Part shown: piece after piece, positions 1 to 64,000 of the stretch | How positions within the stretch are numbered: position 1 is the stretch's first letter | Layout of the letters: each line of letters begins with the position of its first letter | From: Bradyrhizobium canariense | GTDB lineage: Bacteria; Pseudomonadota; Alphaproteobacteria; Rhizobiales; Xanthobacteraceae | Direction of reading: 5' to 3' | NCBI RefSeq assembly: GCF_019402665.1 | Contig: NZ_VSST01000034.1 | Span: 62,001-126,000, forward strand | DNA length: 64,000 bases | Position numbers and translations under genes: made by a program | The notes under the pieces: model-generated | What the model was told of the DNA's origin: nothing | What the model saw: the letters and a program-made list of their open reading frames with translations, nothing else | The model's database searches: none

Positions 1-159
1 CTCGCTCAGCGCCTTGATCTGGTGGCGCCAGGAAAATGCGAGTTCGGGCCAGCCATGGCACAGCACGATCGGCGGCTTGTCTGTGACCGGGCCCGCCTCG
101 TAATAGCCCATGCGGATTCCGTTCGTCTGCACGAACTTGAGCGGTGGCATTTCAATCAT
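1..159 (-). CDS. Alpha/beta hydrolase, epoxide hydrolase-like (N-terminal 53 codons, cut by window edge)
   Basis: Partial gene running off the left edge; only the first 53 codons are visible. The frame reads MIEMPPLKF followed by GIRMGYYEAG, then an HGWPE motif. HGxP is the oxyanion-hole motif that marks epoxide hydrolases and related alpha/beta hydrolases; the nucleophile and the catalytic Asp/His lie outside the window. An in-frame second ATG at 150 is an alternative start; the ATG at 159 has a GGA about 8 bases upstream. It begins 10 bases after the stop of the wax ester synthase gene and is probably the last gene of the same minus-strand lipid-related operon. The substrate cannot be inferred from this fragment. 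Confidence 0.75.
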   Translation of the reverse strand, partial: MIEMPPLKFVQTNGIRMGYYEAGPVTDKPPIVLCHGWPELAFSWRHQIKALSE

Positions 160-169
160 CGGAACATTC

Positions 170-1720
170 CTACTCGGCGGCGCCCTTGATGTCCGCCGCG
201 GGCAAGGCATAGGCAGCCTCCAGCGCGGCAAACTCCTCCGGCAGCATGTCGCACATCACCTGCACGTGCGGAATGATGTTGGCGCCGACGATGAAGCCGA
301 AATCGAGCTGGTCGCGATAGCTCTGCACGGTGATGTTGAGCGCCTGCCCGTGCGTCGAGATCGACACCGGGAAGATGTGCAACAGCTCCGCGCCCGCGGC
401 GTAGAGCGTCTGCCTCGGCCCCGGCACGTTGGACACCGTGATGTTCGCAGCCGGCGGCAGCACATTCGACAAATCGGAGCGGCTGTAGAGCAGCGCCATG
501 ATCTGAACGATGATCGGCGCGCCCAGCATCGAGATATTGGAGACCTGCGGCATCAGTGCCCGCAGCGGATGCGACATCTCCTTGGACTTGGTCGATTGCG
601 CGATGATGGTTTCCAGCCGCGCCTTGGGATCGTCGATGTTGGTCGCGATCGAGCAGATCATGCCGAACACCTGGTTGTTGGCTTCGGTGTTGCCTTCCTC
701 GCGCAGCGAGATCGGCACGGCAGCGGTCAAGGACTTTGCCGGCAGCGTTCCGTGTCGCTGCAGGTAGCGCCGGACCACGCCGGAGGCGAGCGCCAGCACG
801 ACATCGTTGAGCTTGCCGCCGGCCTGCTTGGCCAGCGCCTTGGATCGCGACAGCGAGATCGAGACGCCGGCGAAGCTACGCTCGGACGAGATCGATTTGT
901 TGAGCATGGTCGGTGGCGACACCATGCTGGCGAGGCTCTCGCGCGATTTTGGATCGGATATCTTGCCGAGCACGTCCGAGACGCTCTTGACCATGGTCGG
1001 GATGTTGCCGGCGAAGCGTACCGCACTCTCGATCTGGTACATCGCATTGTCGAACAGGATCGAACCGATGTCACTCTTGCCGGTGCGCGGCAGTTGCAGG
1101 TTCTTCGCGGCCGCAGATGCATCGAGCGGCTGGGTGAAGAGCTGCTGGTAGGAATCGACCAGGTTCGCCGCGATGTCGCGCGGCTCTTGCCCGGGCTTCG
1201 CTCCCGCGGTCGGCGGATCGACCTTCCGCGGGATCGGCGAGATATCGTAGATCATGTTGGTCAGCGCCGCACCGGCGCCGCCGTCGATGGCAGCATGATG
1301 CATCTTCGAATAAAGTCCGACCTCGTTGTCCTTCATGCCCTCGAACACGTAGAACTCCCAGAGCGGGCGGGCGCGGTTCAAGAGCTTGGCGTGCATCCAG
1401 CCCACGATGCGCTCAAGCGTGGCGCGGTCGCGCGGCTGCGGCAGGCTGGCGCGAAAGATGTGACGATCGATGTCGAACTGTTCGTCCTCGACCCAGGAGG
1501 GATGATCGATGTCGAGCGGCGCCTTCTCCAGGCGCGCCTTGAGGATCGGCGCGACGTGCAGGCGCGAGACGATCATCGCCTTGAAATCTTCGAAGAAGTC
1601 GCCCTTGTAGTCGTCCGGCAGGCGAAAGATCGCCATGCTCCCGACATGCATCGGCATTTCCGGCGTTTCCAGATAGAGAAACGACGCGTCCAGCGACGAC
1701 AGTTTCTTACCGTCAGCCAT
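170..1720 (-). CDS. Wax ester synthase / diacylglycerol acyltransferase (WS/DGAT family)
   Basis: 516-residue protein of the bacterial WS/DGAT family, which transfers acyl groups from acyl-CoA to fatty alcohols or diacylglycerol to make wax esters or triacylglycerol. The family's active-site HHxxxDG motif is intact as HHAAIDG at residues 141-147. The N-terminus (LSSLDASFLYLETP, MPMHVGSM) is also typical. The length is close to the usual 450-520 residues. The start at 1720 is chosen because GGGAGG lies about 6 bases upstream; an open frame continues to 1858 but without a better start. It is followed 10 bases later by an epoxide hydrolase-like gene and preceded by another hydrolase and a DUF6489 gene, which points to a storage-lipid function. 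The acyl acceptor preference is not readable from sequence. Confidence 0.92.
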   Translation of the reverse strand: MADGKKLSSLDASFLYLETPEMPMHVGSMAIFRLPDDYKGDFFEDFKAMIVSRLHVAPILKARLEKAPLDIDHPSWVEDEQFDIDRHIFRASLPQPRDRATLERIVGWMHAKLLNRARPLWEFYVFEGMKDNEVGLYSKMHHAAIDGGAGAALTNMIYDISPIPRKVDPPTAGAKPGQEPRDIAANLVDSYQQLFTQPLDASAAAKNLQLPRTGKSDIGSILFDNAMYQIESAVRFAGNIPTMVKSVSDVLGKISDPKSRESLASMVSPPTMLNKSISSERSFAGVSISLSRSKALAKQAGGKLNDVVLALASGVVRRYLQRHGTLPAKSLTAAVPISLREEGNTEANNQVFGMICSIATNIDDPKARLETIIAQSTKSKEMSHPLRALMPQVSNISMLGAPIIVQIMALLYSRSDLSNVLPPAANITVSNVPGPRQTLYAAGAELLHIFPVSISTHGQALNITVQSYRDQLDFGFIVGANIIPHVQVMCDMLPEEFAALEAAYALPAADIKGAAE

Positions 1721-1766
1721 GGTTCCCTCCCGAGTATTTGACGGGCGCCTTAGGCGGCGCTTCTCG

Positions 1767-2567
1767 TCAGGCCGATACTGCCTGTTCCGGCGGGGCATAT
1801 GCAATGGCAAACGGCCCTGCCCTGTCAAATGGCCAGAACTCTCCCTCCGGTTGCGCAAGGCGGTCTGCCACGGCCCACAGCGCCGCGGGGTTCACCCCAA
1901 GCCCGATATGGCTCGCCAGATGCACCTCGATGTTCTCGGCGCGGTCGGAGGGACGCAGCAGGCAGGTCCGCCAGTTCACGATGCCGTCGGCGCGCGAATA
2001 GATCGACGTCGCCGGCACCGGAAGATCGCCCGCGATCGCCTCCCGCAGCTCGGCGAAATCCTCGACACGCTCGCCGGACATCATCTCGTAGAGCCGCGTC
2101 GCATTGGTCGCTCGTATGTCATTGGCAAAAGGGCTGCCGAGCGTGATGACATTGCGGACCATGTCGGGCGCCTGCAGCGCGAGATCGCGCGCATGGACGC
2201 CGCCCAGACTCCATCCGACCAGGCTGACCTTGCGTCCGCTCGCAGCATGGATTTCGGCGAGACGGGCGCGCAACGAATCCCGCATCCGTCCGAACCCGCC
2301 GAAATTACGGCCCATCTGCCAGGCACGTGCCTCATAGCCGAGTTCGCTGAGATAGCGCCGCATCGGCGCCATCGAGAGGTCGCTGGCGAGGAAGCCCGGC
2401 AGCGCCAGCACCGGATGGCCATCGCCTTTGGGCGCCCGCATCAGGACCGGCGACAGCAGCAGGCTGGCGTTGAGTTCGAGCAACCCACGGGCTTCGGCGA
2501 GCAGCAAAGCAAGGCTGGGCGGACGAAGCCGGCCCGGGGTCTGCGGCCCGTCTGGACCGGGCGGCAT
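1767..2567 (-). CDS. Alpha/beta hydrolase (lipase/acyltransferase-like)
   Basis: 266-residue alpha/beta hydrolase. The nucleophile elbow is GWSLGG, placing the catalytic Ser at residue 120. A likely acid sits in SRADG and the likely His in LASHIG near the C-terminus, so a full Ser-Asp-His triad is present. An oxyanion-type loop, LPGFLAS, precedes the elbow. There is no signal peptide. The ATG overlaps the stop of the upstream DUF6489 gene (TAATG), so translation is probably coupled, and the WS/DGAT gene follows 46 bases downstream. Context suggests a role in lipid or storage-polymer turnover. Closest named relatives would be lipase-like or PGAP1-like proteins; the exact substrate is unknown. 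Confidence 0.82.
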   Translation of the reverse strand: MPPGPDGPQTPGRLRPPSLALLLAEARGLLELNASLLLSPVLMRAPKGDGHPVLALPGFLASDLSMAPMRRYLSELGYEARAWQMGRNFGGFGRMRDSLRARLAEIHAASGRKVSLVGWSLGGVHARDLALQAPDMVRNVITLGSPFANDIRATNATRLYEMMSGERVEDFAELREAIAGDLPVPATSIYSRADGIVNWRTCLLRPSDRAENIEVHLASHIGLGVNPAALWAVADRLAQPEGEFWPFDRAGPFAIAYAPPEQAVSA

Positions 2568-2824
2568 TATTTCTTCTTGTCGCCGCTGCGCGTGCCGCCG
2601 AGGCCGGCCATGGTGACGAACATGTCCTGAAACCGCTCGGCGAGCTTTGGATCGAAGGTGAACCAGCTCTGGATCAGCGACTCCGGCGAGACCTTGTCGA
2701 TGTTGCTCAGAACCTGCTGCTGCAGCTTGTCCATCACCGCCGTCTGCATCGGTGCCAGATCCGGCAATCCGATGAACTGTCGGGCCTCGAGGGGGGTGCA
2801 GTCGATTTCGATGTTAACTTTCAT
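2567..2824 (-). CDS. DUF6489 family small protein
   Basis: 85-residue soluble protein beginning MKVNIEIDCTPLEAR and ending in a lysine tail (GDKKK). I recognise it as the DUF6489 family, small alphaproteobacterial proteins without a known function. No signal peptide, membrane segment or cysteine motif is visible; residues 30-70 look helical. A GGAGGGG run sits just upstream of the ATG. Its stop overlaps the start of the alpha/beta hydrolase by one base, making it the first gene of the minus-strand hydrolase and WS/DGAT operon. A link to lipid granules is only an inference from the neighbours. Confidence 0.7.
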   Translation of the reverse strand: MKVNIEIDCTPLEARQFIGLPDLAPMQTAVMDKLQQQVLSNIDKVSPESLIQSWFTFDPKLAERFQDMFVTMAGLGGTRSGDKKK

Positions 2825-3128
2825 GTCCCCTCCAGATGAGATTCGAGCGGCCGTCCGTAGTATCGCCGCGAGAAGGTGTGCAACGCAAGCGACCTGAGGG
2901 CGGTGGCAGCCACCGGCTTCCCCGATCGGCGGATATGGTCAATCAAAATCAGCCGCGTCAGCGCCCATCCACCCGTCAATGCCGGTCAGCATTGCTGCAC
3001 AGCGGTGCAACTTGGCGCGTTCCTTGCTGGAATGGCGCTTGCACGGGTCGAGAACTCTGGGCAACATGGTTCGATCAGCCCCGCCGAACAATCAAAAATG
3101 ACGGTGCGGGCGAGTGGAGAGGTCAAGA
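2825..3128. other. Divergent intergenic region
   Basis: 304-base region between the divergent DUF6489 gene (minus) and the first ABC binding-protein gene (plus). It holds the sigma-54-like motif listed separately at 3013-3028 and the Shine-Dalgarno of the plus-strand gene (GGAGAGG, 6 bases before 3129). I see no convincing small gene, tRNA or repeat element. Confidence 0.6.
3013..3028 (+). promoter_or_regulatory. Candidate sigma-54 (RpoN) -24/-12 promoter
   Basis: TGGCGCG, four bases, then TTGCT. This differs from the RpoN consensus TGGCACG-N4-TTGCW at one position (A to G) and keeps the invariant GG and GC at correct spacing. It lies about 100 bases upstream of the first gene of a peptide-type ABC importer cluster, where nitrogen control would make sense. 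No activator site was identified. Confidence 0.45.
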
Positions 3129-4730
3129 ATGTCAGTCGGACGAAGTCTGTTTGCGGCGACGCTCGCCAGTATGCTTGCGTGGGCGGTCTCGCCGGCGTCG
3201 AGCCAGACGCTGCGCTACGCCAACCAGGGTGAGCTCAAGTCGCTCGACCCGTACACGCTGAACGAGTCGACCACCAGTGCGCATCTCGGTCATGTCTATG
3301 AGGGCCTGGTTGCCCGCGGCAAGGACCTGAAGATCGTCCCGGCACTCGCCGAAAGCTGGGAGACGCCGGAGCCGACACGCTGGCGCTTTCACCTCCGCAA
3401 GGACGTCAAATTCCACAACGGCGACCCGTTCACCGCGGACGACGTGGTGTTCTCGGCCGAGCGCGTGCGGGCGAAAGGTTCGAATTTCCAGAGCCGCGTT
3501 CCCGCCGATGCCAAGGTGGTCAAGATCGACGATTACACCGTCGATTTCGTCCTGACCTCGCCCAATCCCATCCTGACGGCGCTGTGGGCGACCTGGTACA
3601 TCATGGACAAGAAATGGGCAGAGGCGAACGATGCGACGGCACCGACGCCTGCCGCCGCGACGACCCCGAGCTACGCCTCGCTCCATGAGAACGGCACCGG
3701 CGCCTTCACGATCGAAAGCCATCAGCCGGGCGTGAAGACCGTCTTCAAGGCCAATCCGAACTGGTGGCGCAAGCCGGAACATAATCTGAAGGAGATCGTC
3801 TTCACGCCGATCGCCAACCCGGCCACGCGTGTCGCAGCGCTGTTGTCCGGCGAGGTCGACGTGATCGAGCCGGTTCCGGTCCAGGATATCGAGCGCGTGA
3901 AAGCGAGTCCGAACGCCACCGTGCTGACGGGGCCCGAGCTCCGCACCATCTTCGTTGGCATGGATCAGGCGCGCGACGAGCTGTTGTACTCCAACGTCAA
4001 GGGCAAGAACCCGTTCAAGGACGTTCGCGTCCGCGAAGCTGTCTACCGGGCAATCGATATCGATTTGATCAAGAATCGCGTCATGCGCGGGCTCTCCACA
4101 CCGTCCGCGCTGATGGTTGCGCCGGAGATCTTTTCGCTGTCGAAGGACTTCACCCGGCCGAAGCTCGATCCTGACGCCGCCAAGAAGCTCCTGGCGGATG
4201 CCGGCTATCCTGATGGTTTCGAGGTGACGATGGACTGCCCGAACGATCGCTACGTCAATGACGCCGCGATATGTCAGGCGGTCGTCGGCATGCTCGCCCG
4301 CATCAACATCAAGGTAGACCTGCTGGCGCAGCCGAAGGCCCAGTATTTCGCCAAGGTGCTGAAGCCCGGCGGCTACAAGACTTCGCTGTTCATGCTGGGC
4401 TGGACCCCGGATACGCTCGACTCCCATAACGTACTGCACGACATCATGGGCTGCCGGGACGATCCCAAGGATCCGAACCGCGGCGAAGCCAATCTCGCCG
4501 GCTATTGCAACAAGCAGTTCGACGAGCTCGCCGACAAGGTTCTCGTGGAACCCGATACGGGCAAGCGCGATCTCCTGATCAAGCAGGCCTTCGAGGTCTC
4601 GATGAAGGACTGGGCCTACGTCCCGCTGCACCAGCAGGCGCTCGCCTGGGGCGTCTCGAAGAAGGTGAAGTTGACCCAGCGTGCGGACAACATGGTCATG
4701 CTCTACTGGGCGACCAAGCAGGACGAGTAG
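3129..4730 (+). CDS. ABC transporter substrate-binding protein, Opp/Dpp type (SBP family 5)
   Basis: 533-residue periplasmic binding protein for a peptide-type importer. Residues 1-30 form a signal peptide (SLFAATLASMLAWAV, cleavage near PASSQ). The family-5 pattern follows: LDPYTLNES, YEGLVARG, PALAESWE and the signature WRFHLRKDVKFHNGDPFTAD near residues 80-100. Length is normal for DppA/OppA. The start at 3129 is preceded by GGAGAGG at 6 bases; an in-frame upstream codon at 3114 would lengthen the signal peptide without a ribosome site. It is the first gene of an SBP-permease-permease-ATPase-ATPase set. The ligand could be di- or oligopeptides, gamma-glutamyl compounds or opine-like molecules; the gamma-glutamyltransferase downstream favours gamma-glutamyl substrates. 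Confidence 0.93.
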   Translation: MSVGRSLFAATLASMLAWAVSPASSQTLRYANQGELKSLDPYTLNESTTSAHLGHVYEGLVARGKDLKIVPALAESWETPEPTRWRFHLRKDVKFHNGDPFTADDVVFSAERVRAKGSNFQSRVPADAKVVKIDDYTVDFVLTSPNPILTALWATWYIMDKKWAEANDATAPTPAAATTPSYASLHENGTGAFTIESHQPGVKTVFKANPNWWRKPEHNLKEIVFTPIANPATRVAALLSGEVDVIEPVPVQDIERVKASPNATVLTGPELRTIFVGMDQARDELLYSNVKGKNPFKDVRVREAVYRAIDIDLIKNRVMRGLSTPSALMVAPEIFSLSKDFTRPKLDPDAAKKLLADAGYPDGFEVTMDCPNDRYVNDAAICQAVVGMLARINIKVDLLAQPKAQYFAKVLKPGGYKTSLFMLGWTPDTLDSHNVLHDIMGCRDDPKDPNRGEANLAGYCNKQFDELADKVLVEPDTGKRDLLIKQAFEVSMKDWAYVPLHQQALAWGVSKKVKLTQRADNMVMLYWATKQDE

Positions 4731-4746
4731 GTGTCGACAAGTTGTG

Positions 4747-4776
4747 AAGTCCCGGAAGCCCTGGCTTCCGGGACTT
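4747..4776 (+). terminator. Perfect 14-bp hairpin between SBP and permease genes
   Basis: Inverted repeat with arms at 4747-4760 and 4763-4776 and a 2-base nominal loop, starting 17 bases after the SBP stop. There is no clean T-run behind it, so it more likely protects the SBP mRNA 3' end or only partly terminates. Such hairpins commonly raise binding-protein expression over that of the permeases. Confidence 0.65.
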
Positions 4777-4831
4777 GCTATTTCGGGCTAACGCAATGAT
4801 GCGTGCCACTGAAGAAATGTGAAAGGAACAG

Positions 4832-5812
4832 ATGCTCGCTTTCACACTGCGCCGGGCCATTCAGGCCATTGGTGTCATGATCGCCGTCGGGATCATCTCC
4901 TTCTCGATGTTTCGTTTCGCCGGCGATCCCGTGAACCAGATGGTCGGGATGGACACGTCGAGCGCCGAACGTGCCGCGATCCGCAAATCGCTCGGCCTCG
5001 ACGATCCCGTGATCGTGCAGTTCGGCCGCTATATCGGCAACGCTGCGCAGTTCAAGTTCGGCGTCTCCTACCAATTCCGCCTGCCTGTCAGCAATCTTCT
5101 GATGGAGCGGATGCCCGCGACCCTGGAGCTCGCGATCTGCGCCACCATCTTCGCGATGCTCTGTGGCATCCTGATGGGCGTCTATTCGGCGCTTCGCCGC
5201 GACAGCTGGCTCACACACGCGTTCCAGGCGATCTCGCTGATCGGCATCTCGCTGCCGACCTTCCTGATCGGCATTCTCATGATCTACCTGTTCTCGGTGA
5301 CGCTCGGCTGGCTGCCCTCGTTCGGGCGCGGCGACGTCGTGCATATCGGCTGGTGGACGACGGGTCTGCTGACGCTGTCCGGACTGAAGGCGCTGATCAT
5401 GCCCTCGATCACGCTGGGCTTGTTCCAGATGACGCTGATCATGCGCCTGGTCCGCACCGAGATGCTCGAAGTCATGCGCACCGACTACATCCGCTTCGCC
5501 CGTGCCCGCGGCCTCACCACCCGCGCCATCCATTACGGACATGCGCTGCGCAACACGCTGATCCCCGTCATCACGGTGGCCGGCCTGCAATTTGGCTCGG
5601 TAATTGCATTTGCGATCATCACCGAGACCGTGTTCCAGTGGCCCGGCATGGGGTTGCTGTTCGTGCAGGCCGTGCAGAATGTCGATATCCCGATCATGGC
5701 CGCCTATCTGATGATGGTGTCCCTGATCTTCGTCACCATCAATCTCGTGGTTGATATCCTCTACACCATCGTCGATCCGCGGCTGCGCTCGACGATCAGC
5801 CGGGCACATTGA
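4832..5812 (+). CDS. ABC transporter permease, DppB/OppB type
   Basis: 326-residue inner-membrane permease. The N-terminus LRRAIQAIGVMIAVGIISFSMF is the first transmembrane helix, followed by a periplasmic stretch and about five further helices. The binding-protein-dependent transport loop is present as DYIRFARARGL about 100 residues before the C-terminus, the EAA-type site that contacts the ATPases. AAGGAA lies 6 bases before the ATG. The gene ends immediately where the second permease begins (TGA then ATG, no gap), so the two subunits are made together. It belongs to the first of two Opp/Dpp systems in this cluster. Confidence 0.93.
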   Translation: MLAFTLRRAIQAIGVMIAVGIISFSMFRFAGDPVNQMVGMDTSSAERAAIRKSLGLDDPVIVQFGRYIGNAAQFKFGVSYQFRLPVSNLLMERMPATLELAICATIFAMLCGILMGVYSALRRDSWLTHAFQAISLIGISLPTFLIGILMIYLFSVTLGWLPSFGRGDVVHIGWWTTGLLTLSGLKALIMPSITLGLFQMTLIMRLVRTEMLEVMRTDYIRFARARGLTTRAIHYGHALRNTLIPVITVAGLQFGSVIAFAIITETVFQWPGMGLLFVQAVQNVDIPIMAAYLMMVSLIFVTINLVVDILYTIVDPRLRSTISRAH

Positions 5813-6781
5813 ATGAGCGAAGCCGTCGTCCCGCACAAGGTCGAAGAACGCGGCCCGCGCGCCGACGCGCCGGGTTGGTTCAAACGCGCGCTCGACAGCG
5901 ATCTGTTCTATTCATTTCGCCGCTCCAAGATCACCATGGTTGCAGCGGCGGTGACGCTGCTGTTCTTCCTGGTCGCGATCCTCGCCTCGGTGCTGTCGGT
6001 CCAGAATCCCTTCGACCCGGCGCAGCTCCAGCTGATGAACTCGCGCATTTCGCCATTATGGACCTCCGACGGCCAGAGCCCGTTCCTGCTCGGCACCGAC
6101 GAACAAGGCCGGGATGTATTGTCCGCGATCCTTTACGGCATGCGCATCTCGCTTCTCGTCGGCGTGCTCGGCGTCGTCTTCTCCGGCGCGATCGGCATCC
6201 TGCTCGGGCTGACGGCCGGCTATTTCGGCGGTGCCGTCGACGGGCTGATCATGCGCATCGCCGACGTGCAGCTTTCATTTCCGGCGATCCTGATCGCGCT
6301 GCTGATCAACGGCATCGCCAAATCGGTCTTCGGCAACAAGCTCGACGAGATGAGCATGCTGGCTGTCCTGGTCTTCGCGATCGGGTTGAGCTTTTGGGTG
6401 CAATATGCCCGCACCGTGCGCGGCTCCGTCATGGTCGAGAAGAACAAGGACTATGTCGCCGCCGCCCAGCTCATTGGCCTGCCCGCCCCGGTGATCATGT
6501 TGCGCCACGTGCTGCCGAACACGATGGGGCCGATTCTCGTCATCGCCACCATCAATCTCGCGCTCGCTATCATCACCGAGGCGACGCTGTCGTTCCTCGG
6601 CTCGGGGATGCCCGAGACCATGCCATCGCTGGGCACGCTGATCCGCATCGGCAACAACTATCTGTTCGCGGGCGAATGGTGGATCGTCGCCTTCCCTGGA
6701 ATCGCACTCGCGGCGCTGATCCTGTCGATCAATCTGCTCGGCGACTGGCTGCGTGACGCGCTTAACCCGAAACTCCGATGA
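5813..6781 (+). CDS. ABC transporter permease, DppC/OppC type
   Basis: 322-residue second permease of the same importer. It has the DppC-type N-terminus: a cytoplasmic lead, a helix (TMVAAAVTLLFFLVAILASV), then the conserved HxLGTDxxGRD segment seen as LLGTDEQGRDVLS near residue 95. The EAA loop reads KDYVAAAQLIGLP. The ATG follows the upstream stop without a gap. Residues 230-320 include the LSFLGSGMPE and NLLGDWLRDALNPKLR segments typical of the family's C-terminal end. Normal length, nothing unusual. Confidence 0.93.
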   Translation: MSEAVVPHKVEERGPRADAPGWFKRALDSDLFYSFRRSKITMVAAAVTLLFFLVAILASVLSVQNPFDPAQLQLMNSRISPLWTSDGQSPFLLGTDEQGRDVLSAILYGMRISLLVGVLGVVFSGAIGILLGLTAGYFGGAVDGLIMRIADVQLSFPAILIALLINGIAKSVFGNKLDEMSMLAVLVFAIGLSFWVQYARTVRGSVMVEKNKDYVAAAQLIGLPAPVIMLRHVLPNTMGPILVIATINLALAIITEATLSFLGSGMPETMPSLGTLIRIGNNYLFAGEWWIVAFPGIALAALILSINLLGDWLRDALNPKLR

Positions 6782-6794
6782 GTATGCAGCGTTC

Positions 6795-7781
6795 ATGACC
6801 GAGCCCGTTCTCTCCGTTCGTAATCTTCAGGTCGAGTTCGCCTCCCGCCGGGGCACGCTGCGCGCGATCGATAGTGTCTCCTTCGACATCGCCAAAGGCG
6901 AGGTGCTCGGTGTTGTCGGCGAGTCCGGCGCCGGCAAATCGGTCACCGGACTCGCGGTCATTGGCCTGATCGATTCCCCTGGCCGCATCTCGGGCGGCGA
7001 GATCCGCCTCTCCGGCCTGCGCATCGACAATCTGCCGCCGGAAGAGATGCGCCGCGTGCGCGGAAAACGTATCGGCATGATCTTCCAGGACCCCCTCACC
7101 TCGCTCAATCCGCTGTACAAGATCGGCGACCAGCTCATCGAGACGATCAGAACCCATCTGAACCTGTCCGAGACCGCCGCCCGCCGGCGAGCCATCGACC
7201 TGCTCGCCGAAGTCGGCATTCCGGCTCCGGAAAAGCGCATCGACGGCTATCCGCACGAATTCTCCGGCGGCATGCGCCAGCGCGTTGTGATTGCGCTCGC
7301 GATCTGCGCCGAACCGGAGCTGATCATCGCCGACGAGCCGACCACCGCGCTCGACGTCTCCGTACAGGCGCAGATCATCTCGCTGATCAAGCGTCTCGGC
7401 CGCGACCACGGCACCGCGGTGATGCTGGTGACCCACGACATGGGCGTGATCGCCGAGACCTCCGACCGGGTCGCGGTGATGTATGCCGGCCGAGTCGCCG
7501 AGATCGGTCCGGTGCAGGACGTGGTCAGGAACCCGCTGCACCCCTACGCCAAGGGCCTGATGGGCGCGATCCCGACCCTTGCCGGCGACGACAAGCGTCT
7601 GGTGCAGATCCCCGGCTCCATGCCGCGCCTGTCGGCGATCCCGCGCGGCTGTTCGTTCAATCCGCGCTGCGCATTCGCATTCGACCGATGTCGCGTGGAG
7701 AGGCCGGAGCCGCTGCCGCGCGGCGCGCAATCGGTCGCCTGCCACCTCTATGACAGCGTGCCGGCGGAGAGCGCGGCATGA
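6795..7781 (+). CDS. ABC transporter ATP-binding protein, DppD/OppD type
   Basis: 328-residue ATPase. Walker A is GESGAGKS, the Q-loop is in IFQDPLTSLNP, the signature is FSGGMRQR and Walker B is [12 protein letters not shown], followed by the switch His in THDMG. The C-terminal oligopeptide-transporter extension with cysteine-containing FNPRCAFAFDRC is intact; in this subfamily such cysteines can bind an Fe-S cluster. The start at 6795 (MTEPVLSVRNL) fits the family alignment better than an upstream in-frame codon at 6753, which lies inside the permease gene. The stop overlaps the next ATPase start by four bases (ATGA). Confidence 0.93.
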   Translation: MTEPVLSVRNLQVEFASRRGTLRAIDSVSFDIAKGEVLGVVGESGAGKSVTGLAVIGLIDSPGRISGGEIRLSGLRIDNLPPEEMRRVRGKRIGMIFQDPLTSLNPLYKIGDQLIETIRTHLNLSETAARRRAIDLLAEVGIPAPEKRIDGYPHEFSGGMRQRVVIALAICAEPELIIADEPTTALDVSVQAQIISLIKRLGRDHGTAVMLVTHDMGVIAETSDRVAVMYAGRVAEIGPVQDVVRNPLHPYAKGLMGAIPTLAGDDKRLVQIPGSMPRLSAIPRGCSFNPRCAFAFDRCRVERPEPLPRGAQSVACHLYDSVPAESAA

Positions 7782-8767
7782 GCACTCCCTTCGTCCAGGC
7801 CACGAATCTGCGCCGCGTCTTCGACGTCTCGAAGCCCTGGCTCAACCGCATGCTCGAAGGCGGGCAGCTCGAATATCTCAAGGCCGTCGACGGCGTCACC
7901 TTCGACATCAGGAAGGGCGAGACCTTTGCACTGGTCGGCGAATCCGGCTCGGGCAAGACAACGGTGGCGCGGATGGTCGTCGGCTTGCTGCCGCCGAGCT
8001 CCGGCAACGTCTTGATCGACGGCATCTCGATGACCGATCCGCGGCAGGCCCAGGCGCGGCGGAAACTGCGCCGCCGCATCCAAATGATCTTCCAGGATCC
8101 TTATGCGAGCCTGAACCCGCGCTTCCGGGTCGACGCCATCATCTCCGAGCCGATCCGCGCTTTCGACCTGATCGAGGGCGAGCGCGACATCCAGGCGCGC
8201 GTCGGAGAGCTTCTCACCCTCGTCGGCCTGCATCCCGACGACAGGTTGAAATTTCCGCACGAATTCTCAGGCGGCCAGCGTCAGCGCATCGCGATCGCTC
8301 GCGCGCTCGCCTCCGACGCCGAGTTCATTGTCTGCGACGAGCCAACCTCCGCGCTTGATGTCTCCGTGCAGGCGCAGATCCTGAACCTGATGCGCGACCT
8401 CCAGGACAAGTTCGGCCTGACCTACATGTTCATCAGCCACAACCTCGCCGTGGTCCGCCACATGGCGAGCCGCGTCGGCGTGATGTATCTCGGCCGCATC
8501 GTCGAGATCGCGGAAGGGCGCGAGCTGTTTGCCCGTCCGCGCATGCCCTACACCAAGATGCTGCTCGGCGCCGTGCCCGATCTTGCCATGAGCGGCCGCC
8601 AGCGCATTCCCGTGAAGGGCGAGATCCCGAACCCGATCAATCCGCCGTCCGGGTGCGCTTTCAATCCGCGCTGCCCGCTGGCGTTCGACCTCTGCCGCAA
8701 GGAGACGCCGAGCCTGATCAACGGCGTCGCCTGCCACGCGGTCAACACCGCGCCGGTACCGGCGTGA
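7778..8767 (+). CDS. ABC transporter ATP-binding protein, DppF/OppF type
   Basis: 329-residue ATPase, partner of the preceding OppD-like subunit. Walker A is GESGSGKT, the Q-loop is in MIFQDPYASLNP, the signature is FSGGQRQR, Walker B is FIVCDEPTSALD and the switch His is in SHNLA. The OppF-type insertion after strand 1 (SKPWLNRMLEGG) and the C-terminal cysteine segment FNPRCPLAFDLC are present. It overlaps the previous gene by four bases and is followed 81 bases later by the gamma-glutamyltransferase gene on the same strand, so importer 1 and the hydrolase are probably co-transcribed. Confidence 0.93.
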   Translation: MSTPFVQATNLRRVFDVSKPWLNRMLEGGQLEYLKAVDGVTFDIRKGETFALVGESGSGKTTVARMVVGLLPPSSGNVLIDGISMTDPRQAQARRKLRRRIQMIFQDPYASLNPRFRVDAIISEPIRAFDLIEGERDIQARVGELLTLVGLHPDDRLKFPHEFSGGQRQRIAIARALASDAEFIVCDEPTSALDVSVQAQILNLMRDLQDKFGLTYMFISHNLAVVRHMASRVGVMYLGRIVEIAEGRELFARPRMPYTKMLLGAVPDLAMSGRQRIPVKGEIPNPINPPSGCAFNPRCPLAFDLCRKETPSLINGVACHAVNTAPVPA

Positions 8768-8848
8768 CGCGCGCTAGCCATGCAGCCTGCGCATTTGGCG
8801 GCGGCCTGGCCCTGTGATCAATTGCGCGCGCCGCAAATGAGGTAGTCC

Positions 8849-10654
8849 ATGGCCAGCATCGTCAATCCCGATCCGTTCACGACACGCCCCGAGATCGAAG
8901 GCACCTTCGGGGTCGTCGCGACCACGCACTGGATCGCGACCGCTATCGGCATGGCCATCCTGGAAAAGGGCGGCAATGCCTTTGACGCCGGCGTCGCCAC
9001 CGCTTTCACGCTCCAGGTGGTCGAGCCGCATCTGAACGGCCCCGGCGGCGACGTTCCGATCATCGTGCACGACGTGAAACGCGGCCGCACCGAGGTGATC
9101 TGCGGCCAAGGTCCGGCACCGGCCCGCGCCACCATCGCGCATTACAAGAGCGAAGGCCTCGACATGGTGCCCGGCACCGGCCTGCTCGCGGCCTGCGTCC
9201 CCGGCACCTTCGAATCCTGGATGATGCTGCTGCGTGACTACGGCACGATGCGCGTGCGCGACGTGCTGGAGCCCGCGATCTCCTATGCGCGCGACGGCTA
9301 TCCGCTGGTTGAGCGCGCCTGCGCCACGATCCAGACCGTCGAGCAATTATTCCGCACGCACTGGCCGACATCAGCCGCCGTCTATCTCCCAAACGGCGAA
9401 GTGCCAACACCGGGAACGCTCTTCACCAACAAGACACTTGCGGCGACCTACGCACGGATCCTGAGCGAAGCCGAAAGCGGCGGCGGCGGTCGGGACGCCG
9501 AGATCGAGCGTGCACGCAAGGCCTGGTCGCAAGGCTTTGTCGCGGAAGCCATCGACAAATTCTGCCGGACGCAGGAGGTGATGGACGTTAGCGGCTCGCC
9601 GCATCGCGGTGTGCTGTCGGCCGATGACATGGCGCGGTGGCAGCCGACGGTCGAGGCCCCGCTCACCTACGATTATGGCCGCTACACCGTCTGCAAGGCC
9701 GGCGTTTGGAGCCAGGGCCCGGTGACGCTGCAACAGCTCGCGCTGCTGAAGGGCTTTGCGCTCGATGGGCTCGACCCGACAGGGCCGGAATTCATCCATC
9801 TCCAGATCGAATGCGCCAAGCTCGCCTTCGCCGACCGCGAAAAATTCTACGGCGATCCCAAGTTCAGCGAGATCCCGATCGGAACGCTGCTGTCGGATGC
9901 CTACAACAACGAGCGCCGCAAGCTCGTCACCGACGAGGCCTCGCTCGATCTCCGGCCCGGTGCGATCGAGGGCTTTGGCGGCGTGGTCAAGCTGCGCCGC
10001 GCCGAGGGCCAGCGCGAGGCTGTCGGCGCGCTCGGCGCCGGTGAACCGACGGTGGGCCGCTTCGGCGAGGTGCGCGGCGACACCGTGCATTTCGACATTA
10101 TCGACAAGGCCGGCAACATGGTGTCGTCGACTCCGTCGGGAGGCTGGCTGCAATCCTCACCTGTCATTCCCGAGCTGGGTTTCTGCCTCGGCAGCCGCGC
10201 ACAAATGTTTGATTTGGAAGAGAATCAACCGAGCTCGCTCGCGCCGGGCAAGCGGCCGCGCACGACGCTGTCGCCGAGCATGGCGTTGCGGGACGGCGAG
10301 CCATATCTCGCCTGGGGCTCGCCGGGCGGCGACCAGCAGGATCAGTGGATCACGCAGTTTTTCCTGCGGCACGTCCATTGCAACCTCAATCTCCAGGAGG
10401 CGATCGACGCCCCGGCCTGGCATTCCGAACATTTCCCGATCTCGTTCTGGCCCCGCACCGCGCGCCCCGGCGTGCTCGTGGTCGAGAACCGCGTGCCGAA
10501 GGCGACGATCGAGAATCTTCGCGAACGCGGACATATCGTCGAGGTCGGTCCCGACTGGTCGGAAGGCCGCCTCACCGCGGCTTCGCGCGTCGGTCCGCGC
10601 CGCCGGGCTGCCGCCAATCCGCGCGGCATGCAGGGCTACGCCGCAGGGCGCTAG
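8849..10654 (+). CDS. Gamma-glutamyltransferase family protein (Ntn-hydrolase proenzyme)
   Basis: 601-residue GGT-family enzyme that hydrolyses or transfers gamma-glutamyl groups from glutathione or gamma-glutamyl amides. The large-subunit hallmark GGNAFDAGVA followed by VVEPHLNGPGGD is at residues 32-68. The autoprocessing/nucleophile Thr is Thr412 in DTVHFDIIDKAGN, equivalent to the Thr of the E. coli TTH site, although TVH replaces TTH. Small-subunit motifs STPSGGW and WGSPGGDQQ follow. There is no signal peptide, unlike periplasmic E. coli GGT, so this looks cytoplasmic and would act on substrates after import. GAGGTAG precedes the ATG. Relatives of this branch include YwrD-like GGTs and some acylases, so exact specificity is open. 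Confidence 0.9.
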   Translation: MASIVNPDPFTTRPEIEGTFGVVATTHWIATAIGMAILEKGGNAFDAGVATAFTLQVVEPHLNGPGGDVPIIVHDVKRGRTEVICGQGPAPARATIAHYKSEGLDMVPGTGLLAACVPGTFESWMMLLRDYGTMRVRDVLEPAISYARDGYPLVERACATIQTVEQLFRTHWPTSAAVYLPNGEVPTPGTLFTNKTLAATYARILSEAESGGGGRDAEIERARKAWSQGFVAEAIDKFCRTQEVMDVSGSPHRGVLSADDMARWQPTVEAPLTYDYGRYTVCKAGVWSQGPVTLQQLALLKGFALDGLDPTGPEFIHLQIECAKLAFADREKFYGDPKFSEIPIGTLLSDAYNNERRKLVTDEASLDLRPGAIEGFGGVVKLRRAEGQREAVGALGAGEPTVGRFGEVRGDTVHFDIIDKAGNMVSSTPSGGWLQSSPVIPELGFCLGSRAQMFDLEENQPSSLAPGKRPRTTLSPSMALRDGEPYLAWGSPGGDQQDQWITQFFLRHVHCNLNLQEAIDAPAWHSEHFPISFWPRTARPGVLVVENRVPKATIENLRERGHIVEVGPDWSEGRLTAASRVGPRRRAAANPRGMQGYAAGR

Positions 10655-10663
10655 AGGCAGCAC

Positions 10664-11374
10664 ATGACCTGGTCGATCATCGCGCGCGATTCTGCTACCG
10701 GCCAGTTCGGCATCGCCGTTGCCACGCGCTTCTTCGCCGTCGGCGCGCGCGTGCCTTATATCGCCGCCGGCCTCGGCGCCATCGCGACGCAGGCCTTCGT
10801 CAATCCCTATTACGGCATCGACGGCGTCAAGCTTTTGCGCGAAGGCCTCAACGCACATGATGTTCTCGCCAGCCTGCTCGCAACCGATGACGGCCGCGAG
10901 AGCCGCCAGATCCACATCATGGACGCCAGCGGCGCGATCGCCGCGCATACCGGGCGCGATTGCGTCGACTGGTGCGGCCACATAGCCGGCAGCGGCTTCT
11001 CCATCGCCGGCAACATGCTTGCCGGCGCCGACGTGCTCGACGAGACCGCAAAAACCTATATCGCCAATGACAGCCTGCCCTTCCCGCGCCGCCTGCTCGC
11101 CGCGATGCGCGCGGGCGAGGCCGCCGGCGGCGACAAGCGCGGCAAGCAATCCGCTGCGCTCCTGATCCACGGCGAGGAGGAATGGCCGGCATTGGACCTG
11201 CGCGCCGACGATCATCCCGATCCGCTCGGTGAGCTCGAGCGGCTCGAACGGGTCAGCCACGAGCTCTGGGTACACTTCCGCGCCTCCATGCCGACGCGGC
11301 AGAACCCAGCCGGCAACACCGATCGCAGTGTCATCGACGCGAGCATCGCCGCAGCGCGCGCAAAACGATCATGA
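10664..11374 (+). CDS. DUF1028 family protein (putative Ntn-type hydrolase)
   Basis: 236-residue protein of the DUF1028 family: TWSIIARD at the N-terminus, the GIAVATRFFAVGARVP segment, and FVNPYYG and DCVDWCGH later. The family resembles Ntn-hydrolases and is often found beside peptidases and peptide importers, but it has no established reaction. The gene starts 9 bases after the GGT stop and its own stop overlaps the start of the next ATPase gene by four bases (ATGA), so it is translationally tied to the second importer. No signal peptide. Pairing with GGT suggests a second hydrolytic step on imported peptides or gamma-glutamyl compounds; this is an inference. Confidence 0.85.
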   Translation: MTWSIIARDSATGQFGIAVATRFFAVGARVPYIAAGLGAIATQAFVNPYYGIDGVKLLREGLNAHDVLASLLATDDGRESRQIHIMDASGAIAAHTGRDCVDWCGHIAGSGFSIAGNMLAGADVLDETAKTYIANDSLPFPRRLLAAMRAGEAAGGDKRGKQSAALLIHGEEEWPALDLRADDHPDPLGELERLERVSHELWVHFRASMPTRQNPAGNTDRSVIDASIAAARAKRS

Positions 11375-12359
11375 ACCCGAGCCCGCTCATCGAGATCAGC
11401 GATCTGCGCATTCGTTTTCACGACGACGACGGCCGCCTCACCTACGCGGTCGACGGCGTCGATCTCAGCGTCGCCCATGGCGCGACGCTCGGCCTCGTCG
11501 GCGAATCCGGCTGCGGCAAGAGCGTGACGTCGCTGGCGATCATGGGCCTGCTGCCAAAGCAGAGCGCGGATATCTCCGGCGCGATCCGCTTCGACGGCTT
11601 CGACCTGCTTAAGACATCGGACCAGACGCTGCGCGACCTCCGCGGCAACCGGCTCGCGATGATCTTTCAGGAGCCGATGACTTCGCTCAATCCGAGCTTC
11701 ACCATCGGCGACCAGATCGTCGAGACGATTCTGCGCCACCGCGGCGGTTCGCGCAGGAGTGCGCGCGAGCGGGCGATCGATCTGCTGCGTCGCGTCCACA
11801 TCCCCTCGCCCGAGCGGCGGATCGACGAATATCCGCACAAGCTCTCCGGCGGCATGCGTCAGCGCGTCATGATCGCGATGGCACTCGCCTGCGACCCGCG
11901 GCTGCTGATCGCGGACGAGCCAACCACCGCGCTCGATGTCACGCTGCAGGCGCAGATCCTGGAGCTGATGCGCGAGTTGAAGGCGGCGAGCGGCGCGGCC
12001 ATCATCCTGATCACCCACGATCTGGGCGTCGTCGCCGAAGTCTGCGACGAGGTCGCGGTGATGTATGCCGGCGAGATCGTCGAGCGCGCGCCGGTGGACG
12101 AGCTGTTCTCAGCGCCGCAGCATCCCTACACCGTCGGCCTGCTCGGCTCGATCCCGCGGCTCGACCATCGCGCCGAACAGCTCGCCACGATCGAGGGCAT
12201 GGTTCCGAACATGATGCAGCCGCCTGCGGGATGCCGCTTCGCCGCACGCTGCCCCTTCGTGCTGGACGCCTGCACCAAGGCGCCGCCGCGGCTGGTCGAA
12301 ATCAGTCCCGGCCACCTCTCGCGCTGCATCCGCGCGCCGCTCGAACGTCTGGTGTCGTG

Positions 12360-12360
<1 letters not shown>
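11371..12360 (+). CDS. ABC transporter ATP-binding protein, DppD/OppD type (second importer)
   Basis: 329-residue ATPase. Walker A is GESGCGKS, Q-loop [12 protein letters not shown], signature LSGGMRQR, Walker [13 protein letters not shown], switch His in THDLG. The C-terminal oligopeptide-transporter segment is present with cysteines in [12 protein letters not shown]. It overlaps DUF1028 by four bases and the next ATPase gene by one base, giving an unbroken chain of coupled genes. In this second importer the ATPase genes come before the binding protein, the reverse of the first importer, which argues that the two sets joined independently and are not a simple tandem duplication. Confidence 0.93.
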
Positions 12361-13460
<1,100 letters not shown>

Positions 13461-13483
13461 CCGTAAAACAGAGGTTGAGAGCG

Positions 13484-15007
13484 ATGAGTCCTATGCGTTT
13501 GGCACTCCTGGCGTCGGCATTGCTGACGTCGCTCGTAGGCGCGGCCCAAATCCAGGCTCAAGCCCAGACCACGCTTCGCATCGGCATCGGCGAAGACCCT
13601 GATATCCTCGACCCCAGCATCGGCCGTACCTATGTCGGGCGCATCGTATTCTCCGCCTTCTGCGACAAGCTGTTCGACATCGACGAGAAGCTCAACATCG
13701 TGCCGCAGCTCGCGTTGTCCCATGAGACCTCGGCCGACGGCAAGGAGATGACCATCAAGCTCCGGCCGAACGTGAAATTCCACGACGGCGAACCGCTCGA
13801 CGCGGAAGCGGCAAAATTCTCGATCGAGCGTCACATGACGCTGCCGGGTTCGTTCCGCAAGTCCGAGCTCGCCAGCGTCGACCATGTCGAGGTGGTCGAT
13901 CCCCTGACCATCAAGCTGGTGCTCAAGACGCCTTACTCCCCGTTGATCGCCCAGCTGACCGACCGCTCCGGCATGATGGTGTCGCCGAAGGCCGCCAAGG
14001 AGGCCGGCGACAAGTTCGGCCTGCATCCGGTCTGCGCCGGTCCCTACAAATTCGTCGACCGCGTGCAGCAGGACCGCATGGTGTTCGAGAGATTCGCCGA
14101 TTACTGGAACAAGGACAACATCCATATCGACCGCGTGGTGTTCCTGCCGATCGTGGATGCCACGGTGCGCCTTGCCAACCTGAAGTCCGGCGGGCTCGAT
14201 CTGATCGAGCGCGTGCTCGCCACCGACATCAAGGACGTCCGCGCCGACCCCAAGCTCGTGCTGTCAACGGCGCCTGAGCTGGGCTATCTCGGCCTGACCA
14301 TCAATATTGGCAATGACAAGGCCAAGGGGCCCCTGAGCCAATCGGCGAAAGTCCGTCAGGCGCTCGATCTGTCGATCGATCGCCAGGCGATCAACCAGGT
14401 CGTGTTCAACGGCGAGTTCACCCCCGGCAATCAATGGGTCAGCCCGACGCATCCCTATTACCAGAAGGCATTCCCCCTTCATGGTCGCGACATCGCTAAA
14501 GCGAAGGCGCTGTTGAAGGAGGCTGGCGTCAGCCTGCCCGTCACGGTCGACTACATGGTGCCGAAGGGGACCGAGTACGAGGCCGTCGCTCAGGTCGTGC
14601 AGTCCATGGCGGCCGAAGCAGGTTTCGACATCAAGGTCCGCGTCGTCGAATTCGCGACCACCTTCAAGCAGGCCCAGGCCGGCGAGTTCCAGATCTTCCA
14701 GATCAACTGGAGCGGTCGCATCGATCCCGACGGCAACTCCTATATCTTCATGCGCAGCAAGGCACCGCAGAACGATGGCGTCTATTCGAATCCGGAGGCC
14801 GACAAGCTGATGGAAGAAGGAAGGCTGACCGCCAATGTCGCGGAGCGCAAAGCGATCTACGAGAAGATGACCAAGATCCTGCTCGACGATTTGCCGATCA
14901 TCTACATCTACCACCGCACGCTTCTGATTGCGCACACGACCAAGCTCCAGGGATACAGGCAGATGCCCGACGGGCTGGTGCGCGTGGTCGGGCTGAAGTT
15001 CAAGTGA
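13484..15007 (+). CDS. ABC transporter substrate-binding protein, Opp/Dpp type (second importer)
   Basis: 507-residue periplasmic binding protein. A signal peptide covers residues 1-27 (MRLALLASALLTSLVGAAQ, cleavage near AQAQ). Family-5 features follow: LRIGIGEDPDILDPS, the signature region MTIKLRPNVKFHDGEPLDAE, and a C-terminal half with WSGRIDPDGN. The start at 13484 has GAGG 9 bases upstream; a TTG at 13475 and an ATG at 13493 are less likely. It is 23 bases downstream of the second ATPase. The ILDPSIGRTYVG opening resembles glutathione- and dipeptide-type binders, in keeping with the GGT context, but the ligand is unproven. Confidence 0.93.
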   Translation: MSPMRLALLASALLTSLVGAAQIQAQAQTTLRIGIGEDPDILDPSIGRTYVGRIVFSAFCDKLFDIDEKLNIVPQLALSHETSADGKEMTIKLRPNVKFHDGEPLDAEAAKFSIERHMTLPGSFRKSELASVDHVEVVDPLTIKLVLKTPYSPLIAQLTDRSGMMVSPKAAKEAGDKFGLHPVCAGPYKFVDRVQQDRMVFERFADYWNKDNIHIDRVVFLPIVDATVRLANLKSGGLDLIERVLATDIKDVRADPKLVLSTAPELGYLGLTINIGNDKAKGPLSQSAKVRQALDLSIDRQAINQVVFNGEFTPGNQWVSPTHPYYQKAFPLHGRDIAKAKALLKEAGVSLPVTVDYMVPKGTEYEAVAQVVQSMAAEAGFDIKVRVVEFATTFKQAQAGEFQIFQINWSGRIDPDGNSYIFMRSKAPQNDGVYSNPEADKLMEEGRLTANVAERKAIYEKMTKILLDDLPIIYIYHRTLLIAHTTKLQGYRQMPDGLVRVVGLKFK

Positions 15008-15038
15008 GCGTGGCATCGCCCGACAACCGGCCGGCGCC

Positions 15039-15980
15039 ATGCTGAACTTCCTCGCCCGCCGCATTGTGCAGATCGTGCCGACACTGTTCTTCGTGTCGCT
15101 GCTGATCTTCTCGCTCCAGCAATTGCTGCCGGGGGATCCCGCGCTGGTGATGGCCGGCGAGGAGCGCGATCCCGCGGCAATCGAACAGATCCGCCATCAA
15201 TACCGGCTCGATCAGCCGATCCCCGTACAGTACGTCTATTGGCTTAAGGGCGTTCTATCAGGCAATTTCGGTGAATCGCTGCGCAACAAGATGCCGGTAC
15301 GCGAGCTGATCGCGCAGAAGCTGCCGGTGACGCTCCAGCTCGGCTCGATGGCAATGTTGATCGCGCTCCTGATCGGCATTCCCGCCGGCATCGTCTCCGC
15401 CGTGAAAAGGGGCACCGTCTGGGACTATGGCGCCAATTTGTTCGCGCTGTGGGGCATCTCGACGCCGAATTTCTGGCTCGGCATCATGCTGATCTTCCTG
15501 TTCTCGATCGAGCTCGGCTGGCTGCCGGCGTCCGGCTACGTGCCGCTGACCGAGAACTGGCGCGCGAGCCTCGCCGCCACCATCATGCCGGCCTTCGTGC
15601 TCGGCAACGCGATTTCCGCGGTCCTGATGCGGCACACCCGGAGCGCCATGCTGCAGGTGCTGGAAAGCGACTATGTCCGCACCGCGCGCGCCAAGGGATT
15701 GTCCGAACGCTCGGTCATCCTCAAGCACGCCATGCGCAACGCACTCACGCCGATCATCACACTCGGCGCGCTCGAGCTCGGCACGCTGTTGTCGGGGGCG
15801 GTTCTGACCGAGCAGATCTTCTCCATTCCCGGCTTCGGCAAACTGATCGTGGACGCCGTATTCAACCGCGACTACGCGGTCGTACAGGGCGTCGTGCTGG
15901 TGACGGCGACGGTCTACATTACCCTCAATCTCGTTGCCGATGTCGCCTACATCCTCGTCAATCCGCGGCTGCGGGGCTAG
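15039..15980 (+). CDS. ABC transporter permease, DppB/OppB type (second importer)
   Basis: 313-residue membrane protein. N-terminal helix IVPTLFFVSLLIFSLQQ, then the periplasmic PGDPALVMAG segment common to this family, and the EAA loop DYVRTARAKGLSE about 100 residues before the end. About six transmembrane segments are expected. It begins 31 bases after the binding-protein gene and the OppC-type permease begins 4 bases after its stop. No strong Shine-Dalgarno is seen before the ATG, but alignment to the family supports this start. Confidence 0.92.
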   Translation: MLNFLARRIVQIVPTLFFVSLLIFSLQQLLPGDPALVMAGEERDPAAIEQIRHQYRLDQPIPVQYVYWLKGVLSGNFGESLRNKMPVRELIAQKLPVTLQLGSMAMLIALLIGIPAGIVSAVKRGTVWDYGANLFALWGISTPNFWLGIMLIFLFSIELGWLPASGYVPLTENWRASLAATIMPAFVLGNAISAVLMRHTRSAMLQVLESDYVRTARAKGLSERSVILKHAMRNALTPIITLGALELGTLLSGAVLTEQIFSIPGFGKLIVDAVFNRDYAVVQGVVLVTATVYITLNLVADVAYILVNPRLRG

Positions 15981-15984
15981 ACTC

Positions 15985-16875
15985 ATGACCGATGCCGCCC
16001 TGCCCGCCGCCGCTCCTATCGCGCAAGCTGACGAGCTGGACAGCCCGGCGCGTCGCGCCCGGCGGCGCTTGTTCAAACGCAAGGCCGCAGTATTCGGACT
16101 TGTCATGATCACCTTGTTCGTCGGCTTCGCGCTGCTCGCGCCGTTCGTCGTGCCCTACGATCCGATCGCGACGAGCTGGGGCCTCGTCCGCAAGCCGCCC
16201 ACCGCGGCACACTGGTTCGGCACCGACGAGCTCGGTCGCGACATCCTGAGCCGCGTCGTCTACGGCGCGCGCGCGTCCCTGCTCGCGGGCCTCATCTCGG
16301 TCGCGATCGCGCTGGGCGTCGGCGTTCCGCTCGGCCTGCTCGCCGGCTATCGCGGCGGCTTCGTCGATGCGCTGATCAGCCGGATGACCGACGCGATGCT
16401 GGCCTGCCCATTCCTGATCCTGGCGATCGCGCTCGCCGCATTCCTCGGTCCGAGCCTCGGCAATGCCATGATCGCGATCGGCATCTCGGCAACCCCGATC
16501 TTCATCCGCCTGACCCGCGGCCAGGTGTTGAACGTCAAGGCCGAGGACTATGTCGAGGCGGCGCGCGCGCTCGGCAACCCGCCGTGGCGGATCGCGTTTT
16601 CGCACATCCTGCCGAACATCCTGCCGGCGCTGCTGGTGCAGGCTACGCTATCGATTGCCGCCGCCATCATCGCCGAAGCCGCGCTGTCCTTCCTTGGCCT
16701 CGGCCAGCAGCCGCCGGCGCCGTCCTGGGGCAGCATGCTCAACGCAGCGCAGCGTTTCCTGACCCAGGCGCCCTGGATGGCGATCTGGCCGGGGCTTGCG
16801 ATCTTCCTCGTGGTGCTGTCGCTGAACCTGCTCGGCGACGGCCTACGTGACGCGCTCGATCCAAGGCAGCGTTAG
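15985..16875 (+). CDS. ABC transporter permease, DppC/OppC type (second importer)
   Basis: 296-residue permease. The first helix is KAAVFGLVMITLFVGFALLAP, followed by the family segment WFGTDELGRDILSR and the EAA loop EDYVEAARALGNP. The C-terminal LSFLGLGQQPP and LNLLGDGLRDALDPRQR segments are canonical. The start at 15985 is preferred over an open frame reaching 15934, which lies within the upstream permease gene. It is the last gene of the plus-strand importer/GGT cluster; a palindromic repeat element follows and the next gene is convergent. Confidence 0.92.
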   Translation: MTDAALPAAAPIAQADELDSPARRARRRLFKRKAAVFGLVMITLFVGFALLAPFVVPYDPIATSWGLVRKPPTAAHWFGTDELGRDILSRVVYGARASLLAGLISVAIALGVGVPLGLLAGYRGGFVDALISRMTDAMLACPFLILAIALAAFLGPSLGNAMIAIGISATPIFIRLTRGQVLNVKAEDYVEAARALGNPPWRIAFSHILPNILPALLVQATLSIAAAIIAEAALSFLGLGQQPPAPSWGSMLNAAQRFLTQAPWMAIWPGLAIFLVVLSLNLLGDGLRDALDPRQR

Positions 16876-16918
16876 AGCGGAATGAGAATAGGTTGAATTA
16901 AGCGGCCCCGGGCTTGGT

Positions 16919-17046
16919 GCACCTCTCCCGCTTGCGGGAGAGGCCGGCGCAATGCGCCGGGTGAGGGCTCTCTCCTCTTGGGGGTTCTCGATTGCGGAAA
17001 TACCCTCTCCCCAACCCTCCCCCGCAAGCGGGGGAGGGAGCACACC
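16919..17046. repeat. Palindromic intergenic repeat, CTCTCCCGC family (copy 1)
   Basis: About 128 bases of nested palindromes: a stem around CTCTCCCGCTTGCGGGAGAG at the left end, a GGCGCAATGCGCC inner stem, and a matching CTCCCCCGC/GCGGGGGAG stem at the right end. Close relatives lie at 46027-46171 and 50387-50510. It sits between convergent genes. This is the kind of REP/RIME-like element abundant in rhizobial genomes. Confidence 0.85.
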
Positions 17047-17093
17047 TCCCCCGTTGCAGCAAACGAGCCTGATCTCACCGGTCCTTAGTCTAG

Positions 17094-17840
17094 CTAGATC
17101 ACGACCTCGCGCATCACACGGCGGCAATCCATCTCGTATTCGAGATCGACCACCGGCGGCCGGGCATAGTGCCAGGTCAGGCCGGACCGCAACGCCCCGC
17201 GGCGGACGAGCTCGTCGACCAGCGTGTGGTGGAAGTCGTGCACGGAATAGGCCTGCACACCGGTCGTGTCCTTCCAACCGAAGCCGAAGGCCGTCATCCT
17301 GTTCTCCATCTGGGACGTCGTCGTGAAGCGCACCTTCTCGCGAAGGCCTTCCAAGCTGAGGTCGCGGTAGCGCACGGTGCGCTCGACATAGGTCCCACTG
17401 CCCTCGCGCGCCTCGGCGCCGCCGGAAATCACGAAGCTCGGCGTCTTCGAGCCTGTCGGCCGCGTGAAGGAGAACGCATAGAACGACGGCTTGGCCGGTG
17501 GATCGATCTCGGGACAGACATTGCTGCGCGCGACCGGATTGGTGGTGCCGTCGAAGATGCCCCATTCGGACAGCGTCTTCACATAGTGCAGGTTGAACGC
17601 GCGAAAGCCTTCCTCGCTGAAGGCCGCGGGCGAGCGCAGTTCGCAGGCGCAGAACGCCGTCAGCGGCCGCCCCGCCGCCTGAATATACTTCGCGGCAAGC
17701 GCAAACCCTTCCGCGAGCGGCACCAGCCGGTCGAAGCGGACGCGCTCGATCTCATAGCCATCGTCAGCGGCCGCACCGGCCGAGTACTGGAATACGGACG
17801 GAATGAAACGGTAGTTTCCGGCGCTAAATTCACCAACCAT
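17094..17840 (-). CDS. Uncharacterised protein with a RidA (YjgF)-like segment
   Basis: 248-residue soluble protein starting MVGEFSAGNYRFIPS. The middle (FRAFNLHYVKTLSEWG to NPVARSNVCPE, about residues 78-110) resembles the conserved core of RidA/YjgF enamine deaminases, including the Arg before a short hydrophobic strand, but the protein is almost twice the usual 130 residues. The remainder (for example CACELRSPAAF and the C-terminal HYARPPVVDLEYEMDCRR) matches nothing I can name. It starts 9 bases after the stop of the receiver-cyclase gene and is the last gene of the histidine-kinase operon. The family call is a weak motif-level judgement. Confidence 0.5.
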   Translation of the reverse strand: MVGEFSAGNYRFIPSVFQYSAGAAADDGYEIERVRFDRLVPLAEGFALAAKYIQAAGRPLTAFCACELRSPAAFSEEGFRAFNLHYVKTLSEWGIFDGTTNPVARSNVCPEIDPPAKPSFYAFSFTRPTGSKTPSFVISGGAEAREGSGTYVERTVRYRDLSLEGLREKVRFTTTSQMENRMTAFGFGWKDTTGVQAYSVHDFHHTLVDELVRRGALRSGLTWHYARPPVVDLEYEMDCRRVMREVVI

Positions 17841-17849
17841 GTCGGACTC

Positions 17850-19100
17850 CTATTCCAGTTGCATGCGAATGCCCTTGTCGCCGTTAAGCAGGCGCTTCAG
17901 GTGAAAGCCGGCCAGGGAATCGTCGGCATGCATGCCGACGAGTGCGGCGAAGGCCGGCATGGCGGCGGCATCACCGGCCTCCATCTTGGCAAAAGCCTTG
18001 GAATACAGCGCCGTTTCCGGCGCAGCGAATTGGGCCGGAGCCAGCGGCTCGAACGCGCGCAACGGTTCGCTGCGTCCACGCAGCATCAGCTCGCCGACGG
18101 GACGACCTCGAAAATTCTCAGCCGTCTCGGCGATGCCGTCACTGACGCAAATCCGCGTGCCCAGATGCTTGTTCGCGGCTTCCAGCCGTGCCGCGATGTT
18201 GATGGAATCTCCATACGCGGTGTAGTCGAAAAACCGGTTGCCGCCAAAATTTCCGACCAGTGCCGGCCCGGCGTGGATGCCGATACGGGTGGTGCCGAAA
18301 TTCACGCCTCTCACCTTCCAGCGCGCGGAAAAATCCTCGGCCCAGGCGTCGAGATCATGTGCGCAGGCGACCGCGCGGGTCGCATAATCGGGCTGATCGC
18401 CGGGTGCGTTGAAGAGCACCTGGATCGCATCGCCGATGATCTTGGCGACAGTCCCCTCGTGCGCGAAGACGACCTCGGTCATGCCGCCGACATACTCGTT
18501 GAGAAGCGCGCCCAGCGTCTCCGGAGGCGCACTCTCGACCAGCGAGGTGAAGCCGGTAATGTCCGTGAAGATGGTCGCGACATCGCGCCACTGCACTTCG
18601 ATTCCCTCGCTCTCACCGCTGGCCGCCAGACGCTTGGCGAGCTCGGGCGAGAAATGACGCGAGAGCGCGGCATGGGCGCGCTCCGCCTCCGCCTGGCGGC
18701 CTCGCACCTCACGCAGCATTTCGATGTGGCGGATGGTCTTCTGGATCGTCATCTCGAGGTCGGCGAAGTCGATCGGTTTGGTCAGGAAGTCGAACGCACC
18801 GCGGTTCATCGCAGTGCGGATATTGCTCATGTCGCCATAGGCCGACACGATGATGGTGGACTTCTTGTCTTCGGCTTCCTGGAGTTTCGCCAGCAGCGAC
18901 AGCCCGTCCATCCTGGGCATGTTGATGTCGGAGACCACCATGTCGACATGGGGGTTCTGCTCGAGCGACTGCAGCGCTTCGAGGCCGTCGCGCGCGAACA
19001 TGATGGTCACCGACCCATCGCGAATCTGCCTGCGGAATTTTTGCAGGACCAACGCCTCGAGATCCGGCTCGTCGTCGACGAAGAGGATGGTCGCGGTCAT
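17850..19100 (-). CDS. Response regulator fused to class III adenylate cyclase
   Basis: 416-residue two-domain protein. Residues 1-125 are a receiver domain (FVDDEP, phospho-acceptor Asp58 in VSDINMP, then KPIDF). A helical linker leads to a class III nucleotide cyclase domain from about residue 165: metal-binding Asp180 in IFTDITGF and Asp224 in IGDAIQ, the adenine-selecting Lys220 just before, Thr294 in FDYTAYGD, and the transition-state Asn301/Arg305 in SINIAARLE. All catalytic residues for ATP to cAMP are therefore present. It overlaps the upstream single-receiver gene by four bases. It presumably makes cAMP when phosphorylated by the operon's kinase. Confidence 0.92.
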   Translation of the reverse strand: MTATILFVDDEPDLEALVLQKFRRQIRDGSVTIMFARDGLEALQSLEQNPHVDMVVSDINMPRMDGLSLLAKLQEAEDKKSTIIVSAYGDMSNIRTAMNRGAFDFLTKPIDFADLEMTIQKTIRHIEMLREVRGRQAEAERAHAALSRHFSPELAKRLAASGESEGIEVQWRDVATIFTDITGFTSLVESAPPETLGALLNEYVGGMTEVVFAHEGTVAKIIGDAIQVLFNAPGDQPDYATRAVACAHDLDAWAEDFSARWKVRGVNFGTTRIGIHAGPALVGNFGGNRFFDYTAYGDSINIAARLEAANKHLGTRICVSDGIAETAENFRGRPVGELMLRGRSEPLRAFEPLAPAQFAAPETALYSKAFAKMEAGDAAAMPAFAALVGMHADDSLAGFHLKRLLNGDKGIRMQLE

Positions 19101-19486
19101 GCGGCTTGCCCGAGCCTCGTGTCGATTTCCTGCCGCAGCAGCGCGAAATCGACCGGCTTGGTGAGAAGTCCGACTGCGCCGCGCTCGATAGCCTTCCGGC
19201 GCGTCTCGGCGTCGCCATAGGCGGTGATCATGATGACGGGAACGTCCGGATGCGCAAGACGCACCTTCGGCAGCATGTCGAGTCCGCTCATGCCGGGCAT
19301 GTTGATGTCGGACAGGATCAGGATCAACGACGGATCGCGAACCTCGGCAGCGAGCTTCAGCGCATCGGGCGCGGACGGCGCGAATTCCATCTGGAAGCGG
19401 CCGGCGCGCAAATCGCGCCGGAACTGCTGCCGGAACAGCGCCTCGACGTCGGGCTCGTCATCGACGACCAGGATGTAAACGTTCAA
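19097..19486 (-). CDS. Stand-alone receiver-domain response regulator (CheY-like)
   Basis: 129-residue single receiver domain. The acidic pocket is VVDDEP, the phospho-acceptor is Asp60 in LSDINMPG, the conserved Thr is in MITAYGD and the Lys is in LTKPVDF. There is no output domain. The DNA around the phospho-site and its pairing with the downstream receiver-cyclase suggest the two receivers arose from a common ancestor (both share DDEPD, SDINMP and TKP-DF). The gene overlaps both neighbours by four bases (ATGA), so kinase, this receiver and the cyclase are translationally coupled. It may serve as a phosphate sink or relay. Confidence 0.92.
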   Translation of the reverse strand: MNVYILVVDDEPDVEALFRQQFRRDLRAGRFQMEFAPSAPDALKLAAEVRDPSLILILSDINMPGMSGLDMLPKVRLAHPDVPVIMITAYGDAETRRKAIERGAVGLLTKPVDFALLRQEIDTRLGQAA

Positions 19487-22080
19487 GTCTTGCCTCCGGA
19501 AGTGTCGCCCGCCGCCATCATGCGCGGCAGGGTGATGATGAACTCGGTGAATACGCCGGGCTCGGTGTTCACGTCGATCGTGCCGCCGTGCTGATTCACG
19601 ACGATGTCATGGCTCATGGAAAGGCCAAGGCCGGTGCCCTCGCCGGCCGGCTTGGTGGTGAAGAAGGGATTGAACATCTTCTCCTTCACATCGGAAGGGA
19701 TCCCGGTGCCGTTGTCGCGAATGCGGATCTCGACCCTCTCGCCGAGAGTTTTGGTAGCCGCGCGTAGCGTGGGCTCGAAGGCGCCTGCGTCGCTCTCCTT
19801 GCGCTTGGCGGTGGCGTAGAAGCCGTTCGAGATCAGATTGAGGAAGACGCGCGTGATTTCCTGCGGATAGATATCGACCATGCCTGCGGCGGGGTCGAAG
19901 CCGCGCTCGATCGTGACATTGAAGCCGGGCCGTTCGGCACGTGCGCCGTGATAGGCGAGATTAAGGCTCTCCTCCAGGATCGCATTGATATCGCTGGGGC
20001 GATGCTCGCCGGAGCCCTCGCGCGAATGCAGCAGCATGTTCCTGACGATGGAATCGGCGCGCTTGCCATGCTGCACCACTTTTTCGAGGTTGCTCTTGAG
20101 CATGCCGGTCAGCTCCTCGACCTCCTCCTTCGTCTTGCCGTCGAGCGAGGCCGCTTGCAAGGCCTCGTTGAGCTCGTCGATCAGCTCGGTCGACACCGCC
20201 GAGAAATTGTTGACGAAATTGAGCGGATTCTTGATCTCGTGCGCGATCCCCGCCGTGAGCTGGCCGAGGGACGCGAGCTTCTCGGTCTGGATCAGGCGGT
20301 CCTGCGCGGTACGAAGATCGTCGAGGGATTGCGACAGCTCCGTCGTACGCTTGCGCAACTCGTTCAGAAGCCGCGTATTCTCGATTGCGATGACGGCTTG
20401 CTTCGTGAAGTTCTCAACCAACGCGATTTGCTTGTCGGTGAACGGCCGGACCTCTTTGCGATAGACCGCGACGGTTCCGATCAGCTCGCTGTCCCTCATC
20501 ATGGGCACGATGACGATCGTGCGGGCGCCGGCGACGTCGGAGATTCCACGAATGGTCGGCCCCCCGGCAAGATACGCCGGAGTTTGTTGCACATCGTGCA
20601 CGTGAACAACCTGACGTGTCCTGACGACCTCAGCAAGCGCGCTCTCCGGATGCGGACGGATTGCCATATCTTTTCGCGAAGCCGCGAACGCGGGCGGCAC
20701 ATTGTAATCCGCAGCAATCGTGAAACTCTCGCCGTCCCACAAATTCATCACGCCGAAACTCGCGCCACAGACGCGTGTGGCATTCTCGAGCATCTTGTGG
20801 AACACCGGCGCGAGTTCGCCCGGAGACGAGCTGATGACCTGCAACACTTCCGACGTAGCCGTTTGTTGCTCGAGCGACTCGGTCAACTCGGCCGTTCTCA
20901 CCTCGACCTTCTTCTCCAGGTCCGCATAGGATTCCTGCAGACGCTCGCCCATGTCGTTGAACTGGTCCGCGAGCCCCTCCAGCTCGTCTCCGGTTCGGAT
21001 CGAGATGCGCTGGGAGAAATCGCCGCTGCCGATGCGCTCGGCGCCGCGCCGCAGCGCCTGGATCGGCCCGACCATGCGGCGCGCCAGGAATATCCCGGCA
21101 AGCACCGCGAAGATCGACGCCGCGAGCAGCACGAATGCAAGCCGTTCCAACGCGGCATAGAGCGCCGCATAGGCTTCCTCGACCGGGAGCTCGACGAACA
21201 TGGTCCAGTGCAGCGGCGCAATCGGCGCCGACGCGGTCAGCACCTTCTGTCCTTGGAGATTGCGCGCTTCGGAAAGCGCGTCGAATGCGGCGCTGCCTCC
21301 GAGAAGCGCGGCACGCACCTGGGTGAGACCTGACATGTCGGTGTTGCGCAGGACCAGGCTGATATCGGGGTGCGCGATCAGGCGTCCCTCCGGACCGACC
21401 ACGTAGGCGTGTCCGTGCTCGCCGACCTTGATCTGGGATACCACGTCCCAGATCAGCTTGAGATTGACCTCCGCGATACTGACGCCGGCATCCTTGCGCG
21501 ACCCGGCCTGCGCCAGGGTCATGTACGGCTCGGATTCCCTGCGGAAATAGACCGGACCGTAAAAAACCTTGTGCGCGACCGCCTCGGTGAACTTCGGATC
21601 GTCCGACAGGTCGATGCCGCTGTCGATCGCGTCCATGGCGAGCCGCGAGACCCGCAGCCGCTCCCTGCCGGTCGCATCGACCTGGGCGAGCTCGGTAACC
21701 GCGGGGACCTGGCGCAGCAGCCGCAGCGCATCGAAGCGGCGCTGCTCGATCGAACCCGCCGACCAGGGCAGCTGCGTGGTCCAGCCGAGCTGGCTCTCGA
21801 TCTCCTTGACGAACTGACCAATCTTGGCCGCGGCTGCCTCGGCCTGTTCATGCTGGACCCGGATCAGCGCGGCCTTGTGCTCGCGATAATAGAAGAGGAC
21901 CTCGAACAGTCCGTTGGCCAGCAGCGCGATCGCGACGACAGCCACGAACAGCGCCACATATTTCGTGAAGAGCCGGCTCCTGATCCCCTGCCCTGGCGTC
22001 GTGCCCGACGCGACGGCAACCGGCGCCGCGCTTGGCAGCGTCCTGGCTTGCGGGGTGTCAGGGTGGAGGGAAAGGCTCAT
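19483..22080 (-). CDS. Membrane sensor histidine kinase (periplasmic sensor, HAMP, GAF, HisKA, HATPase)
   Basis: 865-residue kinase. Transmembrane segment 1 is near residues 40-62; a periplasmic sensing region of about 250 residues with a Cache-like pattern ([33 protein letters not shown]) follows; transmembrane segment 2 is [20 protein letters not shown]. Then come HAMP, a coiled coil ([15 protein letters not shown]), a GAF domain, the dimerisation box with the phospho-His in [12 protein letters not shown], and the ATPase boxes [16 protein letters not shown] and GEGTGLGLS. The ATG at 22080 is preferred to a TTG at 22155. It leads an operon with two receivers, one driving an adenylate cyclase. 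Cache domains usually bind small metabolites; the ligand is unknown. Confidence 0.92.
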
Positions 22081-22159
22081 CCCGCCGAACCTAGCAAGAA
22101 GACGGGACCTTGTCTCTCGCGAGCGGGGAAAAGCTAGCCGAAGCAACCGGGGCAATAGA

Positions 22160-22193
22160 AAAAGGGCGGCAACGGATTAGCCGCTGCCGCCCT
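22160..22193 (-). terminator. Rho-independent terminator of the RND efflux operon
   Basis: On the minus strand, arms GGGCGGCA/TGCCGCCC (22185-22192 and 22164-22171) with an inner CGG/CCG extension are followed directly by a run of five T. It sits 22 bases after the stop of the RND pump gene and before the histidine kinase gene, so it separates the two minus-strand operons. Confidence 0.8.
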
Positions 22194-22214
22194 CGGGTTG
22201 GCTTACCTGCGGCC

Positions 22215-25200
22215 TCAGGTCGGCCGTAGCGCCTTGGAGCCAAGGTCGAGATCGTTGACTTGTTTGTTCCGCTCGGAATCGGCCGCCGCGCGATGGTCGG
22301 TCGCCAGCACCACGTAGACCGCCGGCAGCACGAACAGCGTGAACAGCGTGCCGATCGACATTCCGGCGACGACCACCAGACCGATCGAGAAGCGGCTCGC
22401 CGCGCCTGCGCCGGTCGCGGTCAGGAGCGGGATAAGGCCCGTCACCATCGCGGCCGTGGTCATCAGGATCGGCCTCAGACGAATGCGGGCCGACATTTCG
22501 ATGGCGGAGCGGCGATCGAGCCGTTCGTTGATCTGGAGCTCGTTGGCGAACTCCACCATCAGGATGCCATGCTTGGTGATCAGGCCCACCAAGGTCAGAA
22601 GGCCGACTTGGGTGTAGATGTTCATGGTCGCCACGCCGAAGAACAGCGGGATCAGCGCGCCAACGATCGCCATTGGCACCGAAATCATGATGACCAGCGG
22701 ATCGCGCAAGCTCTCGAACTGCGCCGCTAGCACCAGGAAGATGATGATCAGCGCGAAGCCGAAGGTGATCGCGAGCTGGTTGCCTTCCTGCACATATTGC
22801 CTGCTGTCCGCGAGATAATCATGGCTGAAACCTTGCGGCAGGTTTTTGGCCTCGCTCTCGAGGAAGTCCACCGCCGCACCGACGGTCACGCCGGGCATCG
22901 GTACCGCTGAGAAGGTCGCCGAATTGAGCTGATTGTAATGTGTCAGCGAATTCGGCTCGGTCTTGGTCTCGATCGACACCACCGTCGACAGCGGAAGCTG
23001 CTGGCCGGTGTTGGTCGTCACGTAGTAGCCGGCGAGCGATTCCGGCGAGAGCCGCTGACCGCGCGGCACCTGCGGGATGACTTGATAGGAACGGCCCTCG
23101 AGGTTGAAGCGATTGATGTAGTTGCCGCCGAGCAGCACGGCGAGCGTGCTGCCGAGGTTCTGCATGTTGACGCCGAGATCCTGCGCCTTGGTGCGGTTGA
23201 TCGTCACCTTCACGTTCGGCTGGTTGTAGGCAAGATCGCTGTCGGAAACGATGAACATTCCGCTCTTGCGGGCGGCAGCCTTCAGCTTCTCCATCTGTTC
23301 GTAGACAGTCTGGAAGCTGGCGGTGGAGTTGATCACCATCTGCACCGGCAGGCCGCCGGGGCCGCCCGGCAGCGGCGGCAGGTTGAACGCGAACGCCTGC
23401 ACGCCCTCAATCTTGGAAAGCTCGGCCTGCACCAGCGACTTCAGCTGGATCGACGAACGCTTGCGGTCCTCCCACGGCTTCAGCAGCATGCCGGCGATAC
23501 CGCCCTGCGGGCCGTTGATGCCGTTCAGCACGAAGCGCAGATCGGTCTCGGGGAATTTCTGGAATTCCTTGTCGAGCTTCTCGCCGTAAAAGTCGACGTA
23601 GTCGATGTTGGCGTATTTCGGCGCCTTGGTCACCGCGAACACGATGCCCTGGTCTTCTTCGGGCGCCAGCTCCTTCGACGTGTGCATGTAGAGGAAGCCG
23701 ACGAGCCCGAGGATGGTCACCGCAAACAGGCCGGTGATGGCCTTGTAGTCGAGCGAGCGGTCGAGCCTGCGCCCATACCACCGCGTCAGCGCGCCAAACA
23801 CCTTGTTAACCGCCTTGGCGAAGCGACCCTCTTCGGTGTTCTTCAGCAGCACCGAGCACATCATCGGCGACAGCGTCAGCGCGATCACGCCGGATACGAT
23901 CACCGAGCCCGCAAGCGTGAAGGCGAATTCGCGGAATAGCGAGCCGGTCAGGCCGCCGAGGAAACCGATCGGCGCGTACACGGCGGCGAGCGTGATGGTC
24001 ATCGAGACGACGGGACCCACGATTTCGCGCGCGCCTTCCAGCGATGCCTGGACTGGCGTTTTCCCTTCCTCCAGATGGCGATGGATGTTTTCGACCACGA
24101 CGATGGCGTCGTCGACCACGAGTCCGATCGCGAGCACCATCGCAAGCAGGGTCAACAGGTTGAAGCTGAAGCCCAGCGCCAGCATCAGCGTGCAGACGCC
24201 GATCATCGACAGCGGGATGGTGACGACTGGAATGATCACCGAACGGAACGACGCCAGGAACAGGAAGATCACCACGATCACGATGATCACGGCTTCACCC
24301 AGCGTCTTCTCGACCTCGTCAATCGAGGATTGGATGAACTTGGTCGAATCGTAGGCGACCTTCATCTTCATCGAGGGCGGCAGATTGCGCTCCAGCTCGG
24401 GGAACAGCGCCCGCACGCCTTTGACCAGCGTCAACGGGTTGCCCTGCGGCGTTGCCTGCACACCGATGAAGATGGCGTGCTCGCCGTTGAAGGCGACGCT
24501 CGCGTCCGTGCTCTGGGCCGCAAGTTCGACGGTGGCGATGTCCTCCATCCGCACGAAGCCGCCGTCCTTGGCCTTGACGATCATCTTCTTGAACTGGTTG
24601 ACGTCGGTCAGGCCCGTATTCGTCGATACGTTCGAGACGATGAGATAGCCCTTGGTTTGCCCCGCCGCTGACTGGAAGTTGTTGGCGGTGATCGCGGTCG
24701 CGACATCTGCGGGCGACACGTTGCGGCCCGCCATCTTCAGGGGATCAAGCCACAGCCGCATCGCAAAGGTCTGGCCGCCGAGAATGTCGGCGGAGGCCAC
24801 GCCATCGACGGTCGACAGCACCGGTTGCACAACGCGCGTCAGATAGTCGGAGATCGCCGAGCCCGACAGCTCTTCGGACGAGAACCCGAGATACATCACG
24901 GCCGTGGTCTGGCCCGTGGTCTTGGTGACGATCGGGTCGTTGGATTCCTTCGGGATCAAATATTTGACCGAGTTCGTCTTGGCCAGAACCTCGGTCAGCG
25001 CCTGGTTCGGATCAAAATTCAGCTTGATGTAGACCTGGATCGTCGAGGTGCCGAGCACCGAGGACGAGGTGATGTAGTCGACACCTTCGGCGGAAGCGAC
25101 CGCCTGCTCGATCGGCGTGGTGATGAAGCCCTGGATCAGGTCCGCGGACGCGCCCGGATAGACGGTCGTGATGTTGATGACCGTGTTCGACAGCTTCGGA

Positions 25201-25310
25201 TATTGCCGGATCGGCAGCGTCGTCGCCGCGCGCAAACCGATCAGCAGGATCAGCAGGCTGACGACGACCGACAGGACCGGGCGTTTGATGAAAATATCAG
25301 TAAAGCGCAT
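22215..25310 (-). CDS. RND efflux pump inner-membrane transporter (HAE-1 family)
   Basis: 1031-residue hydrophobe/amphiphile efflux transporter, the normal length for the family. The N-terminus FTDIFIKRPVLSVVVSLLI is the first helix with the canonical FIKRP. The proton-relay acidic pair is in TM4 as GLVVDDAIVVVENIHRH, and further family segments include STIQVYIKLNFDPNQA and the C-terminal GLVTLVGLITKHGILMVEFA-like stretch. About 12 transmembrane segments and two large periplasmic domains are expected. The ATG at 25310 has GAGA about 8 bases upstream; a TTG at 25340 is an alternative. It follows its membrane-fusion partner by 76 bases. No outer-membrane channel gene is nearby, so it probably borrows a TolC-like protein encoded elsewhere. 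Confidence 0.95.
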   Translation of the reverse strand: MRFTDIFIKRPVLSVVVSLLILLIGLRAATTLPIRQYPKLSNTVINITTVYPGASADLIQGFITTPIEQAVASAEGVDYITSSSVLGTSTIQVYIKLNFDPNQALTEVLAKTNSVKYLIPKESNDPIVTKTTGQTTAVMYLGFSSEELSGSAISDYLTRVVQPVLSTVDGVASADILGGQTFAMRLWLDPLKMAGRNVSPADVATAITANNFQSAAGQTKGYLIVSNVSTNTGLTDVNQFKKMIVKAKDGGFVRMEDIATVELAAQSTDASVAFNGEHAIFIGVQATPQGNPLTLVKGVRALFPELERNLPPSMKMKVAYDSTKFIQSSIDEVEKTLGEAVIIVIVVIFLFLASFRSVIIPVVTIPLSMIGVCTLMLALGFSFNLLTLLAMVLAIGLVVDDAIVVVENIHRHLEEGKTPVQASLEGAREIVGPVVSMTITLAAVYAPIGFLGGLTGSLFREFAFTLAGSVIVSGVIALTLSPMMCSVLLKNTEEGRFAKAVNKVFGALTRWYGRRLDRSLDYKAITGLFAVTILGLVGFLYMHTSKELAPEEDQGIVFAVTKAPKYANIDYVDFYGEKLDKEFQKFPETDLRFVLNGINGPQGGIAGMLLKPWEDRKRSSIQLKSLVQAELSKIEGVQAFAFNLPPLPGGPGGLPVQMVINSTASFQTVYEQMEKLKAAARKSGMFIVSDSDLAYNQPNVKVTINRTKAQDLGVNMQNLGSTLAVLLGGNYINRFNLEGRSYQVIPQVPRGQRLSPESLAGYYVTTNTGQQLPLSTVVSIETKTEPNSLTHYNQLNSATFSAVPMPGVTVGAAVDFLESEAKNLPQGFSHDYLADSRQYVQEGNQLAITFGFALIIIFLVLAAQFESLRDPLVIMISVPMAIVGALIPLFFGVATMNIYTQVGLLTLVGLITKHGILMVEFANELQINERLDRRSAIEMSARIRLRPILMTTAAMVTGLIPLLTATGAGAASRFSIGLVVVAGMSIGTLFTLFVLPAVYVVLATDHRAAADSERNKQVNDLDLGSKALRPT

Positions 25311-25386
25311 CGCGGCGATCTCGATTTCTTTGACTTGCAAAACGCATGACCCGGCCGTGCCGGATCATGCTGCAACGTGTACGATG

Positions 25387-26580
25387 TCAGTAGCGCGGTG
25401 GCTGCGCCGGGATCTGCGGAGCCGGGTCGGTCGAAATCGACACCGCCGCGCCCGATTGCAGCTTGAGTTGGCCGACGGCGACGACCTTGTCGCCCGGCTT
25501 CACGCCCTTGACGATTTCGACGCGGCCTTCGACCCGGCTGCCGGTCTGCACGAAAGTGCGCACCGCGCTCAGGCTGGTCTTGCCGTCGGCTTCCTTCTTC
25601 TCGGTGATCACGAACACCGAGTCACCGTACAGCGTGTAGTCGACCGCCGTCTCCGGCACGGTGACCACGGCCGGCTTGTCCGGCAGCACCACGGTGGTGG
25701 TCACGAACATGCCGGGCTTCAGGATCTTCTCCGGATTGGAGATGGTCGCCTGCACGCGGATGTTGCGGGTGTCACTCGATATCTGCGGTTCGATCGTCGT
25801 GATCTTGGCGTCGAAGGTGCGGCCCGGATAGGCGTCGACCTTCAGCCGAACCGGCTGACCGACCTTGAGATTGCCCGAGTCCTTTTCCGTCACCGTGAAG
25901 TTGGCCCACAGCTCCGACAGATCCGTCAGCGAAACGATGGCCGTGCCGGCGGTCAGATACTGGCCGACCTCGACCTTGCGAACGCCGAGATCGCCGGCGA
26001 ACGGCGCGCGGACCAGCTTCTGCGAGATCAACGCTTCGGTCTTGGCAATACCCGCCAGCGCCTGATCGTACGCGGCCTGCGCGGTGTCGACGGTTGCCTG
26101 CGGGCCGAACTGGCGCGACGCCAGTTGCTTGGCGCGGTCGAGCGACAGCTGCGCGACGGTGGACTGCGCCTTGTAGTTGGCGAGGTCGCCCTGCTCCGGC
26201 GCGTCGAACATCTGCACCAGCGGCGTGCCGGCCTCGACATGCGTGCCTGGCTCGAACTTGATCTCGGTGACGCGGCCGTTGACGTCGGCGCTGACGTCGA
26301 CCTGGTGCACGGCGGACAACCCACCGACCGCGGTCAGCAGGTTCGGCACCACCTCGGACTTCGCCTCGGCGGCGCTGACCGCGACCGGCGGCGGCTTGTT
26401 GTTGGCGAAGAACTGCTTGATCATCTGGCCGCGGAAATAATTGAACCAGACGAGGCCACCGACGAGCACCGCCAGAAGCGCGCCGACGATGATGAACCAG
26501 AGCACCGGCCGGACCGGACGCTTGGGAGCCTTGTTGTCGATCGGTTCGCCCGAAATCTTGTGTTCGGTGACGATGTTCAT
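25387..26580 (-). CDS. RND efflux periplasmic adaptor (membrane fusion protein)
   Basis: 397-residue adaptor linking the RND pump to an outer-membrane channel. After a cytoplasmic lead there is one signal-anchor helix (VLWFIIVGALLAVLVGGLVW, residues about 25-45), then the lipoyl half-motifs (VDVSADVNGRVTEIKFEPGTHVEAG and later LVRAPFAGDLGVRKVEVGQYL), a helical hairpin between them, and the beta-barrel domain with LKVDAYPGRTFDAKI. The ATG at 26580 begins one base after the tetR stop (TGA at 26584-26582); a GTG slightly upstream, inside the end of tetR, is possible. The tight spacing supports one tetR-adaptor-pump transcript. Confidence 0.93.
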   Translation of the reverse strand: MNIVTEHKISGEPIDNKAPKRPVRPVLWFIIVGALLAVLVGGLVWFNYFRGQMIKQFFANNKPPPVAVSAAEAKSEVVPNLLTAVGGLSAVHQVDVSADVNGRVTEIKFEPGTHVEAGTPLVQMFDAPEQGDLANYKAQSTVAQLSLDRAKQLASRQFGPQATVDTAQAAYDQALAGIAKTEALISQKLVRAPFAGDLGVRKVEVGQYLTAGTAIVSLTDLSELWANFTVTEKDSGNLKVGQPVRLKVDAYPGRTFDAKITTIEPQISSDTRNIRVQATISNPEKILKPGMFVTTTVVLPDKPAVVTVPETAVDYTLYGDSVFVITEKKEADGKTSLSAVRTFVQTGSRVEGRVEIVKGVKPGDKVVAVGQLKLQSGAAVSISTDPAPQIPAQPPRY

Positions 26581-26581
26581 G

Positions 26582-27283
26582 TCATGCACTCTCTGCAATC
26601 GCCGTCTTGCCCACACAACCGGCCTGATCGCGGCCCAAATGCGAAACAATTGCGGCGTCGTTAAGTCCGATACCCCTCAGGAGAAACTCACACAGCTGCC
26701 GCTCAAGGTCGTTCGCCTTGCCGTAAGCGAGACACGGCGTGGCCGGCAGCCTGGTCAGCGCAGCCGTCATCACGGTGTGATGCGCAAACCAGAACAGGTT
26801 GAGCGGTTCGCCGTTGTATGGCCGCGCGTCCCTCGCGGCAACCGCACGCTTGAGCGAGGCGACGAAGGCCGCCCCGATCAGCGTCTCGATCTTGGCATAT
26901 AGCAAACGAGCGAATTCGCCATCATCCAAATGACTCGTGGCCATCAATCGCAGGCGCTGGGCCTCTTCCTGGTCGGGCCCATCGGCGATGTGCATGAAAT
27001 GCCCGACCATGCCGCGGATCACTTCGACCAACGTGGCCGTCGACGGCTCACGTTCGAGCAGCTCCATGAGCGCCGGGTCCGCCTCGCATTCGTCGCTGAG
27101 GATTTCGGCGTAAAGCGCGGCCTTGGACGGGAAATGCTTGAACAGCAGCGCCTCGGAAATGGCAGCGGCGGCCGCCACGCTCTTGGTCGTGGTGCCGGTA
27201 TAGCCGTGTCGGGCAAAGCAACGCTTTGCGGCGCCGAGGATCAATTGACGCCTCAGGTCGCTCGTCATACGCAATGAGCTCAT
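26582..27283 (-). CDS. TetR family repressor of the RND efflux operon
   Basis: 233-residue TetR-type regulator. The N-terminal helix-turn-helix reads RQLILGAAKRCFARHGYTGTTTKSVAAAAAISEALLFKHFPSK at residues 10-52 (shown here for position only by its ends RQLIL and HFPSK); the remainder is a variable ligand-binding domain. The ATG at 27283 starts MSSLRMTSD; open frame continues upstream but through the operator. A perfect GTGAGT/ACTCAC inverted repeat lies 4 bases before the start codon. The gene directly precedes the adaptor and pump genes, so it most likely represses its own operon, relieved by an efflux substrate. Confidence 0.9.
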   Translation of the reverse strand: MSSLRMTSDLRRQLILGAAKRCFARHGYTGTTTKSVAAAAAISEALLFKHFPSKAALYAEILSDECEADPALMELLEREPSTATLVEVIRGMVGHFMHIADGPDQEEAQRLRLMATSHLDDGEFARLLYAKIETLIGAAFVASLKRAVAARDARPYNGEPLNLFWFAHHTVMTAALTRLPATPCLAYGKANDLERQLCEFLLRGIGLNDAAIVSHLGRDQAGCVGKTAIAESA

Positions 27284-27287
27284 GCTA

Positions 27288-27303
27288 GTGAGTAAGCACT
27301 CAC
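27288..27303 (-). promoter_or_regulatory. Putative TetR operator overlapping the efflux operon promoter
   Basis: GTGAGTAAGCACTCAC: perfect 6-base arms with a 4-base spacer, 4 bases upstream of the tetR start codon. On the minus strand a TTGACT element at 27318-27313 lies 9 bases upstream of the operator, suitably placed for a -35 box. Binding here would block transcription of tetR and the two efflux genes. Confidence 0.6.
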
Positions 27304-27405
27304 CCACGCAAAAGTCAAGCACTATGCTGCATCGCAACCTGAGTGCGTTGTAATTCCAGCGGAAATTGACCTCGCCCACACGGTCTCCGTGCAGGACGGG
27401 AGCGC

Positions 27406-27996
27406 CTAGATTGGCTGGAAGCCGAGGTCGCCGCGAATCCGGTTGAGAATGTAAGTCCCATCCCGGCTCGGCAAAATCCGCTCCAGATTGGCGCTGTCGA
27501 TCTTCACGCTGGCAAAGCGCGGCCCGGCGGAGACGTCGTGGACGGCTTTGGCGAAGGCCTCGACCCCGACCATGGTCGTCACGGACCGGCTATCCCCGAT
27601 GCCGCAGGCCTTGGCGACGCCGACGAGGTCGGCGGCCGCGGCGGTGTGGCTGGTCTGACCGCCGGTCTCGCCATAGGCTTCATTGTCGAGCACCGCGATC
27701 GAGAGGTTGGACGGCTTCTGGAGGCCGATGGTGGCAAGGCTGCCCATGCCCATCAGCATCTCGCCGTCGCCCGTGATGACCAGCACCGGCAACTTTGGCT
27801 GCGCCAGAGCGAGGCCCAACCCGATCATCGCCGCCCCGCCCATGCCGCCCCAGAGGTAGAAATTCCGGGCATGGTCGCCGGCCGCGAACATGTCGTTGGT
27901 GGAGGCGCCGAGGCCGCCGATCGCAACCACATCCTTGCGGTCCGCGAGAAGCGCGGACACCACTTGACGGCGGTCGAGGAGATTGGCCTTGCTCAT
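27406..27996 (-). CDS. TPP-dependent decarboxylase, C-terminal (TPP-binding) subunit; sulfo-/phosphonopyruvate decarboxylase beta-like
   Basis: 196-residue subunit carrying the TPP pyrophosphate/Mg2+ motif: VITGDGEMLMGMGSLATIG with the closing Asn in VLDNEAYGETGG, the spacing (GDG to N about 28 residues) expected for ThDP enzymes. The protein is only the C-terminal half of a typical single-chain ThDP decarboxylase; the other half is the overlapping upstream gene. The family includes ComE of sulfopyruvate decarboxylase and the C-terminal half of phosphonopyruvate decarboxylase. The two genes overlap by four bases, so a heteromer is likely. The 2-oxoacid substrate is not determined; no phosphonate or coenzyme M genes are nearby. 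Confidence 0.82.
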   Translation of the reverse strand: MSKANLLDRRQVVSALLADRKDVVAIGGLGASTNDMFAAGDHARNFYLWGGMGGAAMIGLGLALAQPKLPVLVITGDGEMLMGMGSLATIGLQKPSNLSIAVLDNEAYGETGGQTSHTAAAADLVGVAKACGIGDSRSVTTMVGVEAFAKAVHDVSAGPRFASVKIDSANLERILPSRDGTYILNRIRGDLGFQPI

Positions 27997-28547
27997 TTGG
28001 TGAAAACCTTGGCGCCGATCAGGCGCTGCGACAGCAGGACGGCGGTGGGCGTGAGGGCGTTATAGGCCTGCGCGGCCGCCGCCTCGAGCACGGCCGGCAC
28101 CTCAGCTGCGGTCGAAGCCCGCAGCACCTTGACACCCGAGAGCTCGAACACGCCCTGCGTGGTCGATCCCATCGGCACCTGCCACGGATTGAACTCGCCC
28201 CACTCGCCACGCATGGTCACCAGGGTGAGGAAGGGAAAGCGCAGGATCGGGATCAGCGACAGCATGTTGATGCAATTACCGACCCCGCTCGACTGCATCA
28301 GCAGCACGCCGCGCTGTCCGCCGGTCCAGGCGCCGGCGAGAAGCGCCACGCCCTCCTCCTCCGTCGTCAGCGGAATGCCGCGCATCGTGGACGATGCCAG
28401 CACGCGCTGGATCAGCTTTGAATGGCCGGCGTCGGGCACGTAGGGCACCTGCCGGACGTCGAAGCGTTGCAAGGTCGCGAAAATATCGTCGGGCCAATGA
28501 GTGCCGGAGTCGGCGGCGGTGTCGGCAGCGTCAGCGCGGGCGTGCAT
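27993..28547 (-). CDS. TPP-dependent decarboxylase, N-terminal (pyrimidine-binding) subunit; sulfo-/phosphonopyruvate decarboxylase alpha-like
   Basis: 184-residue partner of the preceding entry. The catalytic Glu that activates the TPP aminopyrimidine is in TTEEEGVALLAGAW, about residues 62-75, and MQSSGVGNCINML follows as expected. Together the two chains make one complete ThDP active site at their interface, as in ComD/ComE. The gene is first in the pair; the intergenic region ahead of it (28548-28654) is shared with the divergent cytochrome P450 gene. An Asp-rich leader (residues 1-20) is variable. The start at 28547 has no strong ribosome site, so a slightly shorter product is possible. 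Confidence 0.8.
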   Translation of the reverse strand: MHARADAADTAADSGTHWPDDIFATLQRFDVRQVPYVPDAGHSKLIQRVLASSTMRGIPLTTEEEGVALLAGAWTGGQRGVLLMQSSGVGNCINMLSLIPILRFPFLTLVTMRGEWGEFNPWQVPMGSTTQGVFELSGVKVLRASTAAEVPAVLEAAAAQAYNALTPTAVLLSQRLIGAKVFTK

Positions 28548-28654
28548 TTTCCTGTCCGGTCGGCTTGCAAATCACGGTTCGACTGTAGACGGTGAACCGA
28601 GCCGCTCAAAAGAGCGAATACAGCATATCGGATTCAACCGGCGAGTATGGCGGC

Positions 28655-29875
28655 ATGAACGCAAGTGCGAATGAACTGGCGGCCAGTTTCGATCTGGAGA
28701 AGCTGACGCCGGAATTCTACGACGATCCCTACCCGACCTATCGTGCACTGCGGGAGAACGAGCCGGTCAAGCGCCTACGCAACGGCACCGTGTTCCTGAC
28801 CCGCTATGACGATCTCGTCACGAGCTACAAGAACACAAAATCGTTCAGCTCGGACAAGAAGCGCGAGTTCGCACCGAAATACGGCGACACCCCGCTCTAC
28901 GAACACCACACCACGAGCCTCGTCTTCAACGATCCGCCGGCGCATACCCGCGTGCGGCGCCTGATCATGGGCGCGCTGTCGCCGCGCGCAATCGCCGGGA
29001 TGGAGCCTGATATCATCAAGCTGGTCGACGGTCTGCTCGATGCCATCGCCACCAAGGGCAGCTGCGAGCTGATCGAGGACTTCGCCGCCTCGATCCCCAT
29101 CGAGGTGATCGGCAATCTGCTCGACGTGCCCCATGACGAGCGCGCGCCGCTGCGCGACTGGTCGCTGGCAATCCTCGGTGCCCTCGAACCAGTGGTGTCA
29201 CCTAAAGTCGCTGCCCGCGGCAACAACGCGGTGACGGATTTCCTCGGCTACCTCCGAACGCTGGTCGCGCGCCGGCGCGAAAGGCCCGGCAATCCCGAGC
29301 GCGACGTGCTGACGCGCCTGATACAGGGTGAAGACAACGGCGAGCGGCTGACCGAGAAGGAGCTGCTGCACAACTGCATCTTCCTGCTCAATGCCGGCCA
29401 CGAGACCACCACCAATTTGATCGGCAACGGCCTCGTGGCGCTCGACCGCAATCCGGATCAGAAGCGGCGGCTGATCGACCACCCCGACCTCATCAAAACT
29501 GCGGTCGAAGAGACGCTGCGCTACGAGAGCTCGAACCAGCTCGGCAACCGCATGACCACGGAGCGGGTCGAGCTTGGCGGCGTCATGCTCGATGCCGGCA
29601 CGTCGATCACGCTGTGCATCGGAGCTGCCAACCGCGATCCGGCGCAGTTTCCCGACCCCGAGAGATTCGACATCGCGCGCACGCCGAACCGGCATCTCGC
29701 CTTCGCCACCGGTGCGCATCAATGCGCCGGCATGGCGCTGGCGCGGCTGGAAGGCGCCATCGCGGTCTCACGCTTCTTGGCGCGCTTCCCGAACTATGCC
29801 GTGAGCGGACAGCCGGTTAGGGGTGGACGGGTGCGGTTCCGCGGCTTTTTGAGCGTGCCGTGCGCGATCGACTGA
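28655..29875 (+). CDS. Cytochrome P450
   Basis: 406-residue soluble bacterial P450. The I-helix oxygen-activation motif is NAGHETTTN, the ExxR of the K-helix is EETLRYES, and the haem-binding loop is FATGAHQCAG with the thiolate Cys at residue 357. The N-terminus with FYDDPYPTYRALRENEPV is typical of soluble class I enzymes that need a ferredoxin and ferredoxin reductase. The ATG at 28655 is used; a GTG at 28592 would add 21 non-conserved residues. No ferredoxin gene adjoins it, although a rhodocoxin-reductase-like gene lies about 16 kb away at 46185. The substrate is unknown. Confidence 0.92.
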   Translation: MNASANELAASFDLEKLTPEFYDDPYPTYRALRENEPVKRLRNGTVFLTRYDDLVTSYKNTKSFSSDKKREFAPKYGDTPLYEHHTTSLVFNDPPAHTRVRRLIMGALSPRAIAGMEPDIIKLVDGLLDAIATKGSCELIEDFAASIPIEVIGNLLDVPHDERAPLRDWSLAILGALEPVVSPKVAARGNNAVTDFLGYLRTLVARRRERPGNPERDVLTRLIQGEDNGERLTEKELLHNCIFLLNAGHETTTNLIGNGLVALDRNPDQKRRLIDHPDLIKTAVEETLRYESSNQLGNRMTTERVELGGVMLDAGTSITLCIGAANRDPAQFPDPERFDIARTPNRHLAFATGAHQCAGMALARLEGAIAVSRFLARFPNYAVSGQPVRGGRVRFRGFLSVPCAID

Positions 29876-30037
29876 GGCCGGAAACAAAGATGTCGAAAAC
29901 AACCCCATGCACAGTAGAGGGCCGTCGGCGGAAGATTGCCTTATGGATCCGCATAACCATTTGACAAGGGGAGGCAAATCGACGGGAGCGCGCGCCTCGC
30001 CAACGGCCAATGCCGAAGCAGCAATGGAGTGACGAAG

Positions 30038-31252
30038 ATGAGCTCCTCGGTCATCGATTTCCTCGCAACCGAAGCACGCTTTGGCGCTCGCAACTACGAG
30101 CCGATCGGGGTCGTCCTGTCGCGCGGCGAAGGTGTCTGGGTGTGGGATACCGAGGGCAACCGTTATCTCGATTGCCTCTCGGCTTATTCGGCTCTCAACC
30201 AGGGCCACTGCCACCCGAAAATCCTGGCCGCGATGGTCGAACAGGCGAGCCGGCTTACATTGACCTCGCGCGCCTTTCACAACGACCAGCTCGCCCCGTT
30301 CTACGAAGAGATCGCGGCGTTGACCGGCTCGCACAAGGTGCTGCCGATGAACAGCGGCGCCGAGGCGGTCGAAAGCGCGATCAAGTCGGTGCGGAAATGG
30401 GGCTACGAGGTGAAAGGCGTGCCGGACGGCCAGGCCGAGATCATCGTCTGCACCAACAATTTCCACGGGCGCACGCTGGGCATCGTCGGTTTTTCAACCG
30501 AGCCCGAGACCCGCGCCCATTTTGGGCCGTTCGCGCCGGGCTTCAAGATTATCCCGTTCGGCGACGCCGCGGCGCTGGAAGAAGCGATCACGCAAAACAC
30601 CGTCGCCTTTCTGGTCGAGCCGATCCAGGGCGAAGCCGGTGTCATCATTCCTCCACCCGGCTATTTCACGGGGGTGCGCAAGCTCTGCACGGCCAACAAC
30701 GTCATGCTGGTGCTCGACGAGATCCAGACCGGGCTCGGCCGCACTGGCAAGCTGCTTGCCGAACAGCACGAAGGCGTCGAGGCTGACGTGACGCTGCTCG
30801 GCAAGGCCTTGTCCGGCGGCTTCTATCCGGTGTCGGCTGTGCTCTCGAACAACGACGTGCTCGGGACTTTGCGACCCGGGCAACACGGCTCAACCTTCGG
30901 CGGCAACCCGCTCGCCTGCGCGGTCGCGCGCGCGGCACTGCGCGTGCTGGTGGAAGAAGGCATGATCGAGAACGCAGCCACGCAAGGCGCGCGCTTTCTC
31001 GAAGGCTTGAAAGCCATCCGCGCCAACACGATCCGCGACGTGCGCGGCCGCGGCCTGATGCTGGCGGTCGAGCTGCATCCCGAAGCCGGCCGCGCGCGCC
31101 GCTACTGCGAGGCGCTCCAGGGCAAGGGCATCCTCGCCAAGGACACCCATGAGCACACCATCCGCATCGCCCCGCCGCTGGTGATCACCAGCGCTCAGGT
31201 CGACGGGGCACTGGAGCAGTTCGCGACGATCCTGACGCAGGATTTCTCCTAG
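30038..31252 (+). CDS. rocD: Ornithine aminotransferase (ornithine--oxo-acid transaminase)
   Basis: 404-residue PLP enzyme of class III aminotransferases that converts L-ornithine and 2-oxoglutarate to glutamate semialdehyde and glutamate, in arginine/ornithine catabolism and proline interconversion. Diagnostic OAT features are [16 protein letters not shown] near residue 50, [21 protein letters not shown], the Asp of [13 protein letters not shown] and the PLP Lys256 in [15 protein letters not shown]. Start 30038 has GGAG 8 bases upstream; GTG at 30029 is possible. It stands alone. A TTATG/CATAA inverted element and a TTGACA lie in the 162 bases upstream but give no clear promoter call. Confidence 0.92.
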
Positions 31253-31360
31253 AGCCTGCCTGCGTCGGAAGATCGCAATTGCCGGCTGCGACCAACGACG
31301 AACGATTCCGCCACCTGTGCGTTGAGAATTGTGGGCGATATCGAGCTGGGAGCGACGAGC

Positions 31361-33208
31361 ATGCTTCCGCATGGCGTTTGCCTGACGGCCTTTTTGGTTG
31401 GTGCCTCGATGCTGGCGGCGAGCGTCAGCGCGTCCGCTCAGGGACACGGAAGGGGTGGACCACCCGGGCCGGCCGCAGCGCCGGCAGTTCGGCCAGCCGC
31501 ACCACCTGCCATGGCCCGTCCGCCGGCGCCGCCGGCCATGGTGCGCCCCGCCGCCCCCGCATTCCATCCACCTTCCATGCCGCAGCGACCGGCCATGGCG
31601 CCGCATCCGGCGCCGCACCTCGCCTCACCGCCCCAGCGTCCGGCCCCCCACTTCGCTGCACCGCCGCGGGCTGCCCCGCACGTGGCGGCGCCGCGACCTG
31701 AATTCCATCGGGCGCCGCCTGCACCGCAACGTCCGGCCATGGGGCCGCGGCCGACGCCGCACATCGCCGCCCCCTTGCGCCCCAGCGGACCGCCAGCCGC
31801 GCGCGAGCGGCTGTCGCGACGGGAGCAGATCGATCAACGCGCGCAACAGCATCACCTGCAGATCCAGCAGCGCCAGCAGGTGGTGCAGCAGCGGCAGCGC
31901 GAGGTGCTGTCGCGCCAGACCGCGGAGCGCCAGACCCGAATCGATCGGCTGCAGCAGCGCGTGCAGCAATTGCAGTCGCAAAAGCCTGAAGGTGCGCGGG
32001 CGCAACGCCAGCAACAACGAATGCTCCAGACGCAAAACCGCTTGCTCCAGCGTGAGCAGCGTGTGCAGCAAACCGATCTGGCGCGCCAGCAGCGGCTGGG
32101 ACAGGCTCCCGCGGCAACTGCTGCAGCGGCTGCCGCAGGGCGAGCCGCCGGGCGCGGGCGATTTGCCGAGCGTTTCCGCGAGCAGGCCACTTCGCAAACC
32201 CAGGCGGCTCTCATCACCCGCCAGAGCGGCTGGGCGCCCCGGCAGGCCTGGCGCCACCGCCACCCCGCGGCCTTCGTGGCATGGCTTGGGCCGGTGTTCT
32301 GGCCCTACGCCTATTCCGACATTTTTGACTACACCTTCTGGTCCTATGCCTACGAGCCCGGCTATTGGGCGTACGCGTATGACGACTTCGTCGACACCGT
32401 GTTCTGGGGTGGTGACAGCCCCTATTCCGCCTATGCCAGCACCACCAACCCGTATGACTATCCGCAAGCCGGCGGAGGTTCCCGCGCTCCTCGAGGCGCC
32501 AGCGTGAGCCCCCAGACGCTGCGGCAATTGTGCGGCACACCGGACAAGGGCGTCACCGCCTGGCCGCTTGCCGATATCGCGCGGGCGGTACGGCCGACAC
32601 CGGAGCAACGCACGCTGCTCGACGAGCTGAAGACCGCGGCGGCCAACGCTGCCGGTGTGTTCAAGGATTCCTGCGCAGAGACGTATGCACTGACTCCACC
32701 CAGCCGCCTGCGCGCAATGATGAACCGCATCAGCGCGACGCTGGAAGCCGTCAAGATCGTGCGGCCGGCACTGGAGAATTTTTACAACTCACTCAGTGAC
32801 GAGCAGCAGGCGCGCTTCAACGCGCTCGGCCCCAATGTCGGCGAGCGCTCCCTGCCGCAGCAAGCCAGTGCCCAAACCACTGCCGACGGCTGCGGCGATC
32901 CGAAGTCCGGCTTGACCCAGTTACCGATCCAAAGGATCGAGGCAGTGCTGCACCCCGCAGGCAAGCAGAAGGAAGCGCTCGACCGCCTCAGCGAAGCGAC
33001 GGCCAAGGGCGTCGATCACCTGCAGGCGGCCTGCCCGAACGATGTACCGCTGACGCCGGTCGGACGGCTGGAAGCGATGCAGCACCGGCTCGAAGCCATG
33101 CTGACGGCCGCCAAGCTGGTCGAACCGACTCTTGACGAGTTCTATGCCACGCTGAGCAGCGAGCAGAAGGCACGCTTCAACGCGCTGGAACAGGTCGCAA
33201 GCCCGTGA
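31361..33208 (+). CDS. Exported Pro/Ala- and Gln/Arg-rich protein with two LTxxQ-type (Spy/CpxP-like) domains
   Basis: 615-residue exported protein. Residues 1-27 are a signal peptide (VCLTAFLVGASMLAASVSASAQ). Residues about 30-165 are low-complexity Pro/Ala/Met. Residues about 165-260 are rich in Gln and Arg and probably a coiled coil (QQRQQVVQQRQREVLSRQ). An aromatic stretch follows (FWPYAYSDIFDYTFWSYAYE). The C-terminus carries two tandem repeats of about 100 residues, each ending in an LTxxQ-like motif: LSDEQQARFNAL and LSSEQKARFNAL, as in Spy-type periplasmic chaperone-like proteins. GGGAG precedes the ATG. A mutated copy of its last 18 codons lies 1.1 kb downstream. Function is unproven; a periplasmic stress or envelope role is the family-based guess. 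Confidence 0.8.
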   Translation: MLPHGVCLTAFLVGASMLAASVSASAQGHGRGGPPGPAAAPAVRPAAPPAMARPPAPPAMVRPAAPAFHPPSMPQRPAMAPHPAPHLASPPQRPAPHFAAPPRAAPHVAAPRPEFHRAPPAPQRPAMGPRPTPHIAAPLRPSGPPAARERLSRREQIDQRAQQHHLQIQQRQQVVQQRQREVLSRQTAERQTRIDRLQQRVQQLQSQKPEGARAQRQQQRMLQTQNRLLQREQRVQQTDLARQQRLGQAPAATAAAAAAGRAAGRGRFAERFREQATSQTQAALITRQSGWAPRQAWRHRHPAAFVAWLGPVFWPYAYSDIFDYTFWSYAYEPGYWAYAYDDFVDTVFWGGDSPYSAYASTTNPYDYPQAGGGSRAPRGASVSPQTLRQLCGTPDKGVTAWPLADIARAVRPTPEQRTLLDELKTAAANAAGVFKDSCAETYALTPPSRLRAMMNRISATLEAVKIVRPALENFYNSLSDEQQARFNALGPNVGERSLPQQASAQTTADGCGDPKSGLTQLPIQRIEAVLHPAGKQKEALDRLSEATAKGVDHLQAACPNDVPLTPVGRLEAMQHRLEAMLTAAKLVEPTLDEFYATLSSEQKARFNALEQVASP

Positions 33209-33386
33209 GGACGAGGTCGCGTTCTCTCGGCATTCTCTCGTGGCCATTTGCGCAGCAGCCGAACGACGTGGTGTGACCGCAATCGCCCTGCCCTGCTTCA
33301 CAGCTCGACGAGAGCATGCGTGTCCAGGCCACTTCTCTCTGTGAGACGTGCGGTGGCGGAATGCAAACGACAGCCTTGCTCCGTCC

Positions 33387-33619
33387 TCACGTGGCCGAAA
33401 TCGCCTTCGGTCCAGCGTCATTCGTGTTTGTGATTGATCGAGGCCGCTCTATCTCATTCGAGCTAATGGCGTTGCATTGTTGGAAGTAGGAAGACAGCTC
33501 AAGATGGGCCAGGTGATCCCAGTATTCTGCTTCTGCGAGCAGCTTGCATTTATGCTGTTGTACGCGGCCTGTTGCCGGCACAGCGAACTTATCGCACGCA
33601 AGCGTCGCACCTTCTCCAT
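33387..33619 (-). pseudogene. Small helical protein gene broken by a frameshift
   Basis: An ATG at 33619 is preceded by GGGAGGG at 6 bases, a better ribosome site than most genes here. It opens MEKVRRLRAISSLCRQQAAYN, after which the frame turns Ser/Cys-rich. In the next frame the DNA then reads KLLAEAEYWDHLAHLELSSYF, a Leu/Ala/Glu helical pattern that continues the first part naturally. The joint lies near 33550-33560. Together they look like one of the roughly 55-60-residue hypothetical proteins common in Bradyrhizobium (recalled, not searched). The second frame ends at 33387. A sequencing error is the alternative. Confidence 0.5.
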
Positions 33620-33783
33620 TGCGAACCCTCCCTTCACGCTTGTTTGCTTACAAGCGCATTTGGGTTGTCACAGCTTCGCAGATTGAATTGACGAGTGACA
33701 TCCCGGTGTTTGACGGTCATCGATGATAGCGCAATCGTTTGACTTTTCACCGAATAGCAAGGCGAACGATGCGGGGCAGCAAC

Positions 33784-33809
33784 AAGGGCTGCGAAGAATG
33801 ACAGCCCTT
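33784..33809. other. Hairpin with 8-bp arms
   Basis: AAGGGCTG (33784-33791) and CAGCCCTT (33802-33809) pair perfectly around a 10-base loop. No T-run follows on either strand. It lies in the gene-poor region; role unknown. Confidence 0.35.
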
Positions 33810-33873
33810 CGGTCTGCGCTCTAGGCACACATCAGCAAAGCGCGCATCGGACGATAGGTCGCCGGCGCGTTCC

Positions 33874-33905
33874 ATTTAGGACTGAAATTATTTAGGACTG
33901 AAATT
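33874..33905. repeat. Perfect tandem duplication of a 16-mer
   Basis: ATTTAGGACTGAAATT occurs twice back to back (33874-33889 and 33890-33905) with no mismatch. It is AT-rich and atypical for the window, consistent with a recent slippage event or a footprint within the scar region. Confidence 0.85.
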
Positions 33906-34008
33906 TTAATAGTGAGCGGCCCTTCCTGGATGTGGTTAGCTCGTGACCAGACCGGACCGGACAAAAAATTTGATCCCAAAACTATTTGGTCCCGGCCCAT
34001 TGGACTGC

Positions 34009-34031
34009 AAGACCGCGTTCGTGCGGTCTTT
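34009..34031 (+). terminator. Terminator-like hairpin with short T-run
   Basis: AAGACCGC (34009-34016), loop GTTCGT, GCGGTCTT (34023-34030), then T, CC, TT. The 8-bp GC-rich stem followed by T residues resembles a rho-independent terminator on the plus strand, yet no intact plus-strand gene ends just upstream. It may end a small RNA or be a relic. Confidence 0.4.
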
Positions 34032-34108
34032 CCTTACAACCGCAATAAAATCAGCCGCGTCCGACCACGCCGAGGCCTTTGGCAAAAGTGGCCAGCCTTA
34101 CCACGCAC

Positions 34109-34140
34109 AATGGCCCCGACGATTGCACGTCGGGGCCATT
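34109..34140. other. Strong hairpin, 13-bp perfect stem
   Basis: Arms 34109-34121 and 34128-34140 (AATGGCCCCGACG and its complement) around a 6-base loop. The stem is very stable but no T-run follows on the plus strand (CAAGATCG). It could be part of a structured RNA, a protein-bound palindrome, or a repeat-element relic. Confidence 0.5.
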
Positions 34141-34321
34141 CAAGATCGTCAGGCAGGGTACATCCGTCGTGCCTGCCGATCGTTGATGCCACCAATTACC
34201 TCATCCGATCTGGCGCAGACTGTGGCGCGGCTGCGGCATCGGGGTGGTGATATTCTGCCTGAAAGCTGAAGGCTGTCCACCTCTCGTTGGTACTACTCCC
34301 AACTAGTTCGCTGCTCTGCAG

Positions 34322-34387
34322 GAGTTTGTGCGGAGCACCGAGCAGAAGGCGCGCTTCAACAGGCTGCAGCAGGTAGCAAGCCCGTGA
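34322..34387 (+). pseudogene. Degenerate duplicate of the 3' end of the LTxxQ-domain gene
   Basis: The frame reads EFVRSTEQKARFNRLQQVAS-P-stop, against EFYATLSSEQKARFNALEQVASP-stop at the end of the gene at 31361-33208. Over the last 18 codons I count 7 base differences in 54, and two codons are missing just before. No start or upstream portion of the gene survives, so this is a non-functional remnant of a second copy or of a rearrangement. Confidence 0.8.
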
Positions 34388-34405
34388 GACCAGCGTTCGT
34401 TAAAG

Positions 34406-35269
34406 CTACACCACCGTCTTGTGCCGCGCGATGCAGGTTTGCAGCACCTCATCCATCGGTTTCCTCCACCAGTCGTTGGAGAAGATTTCGATCTCCGAAT
34501 AGCCGGCAAAGCCCTGCGCTTCGACCGCTTCGCGCACCGATTTGATGTCGATCACGCCGTCGCCCATCATGCCGCGGTCGTTGAGAATGTCCCTGGTCGG
34601 CACCAGCCAGTCGCAGACATGGAAGGCAAGCAGGCGATCTCGGCCGGCGCGCGCGATCTGCCCCATCAGCTCCGGATCCCACCAGATGTGATAGACGTCG
34701 AGCGCGACGCCGAGCATGCCGCTGCGATCAGGGTCGAGCCGGTCGCAGATGTCGAGCGCCTGCTTCGTGGTGTTGACGCAGGCGCGGTCCGCGGCATAGG
34801 CCGGATGCAGCGGCTCGATCGCCAGCGGCAGCTTGGCCTGTTTGGCGTAATCGAGCATTTCGGCGAGCGCTTCCTCGACCTGCGTCCGCGCGCCGGCGAT
34901 GTCCTTCGACGCCTCGCTGCCCGGCCGCGAATATTGCGGCAGGCCGCCGACGACGAGAACGATGCAGGGGGCTCCCAGCGCCTTGGCTTCGTCGACGCAG
35001 CGCCGGTTGTCGTCGCGCACCTCGCTCCGGCGCGATGCGTCGGAGGTGAACATGCCGCCACGGCAATAGCCCGACAGGTCGAGACCGGCATCGCGCACCG
35101 CACGCGCGGCGCGCTCGAGGCCGACGGCTGCGACCTGGTCACGCCAGGGATCGATGGCGCGGATGCCGTGCCTGGCACAGGCGTCGATGATCTCGACGAG
35201 ATCAGCCTGCTTGCGGATTGTCGCCGTGTTGAGCGACAGCCAGCGATGGTCGGACGAAAAATCACGCAT
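34406..35269 (-). CDS. Sugar phosphate isomerase/epimerase family protein (xylose isomerase-like TIM barrel)
   Basis: 287-residue TIM-barrel protein of the AP-endonuclease-2/xylose isomerase-like superfamily, which isomerises or epimerises keto sugars and related acids using a divalent metal. The expected ligands appear in order: Glu in LAIEPLHP, Asp in VALDVYHIWWD, His in LLAFHVCDW and Glu in YSEIEIFS near the C-terminus. The N-terminus lacks a signal peptide. Its ATG shares a base with the stop of the upstream DUF993 gene (TGATG), making it the last gene of the seven-gene catabolic operon that begins at 41855. Substrate unknown. Confidence 0.88.
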   Translation of the reverse strand: MRDFSSDHRWLSLNTATIRKQADLVEIIDACARHGIRAIDPWRDQVAAVGLERAARAVRDAGLDLSGYCRGGMFTSDASRRSEVRDDNRRCVDEAKALGAPCIVLVVGGLPQYSRPGSEASKDIAGARTQVEEALAEMLDYAKQAKLPLAIEPLHPAYAADRACVNTTKQALDICDRLDPDRSGMLGVALDVYHIWWDPELMGQIARAGRDRLLAFHVCDWLVPTRDILNDRGMMGDGVIDIKSVREAVEAQGFAGYSEIEIFSNDWWRKPMDEVLQTCIARHKTVV

Positions 35270-36459
35270 CAGGATTCGATTCCGCGCGTTGAGAGCACCG
35301 CCTTCATCCGCCGCGTCGCCAACTCCGGATCGGCGAGCAGCCCGGCCTTGTCGGCCAGCCGGAACAACTCGGCCAGATGCAGCGTCGAGCGCGTGCTCTC
35401 CTGCCCGCCGACCATGGTGAAGTGGTCCTGGTGACCATTGAGGTATGCCATGAACACCACGCCTGTCTTGTAGAACCGCGTCGGCGCCTTGAAGATGTGG
35501 CGCGACAGCGGCACCGTCGGCCCCAGCACGTCGTGGAAGCCCGCCTCATCACCAGCAGCCAGCCGCGACAAGGCGTAGGACGCCGCCGGCGCGATCGCAT
35601 CGAAGATCCCGAGCAGCGCGTGCGAAAAGCCCTGTTCGTCGCCGGCAATCAGCTCCGCATAATTAAAATCGTCGCCGGTGTACATCTTGATGCGCTTGTC
35701 GAGACGACGGCGCATGTCGATCTCGCGCTGCTTGTCGAGCAGCGAAACCTTGACACCGTCCACCTTGGCGGCGTTGCCGTTGATGATGGCGACCGCAATA
35801 TCCATTGCCTTGTCGAGATCGTTGGTGCCCCAATATCCCGTCAGCGCCGGATCGAACATGTCGCCGAGCCAGTGGATGATCACGGGCTCGCGAACCTGCG
35901 ACAGCACACGGTCATAGACCTTGGCATAATCGTCGGCGTTGCGGCCCAGCTTCGCCAGCGCGCGCGACGCCATCAATATGATGCGGCCGCCGACCTTCTC
36001 GACTGCCGATATCTGCTCCTCATAGGCGCGGATCACGTCGTCGAGATTCTTGGCGTCCTCGACCGCAAGATGGTCCGTGCCCGCTCCGGAAAACACCAGC
36101 GCGTTGCGGCGCTTGGCGGCGGACACCGAGCGCGTGATCAGCTCCAGCGAGGTCGGCCAGTCCAGCCCCATGCCGCGCTGCGCGGTATCCATGGCTTCCG
36201 CCACGCCGAGACCGAGATCCCAGATGTGCTCGCGAAAGGCGATGGTCTTGTCCCAGTCGACGGCAGCGGAGAGCCACGGGTCGTTGTCGGCAAAGGGATC
36301 GATCACGGTATGGACGGCGGAGAACGCAATGCGGTTCAGCGGACCCTCGAGCTTTGCGGGAAACGTTCGCGAGGCCGCGAGCCGGTAGGTCTCGATCGAG
36401 CGATCGGCCTTCGGCAGTTTGAGCGACAACGACAACATCGGCTGGACGGGCTTGTTCAT
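35269..36459 (-). CDS. DUF993 / dihydrodipicolinate synthase-like protein
   Basis: 396-residue protein of the DUF993 group, distantly related to the DHDPS/N-acetylneuraminate lyase aldolases. The Schiff-base Lys candidate is Lys237 in KVDGVKVSLLD, in the position of the DHDPS GxKxxS motif, and MYTGDDFN follows as in DHDPS MLSGDD-type segments. The usual catalytic Tyr (YNxP) is replaced by IHWLGDMFDP, so chemistry may differ. ATG 36459 is preferred: the open frame to 36507 runs into a palindromic repeat element. Upstream AGAGG supports this start. It overlaps the downstream isomerase gene by one base. Likely an aldolase or lyase step on a sugar-acid-like compound; this is inference. Confidence 0.82.
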   Translation of the reverse strand: MNKPVQPMLSLSLKLPKADRSIETYRLAASRTFPAKLEGPLNRIAFSAVHTVIDPFADNDPWLSAAVDWDKTIAFREHIWDLGLGVAEAMDTAQRGMGLDWPTSLELITRSVSAAKRRNALVFSGAGTDHLAVEDAKNLDDVIRAYEEQISAVEKVGGRIILMASRALAKLGRNADDYAKVYDRVLSQVREPVIIHWLGDMFDPALTGYWGTNDLDKAMDIAVAIINGNAAKVDGVKVSLLDKQREIDMRRRLDKRIKMYTGDDFNYAELIAGDEQGFSHALLGIFDAIAPAASYALSRLAAGDEAGFHDVLGPTVPLSRHIFKAPTRFYKTGVVFMAYLNGHQDHFTMVGGQESTRSTLHLAELFRLADKAGLLADPELATRRMKAVLSTRGIES

Positions 36460-36477
36460 GATTTCAGACCTCTCCCC

Positions 36478-36561
36478 GTCATTGCGAGGAGCGAAGCGAC
36501 GAAGCAATCCAGACTGTGTCCGCGGAGGGTTTCTGGATTGCTTCGCTTCGCTCGCAATGAC
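36478..36561. repeat. Palindromic intergenic repeat, GTCATTGCGAG family
   Basis: An 84-base element bounded by GTCATTGCGAG at 36478 and its complement ending at 36561, with inner inverted segments GAAGCAATCCAG/CTGGATTGCTTC. This is a widespread repeat type in Bradyrhizobium and relatives. It lies inside the catabolic operon, between the DUF993 and the dehydrogenase genes, where it could act on mRNA stability. Confidence 0.85.
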
Positions 36562-36594
36562 GGCTCAACAACATCGATGATTATCCGATAGACC

Positions 36595-37746
36595 TCAGAC
36601 CTTGATCGGGGCGACGTCGATCCATCGCCGCTCCTTCCAGCTCTTCAGCGCGCATTCGGCGAGCTGCACGCCCTTGACGCCTTCGAGCAGCGTGAACTTG
36701 TAGGGCGCATCCTCGTAGACATGGCGGATGAACATCTCCCACTGCTCTTTGAAGCCGTTGTCGTAAGTGACGTTGTCAGGCAGCTTCTGCCAGTCGCTGT
36801 AGAAATCGTGCAGCCGCTTCTCGTCGGGATTCCACACCGGTCGGGGCGTCGCCTGCCGCGCCTGGATCATGCAGTCGGAAAGGCCGGCGACGGCCGAGCC
36901 GAGCGTGCCGTCGACCTGGAAGGTGACGAGATCATCGCGATAGACGCGCGTCACCCAGGACATGTTGATGTGGGCGATGGCGCCGCCCTTGAGCTGGAAC
37001 GTGGCATAAGCGGAGTCGTCGGCGGTCGCCTTGTACTTCTTGCCCTGCTCGTCGAAACGCTCGGGAATGTCGGTGTTGCCGATGCAGCTCACGCTCTCGA
37101 CCTCGCCGAAAAGATTGTCGAGCACGTAGCGCCAGTGGCAAACCATGTCGAGGATGATACCGCCGCCGTCCTCGTCGCGGTAATTCCATGACGGCCGCTG
37201 CGCCTCCTGCCAGCCGCCTTCGAACACCCAATAGCCGAACTCGCCGCGCACCGAGAGGATGCGGCCGAAGAAGCCGGAGTCGCGCAGGAAGGCGATCTTC
37301 TTCAGGCCGGGCAGGAACAGCTTGTCCTGCACCGTGCCGTGCTTGACGCCCTTGGAATTGGCGAGCTTGACGACCTCGAGCGCCTCCTCGAAATTGGTCG
37401 CGATCGGCTTCTCGCAATAGACGTGCTTGCCGGCATTGATGGCCTGGGTCAGAAGCCCCGGCCGCGCCTGTGTGGTCGCGGCATCGAAGAACATGGCGTC
37501 ATTCTTGTCGGCGAGGGCGGCGTCGAGATCGGTGGTCCAGCGCGCGATGTTGTAGCGCTTGGCGAGCCCCTCGACCTTCTCGGCGCTGCGGCCGACCAGG
37601 ATCGGGTCGGGCATCACGCGGTCGCCGTTCTTCAAGCGGACGCCGCCCTGCTCGCGGATCGCGACGATCGAGCGGATCAGATGCTGGTTGAGTCCCATGC
37701 GGCCGGTGACGCCGTTCATGATGAGGCCGAGGCGTTGGGTGGTCAT
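36595..37746 (-). CDS. Gfo/Idh/MocA family oxidoreductase
   Basis: 383-residue NAD(P)-dependent dehydrogenase. The N-terminal Rossmann fold begins LGLIMNGVTGRMGLNQHL; the family signature with the cofactor-proximal Lys is HVYCEKPIATN near residue 110. The C-terminal alpha/beta domain includes DGGGIILDMVCHWRYVLDNLFGEV, where the conserved Asp and His sit in the positions used for catalysis in inositol and glucose-fructose dehydrogenases. ATG 37746 overlaps the upstream enolase-family gene by four bases (ATGA). An upstream in-frame extension to 37815 lies inside that gene. It probably oxidises a hydroxyl of the operon's substrate; which one is unknown. Confidence 0.9.
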   Translation of the reverse strand: MTTQRLGLIMNGVTGRMGLNQHLIRSIVAIREQGGVRLKNGDRVMPDPILVGRSAEKVEGLAKRYNIARWTTDLDAALADKNDAMFFDAATTQARPGLLTQAINAGKHVYCEKPIATNFEEALEVVKLANSKGVKHGTVQDKLFLPGLKKIAFLRDSGFFGRILSVRGEFGYWVFEGGWQEAQRPSWNYRDEDGGGIILDMVCHWRYVLDNLFGEVESVSCIGNTDIPERFDEQGKKYKATADDSAYATFQLKGGAIAHINMSWVTRVYRDDLVTFQVDGTLGSAVAGLSDCMIQARQATPRPVWNPDEKRLHDFYSDWQKLPDNVTYDNGFKEQWEMFIRHVYEDAPYKFTLLEGVKGVQLAECALKSWKERRWIDVAPIKV

Positions 37747-39140
37747 GCCGATTGCTCCTGCAGAGATTTTGGCTGTTCGAGCGGGCGTAGCGCCGACCAG
37801 TCCGGATGAACCCACGTCGCAAAGCCCGTTGCATTGAGCGATCCCGTGAGGAGATCGCCGTTGTGAATGGAGAGGCGGATGCCCTGCCCGGCATCCGCGT
37901 AGAGATCGGGATGCGCGACGGCGAAAGCCTGGGCCTCCGCGGCGGGCGTATCACCGAAGCCATCGACGTAATGGTGGCCGTTACGTTCGGCATGGGTGAT
38001 GCCGATGAAGGCCCCGAGCGCAAGGTCCTGCTGCACGGCGAGGCCCGCCTGGCAGGTGAGGTCCTCGCCGGTCACGAAGAATCTTTCGCCGGCCAAGCTC
38101 CATTTCGCCGCGCGCGTCGCGTTGACGATGGACTTGTAAAGCCCTTTGCAGGACTTCGAGGAGATGCCGTGATAGCCGAGCGCCCGTGCCGCGGGAAACG
38201 CGTCGTAGGAATCGTCGGCTTCGTCGATGATGAAGCCGCGCGCCGCGAGCGAGCCGAGCGGCGACTGCCTCGTGACATCGCGCGGCATCGGCTGCTCGAC
38301 ATAGAGCAGCCTGGATGAAATCGATCGCAGCGCAGTGTCATGGTCGAGCCGGCCGATGAGTTCATGCAAGGCTGCGAGATCGGCATATTGCTCGTTGGCA
38401 TCGAGCGTCACTTTGTAGTCACGGTCCAGCGCATCGAGCTCCTTGCCAATGCGCGCCAGCCGCGCTGCATCGCCGACGGGGTCCCCCGACAGCTTCAGCT
38501 TGAAATAACTCGCACCGGAGTTCTCGCGGGCGTCGGCAACCCCGCCCTCGCCTTCAACGGTGTCATCGAGGCCGACGGTATGCCTGATGGCAACACGCGA
38601 CAGCGGCTTACGGCCGGATAGAAACGTCGTGATATCCGTTTCCTTCAGGTCGGGCGAAAGCCGCGCGTCGATGCCGGCAATGTTGCCGGCCATGCCGTCG
38701 AAGAAATTGGTCTCGGCAGCGCGGAGCAGCGCATCGAGGATCGCTTTGTCGATTTCGGCGGGTCCGCAAGCCGCGGCAAGCGCCGGAATGTTCTTTTTCG
38801 CACAGGTCGCGACCTGGGCACCGATGCACGATGCATGCAGATCGAATGCCGTCAAAAATCCGGTTCGCGCGAGATAAAGCCCCCGCGCGATCTCCAGCGA
38901 GCGGCGCAAGTCATCGACGGTCTGGGCCGGCGAAAGCTCCGGCCGCTTGTCGAACCATTTTGGCACCAGCAGCTCGGCGCTGGCGCCGACCGCCGATCCC
39001 CTGCCCTCGACCTCGATCTCGACCCGCACGAACAGCTGCGGCGTCGCGTTGATCGTGATCGCGCCGAAGCGGAACGGCCGCGCGAAACGCACGGGACGTT
39101 CGAAGAACGCGATGTCTCGCAGCTTCAGGCGCGGTGACAT
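37743..39140 (-). CDS. Enolase-superfamily protein (mandelate racemase/muconate-lactonising group)
   Basis: 465-residue protein, longer than the usual 360-400 of this group. Residues that align with the enolase superfamily are visible: a KxK pair at Lys214/Lys216 in YFKLKLSG, metal ligands Asp247 (VTLDANEQY), Glu282 (YVEQPMP) and Asp306/Glu307 (IIDEADD), and a second base candidate at Lys329 or Lys332 (GISSKSCKG). Such enzymes abstract a proton alpha to a carboxylate and racemise, dehydrate or lactonise acids. It overlaps the dehydrogenase gene by four bases and lies 4 bases after the ABC ATPase stop (upstream gene in transcription). An acid-sugar dehydratase role is likely but the residues 100-160 insertion is unusual. 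Confidence 0.87.
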   Translation of the reverse strand: MSPRLKLRDIAFFERPVRFARPFRFGAITINATPQLFVRVEIEVEGRGSAVGASAELLVPKWFDKRPELSPAQTVDDLRRSLEIARGLYLARTGFLTAFDLHASCIGAQVATCAKKNIPALAAACGPAEIDKAILDALLRAAETNFFDGMAGNIAGIDARLSPDLKETDITTFLSGRKPLSRVAIRHTVGLDDTVEGEGGVADARENSGASYFKLKLSGDPVGDAARLARIGKELDALDRDYKVTLDANEQYADLAALHELIGRLDHDTALRSISSRLLYVEQPMPRDVTRQSPLGSLAARGFIIDEADDSYDAFPAARALGYHGISSKSCKGLYKSIVNATRAAKWSLAGERFFVTGEDLTCQAGLAVQQDLALGAFIGITHAERNGHHYVDGFGDTPAAEAQAFAVAHPDLYADAGQGIRLSIHNGDLLTGSLNATGFATWVHPDWSALRPLEQPKSLQEQSA

Positions 39141-39144
39141 GGCT

Positions 39145-39975
39145 TCAGTCCAACGCCCCTTGCGAGAAGAAATGCTTGCGGATGCGCTGTACGAGTTCGG
39201 TGAACACAGGGTCGGCCATCACGTCGAGCGAGCGCGGGCGCGGCAGCGGCACGTCGTAGATCGCGGCGATCGCGCCGGGCCGCTCGGTCATCACCAGCAC
39301 GCGATCGGCGAGGAACACGGCCTCGGGGATCGAGTGCGTGATCAACAGCACCGTCTTCCTGGTCTCGCGCTGGATCCGCATCAGCTCGACATTCATGCGC
39401 TCGCGCGTCAGCGCATCGAGCGCGCCGAACGGCTCGTCCATCAGCATGATCCGGGGATCATGCACCAGGGCGCGGCAGATCGAGGCGCGCTGCTGCATGC
39501 CGCCAGAGAGCTGCCACGGCAGCTTTTTCTCGAAGCCTTCGAGCCCGACCAGCTTCAACAGCGCCTTGGCCCGGTCGAGATATGTCTGCCGCGGCAGCCG
39601 CTTCATGTCGATCGGCAGCATCACGTTGGACAGGATGTTGCGCCATGGCAGCAACAGCGCGTTCTGGAACACGATGCCGACATTGCCGTGCGGCGCCGTC
39701 ACCTTCTCACCCTCGACCAGGATCTCGCCCGTCGTCGGCGGCAGCAGTCCCGAGATCAGCTTGAGCAGCGTGGACTTGCCGCAGCCGGACGGGCCGACCA
39801 CGACGAAGAACTCGCCGTCGTTGATGTGAAAATCCAGCGGCCGCAACGACGGCACATCGCCGTCGCGCGTCCGATAGGTCTTCGACACGCCTGATAGCTT
39901 GATGCCCGACGCATCGCCGGCGGCGCGGTCGCTCACCAGTCTCAGATGCGCGGCCGGTTGCAGGGTTTCACTCAT
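39145..39975 (-). CDS. ABC transporter ATP-binding protein, NitT/TauT type
   Basis: 276-residue ATPase of the SsuB/TauB-like group. Walker A is GPSGCGKST, Q-loop VFQNALLLPW, signature LSGGMQQR, Walker B IMLMDEPFGALD and switch His in LITHSIPEA. The ATG at 39975 is used; a GTG at 39993 would overlap the upstream binding-protein stop by four bases (GTGA) and is a real alternative, since other genes here use that arrangement. It works with the binding protein at 39990 and permease at 41046. Confidence 0.92.
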   Translation of the reverse strand: MSETLQPAAHLRLVSDRAAGDASGIKLSGVSKTYRTRDGDVPSLRPLDFHINDGEFFVVVGPSGCGKSTLLKLISGLLPPTTGEILVEGEKVTAPHGNVGIVFQNALLLPWRNILSNVMLPIDMKRLPRQTYLDRAKALLKLVGLEGFEKKLPWQLSGGMQQRASICRALVHDPRIMLMDEPFGALDALTRERMNVELMRIQRETRKTVLLITHSIPEAVFLADRVLVMTERPGAIAAIYDVPLPRPRSLDVMADPVFTELVQRIRKHFFSQGALD

Positions 39976-39989
39976 GTTCGTCGCAGGTT

Positions 39990-40982
39990 TCACGAACCGC
40001 TCTTCGGCAGATAGTCGTTGGTGTAGAACGCCTTCGGGTTCTCCTTGGCCTTGGCATCGAGCCCGCCATATTCGACCATCAGATTGACCGAATCCGTCAT
40101 GTTCTGGTCGGTGACTTGGAACGGGCGCTTGCTCTTGGTCTCAGGCGTCCGGTACAGCGGAATGGTCAGCTCAAAGCCCTGCGTCAGCGTGTCGATCTTG
40201 CCGCCCTTGGGGTTGGCATCGAGGATCGATTGCGCCGCGGCCTTCGGCTCCTTCTCGGCGGCTTCGACCGCCTTGGTCGTCGCCGACATGAAGCGGCGGA
40301 CGAGGTCGGCATTGGCCTTCACATAATCAGTGTTGGCGATGATGCCCGACGAGACCATGTTGATGCCGTAGTCGGCGAACTTGATCGGGTAGACGTCCTT
40401 GCCGGTGGCGTCCTTGATCTTCATCGATTGATCCATCACGTAGCCAAGCAGGAGATCGGCCTGGCCGTTGATGACCGCGTTGAGCTTGGTCTGGCCATCA
40501 CCCGCCACCGTCTGGAAGTCGCTTTCCTTGAGGCCGGTCTTCTTCAGGAACAGCGGCCAGATCTGGGTCATGGAATCGGCCGGCGTGATCGCGACCGTCT
40601 TGCCCTTGATATCCTCGGGCTTCCTGATGTTCTTGTCGACGAAGCCCATCGCGGACATCGGGCTGGTCTGGAGCAGCACGCCGGTCGCAACCACTGGCGC
40701 ACCCTTGATCGCGGCGCGCATCATGGTGGGCACATCGACATAGCCGAAATCGGCAGTCTTGGCCGCGACGGCCTGCGTGGTCGCCGCCGAGCCGCGGCCT
40801 TCCTGAATCTCGAGGTCGATGCCTTCGGCGGCGTAGATGCCCTTGGCCTTGCCGTAATAGAACGGTGCGTGCTCGCCATAGACGTACCAGTTCAGCATCA
40901 GCACGACCTTGTCGGCTGCTTGCGCCGGCATGGCCGCGAACACCATCAGCGCCGCCGAGACAGCTCCTATCCACCGCTTCAT
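39990..40982 (-). CDS. ABC transporter substrate-binding protein, NMT1/THI5-like (NitT/TauT type)
   Basis: 330-residue periplasmic binding protein. Signal peptide at residues 1-22 (AVSAALMVFAAMPAQAA). The NMT1/THI5-like opening is present: LNWYVYGEHAPFYYGKAKGIY, EGIDLEIQEGRGSA and DFGYVDVPTMM. Relatives bind thiamine-precursor pyrimidines, riboflavin, sulfonates, nitrate or aromatic acids. GGGAG lies 8 bases before the ATG at 40982. It is second in the operon after the permease. The substrate presumably feeds the five enzymes encoded downstream, which suggests a carboxylate- or polyol-bearing molecule, though the family's range is wide. Confidence 0.92.
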   Translation of the reverse strand: MKRWIGAVSAALMVFAAMPAQAADKVVLMLNWYVYGEHAPFYYGKAKGIYAAEGIDLEIQEGRGSAATTQAVAAKTADFGYVDVPTMMRAAIKGAPVVATGVLLQTSPMSAMGFVDKNIRKPEDIKGKTVAITPADSMTQIWPLFLKKTGLKESDFQTVAGDGQTKLNAVINGQADLLLGYVMDQSMKIKDATGKDVYPIKFADYGINMVSSGIIANTDYVKANADLVRRFMSATTKAVEAAEKEPKAAAQSILDANPKGGKIDTLTQGFELTIPLYRTPETKSKRPFQVTDQNMTDSVNLMVEYGGLDAKAKENPKAFYTNDYLPKSGS

Positions 40983-41045
40983 CGTCACTCTCCCTTGCCG
41001 TTGTTTGCGTCAGCCGTTGGCGGCCGTTCGTTGCTTTGGTTGTTG

Positions 41046-41855
41046 TTAAGAGGCGAAAATCACGTCCTCGCGCTGGCTGACATGCCAGGGAATAACCAGC
41101 TTCTCGATCCGGTCCACGATCCAGAACAGGATGACGCCGAGCAGCGCGAGGATCACGAGCGCTGCGAACATCGTCGGCAGGTCGAAGGTGCCGATCGAGC
41201 GCTGCATCACATAGCCGATGCCGGAATTGGAGCCGACGAACTCGCCGACGACGGCGCCGACCACGGCCAGCGTCACCGACACTTTGAGGCCGGAGAAGAT
41301 CGCCGGTAGCGCATGCGGCAGGTTCACCGCGCAAAACACCTGGAAGCGGCTGCCCTGCATGGCGCGGGCGAGATCGACCATATCTGGATCGACCGATTTG
41401 AAGCCCTGCACGGCGGAGACCACCACCGGAAAGAAGCCGAGCAGGAACGCCGAGATCACTTTCGGAATGATGCCGAAGCCGAACCAGACCACGAACAGCG
41501 GCGCGATCGCGATCTTCGGCACGGACTGAGAAAACACCAGCAGGGGATAGACGTAGCTCTCCACGGTCTTGGATCCCGCGATCAGCATCGCGATGGGGAT
41601 ACCGAACAGCGCCGAGAGCGCGAAGCCGCAGACGGTCGCATAAGTCGTCGGCCAGGACTGGCGCAGCAGTTCCGGCCAATCGGTGCGCAGCACCGCAATG
41701 ACATCGCCCGGCGACGGGATCTGATAGGCGGGAATCTTGAACAGCCGGATCGCGAGATCCCAGGCCACGACGATGAACACCAGGAACAAAAACGGCCGGA
41801 TCCAGGCCGCATTCAGCATCTTGGACACCGCACTCTGCGGCTTCAGCTCAGCCAC
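41046..41855 (-). CDS. ABC transporter permease, NitT/TauT type
   Basis: 269-residue inner-membrane permease with about six helices, starting with FLFLVFIVVAWDLAIRLF. The ATPase-contact loop reads VDLARAMQGSRFQVFCAVNLPHALPAI, an EAA-type element. The start is a GTG at 41855 with GGGAG at 7 bases; no ATG fits. It is the first gene of the seven-gene minus-strand operon down to 34406. Upstream lie a large inverted-repeat element and a TetR gene on the same strand, so the operon promoter should be within 41856-42196 or further up. Confidence 0.92.
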   Translation of the reverse strand: MAELKPQSAVSKMLNAAWIRPFLFLVFIVVAWDLAIRLFKIPAYQIPSPGDVIAVLRTDWPELLRQSWPTTYATVCGFALSALFGIPIAMLIAGSKTVESYVYPLLVFSQSVPKIAIAPLFVVWFGFGIIPKVISAFLLGFFPVVVSAVQGFKSVDPDMVDLARAMQGSRFQVFCAVNLPHALPAIFSGLKVSVTLAVVGAVVGEFVGSNSGIGYVMQRSIGTFDLPTMFAALVILALLGVILFWIVDRIEKLVIPWHVSQREDVIFAS

Positions 41856-42196
41856 GTCTCACTCCCGGTCGTCTTGTTCGTTGGGCGAGAAATTAACCCG
41901 TTGGGTAAATACTGTCCAGCGGTTTTCCTGCGACGTTTTGGGCGGGGGTTCCGCAAGGTTTGGGCGGGGGATCGCGGCGGAACGTGCCGTCCCTCCAAAC
42001 ATTCGGTGTCGTCCTGGCGAAGGCCAGGACCCATAACCACAGGGTGAAGTTTGGCGAGGCTGGTCGTTCGGGATTGGCACCACGCGCGATCGATGGATCA
42101 CGCGGTATGGGTCCTGGCCTTCGCCAGGACGACGTTGGGGGTGCAGTCCGACTCCACAATTTCCATTATCGCAAGCAGCGATACGACGAAGTCGCG
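41856..42196. other. 341-base spacer between TetR gene and catabolic operon
   Basis: Most of this spacer is the 126-base inverted-repeat element at 42008-42133. The part next to the permease (41856-42007) should carry the operon's promoter; GGGAG before 41855 is its ribosome site. A motif GCGGGGGTTCCGCAAGG and a repeated GGCGGGG occur but I could not assign an operator. No small gene is evident. Confidence 0.5.
42008..42133. repeat. Intergenic inverted-repeat element with perfect 28-bp arms
   Basis: Arms at 42008-42035 and 42106-42133 are exact reverse complements over 28 bases (each arm itself contains the palindrome CTGGCGAAGGCCAG). The 70-base interior shows no gene. The exactness of the arms implies a recent or selected element; it could be a non-autonomous mobile repeat of the Bradyrhizobium type. 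Confidence 0.88.
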
Positions 42197-42910
42197 CTAA
42201 ACCGTCTGCACCACCGCGGCGCGCGATTTCGGCGTCTTGGTCATAGCTAACAGTGCGGCCGACTGTCCGGTCAGCGCTGCCAGCACGAGGCCGACCATGT
42301 GGTCTAGCCGCTCGTCCTTGGCGTCCTTGGCCAGCAGATCGCGACCGAAGATCACGCTGAGCGTCGCCGAGTTCGAGAGATAGAAGAAGCACAGCCCCGC
42401 GATCGAGATGTAGAGCTGGACAGGATCGACCGCGACCTTGAAGTCGCCGCCGGACACACCGCGCCGCACCACGGTGCCGATCATTTCGACGAAGGGCGAG
42501 TGCATCGACTTGACCTTGGTCGAGCGCTTCAGGTGCTTTGCACGGGCGAGATTTTCGGTCTGGAGCAGCGACAGGAATTCAGGATTGCGCAGGAAATAAT
42601 TCCAGGTGAACTCGATCAGGCGGCGGATCGCCTCGGGCGGATCGAGATGCTCGAGATCGAGCCCGCGCTCCTCGCTGCGGATCTTGTCGTAGGCGCCTTC
42701 GAGCACCGCGAGATAGAGCTCGTCCTTGTTGCCGACGTGATAGTAGAGCATCCGCTTGTTGGCGCCGGCGTTGGCCGCGATGCGGTCGACGCGCGCACCG
42801 GCGAGCCCGTGCGCCGAGAATTCCTGCTTGGCGGCTTCGAGAATGCGCAGCCGCATCCCCTCGGGATCGCGCTGCCATTTCAGAGTTCGCTTTGCCGCTG
42901 CTTTCGCCAA
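42197..42910 (-). CDS. TetR family transcriptional regulator
   Basis: 237-residue TetR-type regulator. The N-terminal helix-turn-helix runs through ILEAAKQEFSAHGLAGARV, IAANAGANKRMLYYHVGNK at residues 22-62; the C-terminal domain includes a hydrophobic ligand region (VQLYISIAGLCFFYLSN). The start is uncertain: the open frame begins at a TTG (42910) with no good ribosome site, and the first internal ATG at residue 19 would leave the DNA-binding domain nearly complete. Being just upstream of and co-oriented with the NitT/TauT catabolic operon, it is the best local candidate for its regulator, but no operator was found. Confidence 0.85.
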   Translation of the reverse strand: MAKAAAKRTLKWQRDPEGMRLRILEAAKQEFSAHGLAGARVDRIAANAGANKRMLYYHVGNKDELYLAVLEGAYDKIRSEERGLDLEHLDPPEAIRRLIEFTWNYFLRNPEFLSLLQTENLARAKHLKRSTKVKSMHSPFVEMIGTVVRRGVSGGDFKVAVDPVQLYISIAGLCFFYLSNSATLSVIFGRDLLAKDAKDERLDHMVGLVLAALTGQSAALLAMTKTPKSRAAVVQTV

Positions 42911-42975
42911 ACCGGGTGCTCGCTGGATGCTTCAAGACGCATGTAACACGCGCGCGGCGGTTTGAGAACGATCTC

Positions 42976-43109
42976 GTGCCCCGGACGCAGCGCAGCGCTT
43001 CTTCAGCGGTGCGCTGCAGAGCCGGGGCCCATATCAATGAGAGGTCGCCGCCTTCTGAGTCCCGGCTCCGCGCAGCAACGCCAAGGGCGTTGCTGCGCGT
43101 CCGGGACAC
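42976..43109. repeat. Palindromic intergenic repeat, CCCCGGACGC family
   Basis: Roughly 134 bases bounded by GTGCCCCGGACGC at the left and GCGTCCGGGACAC at the right, with internal stems around CAGCGCAGCGCTT and CAACGCCAAGGGCGTTG. It fills the space between two minus-strand genes. The pattern matches rhizobial intergenic repeat elements rather than a gene or terminator alone. Confidence 0.75.
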
Positions 43110-43127
43110 GACCGAGCGTTAGGCCCC

Positions 43128-43976
43128 TCACTCCACCGGCTTCGGCGAGCGCTCCAGCAGGACCGTCTGGATGCCGCAGGTGCCGGTCCGCACCGTCATC
43201 ACCCGCGTGCCCGGCTTGCGGCCGTTGCGCACGTCGCTGACGTCGAGGCCGGCGCCAATCAGGCGGGCGCGCGTGGCGTCGATGTCGGTCACCCGCCAGC
43301 TCAGGCCCCAGAGGCGGTCATGCAGGGGATCGCCGCCCGCGACGGGGCGGCGCACCAGCTCGACGACGAGATCGCCGCAGCGGAAGAACATCAGCTGGCC
43401 CCAATCCTGGTGCGAGCGGTCGAGCGCCAGATCGAGCCCGAGCCGCGCGCCATAAAGCGCGGCGGCGCCATCGGAATCCTCGGTCGTGATCACGACGTGG
43501 TCGAGCGCATCGATCGGCCCGATATCGGTCGCCGGCGAAAGCGGACGCTCATCAGCCAGTTCGAGGAAGAACATGCGCACGCCGCGCGTGAGCTCCGTGG
43601 CGGCGCGCGTCCGCTTCCAGTGCAGGGCCGCGCCGCTCTCCGCGTCGCTGCTTTCGACCTCGGCAACCGGATCCGGCTTGAGCGCCACCCGCTCCAGCCG
43701 CCGGTGCATTTTGCTCATGTCCGCGACACGAAAGCACAGGCTGGCGAGCACGCCTTCCTGGTCGCCGAGCAACGCGCGCATGCGGTCGGCGGTCACGCTG
43801 AAGCCGTTCGGCGCCATCAATTCGATCGTCATGTTGGCGAGAGTGAACAGCACCCGATCTGCGCCCTCGCCCGAATTCTGCCAGGCCGGCGCGCGCCCGA
43901 GCAGCGTCTGATAGGCCGCCCTGGCCGCACCGATATCCCTGACCAGTGCGACGACGTGATCGAGGCCGGTGATCAT
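43128..43976 (-). CDS. VOC-superfamily (glyoxalase-like) protein with two paired modules
   Basis: 282-residue protein of the vicinal oxygen chelate superfamily. Two LDHVV-type beginnings mark the modules: GLDHVVALVRD at residue 4 and ALDHVVITTED around residue 150, each followed by the beta-alpha-beta-beta-beta pattern. The His in each LDHVV could be a metal ligand; I did not identify the full ligand set, so an enzyme call (glyoxalase, dioxygenase) would be overreach. AGGGGG lies 5 bases before the ATG at 43976; an upstream open frame to 44081 is not supported. It is divergent from the sugar kinase pair. Confidence 0.82.
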   Translation of the reverse strand: MITGLDHVVALVRDIGAARAAYQTLLGRAPAWQNSGEGADRVLFTLANMTIELMAPNGFSVTADRMRALLGDQEGVLASLCFRVADMSKMHRRLERVALKPDPVAEVESSDAESGAALHWKRTRAATELTRGVRMFFLELADERPLSPATDIGPIDALDHVVITTEDSDGAAALYGARLGLDLALDRSHQDWGQLMFFRCGDLVVELVRRPVAGGDPLHDRLWGLSWRVTDIDATRARLIGAGLDVSDVRNGRKPGTRVMTVRTGTCGIQTVLLERSPKPVE

Positions 43977-44186
43977 GCTACCCCCTGTTGAACGGCCCGG
44001 AACCGTGGACCGAGAGACGGCGTTTGTCCGGGCTTGGCATTGTCCGGTGATGGTCGTATTCCGGCCGCATGCCGACCTCAAGCACTCCGGGCGGCGGTTT
44101 TGCGAATAATTTCAGCGGTCCCGCGGCGGAACCGGTGTTACAGTAAGCGCGCCGGCCGGGACCACAAAGCGCATCACGGACAAGCA

Positions 44187-45080
44187 ATGCAGGCTCTCTT
44201 CATCGGACAGACCTATATCGACGTCGTCTTCATCACCGACCACATGCCGACCGGCGACGAGAAGCACGTGGCCTCCGACTACGCGGTTTCCTTCGGCGGC
44301 AATGCGGTGACCGCGGCGTTCTGCTGCGCCAAGCTCGGCATCGTGCCCGATCTGATCGCGACCGCGGCCAATGACTGGCTCGGCCGCATGTTCATGGACA
44401 TGTGCGCGAAATACGCGATCTCGCTGCATGGGCGGAAGGTCAACCAGTCCTCGCTGTCCTTCATCATGCCAAAGGACGGCAAGCGCGCCATCGTCCGCTG
44501 CCGCGACGACGACCACATCCATCCGTTCCCGATGCTCAATCTCGGCGGCTGCCGCGCGCTGCATGTCGACGGCCATCAGCCCGATGCCGCGATCCACTAC
44601 GCAAAAGTCTGCCGCGAGGCCGGCATTCTGACCTCGCTCGACGGTGGCGGCCTTCGCACCAACACGCATGAGCTATTGGAATTCATCGACGTCGCCATCG
44701 TTGCCGAGCGCCTGTGCGAGCAGATGGATCTGACGCCGGAGAAGATGCTGGATTACCTCAAGAGCCGCGGCTGCAAGATTGGCGGCATCACCATGGGCGA
44801 GAAGGGCCTGCTCTGGTACGACGAGACCGGAACGGTGCAGGTGATGCCGGCGATGCCGATTCCGCGCGAGCGCGTGATCGACACCAACGGCGCCGGCGAC
44901 GTCTTTCACGGCGCCTATGTCTATTCTTATCTCGCCCATCCCGGCAAAAGCTGGCGCGAGCATTTCGATTTTGCCCGGGCAGCCTCGACCTTCAAGATCC
45001 AGCGTCTCGGCAACGAAGCCGGCCTGCCGACCCTTGTCGACATCGCCAAGGTCAGGCACGAGTTCGAGGTCAGGGTCTAG
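44187..45080 (+). CDS. PfkB-family carbohydrate kinase
   Basis: 297-residue ribokinase-fold kinase. The PfkB signature 2 with the catalytic base is DTNGAGDVFHGAY near residues 233-245, and the N-terminal SFGGNAVTAAFCCAKLG corresponds to the sugar-binding GGxxxN region. The substrate-lid segment (FITDHMPTGDEKH) is typical of the family. ATG 44187 has ACGGA about 7 bases upstream; open frame further upstream to 44034 is not coding-like. It precedes a ribokinase gene by 18 bases on the same strand. The phosphorylated sugar is uncertain. Confidence 0.9.
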   Translation: MQALFIGQTYIDVVFITDHMPTGDEKHVASDYAVSFGGNAVTAAFCCAKLGIVPDLIATAANDWLGRMFMDMCAKYAISLHGRKVNQSSLSFIMPKDGKRAIVRCRDDDHIHPFPMLNLGGCRALHVDGHQPDAAIHYAKVCREAGILTSLDGGGLRTNTHELLEFIDVAIVAERLCEQMDLTPEKMLDYLKSRGCKIGGITMGEKGLLWYDETGTVQVMPAMPIPRERVIDTNGAGDVFHGAYVYSYLAHPGKSWREHFDFARAASTFKIQRLGNEAGLPTLVDIAKVRHEFEVRV

Positions 45081-45098
45081 CGTTCGCAGAGGTCTCTC

Positions 45099-46016
45099 AT
45101 GGGGCGGGTCTTCGTCGCCGGCAGCATCAACATGGATGTGGTGGCGACGGCCGATCGCCATCCGAAAGTCGGCGAGACCGTCGCCGGCAAGCAGGTGCTC
45201 TATTTTCCGGGCGGCAAGGGCGCCAACCAGGCGGTGGCGGCGTCGCGACTTGGCGCGCGGACCACGCTGATCGGCCGGCTGGGCAAGGATTCATTCGGCG
45301 GTGAGCTGAGGGCTTTCCTGGGCGATCAGGGCATCGATCTCGGCCACCTCCAGGAGAGGGCCGAGGCGCACACCGGCACGGCCATCATCACGGTGGCGGA
45401 GGCCGACAATACCATCGTCGTCATTCCCGGCAGCAATGCGCTGGTCGGCGTCGACGACGTCGCGGCCGTCCCGCTGGCAAAGGGCGATGTCGCGGTCAGC
45501 CAATTCGAGATCCCGCTGCCGACGATCGCCGCGTTCTTCCGGCGGGCTCGCGACACCGGCGCTACGACACTGCTCAATCCGGCCCCGGCACAAACCATGT
45601 CGAGCGAATTGCTCGCGCTGGTCGACATCCTCGTGCTGAACGAGACCGAGCTCGGCCTCCTCGCCGGCGTGGAGTTGTCCGACAGTGACGAGGCCGCGCG
45701 GATCCTCGACGTCGCGCGAAAACTTCAGGCGCGCAGGGACCAGACCATCTGCGTCACGCTCGGCAAGCGTGGCGTGCTCGCGCTCGCCGGACGCGAGGAG
45801 ATTTCGGTGTCCGGCCGCGTGGTGAAGGCGATCGACACCACAGGCGCAGGCGATTGTTTTGTGGGAGCACTCGCGGCGCAACTTGCCGACGGCGTCGACT
45901 TGCGCGCGGCACTCGCCTTCGCCAATGCCGCCGCCTCGATCTCCGTGCAGCGCATGGGCGCGGGGCCGTCGATGCCGACAGCCGCGGAAGTCGGCGCGGT
46001 GATAGACGCAGGCTGA
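45099..46016 (+). CDS. rbsK: Ribokinase
   Basis: 305-residue ribokinase-type PfkB kinase converting D-ribose and ATP to ribose 5-phosphate. Signature 1 appears in FPGGKGANQAVAASRLGA (residues 34-51) and signature 2 in DTTGAGDCFVGALAAQLADG with the catalytic Asp. GSINMDVV near the N-terminus and NPAPA plus LNETE in the middle are strongly ribokinase-like. AGAGG lies 7 bases before the ATG. It is the second of two adjacent sugar kinases; no ribose importer adjoins. Deoxyribose or another pentose cannot be ruled out. Confidence 0.88.
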   Translation: MGRVFVAGSINMDVVATADRHPKVGETVAGKQVLYFPGGKGANQAVAASRLGARTTLIGRLGKDSFGGELRAFLGDQGIDLGHLQERAEAHTGTAIITVAEADNTIVVIPGSNALVGVDDVAAVPLAKGDVAVSQFEIPLPTIAAFFRRARDTGATTLLNPAPAQTMSSELLALVDILVLNETELGLLAGVELSDSDEAARILDVARKLQARRDQTICVTLGKRGVLALAGREEISVSGRVVKAIDTTGAGDCFVGALAAQLADGVDLRAALAFANAAASISVQRMGAGPSMPTAAEVGAVIDAG

Positions 46017-46026
46017 TATCTTTCTT

Positions 46027-46171
46027 ACCTCGCCCCGCTTGCGGGGAGAGGTCGGATTGCATCGAAGATGCAATCCGGGTGAGGGGGAGTCTCTGCGAAT
46101 CCGACTGTCATCGAACTTGCCGAGACAGCCCCTCACCCGCCCTCTCCCCGTAAGAACGGGGAGAGGGAGAG
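46027..46171. repeat. Palindromic intergenic repeat, CTCTCCCGC-related family (copy 2)
   Basis: About 145 bases between convergent genes. Left stem CCCCGCTTGCGGGG, an inner GATTGCATCGAAGATGCAATC stem and a right stem CTCTCCCCG/CGGGGAGAG. The layout (left stem, inner stem, GGGTGAGGG, right stem) is the same as at 16919 and 50387, though sequence differs inside. Confidence 0.82.
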
Positions 46172-46184
46172 GAGGGAGAAGAGC

Positions 46185-47405
46185 TCACGCCAGCGCGCCC
46201 TTCAGGTCAAAACTTTCGTCGGCGGCCTGCTCCGGCGTGATCGAGCGATCCAGGCCGAACAGGCGGCGGCCGAACATGTGGTCGCCGGCACGGTTGATCG
46301 ATTCGATGCCGAGCAGACTGTCCCCCTTGTAGCAGAACGCCGAGAACGCCTTCCTGGCGGGATCGCCGCGCAGCACGACGCGGTCGTAGCCGGTGGTGAG
46401 GCCAGCGATCTGGAGCTTGTCATCGCCCTGGTCGCTCCAGAACCAGGGATGGCTGTCATAGGCCTTACGGTCGCCAGTCAGCCGCGCCGCGAGGCAGCGC
46501 GCCTGATCAGTGGCATTCTGCACCGATTCCAGCCGCTGCGATCCGCCGAAGCGCGGGCTGTTGAACAGCGCGCAATCGCCGATCGCCGAGATATCGGGAT
46601 CAGCCGTCGCGAGATATTCGTCGACGATGATACCGGCCGCGACCGGCAGCCCCGCCTCCGCCGCGAGCTCGATATTCGGCAGCACGCCGACGCCGACCAC
46701 GACGAGGTCGGCCGGCAGGTGCCTTCCGTCGCTCAAGGAGACGCCGGTGACCTTGCCGCCCTCAGCTTCGATGGATGTTGCCTGCACGCCGAGGTGAATG
46801 CGGATGCCGGCCTCGCGATGCCGCGCCTGAAAATACTCCGAGACCTCCGCCGTCACCGCGCGCGCCATCACGCGCGGGGCGAGTTCGAGCACGTCGACCT
46901 CGAGGCCCTTGATGCGCGCGGTGGACGCGAATTCGAGGCCGATGAATCCCGCGCCGATCACGACCACCCGCGTCTTCGAGGGCATGATCTTCCGCAGCGC
47001 CTCGCTGTCGTCGAGGATGCGCAAATATTTCACGTCGGGAAGGTTCGCATTGGGCAGATCGAGCAGCCGGTTGCGCGCGCCGGTCGCCAGCACGAGGTGG
47101 CCATAGGGCAGCGTCCTACCCGAGGCGAGCAGCACCTTGCGCCCCGCGCGGTCGATCGACACGGCGCGGTCCGCCACCAGCTCGATGGTCTGGTCCTGGT
47201 AGAATTTCTCCGGCCGGAACATCAGGCTCTCCGGCCCGGCCGCGCCCTTGATGTAGGCCTTGGACAGCGGCGGCCGCTGATAGGGCAGATGCGCCTCGTC
47301 ATTGATCAGGCAGATAGCAGCGGAAAAGCCCGCCTGGCGCAGGGATGCCGCGACCTGGTAGCCGCCATGGCCGGCACCGACAATGATCACCGGGCCATCG
47401 GTCAT
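46185..47405 (-). CDS. FAD-dependent ferredoxin reductase (rhodocoxin/putidaredoxin reductase-like)
   Basis: 406-residue flavoprotein. FAD-binding GxGxxG is VIIVGAGHGGYQVA at residues 5-18; the NAD-binding GxGxxG is VVVIGAGFIGLEFAS near residue 150; the second FAD motif is ISAIGDCALF around residue 275. The reductase C-terminal domain is complete (WFWSDQGDDKLQIAG). Such enzymes pass electrons from NAD(P)H to a [2Fe-2S] ferredoxin that serves P450s or dioxygenases. ATG 47405 (MTDGPV) is used; one at 47417 adds four residues. No ferredoxin adjoins; the P450 at 28655 is a possible distant partner. Confidence 0.9.
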   Translation of the reverse strand: MTDGPVIIVGAGHGGYQVAASLRQAGFSAAICLINDEAHLPYQRPPLSKAYIKGAAGPESLMFRPEKFYQDQTIELVADRAVSIDRAGRKVLLASGRTLPYGHLVLATGARNRLLDLPNANLPDVKYLRILDDSEALRKIMPSKTRVVVIGAGFIGLEFASTARIKGLEVDVLELAPRVMARAVTAEVSEYFQARHREAGIRIHLGVQATSIEAEGGKVTGVSLSDGRHLPADLVVVGVGVLPNIELAAEAGLPVAAGIIVDEYLATADPDISAIGDCALFNSPRFGGSQRLESVQNATDQARCLAARLTGDRKAYDSHPWFWSDQGDDKLQIAGLTTGYDRVVLRGDPARKAFSAFCYKGDSLLGIESINRAGDHMFGRRLFGLDRSITPEQAADESFDLKGALA

Positions 47406-47628
47406 TGGACAGCCCATTTCCGCAAGACACGAGCGTCACCCATGTCGTCTCCTCTCTCTGATTTTGGCTTGCTAGCCTAGGAGGAGCCGGCGCTCGTGTC
47501 CGTCCCTAAACGAAGGCGTGCCCATTTGAGCCTATCGTTCCGGCTTGCGCAAGAGCACCAGGCGGGGATTGTCACCCCTCGCCTTCTGCGATTTAGTTCG
47601 AGCTTCGACCTCATGCCGGGGATTTCCG

Positions 47629-48423
47629 ATGACCGCTCCCGTCTCACGACCCGACGATCCAGCCTTGCTGCGAATCGATGGCCCGATCGCCACCATCACG
47701 CTGAACCGGCCCGCCGCGTTCAACGCGATCAATCTGGCGATTGCACAAAAGCTCAAACGGCTCGCGACTTACATTGAGGGCGCCGACGATATCAGGGTCG
47801 TGGTCCTCGAGGGCGAAGGCCGCGCCTTCTCGGCCGGCGGCGATCTGCAGACGATCGGTGCAGCCGCCGAAGCGGGCACGGTGACGCCTGTCGTCGGCGA
47901 GCTGCTGAAGCACTATCACGCCTTCATCGAGATCGTCCGGCGCATGCCGAAGATCTCGCTGTCCAGCGTGCACGGCTCCGCGGCCGGCGCCGGCATGGGT
48001 CTCGCCTTCGTCACCGATCTCTGCATCGCCGCGGACGATGCCAAGTTCACGCCGGCCTATGCCAAGATCGGCGTCTCGCCGGACGGCGGATCTACGGTCG
48101 GCATCGTCAACACGGTCGGCCCGCGTCGCGCGCTGCAGATTTTCCTGGCTGAGGATAATTTTACCGCGCAGCAGGCCCATGCATGGGGCCTGGTTGCGAA
48201 GGTCGTTCCCGCCGCCGAGCTGAAGGCGGCAACGCGAACTCTCGCCGAGCGGCTGGCGCAGAACCCGATCGCCGCGATTGCCGGCACCAAATCGCTGGTC
48301 TACCAGGCCGCCACGACGCCGGTGAAGCAGCAGCTCGACGCCGAGGAGCACAAAATCATCATGGCAATGAACACGGAGGAGTTTAGGGCCGCCGTCAAGA
48401 AATTCACCAGCAAGAGCAAGTAG
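47629..48423 (+). CDS. Enoyl-CoA hydratase/isomerase family protein (PaaG/ECI-like active site)
   Basis: 264-residue crotonase-fold protein. Oxyanion-hole segments AFSAGGDLQ and HGSAAGAGMGLAF are intact. The two catalytic Glu of classical hydratases are absent: GAGMGLAF replaces the GGGCELA-type site, and AYAKIGVSPDGGS replaces the PExxLG site. The Asp in SPDGG matches the catalytic Asp of PaaG-type isomerases, so isomerisation or another reaction is more likely than hydration. GGGGA precedes the ATG. It is divergent from the ferredoxin reductase gene and convergent with the TRAP permease gene. Confidence 0.88.
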   Translation: MTAPVSRPDDPALLRIDGPIATITLNRPAAFNAINLAIAQKLKRLATYIEGADDIRVVVLEGEGRAFSAGGDLQTIGAAAEAGTVTPVVGELLKHYHAFIEIVRRMPKISLSSVHGSAAGAGMGLAFVTDLCIAADDAKFTPAYAKIGVSPDGGSTVGIVNTVGPRRALQIFLAEDNFTAQQAHAWGLVAKVVPAAELKAATRTLAERLAQNPIAAIAGTKSLVYQAATTPVKQQLDAEEHKIIMAMNTEEFRAAVKKFTSKSK

Positions 48424-48440
48424 CGTTCATTCAAGCGGGC

Positions 48441-49781
48441 TTACTTGGGACAGATATAGCCCGTGCCCGCCGGCGACTTGAAGCAGCCGACCGATTCCGG
48501 CAGCACTTGCCGCGGCAGCCACAGCACCACGCTCGGGAAATAGATCGCAAACGCGATCGTCCCGAGGAACACCAGATAGATCGGCAACGCGGCGCGTAGC
48601 GCCTTTGCGAAACTGACGCCGACGAATTTCGAGGCCATCAGCAGCACCAGGCCATAAGGCGGCGTGATCAGGCCGAAGGCGAGCGTGGCGATCAGCACCA
48701 CGCCCATATGCACGGCGTTGATGTCGCCGGCTTCCGTCAGCGTGTTGACCAGCGGCATGAAGATGATGATGGTCGGCACCGGCTCGATGAAATCGCCCAC
48801 GATCGTGAACAGCAGCACCATCAGCAGCATGATCAAATGCGGATCGTTGCCGGCGATCGAGGTGATGACTTCGGCGATGTAGCTTGCACCGCGCAAATAG
48901 GCGAGCATCCAGCCGAACGCATTGGCGGCGCCGATCGTGATCAGCGGCAGCGAGAAGATCAGGCCCGCAAGGCAGAAATCGTACGGAATCTTCCTGATAT
49001 GGCCGCGGTTGAGCGCGGGGATCACGACCGCGACAATCCAGACCACCGCAACGACGCCGGCTTCCGTCGGCGTGAACCAGCCGGTCAGAATGCCTCCTAA
49101 CAGGATCACTGGGATCATCAGCGGTAGCGCCGCATCGCCGGCCGCGAACACCACCTGCCGCAGCGGCGCGCGCGGCTTGCGCAGGCCGGACGGGCCGAAG
49201 AAATAGCAATAGATCATCAACCCGAAGCCGATCATCAGGCCCGGCACGACGCCTGCCATGAACAGGCCGGCGATCGAGACGTTGCCGACGGCGCCATAGA
49301 CCACGGCCGTGATGCTCGGCGGCACCAGCGCGGCGATGGTCGAGGCCGACGCGATGATCGCGGCGATGAAGGCGGGCTCATAGCCCTCGCGTTTCATCGG
49401 GCCCCCCAGCGCGCGGCTCATCACGGCGACGTCAGCGGTGGTCGAGCCCGACATTTCCGAGAAGAACATGCTGAAGACGACCACGACCTGCGAGAGGCCG
49501 CCTCTGATATGCCCCACCAGGGACACCGAGAGGTTGGCTATCCGGACCACCACATTGGCCGAGCTCATGAGCTCGCCGACCAGCAGGAAGAAGGGGATCG
49601 CCAGCAGCGCCTCGGAATCGACGCCGTCGAAGATCTTCTGGATGATCGCGGCGAGCGAGACGTCCGACAGCAGCGCGCCGATGAAGACGCCGGCCATCAG
49701 CGAGAACGGCACGGGCACGCCGAGATAGCCGAAGGACAGGAAGCAGACCGTCATCAACGCCAGAACGATGGGTGCGCTCAC
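48441..49781 (-). CDS. dctM: TRAP transporter large permease (DctM family)
   Basis: 446-residue membrane protein with about 12 helices that couples sodium entry to uptake of organic acids delivered by the periplasmic binding protein. DctM hallmarks include LGVPVPFSLMAG, FFSEMSGSTTADVAVMSRA and ITPPYGLVLLMASK. A short C-terminal extension after the last helix ends in SPAGTGYICPK, with one of two added cysteines, which is unusual. The start is GTG at 49781, overlapping the stop of the DctQ gene by four bases (GTGA). Substrate undetermined; the adjoining IlvD/Edd dehydratase suggests a sugar acid. Confidence 0.93.
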   Translation of the reverse strand: MSAPIVLALMTVCFLSFGYLGVPVPFSLMAGVFIGALLSDVSLAAIIQKIFDGVDSEALLAIPFFLLVGELMSSANVVVRIANLSVSLVGHIRGGLSQVVVVFSMFFSEMSGSTTADVAVMSRALGGPMKREGYEPAFIAAIIASASTIAALVPPSITAVVYGAVGNVSIAGLFMAGVVPGLMIGFGLMIYCYFFGPSGLRKPRAPLRQVVFAAGDAALPLMIPVILLGGILTGWFTPTEAGVVAVVWIVAVVIPALNRGHIRKIPYDFCLAGLIFSLPLITIGAANAFGWMLAYLRGASYIAEVITSIAGNDPHLIMLLMVLLFTIVGDFIEPVPTIIIFMPLVNTLTEAGDINAVHMGVVLIATLAFGLITPPYGLVLLMASKFVGVSFAKALRAALPIYLVFLGTIAFAIYFPSVVLWLPRQVLPESVGCFKSPAGTGYICPK

Positions 49782-50359
49782 GGCTGCGCCCTCATCTGCG
49801 CGTCGGTGATGACAGGCGCCCCGTCATCCTCTTCGGGCGGCTCGGGGTGGTCAAAGCCGTTGCGCACGCCGTTGACGAGCTGCTCGATGGTGAACAGGCC
49901 GATCAGCATGCCCGACAGCGGAATGATCGCGTAGAGCGAGGCGATCGGCGTGCCCGACGGCAGGCGAAAACTGCCGAAGCCGCGAAGATAGTTCTGATAG
50001 CCGTACACGATCAGGCAGAAGGCGACGCCAAGCACCACGATCCGGATGATGATCTCGACGATCAGACGCGGCGTGCCGTGCATCGCCTCGGAGATCGCGG
50101 TGAGATAGAGGTGGTCGTTGCGCCGCGTCGCAGCCGCTGTGCCGACGAAGATGGCGTAGATGAACAACGTCGAGGTCACTTCCTGGAGCCAGAGCCAGGG
50201 ATGGCCGATGGTGCGGGTGACGATGTCGGCGGTCACCGACAGCGAGAAGCCGAAGCAGAGCACGCCGCAGAGGATCATCAGCGCGAGTTCGAGCCAGTCG
50301 AGCCCGCGCCATTTGAGGTGGCGTTGGCGTTGCACCAGCAGTTTTTCGGCGATGGGCAT
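49778..50359 (-). CDS. dctQ: TRAP transporter small permease (DctQ family)
   Basis: 193-residue membrane protein with four helices (LALMILCGVLCFGFSLSVTA, LFIYAIFVGTAAA, IVVLGVAFCLIVYG, ASLYAIIPLSGMLIGLF). The conserved DctQ segment WLQEVTSTLFIYAIFVGTA with RRNDHLYL is present. The C-terminal 25 residues are a Glu/Asp/Pro-rich tail. It overlaps DctM by four bases. A palindromic repeat element lies between it and the DctP gene, which may set different expression of the binding protein and the permeases. Confidence 0.92.
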   Translation of the reverse strand: MPIAEKLLVQRQRHLKWRGLDWLELALMILCGVLCFGFSLSVTADIVTRTIGHPWLWLQEVTSTLFIYAIFVGTAAATRRNDHLYLTAISEAMHGTPRLIVEIIIRIVVLGVAFCLIVYGYQNYLRGFGSFRLPSGTPIASLYAIIPLSGMLIGLFTIEQLVNGVRNGFDHPEPPEEDDGAPVITDAQMRAQP

Positions 50360-50386
50360 TGTTGCTCCCGGCTGCGGGTTTTCTGA

Positions 50387-50510
50387 ACCTCTCCCGCTTG
50401 CGGGAGAGGTCGGCGCGAAGCGCCGGGTGAGGGCTCTCTCCTCATCGGGAGTCTCTCCGCGGAGACACCCTCTCCCCTACCCTCTCCCGCAGGCGGGAGA
50501 GGGAGCGCAC
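50387..50510. repeat. Palindromic intergenic repeat, CTCTCCCGC family (copy 3)
   Basis: About 124 bases, nearly the same as the copy at 16919-17046: CTCTCCCGCTTGCGGGAGAG, GGCGCGAAGCGCC, GGGTGAGGGCTCTCTCC, CTCTCCGCGGAGA and CTCTCCCGCAGGCGGGAGAG. It lies between dctP and dctQ inside one operon. Confidence 0.87.
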
Positions 50511-50527
50511 CGTCTTTCGGCATCACG

Positions 50528-51523
50528 TCAATTGATCGAGCGGATCAAATCCTTGATCTTCTCGGCGTGCGGGCCGAGCTCCTTGGCGAGCTTGTCGAGA
50601 TAGGGATCGGCGACCGCCGTGAAGCTCTTCTTGTCGACGTTGTCGACGATCTTCACGCCCATCTTCTTGAGCTTCTCCGCCGCGGTGCGTTCGAGGTCGA
50701 AGGCCTTCTGCGGCTCCTTGGAGCTGACCTCGTTCCCCGCCGCCTGCACCCAGCCCTTCTGCTCCGCCGACAGGCTCTGCCAGAGCTTGTCGGAGATGAA
50801 CACCAGCGCGTTGTTGGCCTCGTGCTCGGTGATGTTCAGGACCGGCGCGACCTCGTAGTGCTTGTTAACGAGGTAGACGTTGATGCTGTTCTCGGCGACG
50901 TCGACGACGCCGGTCTGCAAGCTCGTGTAGACGCTCCCGAACGGCATGTGCACGGTTTGGGCGCCGTAGGCCGGGAACATGGTGTCCTCGGTCGCGGTCG
51001 CCTGCACCCGGATCTTCAGGCCCTTGATGTCACCGACGTTATGGATCTCCTTCTTGGAGTACATGTGGCGCACGCCCTGCGAACCGGTCGCGATCACATG
51101 CAAACCCTGCGTGGTCTCGTCGATCATGGTCTTGAGCGCCGCGAACACTTTTGGATCGGCCAGGCCCTTGACCACGTGGTTCTCGTCGCGGAAGAGGAAG
51201 TGCAACGACATCACGCCCGCTTGCGGCGAGATCGTCGCGGTGTTCGCCGAGGAGATGATCGCAAATTCGACGTCGCCCGCTTTCACGAGCTGGAGCACCT
51301 GCGGCTCCTGCCCGAGCTGCGCGCCCGGATACTGGTCGATGATCATGGTGCCTTTGCTCAATTCCTTGAGCTTTTCGGCAAAGAGGTCGCCCGCGATGGA
51401 GTAGCCGGTATTGCGCGGCTGGTCGTAGGCAAAGCGATAATGCTTCACCTCCTGTGCCCCGGCTCCCGTGATGAACAGCATGGCGGCCATGGCCACCAAC
51501 CCACGCATGGATCGTGCAATCAT
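50528..51523 (-). CDS. dctP: TRAP transporter periplasmic substrate-binding protein (DctP family)
   Basis: 331-residue secreted binding protein. Signal peptide at residues 1-23 (GLVAMAAMLFITGAGAQE). The DctP/DdpA-type signature GDIKGLKIRVQATATEDTMFPAYGAQTVHMPFGSVYTSLQTGVVD appears near residues 160-205 (described by its ends GDIKGLKIRV and LQTGVVD), including the Arg that binds the ligand's carboxylate. VKHYRFAYDQ begins the mature protein. It is the first TRAP gene transcribed and lies 62 bases after the dehydratase gene on the same strand. The carboxylate-binding Arg implies an acidic ligand. Confidence 0.93.
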   Translation of the reverse strand: MIARSMRGLVAMAAMLFITGAGAQEVKHYRFAYDQPRNTGYSIAGDLFAEKLKELSKGTMIIDQYPGAQLGQEPQVLQLVKAGDVEFAIISSANTATISPQAGVMSLHFLFRDENHVVKGLADPKVFAALKTMIDETTQGLHVIATGSQGVRHMYSKKEIHNVGDIKGLKIRVQATATEDTMFPAYGAQTVHMPFGSVYTSLQTGVVDVAENSINVYLVNKHYEVAPVLNITEHEANNALVFISDKLWQSLSAEQKGWVQAAGNEVSSKEPQKAFDLERTAAEKLKKMGVKIVDNVDKKSFTAVADPYLDKLAKELGPHAEKIKDLIRSIN

Positions 51524-51585
51524 CGTTTCCCCCTTGTTTTATCGCCCGCCGCTTGTGCGGTCTGAGCGCTCGTTCGAGTGGTTGA

Positions 51586-53295
51586 TCAGCCTTTGCCAGT
51601 CCTCTGCATAAAATCGAAGTCACAGCCCTCGTCGGCTTGCATAATGGTCTCATTGAACAGCCAGGCGTAGCCGCGCCGCGCCTCCTCCGGCGCAGCCGCC
51701 GGCTTCAATGCGGCACGGCGGCGCTCCAGCTCGGCAGCATCGACCAGCAGCTCAATGCTGCGTTTCGCAACATCCAGCTGGATCATATCGCCGTTCTTCA
51801 CCAGCGCCAGCGGCCCGCCGACGGCGGATTCCGGCGTGATGTGCAGCACGATGGTGCCGAACGCGGTGCCGCTCATACGCGCGTCGGAAATGCGCACCAT
51901 GTCCTTGGTGCCGCCACGCGCGAGCTTCTTCGGGATCGGCAGATAGCCCGCCTCGGGCATGCCGGGCGCGCCCTTGGGCCCGGCATTGCGCAGCACCAGC
52001 ACATCATCGGCGGTGACGTCGAGATCGGGATCGTCAACCCGCAGCGTCATATCCTCGACGGATTCGAACACCACGGCACGTCCGGTGTGCTGCAACAGTT
52101 TCGGGCTTGCAGCTGACTGCTTGATCACCGCGCCGCGCGGGGCGAGGTTACCGTGCAGGACGGCGAGGCCGCCTTCCTTCTTGATCGGATTGTCGCGCGC
52201 GCGGATCACGTCCTGGCCGGGTACGTGTTCCGCGTTGGCGGCGACATCGCGCAGGCTCTCGCCCGTGATGGTCTTCGCGTCGAGATCGACGAGGTCACCA
52301 AGCTGCGCCAGCAGTTTCGGCACGCCGCCGGCGTGATGGAAATGCTCCATATAATGCTCGCCGGACGGCTTGAGATCGATCAGCACCGGAACCTCGCGGC
52401 CGATTTGATCGAACACCTCGAGGTCGAGTCGGTGTGGCGAACGATGCGCCATCGCGGTCAAATGAATCAGGCCGTTGGTCGAGCCGCCGATCGCCTGGAG
52501 CACGACCTGCGCGTTCTTGAAAGATGCAGGCGTCAGCACCTCGCTCGGCTTTGGACCCTTGGTCTTGGCCATCTCGGCGGCCACCCTGCCGCTCGCTTCG
52601 GCGAGCCGAAAGCGCTCCGCATGCGGGGCGGGAATCGTCGCGCTCATCGGCAGCGACAGACCCATGGCCTCGATCATGCAGGCCATGGTGGAGGCCGTGC
52701 CCATCACCATGCAGGTGCCGACCGACGGTGCGAGGCGGCCGTTGACCGCCTCGATCTCGACATCGTCCATTTCGCCGGCGCGATACTTGCCCCAGAGACG
52801 GCGGCAATCGGTGCAGGCGCCCAGCACCTCGCCCTTATGGTGGCCGACGACCATCGGCCCGACCGGGATGACCACCGTCGGCAGATCGGCGCTGATTGCG
52901 GCCATCACCTGCGCCGGCAGTGTCTTGTCGCAGCCGCCGATCACGATCACCGAATCCATCGGCTGCGCGCGGATCATCTCCTCGGTATCCATCGCCATCA
53001 GATTACGCAGATACATCGAGGTCGGATGCGCAAAGCTTTCGGCGATCGAGATGGTCGGGAAAACGAACGGCATCGCGCCCGACAGCATCACGCCGCGCTT
53101 GGCGGCCTCGATGATCTGCGGGACGTTGCCGTGGCAGGGATTGTAGTCGCTATAGGTGTTGGTGATGCCGACGATCGGGCGCTCGAGCGCGTCGTCGGAA
53201 TAGCCCATGGCCTTGATGAACGCCTTGCGCAGGAACAGCGAGAAGCCGGCATCGCCATAGCTCGTCAGCCCTTTCCGCAACCCACTCGTCATCAT
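51586..53295 (-). CDS. IlvD/Edd-family dehydratase (sugar-acid dehydratase-like)
   Basis: 569-residue Fe-S dehydratase of the DHAD/phosphogluconate dehydratase family. The three cluster cysteines are Cys54 (NPCHGN), Cys122 (GGCDKT) and Cys195 (GTCMVMGTAST). The catalytic Ser-type C-terminal segment is SDARMSGTAFGT, and GGSTNGLIHL marks the active site. Length and the EVLGACTDCRRLW segment resemble sugar-acid (for example L-arabonate or D-xylonate) dehydratases more than IlvD of branched-chain synthesis. It heads the operon with dctP, dctQ and dctM and is divergent from a GntR regulator, so it most likely dehydrates an imported aldonic or uronic-derived acid. Two adjacent ATGs (53295, 53292). 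Confidence 0.87.
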   Translation of the reverse strand: MMTSGLRKGLTSYGDAGFSLFLRKAFIKAMGYSDDALERPIVGITNTYSDYNPCHGNVPQIIEAAKRGVMLSGAMPFVFPTISIAESFAHPTSMYLRNLMAMDTEEMIRAQPMDSVIVIGGCDKTLPAQVMAAISADLPTVVIPVGPMVVGHHKGEVLGACTDCRRLWGKYRAGEMDDVEIEAVNGRLAPSVGTCMVMGTASTMACMIEAMGLSLPMSATIPAPHAERFRLAEASGRVAAEMAKTKGPKPSEVLTPASFKNAQVVLQAIGGSTNGLIHLTAMAHRSPHRLDLEVFDQIGREVPVLIDLKPSGEHYMEHFHHAGGVPKLLAQLGDLVDLDAKTITGESLRDVAANAEHVPGQDVIRARDNPIKKEGGLAVLHGNLAPRGAVIKQSAASPKLLQHTGRAVVFESVEDMTLRVDDPDLDVTADDVLVLRNAGPKGAPGMPEAGYLPIPKKLARGGTKDMVRISDARMSGTAFGTIVLHITPESAVGGPLALVKNGDMIQLDVAKRSIELLVDAAELERRRAALKPAAAPEEARRGYAWLFNETIMQADEGCDFDFMQRTGKG

Positions 53296-53337
53296 GCCAC
53301 TCCCATTACCGGGTCATTGTCGTACAGCCTGCCCCTT

Positions 53338-53413
53338 GATTGTCAATAAGACAGACGTCAAACCTGCTATTTTCGCCGTCGACGCCATGGTGACGACCAG
53401 ATTATTGACAATC
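53338..53413. promoter_or_regulatory. Pair of inverted 12-bp operator-like sites between dehydratase and GntR genes
   Basis: GATTGTCAATAA at 53338-53349 recurs as its exact complement TTATTGACAATC at 53402-53413. The centres are 64 bases apart, about six helical turns. The left copy is 43 bases from the dehydratase start, the right copy 55 bases from the GntR start. This suits a GntR dimer pair controlling both divergent genes, perhaps by looping. Confidence 0.65.
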
Positions 53414-53467
53414 CGAGCCTTCCCTGCTCCACAGGACGGACCGGCCAAGCGCCGGGAGGCCGAGGGC

Positions 53468-54151
53468 ATGTCCGACACTCACACCGCAGACGCCATGACA
53501 GTCCGGCGCGACGATCCGGACGACATCGTCGCGCGGCTCGAGGAGGACATCATCTTCGGCCGCCTCGCGCCCGGCGCGCGTCTGACCGAAGACGCGCTGA
53601 TGTCGGCTTACGGCACCTCGCGGCACTTCGTGCGCCAGGCGCTGGTGGATGCCGAGCGCCGCGGCATCGTCCGCCGCGAGAAGAATGTCGGCGCCACCGT
53701 GCGGTTCTATTCGGCCGAAGAGGTCCGGCAGATCTACGAGGTCCGGGAGATGCTGACCCGGCAGGCGGCGCTGATGATCCCCCTGCCCGCACAGCAAGGC
53801 CTGATCGACGAGCTCTCCGCATTGCAGCGGCAATATTGCGCGCGAGCGGATTTGCAGGACCTGCGCGGCATCCATGAAGCCAATGACGCCTTCCACCTCG
53901 CGCTGTTCTCGGCCTGCGGAAATCCGTATCTGGTGCGCTCGCTGCAGGACTACATGAACCTGACGCTGCCGATGCGCGCCAAGAATCTCGCCGACCGAGA
54001 CGGCCTGGCGCAATCACGGCGCCAGCACGAGCTGATGATCGAGCTGTTGAAAGGCCGCGACAGCTGGGCGCTGGCCCAGCTCTGCGTCGATCATATGCAG
54101 TTCAGCAAGAAGGATTATCTGGCGCGGATTGCGGGTGAGGCCGAGCGCTAG
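53468..54151 (+). CDS. GntR family transcriptional regulator (FadR/FCD subfamily)
   Basis: 227-residue regulator. The winged helix-turn-helix is at residues 18-80 (ARLEEDIIFGRLAPGARLTED, then YGTSRHFVRQALVDAERRGIVRREKNVGATV), and the C-terminal all-helical FCD ligand domain follows, with metal-ligand-type residues in EANDAFHLALF and HELMIELL. FCD regulators usually sense carboxylates or sugar acids. ATG 53468 is supported by GGGAGG at 8 bases; an open frame from 53294 overlaps the operators and is unlikely to be translated. It is divergent from the dehydratase/TRAP operon and probably controls it. Confidence 0.92.
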   Translation: MSDTHTADAMTVRRDDPDDIVARLEEDIIFGRLAPGARLTEDALMSAYGTSRHFVRQALVDAERRGIVRREKNVGATVRFYSAEEVRQIYEVREMLTRQAALMIPLPAQQGLIDELSALQRQYCARADLQDLRGIHEANDAFHLALFSACGNPYLVRSLQDYMNLTLPMRAKNLADRDGLAQSRRQHELMIELLKGRDSWALAQLCVDHMQFSKKDYLARIAGEAER

Positions 54152-54191
54152 CGCGTGCGCCCGTTAGGCCATGGCAAGCCAAGTCGCAGGT

Positions 54192-54605
54192 TCAGTACCG
54201 TCTTAGCAGGCCGCGCTCCACGCTGGTATCACCATAGTCGGCGCAGGCCGCTTTCGGGTCGTTGATCAACTGCGCTCGGATGCGCCTGAACGTTTTGGCG
54301 GCCGCGTCGGACACCTCGATGCGGAATTTACCGGCATCGTAGTTTTCGCCGTCGCGGGCCTTGATGGCTGCCGCATAGGCGTCGATCATCGCCATCGCGG
54401 CATCCGTGCTGCCGAGAAGTCGGGCGCCGAGCTGGACACTGCCGGCACCATTGACCTCGTAGCCGACGCATCGTTGTTCGAGCACCGCGGACGCGGTGAC
54501 GAGCTGGTCGAGAAACGTCGCCTCGGCGTCGCTGAGCATCGCGGCTCGCGCCGGGGCCGACATGATCAGCGCTAGCAGTACGACGGCTGGCAATTTGATT
54601 TTCAT
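54192..54605 (-). CDS. Small exported protein of unknown function
   Basis: 137-residue protein with a clear signal peptide at residues 1-21 (KLPAVVLLALIMSAPARA). The mature part is helical and Ala-rich, with two cysteines (EQRCVGYE and KAACADYG) that could form one disulfide. I do not recognise the family. ATG 54605 is chosen because the signal peptide starts there; the open frame extends to 54698 without a better start. It is convergent with the GntR gene. The 302-base region upstream holds a FixK/FNR-like box about 100 bases before its start, so oxygen-dependent control is possible. Confidence 0.7.
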   Translation of the reverse strand: MKIKLPAVVLLALIMSAPARAAMLSDAEATFLDQLVTASAVLEQRCVGYEVNGAGSVQLGARLLGSTDAAMAMIDAYAAAIKARDGENYDAGKFRIEVSDAAAKTFRRIRAQLINDPKAACADYGDTSVERGLLRRY

Positions 54606-54907
54606 TGTTCTGACTCTCGCCGCCGCAATCGAACCGTGATCGCGGCACCGGTTGCCGAAATGCGATCGCGCAGATCGAGAACCAAATGCCGAAGGCAAGG
54701 TTGACCTGGATCAATGGGCAGGGCGGCCAAGCCAAAGCTCGGCCCCCGCATGCGCTCGTCCTCAATGAACCGGGGGCCACCGCGTCGTGATGGACATCAA
54801 AACCTTTTGTCAACCCATCGAAATAGGGCGCCGTCGGAAATAGATAGGACCGGCGTCCAGCCGCGAATCGCACGTTCTTCCCCGTATTCCCTCCCGAATG
54901 AAATGCC
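54606..54907. other. Divergent intergenic region between exported protein and MFS transporter
   Basis: 302 bases with no gene visible. It contains the FixK/FNR-like palindrome at 54701-54714 and a GGCCCCCG/CGGGGGCC inverted repeat around 54740-54780. Promoters for both divergent genes should be here. Confidence 0.5.
54701..54714. promoter_or_regulatory. FixK/FNR-type binding box
   Basis: TTGACCTGGATCAA matches the TTGA-N6-TCAA core of Crp/Fnr-type anaeroboxes and the extended CTGGATCAA form seen at rhizobial FixK2 targets. It lies about 100 bases upstream of the exported-protein gene and about 195 bases upstream of the MFS gene. One such match per 64 kb is expected by chance, so position and the extended match carry the weight. 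Confidence 0.4.
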
Positions 54908-56179
54908 ATGACCGAACAAACCCTGACCGAGCCGATCGTCGAGTCGCAGGAGCGATCCCGCGGTTTTACGCGCTACCAGACGATCCTCGTTGCGCTGCTG
55001 GCGCTGGTCCAGTTCACGATCATCATCGATTTCATGATCATGTCGCCGCTCGGCGCCATCATGATGCCGGCGCTCGATATTTCGGCCGCTCAGTTCGGCG
55101 TGGCGGTCTCGGCCTATGCGTTCAGCGCGGGAATTTCCGGCATCCTGGCGGCCGGCTTTGCCGACCGGTTCGACCGCAAACGGCTGCTGTTGTTCTTCTA
55201 CGCCGGCTTCACCCTCGGCACGGCGCTGTGCGCGATCGCGCCCAACTATCATCTGTTGCTGCTGGGGCGGATCGTGACCGGCCTGTTCGGCGGCGTGATC
55301 GGCTCGGTCGTGCTCGCCATCGTCACCGATCTGTTCACGCTGCAATTGCGCGGCCGCGTCATGGGCTTCGTGCAAACCGCCTTCGCTGCAAGCCAGGTGC
55401 TGGGCATCCCAGCCGGCCTTTTCCTCGCCAACCAGTGGAACTGGCACGTCGCGTTCGGCGCGCTGGTCGGCCTGTCGGTGATCGGGATGATCGCCGTGAT
55501 GCTCCTGATGAAGCCGGTGAACGGCCATCTCGGGCTGAAGCAGGATCGAAACCCGTTCCGGCATCTGATCGCAACGGTCTCTCAGCCGCGTTATTGGATG
55601 GCGTTCTCGGTGACGACCCTGCTGGCGACCGGCGGCTACATGCTGATGCCGTTCGGCAGCGCCTACACCGTGCACAATCTCGGCATCGACATCGTGCATC
55701 TGCCGACGATCTATCTCGTCTCCGGGCTGTTCAGCATTGTCATCGGCCCGCTGGTGGGACGCGCGAGCGATGCCTTCGGCAAATACCCGACCTTCGTCTT
55801 CGGCAGCGCGATGTCCATCGTCATGGTGCTGATCTACACCCATCTCGGCGAGGTGAGCCTGACGGTCGCGATCCTGGTCAACGTCCTGATGTTCGTCGGC
55901 ATCTTCTCCCGCATGATTCCGTCGCAGGCGCTGATTTCCGCAATCCCCGAGCCGGCGCAACGCGGCTCCTTCAGCGCGGTCGGCGCGTCGCTGCAGCAGC
56001 TCTCCGGCGGGCTCGGCTCCGTGCTCGCCGCCGCACTCATCGCGCAGGACGCCGACGGTACGCTCCGGCATTTCGACCGGCTGGGATACGTCGTCGTGAC
56101 GACGGCGGTGATTTCTCTGATCCTGATGTACTTTGTGCAGCGGCCCATCGCGGCCCAGGCCGGCAAACGCGTTGTCTAG
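54908..56179 (+). CDS. MFS transporter
   Basis: 423-residue major facilitator protein with 12 predicted helices. TM1 is ILVALLALVQFTIIIDFMIM, the MFS loop 2-3 motif is GFADRFDRKR and the TM4-TM5 region includes GRIVTGLFGG and QTAFAASQVLGIPAG. The sequence resembles the DHA1-type/arabinose-efflux-like group, exporters of drugs or sugars, but specificity cannot be read. It is preceded by a divergent region with a FixK-like box. The next gene, a uronate dehydrogenase, is convergent 38 bases away, so no operon link is implied. Confidence 0.9.
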   Translation: MTEQTLTEPIVESQERSRGFTRYQTILVALLALVQFTIIIDFMIMSPLGAIMMPALDISAAQFGVAVSAYAFSAGISGILAAGFADRFDRKRLLLFFYAGFTLGTALCAIAPNYHLLLLGRIVTGLFGGVIGSVVLAIVTDLFTLQLRGRVMGFVQTAFAASQVLGIPAGLFLANQWNWHVAFGALVGLSVIGMIAVMLLMKPVNGHLGLKQDRNPFRHLIATVSQPRYWMAFSVTTLLATGGYMLMPFGSAYTVHNLGIDIVHLPTIYLVSGLFSIVIGPLVGRASDAFGKYPTFVFGSAMSIVMVLIYTHLGEVSLTVAILVNVLMFVGIFSRMIPSQALISAIPEPAQRGSFSAVGASLQQLSGGLGSVLAAALIAQDADGTLRHFDRLGYVVVTTAVISLILMYFVQRPIAAQAGKRVV

Positions 56180-56217
56180 GGCGTCGTTTCCGACGCCCTG
56201 GATTTGCGAATGCGCTC

Positions 56218-57042
56218 CTACCGCTTATTCCAATCGATGATGCGGCTTGTGTCGCCGTCGAACTCGTTGCTGCAGAACGCGCCGCCCTGATAGTGATCGC
56301 CGATCGGATCGGGCTTCAGCTTGGCCTGCTCGGCCATCGCATGCGCCACGTGGTCCTCGGAGCGCCCCGTCGGACGGTAGCCGAACTCGTAGGCGCGGTG
56401 GTTGTCCCACCAGGCACGCTCGTTCAGGGACACGCCGTAGAAGATCTCGAAATGAATGTCGGGATGCTCGAGCCCGATCTGGCAGAGCTGCACCAGATCT
56501 TCCGGCTTCAGCCAGATCGAGATCCGGCGATGATCCAGCGGCACGTCGCCGAAATTGCCAATGCGAAGGCAAGTCACCTTCAGGCCATGCTTGTCGGCAT
56601 AGAGCGCGCCGACCGCTTCGCCGAACACCTTGCTGACGCCATAGCGGCCGTCGGGGCGCGGGGTCACATCGGTGCCGATCTTGTGGTGGCGCGGATAGAA
56701 TCCGACGGCATGGTTCGAGGAGGCAAACACCACGCGCTTGACGCCCTTGCGATACGCTGCCTCGAACAGATTGTAGCCGCCGATGATGTTGGCCTGGAGG
56801 ATGTCGTTCCAGGGACCTTCGACCGAATAGCCGCCGAAATGGATGATGCCGTCGACGCCCTCGCAGATCGCCTCGCACTGCGCCAGGTCAGAGAGATCCG
56901 CCGCCTTGAATTGCTCGTTCGCGCCGAGGTCCTTCGGCGGGCGGATATCAGAGAGCAGCAGGTCCGGATAGATCGGCGGCAGCAGTTTCCGCAGGCGCGT
57001 TCCGATCCCGCCCGAAGCTCCCGTCATCAAGATACGCGGCAT
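56218..57042 (-). CDS. udh: Uronate dehydrogenase-like NAD-dependent epimerase/dehydratase family protein
   Basis: 274-residue short-chain-type enzyme. The NAD-binding GxxGxxG is GASGGIG at residues 8-14 and the catalytic pair is Tyr134/Lys138 in YGVSK, with the Ser in FASSNHAVGFYP. The pattern GIIHFGGYSVEGPW, NIIGGYNLFEAA and SSNHAVGFYP closely follows bacterial uronate dehydrogenase (galacturonate/glucuronate to aldarolactone). ATG 57042 fits; an upstream open frame is not needed. It is divergent from an SMP-30-type lactonase gene, which would open the lactone product. Together they suggest the oxidative uronate pathway. Confidence 0.8.
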   Translation of the reverse strand: MPRILMTGASGGIGTRLRKLLPPIYPDLLLSDIRPPKDLGANEQFKAADLSDLAQCEAICEGVDGIIHFGGYSVEGPWNDILQANIIGGYNLFEAAYRKGVKRVVFASSNHAVGFYPRHHKIGTDVTPRPDGRYGVSKVFGEAVGALYADKHGLKVTCLRIGNFGDVPLDHRRISIWLKPEDLVQLCQIGLEHPDIHFEIFYGVSLNERAWWDNHRAYEFGYRPTGRSEDHVAHAMAEQAKLKPDPIGDHYQGGAFCSNEFDGDTSRIIDWNKR

Positions 57043-57131
57043 GTCTTTCCTCGCCTTTGGCAACCAATTTGCGGTCACATGTCTCTAATGATAGCAGGAT
57101 TGTCCAGAGGGAACGAAACGAGAGAACCGAC

Positions 57132-58109
57132 ATGAATGAGGCATCGTCCCATCCCCAGGAGCGGCCAGGCTGGCGGCCGGCGAGCTACTATCCCGATCCG
57201 GCGATAAAGGCACTCGATCCCCGCTTCGAAAAATACTGGCTAAAACTCTCGGCGGTGGAGCGGCTGACGACCGGCCTGCGCTGGGCCGAGGGTCCGGTGT
57301 GGTTCGGCGACGGGCGTTACCTCTTGTGCAGCGACATTCCGAACCAGCGTATCCTCAAATGGGAGGAGGAGACCGGCGCGGTCTCGGTGTTCCGCAGGCC
57401 CTCCAATTTTGCCAACGGCAACACCAGGGATCGCCAGGGCCGGCTCGTCACCTGCGAGCATGGTGGGCGACGCGTCACCCGCACCGAATATGACGGCGAG
57501 ATCACCGTGCTGATGGATCAATTCAACGGCAAGCGGTTAAACTCACCGAACGATGTCATTGTTAAATCGGACGGCTCGATCTGGTTCACCGATCCAACCT
57601 TCGGCCTGCTAGGCAATTACGAGGGCTACAAGGCCGAGCCGGACATTGATCCGAATGTCTACCGGCTCGATCCCACAACCGGTAATGCGACCATCGTCGC
57701 CGAAGGCGTGCTGGGTCCGAACGGGCTGTGCTTCTCGCCGGACGAGAAAATTCTTTATGTGGTGGAATCGCGCGGCGTGCCGAACCGCAAAATCCTCGCC
57801 TATGACGTCTCGGCGGACGGCACCACGATCTCCAATAAGCGAGTCTTCATCGACGCAGGTCCAGGCACGCCGGACGGCATGCGCTGTGACATTGACGGCA
57901 ATCTCTGGTGCGGCTGGGGCATGGGCGATCCCGAGCTCGACGGCGTCGTGGTGTTCGCGCCCGACGGCGTCATGATCGGCCGTATCGCACTGCCCGAGCG
58001 CTGCGCCAATCTCTGCTTCGGCGGCGTCAAGCGCAACCGCCTGTTCATGGCGGCGAGCCAGTCGATCTACGCGTTGTATGTGAACACGCAGGGCGCGGTG
58101 GGGGGATAG
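57132..58109 (+). CDS. SMP-30/gluconolactonase family protein
   Basis: 325-residue beta-propeller lactonase. Metal-ligand Glu is in LRWAEGPVWFGDGRYLLCSDI, and further ligands are in NSPNDVIVKSDGSIWFTDPTFGL and LGPNGLCFSPDEKILYVVES (the Asn of each and Asp of a later PDGMRCD). These match the calcium/zinc site of SMP-30 lactonases, which hydrolyse aldono- or aldarolactones. GAGAG lies 8 bases before the ATG; an upstream frame to 57057 is not needed. It is divergent from uronate dehydrogenase, from which it probably takes the lactone. A repeat element and bidirectional terminator follow. Confidence 0.88.
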   Translation: MNEASSHPQERPGWRPASYYPDPAIKALDPRFEKYWLKLSAVERLTTGLRWAEGPVWFGDGRYLLCSDIPNQRILKWEEETGAVSVFRRPSNFANGNTRDRQGRLVTCEHGGRRVTRTEYDGEITVLMDQFNGKRLNSPNDVIVKSDGSIWFTDPTFGLLGNYEGYKAEPDIDPNVYRLDPTTGNATIVAEGVLGPNGLCFSPDEKILYVVESRGVPNRKILAYDVSADGTTISNKRVFIDAGPGTPDGMRCDIDGNLWCGWGMGDPELDGVVVFAPDGVMIGRIALPERCANLCFGGVKRNRLFMAASQSIYALYVNTQGAVGG

Positions 58110-58132
58110 TTTTTCCTCCGTCGTTGCGAGCC

Positions 58133-58202
58133 CGTAGCCCGCATGGAGCGAAGCGCAATCCGGGACAGTCCCCGCATTCCGCTTCGCTCCATGCGGGCTA
58201 CG
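58133..58202. repeat. Intergenic inverted-repeat element with perfect 23-bp arms
   Basis: Arms at 58133-58155 and 58180-58202 are exact reverse complements over 23 bases (CGTAGCCCGCATGGAGC and so on); a 24-base interior separates them. It sits between the convergent lactonase and aldehyde dehydrogenase genes, just before a terminator. This is another rhizobial repeat type. Confidence 0.88.
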
Positions 58203-58210
58203 AAAAAATA

Positions 58211-58243
58211 AAAACGCCGGAGCGGTGGCCGCTCCGGCGTTTT
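58211..58243. terminator. Bidirectional rho-independent terminator
   Basis: Arms CGCCGGAGCGG (58215-58225) and its complement (58229-58239), loop TGG, flanked by AAAA on the left and TTTT on the right. On the minus strand the T-tract is TTTTTATTTTTT, so it ends the aldehyde dehydrogenase transcript well; on the plus strand TTTTGTTGTT can end the lactonase transcript. Confidence 0.9.
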
Positions 58244-58262
58244 GTTGTTCAGGCGACGAAGC

Positions 58263-59693
58263 CTACGCCGCGTTGAAGCCCGCAACCGCCTTCACTTCGA
58301 GGAAGTCCTCGAGGCCGTACTTGCCCCACTCGCGGCCGTTGCCGGACTGCTTGTAGCCGCCGAACGGTGCGCTGCGATCGTTGGGCACGCCCTGCAGATT
58401 GACGTTGCCGGCGCGGATCTGCCGGCCGACGCGCTTGGCGTCCTCGACGGAAGCACCCGTGACGTAGCCGGCAAGCCCATAGGGCGTGTCGTTGGCGATG
58501 TGCACGGCCTCGGCTTCGTCCTTGGCGCCGATGATGGTGAGCACCGGTCCGAAGATCTCTTCACGCGCAATCGTCATGTCGGGGGTGACGTCGGCAAAGA
58601 TGGTGGGACGGACATAGAAGCCCTTGTTGACGCCTTCGGGCAGGCCCGGGCCGCCGGCGACGAGCGTTGCGCCCTCGTCGATGCCCTTCTTGATCAGGCC
58701 CTGGATCTTGTCCCACTGGCCGCGGTTGACCACGGGACCGATGGTGGTGCCTTCGGCGCGGGGATCGCCGGCCTTGGTCTTGTCGGCGACCGCCTTCGCA
58801 ATCGCGGCGACTTCCTTCATCTTCGAGGCCGGCACGATCATGCGCGAGGGCGCGTTGCAGGACTGGCCGGAGTTGTTGAACATGTGCATCACGCCGCCGG
58901 TCACCGCCTTGGTGAGGTCGGCGCCTTCGAGGATGACGTTCGGCGACTTGCCGCCGAGCTCCTGGCTGACGCGCTTGACGGTCGGTGCCGCGCGCTTGGC
59001 AACGTCGATGCCGGCGCGGGTCGAGCCGGTGAAGGAGATCATGTCGATATCGGGATGCTCGCTCATGGCGGCGCCGACCTCGGGGCCGAGACCGTTGACG
59101 AGATTGAATACGCCCTTCGGCACGCCGGCTTCATGGAGGATTTGCGCGAAGATCAGCGCCGAGGTCGGGGTGAACTCCGACGGCTTCAGGATCATGGTGC
59201 AGCCGGCGGCAAGCGCGGGCGCGACCTTGCAGGCGATCTGGTTGAGCGGCCAGTTCCAGGGCGTGATCATGCCGACCACGCCGACCGGCTCGCGCAGCAC
59301 CATGGCGGTGCCGACCGGTTCCTCGAAATGATAGTTCTTGAGCACGTCGAGCGTGGTCATGAGGTGGCCGAGACCAGCGCCGGCCTGCAGCTTCTCCGCC
59401 ATCGGCAGCGGCGCACCCATTTCGTCGGAGACGGCAGCACCGATCTCCTTGAGGCGGCCCTTGTAGATCTCGATGACCTTGGTGAGCAGCGCGACGCGCT
59501 CGTCACGGCTGGTCTGGGAGAACGTCACGAACGCGCGCTTGGCGGCGGCAACGGCTTTATCAACGTCGGCCTTGGAGCCCAGCGCAACCTCGTACATCGC
59601 CTCTTCCGTCGCCGGATTGACCACGGCGGTGGACTTCTTGACGGCGGGATCGACCCAGGCGCCGTCGATGTAGAACTGCATGCGATTGACCAT
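58263..59693 (-). CDS. Aldehyde dehydrogenase family protein
   Basis: 476-residue NAD(P)-dependent aldehyde dehydrogenase. The active site is complete: Asn147 in TPWNWPL, Glu245 in QELGGKSP and the nucleophile Cys279 in NSGQSCNAPSR. The NAD-binding region with GSTRAGID and a normal C-terminal EEIFGPVL are present. AGAGG lies 6-7 bases before ATG 59693; an upstream frame to 59789 is not supported. The sequence resembles DhaS/betaine-type or 2-oxoglutarate-semialdehyde-type enzymes; the neighbouring uronate genes make the latter attractive but it is not proven. Terminated by the bidirectional hairpin. Confidence 0.92.
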   Translation of the reverse strand: MVNRMQFYIDGAWVDPAVKKSTAVVNPATEEAMYEVALGSKADVDKAVAAAKRAFVTFSQTSRDERVALLTKVIEIYKGRLKEIGAAVSDEMGAPLPMAEKLQAGAGLGHLMTTLDVLKNYHFEEPVGTAMVLREPVGVVGMITPWNWPLNQIACKVAPALAAGCTMILKPSEFTPTSALIFAQILHEAGVPKGVFNLVNGLGPEVGAAMSEHPDIDMISFTGSTRAGIDVAKRAAPTVKRVSQELGGKSPNVILEGADLTKAVTGGVMHMFNNSGQSCNAPSRMIVPASKMKEVAAIAKAVADKTKAGDPRAEGTTIGPVVNRGQWDKIQGLIKKGIDEGATLVAGGPGLPEGVNKGFYVRPTIFADVTPDMTIAREEIFGPVLTIIGAKDEAEAVHIANDTPYGLAGYVTGASVEDAKRVGRQIRAGNVNLQGVPNDRSAPFGGYKQSGNGREWGKYGLEDFLEVKAVAGFNAA

Positions 59694-59854
59694 AGTGAAC
59701 CTCTTCTTGGGGGCTTGGAGGGGGCGTTTCGGCAGGCATCCTTGCACGAAAGCGCCGGCAATTGAACCCGCCATGTGCGGGGCCAGCATTGCGGCGGACG
59801 GAGGTTATATGAGCCGATGGCGGAGGGGTGGCAAGGTCTCGCCTCACTCACGAT

Positions 59855-59897
59855 GTCATCCCGGCCTAGTGCCCATTGCGCGCTAGGCCGGGATGAC
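59855..59897. repeat. Small inverted-repeat element, GTCATCCCGGCC family
   Basis: Arms GTCATCCCGGCCTAG (59855-59869) and CTAGGCCGGGATGAC (59883-59897), exact over 15 bases with a 13-base loop. It lies next to the 3' end of the AceE-like gene and is a common rhizobial palindrome that may also act as a weak terminator. Confidence 0.85.
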
Positions 59898-59900
59898 GAA

Positions 59901-62264
59901 CTACACAGCCATCTTCCGATGCAACACCGGCGCGCCGGTGGTGAGGCTTTCGGCCGCATCGATGATGGCGTTGGCGTCGATGCCGTAGTGGCGGTAGAGG
60001 TCGGCGATGGTGCCGGTCTGGCCGAACTGCTCGACGCCGAGTGCCTCGACGCGATGGCCGCGGACGCTGCCGAGCCAGCCGAGCGCCGCCGGATGTCCGT
60101 CGATCACGGTCACGATGCCGCAGTCGCGCGGCAGCGGCGCGAGCAGTTTTTCGATGTGGCTGAGATGCTGCACGCCGCGCCGATCCCGGCGCAATTTCCG
60201 TGCGGCGGTCCACCCCGCATGCAGACGATCTGCGGACGTGATCGCGAGCAGGCCGATGTCGCGCCGGCTCTCGCCGATGAAGCCGGTCGCTTCGATCGCT
60301 TCCGGCGCAACGGCGCCGGTATAGGCGATGACGGCTTCGGCATTGGGGCCCGGCTTGCGCAGCCAATAGGCGCCGTCGGTGATGCCCTGCGCAAGCTCCG
60401 GTGTCATGATCCGCTGCACCTGCTCGATGCTGCGCGTCGACAGCCGCAAATAGACCGAGCCGCCCTCGCCCGGATCGCGCTGCATGTGGTTGAAACCCCA
60501 ACCCATGATCACGGCGAGTTCGTCGACGAAGGCCGGCTCGAACGAGGAAAGGCCGTCCTGCGCCATGCCGATCAAAGGCGTTGCGATCGACTGGTGCGCG
60601 CCGCCTTCGGGTGCCAGCGTGATGCCCGACGGCGTTGCCGCCACCATGAAGCGGGCATCCTGGTAGCATGCATAGTTCAGCGCATCGAGACCGCGCTCGA
60701 TGAAGGGATCGTAGAGCGTGCCGACCGGCAGCAACCGCTCGCCGTTGATCTGGTGCGACAGGCCGAGCGCCGAGAGCATGATGAACAGGTTCATCTCGGC
60801 GATGCCGAGTTCGAGATGCTGGCCCTTGGGCGAGAAGTCCCAGTTGAAGGTGGATGGAATTTTCTCGCTGCGGAATAAGTCCGCCTTCTCGCCGCGCGCA
60901 AACAGGCCGCGCCGGTTCACCCACGGACCGAGATTGGTCGAGACGGTGACGTCAGGCGAAGTCGTCACGATGCGCCTGGCAAGCTCGCTGTCGCCGCGCG
61001 CGATCTCGTTCAGCACCAGCCCAAAACCTTGCTGGGTCGACATCTGCGGCGCCGGCTTGAAGGCGAGCTGCGACGGCACCTCGATCACAGGCGCGGTGAG
61101 CCGGCGGCCGTCCTGGTTGAACGGCACGCCCGCGAGGAAGGCGTCGAACTCGGCAGGACTTTGCGCGAGACCCTCGTATCTGTCCCATTCGTGTCCGGGC
61201 CGGATGTTCTGGCTGTCGCGATATTTCTCCATCTGCGCGACTGTCATCAGGCCGGCGTGGTTGTCCTTGTGGCCCTGGAACGGCAGGCCGACGCCCTTGA
61301 TGGTGTAGGCGATAAAGCAGACCGGGCGATCGTGATCGATGGATTCGAACGCATCCAGCATGCTCGCCATATCATGGCCGCCGAGGTTCGACATCAGCGC
61401 CAGCAATTCGTCGTCGCTGCGCTTGTCGATCAGTTTGGTGATGGGGCCCTGATCGCCGATCTCATCGTGAAGATGTTTGCGGAACGCCGCGCCGCCCTGA
61501 AAACACAAGGCGGCGTAGAGCGCGTTCGGGCAATTGTCGATCCAGCGCTTCAACGCCTCGCCGCCAGCTTCGGCAAAGGCCTCGCGCATCAGGCGGCCGT
61601 ATTTCACGATCACCACGTCCCAGCCGAAATTGCGGAATACGGTCTCGAACTTTTCCCAGAGGCCTTCGCGGACGACGGCGTCCAGCGACTGCCTGTTGTA
61701 GTCGACCACCCACCAGGTGTTGCGCAGGCCGTGCTTCCAGCCTTCCGCCAGCGCCTCGAAGATGTTGCCCTCGTCCATCTCGGCGTCGCCGACCAGCGCA
61801 ATCATCCGCCCTTCGCGGCGATCCTTCATCCAGCCATGTGCCTTGACGTAGTCCTGCACCAGCGAGGCGAACAGCGTCTGCGCGACGCCGAGGCCGACCG
61901 AGCCCGTGGAGAAATCGACGTCGTCGACGTCCTTGGTGCGCGAGGGATAGGACTGCGCGCCCTTGAAGCCACGAAAATTCTCCAGCTTCTCGCGGCTCTG
62001 CCGGCCGAACAGATACTGGATGGCGTGGAACACCGGGCTCGCATGCGGCTTCACCGCGACGCGATCTTCGGGCTTCAGCACGTGGAAATACAGCGCCGAC
62101 ATGATGGTTGCGAGCGAGGCCGACGAGGCCTGATGTCCCCCAACCTTGAGGCCGTCCGCGTTCGCGCGGACGTGGTTGGCGTGATGGATGGTCCATGACG
62201 ACAGCCACAGCGCCTTGCGGGCGAGCGCGGTCAATGTGTCGAGGCGGGCGATATCAACGGGCAT
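59901..62264 (-). CDS. AceE-like (transketolase-type) 2-oxoacid dehydrogenase E1 component
   Basis: 787-residue TPP enzyme of the homodimeric E1 (AceE) family, about 100 residues shorter than E. coli AceE. The TPP motif is LVGDAEMDEGNIFEAL with the closing Asn in VVDYNRQSLD. Substrate-loop and active-site regions include HANHVRANADGLKVGGHQASSAS and the PYR domain with HLELGIAEMNLF. GGGAG lies 8 bases before the ATG at 62264. No dihydrolipoyl transacylase or lipoamide dehydrogenase gene is adjacent, so partner subunits would come from elsewhere. It is divergent from an Lrp/AsnC regulator, the same arrangement reported for the 2-oxobutyrate dehydrogenase mdeB next to Lrp-type mdeR in Pseudomonas putida; pyruvate or 2-oxobutyrate is therefore likely. 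Confidence 0.85.
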   Translation of the reverse strand: MPVDIARLDTLTALARKALWLSSWTIHHANHVRANADGLKVGGHQASSASLATIMSALYFHVLKPEDRVAVKPHASPVFHAIQYLFGRQSREKLENFRGFKGAQSYPSRTKDVDDVDFSTGSVGLGVAQTLFASLVQDYVKAHGWMKDRREGRMIALVGDAEMDEGNIFEALAEGWKHGLRNTWWVVDYNRQSLDAVVREGLWEKFETVFRNFGWDVVIVKYGRLMREAFAEAGGEALKRWIDNCPNALYAALCFQGGAAFRKHLHDEIGDQGPITKLIDKRSDDELLALMSNLGGHDMASMLDAFESIDHDRPVCFIAYTIKGVGLPFQGHKDNHAGLMTVAQMEKYRDSQNIRPGHEWDRYEGLAQSPAEFDAFLAGVPFNQDGRRLTAPVIEVPSQLAFKPAPQMSTQQGFGLVLNEIARGDSELARRIVTTSPDVTVSTNLGPWVNRRGLFARGEKADLFRSEKIPSTFNWDFSPKGQHLELGIAEMNLFIMLSALGLSHQINGERLLPVGTLYDPFIERGLDALNYACYQDARFMVAATPSGITLAPEGGAHQSIATPLIGMAQDGLSSFEPAFVDELAVIMGWGFNHMQRDPGEGGSVYLRLSTRSIEQVQRIMTPELAQGITDGAYWLRKPGPNAEAVIAYTGAVAPEAIEATGFIGESRRDIGLLAITSADRLHAGWTAARKLRRDRRGVQHLSHIEKLLAPLPRDCGIVTVIDGHPAALGWLGSVRGHRVEALGVEQFGQTGTIADLYRHYGIDANAIIDAAESLTTGAPVLHRKMAV

Positions 62265-62359
62265 GGCAATGCTCCCGGAAAACAGGTGCCGATGATACCC
62301 CTGCCGGAAGCGCCAAACTTCTCAATTTTTCGCGCAGTACCAGCCCATATTGGGATATC

Positions 62360-62377
62360 TTACCAATCGATCGGTAA
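62360..62377. promoter_or_regulatory. Putative Lrp/AsnC operator
   Basis: TTACCAATCGATCGGTAA: near-perfect 18-base palindrome (one mismatched pair), 19 bases before the Lrp-type gene and 95 bases before the divergent AceE-like gene. An Lrp protein bound here would repress itself and could activate or repress the dehydrogenase. Confidence 0.55.
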
Positions 62378-62396
62378 AAACGACAGGTTCATCCCA

Positions 62397-62858
62397 ATGC
62401 CCGCCCTCGACGCCATTGACCGAAAAATCCTCAGCTACCTCCAGAACGACAGCCGGCTGACCATGCAGGAGCTGGCCGATAAGGTCGGGCTGTCGGTGTC
62501 GCCCTGCCATCGCCGGGTCAAACTGCTCGAGGAACGCGGCGTCATCTCGCGCTACATCGCGACCGTCGACCAGAAGGCGCTGGGGCTGCATGTCAGCGTC
62601 TTCATCTCGATCAAGCTGGCGCGGCAGAAGGAGGAGGACCTCAACCGCTTCGCGCGCGCGATCTCGAAATGGGACGAGGTGCTGGAATGCTACCTGATGA
62701 CCGGCAACCGCGACTATCTTTTGCGCGTCGTCGCAGCCGACCTCGCCTCCTACGAGACCTTCCTCAAGACCAAGCTGACCCGGCTCGACGGCATCGCCTC
62801 GATCGAGTCGAGCTTCGCGCTCAGCCAGGTGAAATATTCGATCGCGCTACCGGTGTGA
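62397..62858 (+). CDS. Lrp/AsnC family transcriptional regulator
   Basis: 153-residue regulator of full family length. The N-terminal helix-turn-helix is LDAIDRKILSYLQNDSRLTMQELADKVGLSVSPCHRRVKLLEERGVI, at residues 4-50 (indicated by its ends LDAIDR and ERGVI). The C-terminal RAM ligand domain includes ECYLMTGNRDYLLRV, where amino acids bind. ATG 62397 is used; the open frame from 62286 runs through the operator and is not conserved. It is divergent from the AceE-like gene and its palindromic operator lies between them. It probably senses an amino acid whose breakdown gives the E1 substrate. Confidence 0.93.
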   Translation: MPALDAIDRKILSYLQNDSRLTMQELADKVGLSVSPCHRRVKLLEERGVISRYIATVDQKALGLHVSVFISIKLARQKEEDLNRFARAISKWDEVLECYLMTGNRDYLLRVVAADLASYETFLKTKLTRLDGIASIESSFALSQVKYSIALPV

Positions 62859-62862
62859 GGCA

Positions 62863-63942
62863 TCATCGCCACGGCTGCACGATGATCTTGGTGTGCGCTT
62901 CAGGATTGGCGAGATCGGCGAAAGCCTTTGCGACGCCATCGATGCCGATCTCGGCCGTCACCATCGCAGCCGCATCCACCTTCCCTTCCGCGATCAGGCG
63001 CAGCGAAGCTGCGAATTCGTCCGGCGTGTAGCCGAGCACGTACTGAACGTTGAGCTCCTTCATGATGCCGAGCATGGGCTCGCTCCTGTCGGTCTCCATG
63101 CAGACGCCGACCACGACGATCCTGGCATCGCGCGGCGCGCCTTCGAACACCTGCTGCAACAGACCAGGCACGCCGACGCATTCGAAGATGATCGCGGGCT
63201 TCAGCGCGGGCAGCATCGCCTGGAACGGCGGGCGCGCCGCCTTTTCCGCGTCCGACATTTGCGCATGCTCGGCCCAGATCGCATAGGGCTGCGACACCCT
63301 TGGATCCACGACGATATCGGCGCCGAGTTTTGCCGCAAGCGCGCGCCGCGCCGGCGAATAGTCGGCCGCGACGATCGGATGCAGGCCCTTGAGCTTCAGC
63401 GCCGCAATCACCGCGAGCCCGACCGGGCCGCAGCCGATCACGAGCGGCACTTCGCCGCCTCGGATATTGGCCTTGGCGACGGCGTGAACACCGACCGCGA
63501 GCGGTTCGGTGAGCGCGGCATGCTCCGGCGCGAGACCGTTGGGTACCTCGAGCAGCAGCGCTTCGCTCAGTAGCATCGCCTCGGCATAGCCGCCAATATT
63601 TTCGTTGGAATAGCCGATGCCCTCGATGCCCTGCGGCGTCACGAGGGCCGGCAGCGAGCACACGCGCGTGCCCGGCTTGAGCTTGCGCACAGTGCCCGGG
63701 CCGAAATCGACGATCTCGCAGCAGAACTCATGGCCGAACACGACGTCGCGGGCGAGGTCCATCGGCTTGCGGCCGCTCTTTCGCGCCATCTCCACCATGC
63801 GATGGGCGTGCTGGCGCGCGTGCAGGTCAGAGCCGCAGATGCCGCAGGCGAGCGTCTTGACCAGCACCTGGCCGGGGCCGGGCTTTGGCTCCGCCATCCG
63901 ATCGACGACAATCTCACCGTTCCTGAAAATCGCAGCGCGCAT
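62863..63942 (-). CDS. Zinc-type alcohol dehydrogenase family protein (MDR) lacking the structural zinc lobe
   Basis: 359-residue medium-chain dehydrogenase. Catalytic zinc ligands are Cys36 (GICGSDLH) and His70/Glu71 (FGHEF); the proton-relay His is His41. The Rossmann fold is in PLVIGCGPVGLAVIAALK. The four-cysteine structural-zinc lobe is missing: only one Cys occurs in the equivalent segment (GTRVCSLPALVTPQG). GGGAGG precedes the ATG at 63942 by about 7 bases. It is convergent with the Lrp gene (4-base gap), so it is not in the same operon. Substrate unknown; alcohols, sugars and polyols are all possible. Confidence 0.9.
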   Translation of the reverse strand: MRAAIFRNGEIVVDRMAEPKPGPGQVLVKTLACGICGSDLHARQHAHRMVEMARKSGRKPMDLARDVVFGHEFCCEIVDFGPGTVRKLKPGTRVCSLPALVTPQGIEGIGYSNENIGGYAEAMLLSEALLLEVPNGLAPEHAALTEPLAVGVHAVAKANIRGGEVPLVIGCGPVGLAVIAALKLKGLHPIVAADYSPARRALAAKLGADIVVDPRVSQPYAIWAEHAQMSDAEKAARPPFQAMLPALKPAIIFECVGVPGLLQQVFEGAPRDARIVVVGVCMETDRSEPMLGIMKELNVQYVLGYTPDEFAASLRLIAEGKVDAAAMVTAEIGIDGVAKAFADLANPEAHTKIIVQPWR

Positions 63943-64000
63943 TGGGCTCCTCCCGGCTTGTTGGAGCCATTGATAGCACGAAGCGGACGCGTGAACTTGC

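Follow-up and report, generated by a model that had tools for sequence, protein, structure and literature searches.

The interval between the LTxxQ gene and the neighbouring xylose-isomerase-like TIM-barrel gene (TIM) is a rearrangement hotspot in relatives of the Bradyrhizobium canariense genome considered here. In this genome the interval is closed by a second, diverged copy of the LTxxQ gene tail, found in a window that denotes the whole stretch of DNA analysed (64,000 nucleotides of contig NZ_VSST01000034.1). We hold it somewhat better than an even chance that units were gained in the clade of the window, that general recombination at gene tails followed, and that the repeat anchors an old unit at its right-hand end. 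The features concerned, in window positions, are as follows.

30029 to 31252, plus strand: AMT, a class-III aminotransferase gene forming the left flank (Pfam PF00202, E 2.2e-126); its 3′ tail recurs within units of relatives.
31322 to 33208, plus strand: LTxxQ gene, an open reading frame with two LTXXQ stretches (PF07813, E 5.2e-42); by our reading its probable start is the ATG at 31361, inside this frame.
33151 to 33208, plus strand: proximal copy of the repeated gene tail (repeat search and identity count).
33209 to 33368, no strand: mid0, the left part of segment E, with 70-83% matches in many relatives bearing segment E.
33417 to 33646, minus strand: modA, a small gene, here a frameshifted copy recovered as two tblastn pieces; its core reads VEKVRRLRAM.SLCRQQAAYN...KWKLLAEAEYWDHL...QCNA, and the frame changes near 33548-33554.
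33756 to 34105, no strand: mid1 spacer, with a tandem 16-base repeat at 33874-33905 (D19, repeat search) and a terminator-like hairpin seen by eye near 34009-34036.
34106 to 34320, minus strand: modB, kept in relatives bearing segment E and dispersed elsewhere in the genus; we read it as the 3′ end of a different gene, comprising its final ~22 codons, 3′ UTR and a terminator-like hairpin.
34330 to 34387, plus strand: LTQt, the distal copy of the LTxxQ gene tail (repeat search and identity count).
34388 to 34405, no strand: junction of 18 bases between the tail copy and TIM, the same as at the shortest abutting sites.
34406 to 35269, minus strand: TIM, the right flank (PF01261, E 5.2e-39).

The first-pass annotation of this DNA had proposed that the 3′ end of the LTxxQ gene is duplicated, and this is borne out: the last 58 bases of the gene (33151-33208) agree with 34330-34387 at 50 of 58 positions in an ungapped alignment, against a best tail match of 32/58 in 1000 first-order Markov randomisations of the insert. 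Its count of seven differences in the last 54 bases was reproduced on recount; the similarity itself starts at 34330, not 34322, and needs no two-codon gap. The repeat search of the window returned the same pair as direct repeat family D1 (86%). The distal copy ends in the same TGA as the gene and lies 18 bases from the stop of the convergent TIM gene. The DNA between the copies (33209-34329) is, as the annotation had described it, AT-richer than its neighbours (55.6% G+C versus 68.5% in the LTxxQ gene and 66.1% in TIM), bears a strong hairpin (inverted repeat I3) and contains no recognised intact gene in this genome, the small minus-strand gene being frameshifted. The unit of the window carries neither a remnant of the AMT tail nor one of the TIM tail, nor the sequence X described below, and a search of Rfam 15 with positions 32500-35500 gave 0 matches up to E 1. 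A tRNA gene as attachment site was considered and discarded, the sole tRNA found in the window lying at 16148-16237.

Comparison across the genus reveals how variable this interval is. The segment was searched in 146 Bradyrhizobium genomes, 101 of which matched somewhere, and 80 stretches were taken; they were picked for matching the segment and are not a random sample. With the window included, the LTxxQ gene is present in 75 of 81 loci and absent in 6. The annotation had expected that an empty site in other strains would support an insertion and had named the same arrangement in all relatives as the case against it. Among the 73 loci that have both LTxxQ and TIM, 11 are empty, the two genes abutting (22-40 bases apart, measured between the LTxxQ stop and the TIM alignment), 28 contain segment E (modA or modB) and 34 something else; the arrangement is far from common to all, and cargo turnover between conserved flanks is high. 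Counted over the 80 named loci, 18 have segment E, 11 are abutting, 18 are other and 33 unclassed. By the same measure the distal copy of the window stands 22 bases from TIM, and this abutting distance (21-22 bases) is kept by the distal copies of the window, L036, L040, L065 and L068; the distal copy of L066, at 68 bases, is not at abutting distance. In the nearest relatives, B. canariense SZCCT0289, strain CSS354 and strain 132, the gene found upstream of AMT in the window adjoins TIM directly, AMT and LTxxQ being absent between them.

Extra LTxxQ tails number 24 and occur in 19 of the 75 loci, with 130 bases offered as query and hits to the domain repeat of the gene itself excluded. Their left edge is nearly fixed, lying 100-117 bases before the stop in 19 of the 24 and never further out (the other five, that of the window among them, are shorter), while their right edge lies anywhere between a few bases past the stop and the inside of TIM. 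All 19 loci fall within one 43-row clade (SH-aLRT 100; five flanking genes joined) of a quick tree with weak support on 16 of its 71 inner branches. Eight abutting genomes are nested in this clade and three others lie outside it. The nested sites form the pattern expected from clean loss between repeats; alternatively, they could be donor replacements or sites that were never occupied, as cargo moves sideways. The copy in the window did not arise recently from its own gene, for in 20 of the 42 other genomes of the clade an LTxxQ tail is closer to that copy than the gene of the window is, which upholds the age that the annotation had read from the divergence. Direct repeats and a regenerated gene end, as known from islands inserted at the 3′ end of a gene, are both present.

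Gene tails other than that of LTxxQ are duplicated as well. Several relatives show the order LTxxQ tail, TIM tail, then aminotransferase gene end, the repeats reaching 32 to 317 bases into TIM in several genomes. The joint TIM(..101)/AMT is found in L036, L038, L041, L042 and L043; that of L068 is different. Two or more copies of the AMT-LTxxQ spacer precede LTxxQ in L036, L038, L043, L046, L050, L053, L062 and L063, and L041, L042, L062 and L068 have the spacer again downstream of the gene. The order AMT-spacer-FBP-PFK-X-LTQt-TIMt/AMTt-spacer-LTxxQ is seen in L038, L043 and L152, and LTxxQ-TIMt/AMTt-spacer-other cargo-X-LTQt in L041 and L042, that is, both orders expected from a single crossover of such a unit. 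The whole LTxxQ gene lies in the first unit at some loci and in the second at others, and L036 and L151 carry, in our reading, three stacked units. In the cassette the 78-base sequence X immediately follows pfk, and by our count it adjoins an LTxxQ tail in 16 places among the 31 loci displayed; a dispersed repeat it is not, a 24-base piece with up to 3 mismatches giving 0 matches in its own genome. The units mostly consist of AMT tail, cargo, LTxxQ tail and TIM tail, and at least one of them may once have contained a whole LTxxQ gene.

Cargo varies between loci, and one cassette provides a clear case of exchange. A pair of genes of ~2.66 kb (FBPase_3 and PFK), situated behind the aminotransferase spacer, is common to 8 loci, and this FBP-PFK cassette has moved horizontally. 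It occupies this site in 12 of 195 genomes, that of the query included, the others being 95-97% identical to L038; copies elsewhere show 84-91% identity among the matches listed. Across the 12 loci the median third-position identity is 0.933 for FBP and 0.954 for PFK, against 0.762-0.860 for five flanking genes (each compared in 7-9 of the 12 loci), and in all 54 comparable pairs each of the two cassette genes surpasses all flanks. The cause is not that these genes evolve slowly: the same FBP and PFK genes located elsewhere in 9 genomes of the clade reach only 0.769 and 0.782, in species whose flanks are only slightly more diverged (TIM 0.738, versus 0.784 in the 12). Horizontal sharing of cargo, a mark of hotspots, is thereby found at this locus. 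Of 190 genomes of the genus, 83 contain PFK (PF00365), each with a single match, which in 12 of them lies in the cassette at this locus; for G187 this cassette is the only PFK match, and in the genome of the window (a 154-contig assembly) neither PFK nor FBPase_3 was found. A paper of 2006 mentions the presence of PFK (bll2850) in B. japonicum and proposes that sugar catabolism there differs fundamentally from that of fast-growing rhizobia (PMC1557990). That gene, bll2850, is probably cargo of this locus.

Segment E as it stands in the window is a worn relic. Its minus-strand gene modA keeps an unbroken 52-residue core in 28 of the 30 LTxxQ-locus loci examined, although a few of these 28 have a stop soon after the core; damage consists of the frameshift in the window, a locus with pieces only (L073) and a second copy in G144 that is split. 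Differences between modA copies amount to 0.059, 0.031 and 0.199 at the three codon positions, and their concentration at third positions marks modA as a real gene outside the window. The segment called decayed in the first-pass annotation is decayed in this genome, then, but not in the relatives. Database family matches to modA included none convincing enough to give it a name. The idea that modA is a self-moving element that duplicates gene ends was abandoned: of 13 copies elsewhere a direct repeat flanks 1 (L072), five of the 12 others having just 1.0-1.6 kb of flank. As for modB, its source gene has longer relatives at dispersed loci, and L074, where such a longer gene, modB and modA stand side by side, suggests where segment E was captured from. 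TIM runs toward modB, which may now end TIM transcripts. A role of modB as a structured RNA is unproven, the two conserved hairpins having a covariation term of only -0.09 and 4 of 60 base pairs changed on both sides.

The cargo was also surveyed for recombination enzymes. The intervals hold 196 open reading frames, 112 after removal of near-duplicates, of which 98 (63 + 35) were scanned, the 14 frames of the unbounded locus L113, those shorter than 90 codons and broken genes lying outside the scan. Among the matches listed are cyclases, ABC parts, hydrolases, a sulfate permease and mercury-type genes. No integrase appears among the matches listed for the 98 frames (Pfam, best 25 of 106 and 25 of 27 families), nor among the best 25 of 45 PHROGs families for the 63 frames (weakest E 3e-10), where one transposase is among the matches listed. 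A missed or broken recombinase among the cargo frames is possible.

From these observations the following course of events can be proposed. Units made of AMT tail, cargo, LTxxQ tail and TIM tail would have been gained and stacked between the AMT, LTxxQ and TIM genes in the clade of the window. One founding event would have left a tail copy beside TIM, and the shared left edge of the tails points to such a single event. General homologous recombination at the shared tails would then have produced tandem addition, swapping of cargo between species and clean deletion of cargo, single or double crossovers between units or with the chromosomes of other species giving insertion both upstream and downstream of LTxxQ, stacking, exchange and loss. 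The agent of adding, swapping and deleting was presumably recombination of the RecA type. What is left in the window would be one worn unit, segment E with a trimmed 58-base LTxxQ tail adjoining TIM, and the position of this unit and the state of its relatives make it a likely member of the series.

A purely integrase-free exchange can be put forward tentatively: units, possibly circles, ended only by gene-tail copies would be inserted upstream or downstream of LTxxQ by ordinary recombination, stacked and removed without a scar, and the phosphofructokinase of B. diazoefficiens would be one of their cargoes.

It is rather unlikely that an integrase-bearing element started the series, using the last ~115 bases of LTxxQ as attachment site, integrating at least once with regeneration of the gene end and later losing its integrase. 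The near-fixed left edge of 19 of the 24 tails would result from site-specific integration too; by eye, the insertion lies directly behind the LTxxQ stop codon in several genomes, and G144 and G118 each have one stacked tail copy identical to their own gene over 70 bases. Against it stand the lack of an integrase among the matches listed for the 98 cargo frames, the extension of the repeats into TIM, the duplication of AMT tails, the fact that a short attachment core explains neither the TIM nor the AMT tail duplications, and named cargo that consists of ordinary chromosomal genes. The annotation had suggested an old integration that regenerated the gene end, with the repeats acting as attachment sites. 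The form of that proposal survives in the 11 abutting sites, the whole gene and the shared left edge of the copies; the attachment-site part is disfavoured by the points just given. The genomic island SGI1, which a passage of PMC8409611 describes as integrating at the 3′ end of trmE, resembles this locus in that a gene 3′ end is the place of insertion and the gene stays whole, and differs from it in that here no integrase was found, the repeats enter the neighbouring gene and AMT tails are duplicated.

The other proposal of the annotation, a partial paralogue, would correspond to a second whole LTxxQ gene that arose by tandem duplication (AMT tail, LTxxQ, TIM tail) and then wore down until only its last codons were left, which we regard as doubtful. 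Tandem duplication between short homologies, with later loss, is a known process, and the TIM/AMT joints are what it would leave; the reciprocal retention of LTxxQ in first or second units agrees with it, as does one remnant of the gene body, a 55-base piece (80%, E 7e-8) that immediately follows the first aminotransferase of L062, in its first unit, and speaks for an eroded whole copy there. Yet L062 is alone among 7 enlarged AMT-LTxxQ intervals, and the 64 LTxxQ-TIM intervals yield no clear body piece, only a 23-base hit (L044, E 6e-4) and domain-repeat hits; the units hold other cargo, and erosion by chance would not leave the same 100-117 bases in as many as 19 of the 24 tails. Even so, the series may have begun with an integrase, or some lineages may have passed through a whole duplication that was then eroded. 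That segment E is simply a functional, vertically inherited locus whose gene was lost by mutation in the window, the repeated tail being a boundary only, is highly improbable: the unbroken modA core with its mostly third-position differences and the conservation of modB agree with it, but it leaves the tail copies, the TIM/AMT joints and the cargo turnover unexplained.

Recombination at gene tails carried by the units, as proposed here, would place the locus near a known type of hotspot. A passage in Oliveira et al. 2017 describes hotspots without mobile-element genes, for which recombination at flanking core genes was proposed (PMC5635113). As in that description, the flanks here are fixed, the cargo is variable and shared horizontally, and no integrase was found; unlike in that description, the cargo is bounded by flanking gene tails that recur as copies within the locus itself, from which stacked units and clean junctions result. 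The locus fits these hotspots, the addition being that the gene tails are carried in the units. A literature search gave no description of this locus among the matches listed, which is no proof of its absence in print. The LTxxQ-TIM interval illustrates in detail a possible way for a hotspot to operate without a known integrase, gene-tail copies serving as portable homology, and shows a gene of central metabolism, PFK, as the cargo of such a hotspot.

In relatives of the window, the interval between the LTxxQ gene (31322-33208, plus strand) and the gene for the TIM-barrel protein (TIM; 34406-35269, minus strand) holds a variety of cargo. In genome G070, a second class-III aminotransferase gene lies between LTxxQ and TIM (locus L105, 12270-13481, minus strand) and is 86% like the window's aminotransferase. 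Mercury-type genes (MerR, MerT and an HMA domain) are the cargo at L041 (11476-12678) and L042 (5894-7072), an assignment to loci made by reading the sequences. In genome G140, a 55-base piece of the LTxxQ body (L062, 15560-15613, minus strand) directly follows the first aminotransferase, within the decayed first unit. At three loci that TIM places among the window's close relatives (L169, L170 and L245), the aminotransferase and LTxxQ genes are missing from the site, and TIM is adjoined by the next upstream gene instead.

Two components of the window's own segment recur elsewhere:

33417-33646, minus strand: modA, a small-protein gene with a KWKLLAEAEYWDHL core
34106-34320, minus strand: modB, a conserved gene end with its 3′ UTR and hairpin

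The modA family, also found at L041, L064, L002 and other loci, received no convincing name from Pfam, NCBIfam or PHROGs, and has several paralogues in the window's own genome. Another copy, at L072, is surrounded by direct repeats of ~110 bases (8792-8899, 12140-12247 and 13199-13309; 92% and 74%). The modB piece (L116-L132) is scattered through the genus; in several loci it is attached to a gene whose sequence is of the GRAAERMLLDGEP type.

The window genome is without the FBPase_3-phosphofructokinase cassette present at L038 (4712-7140) and in 11 more genomes, all at one site. These 11 copies share 95-97% identity with that of L038, whereas the flanking genes are ~89-94% alike.
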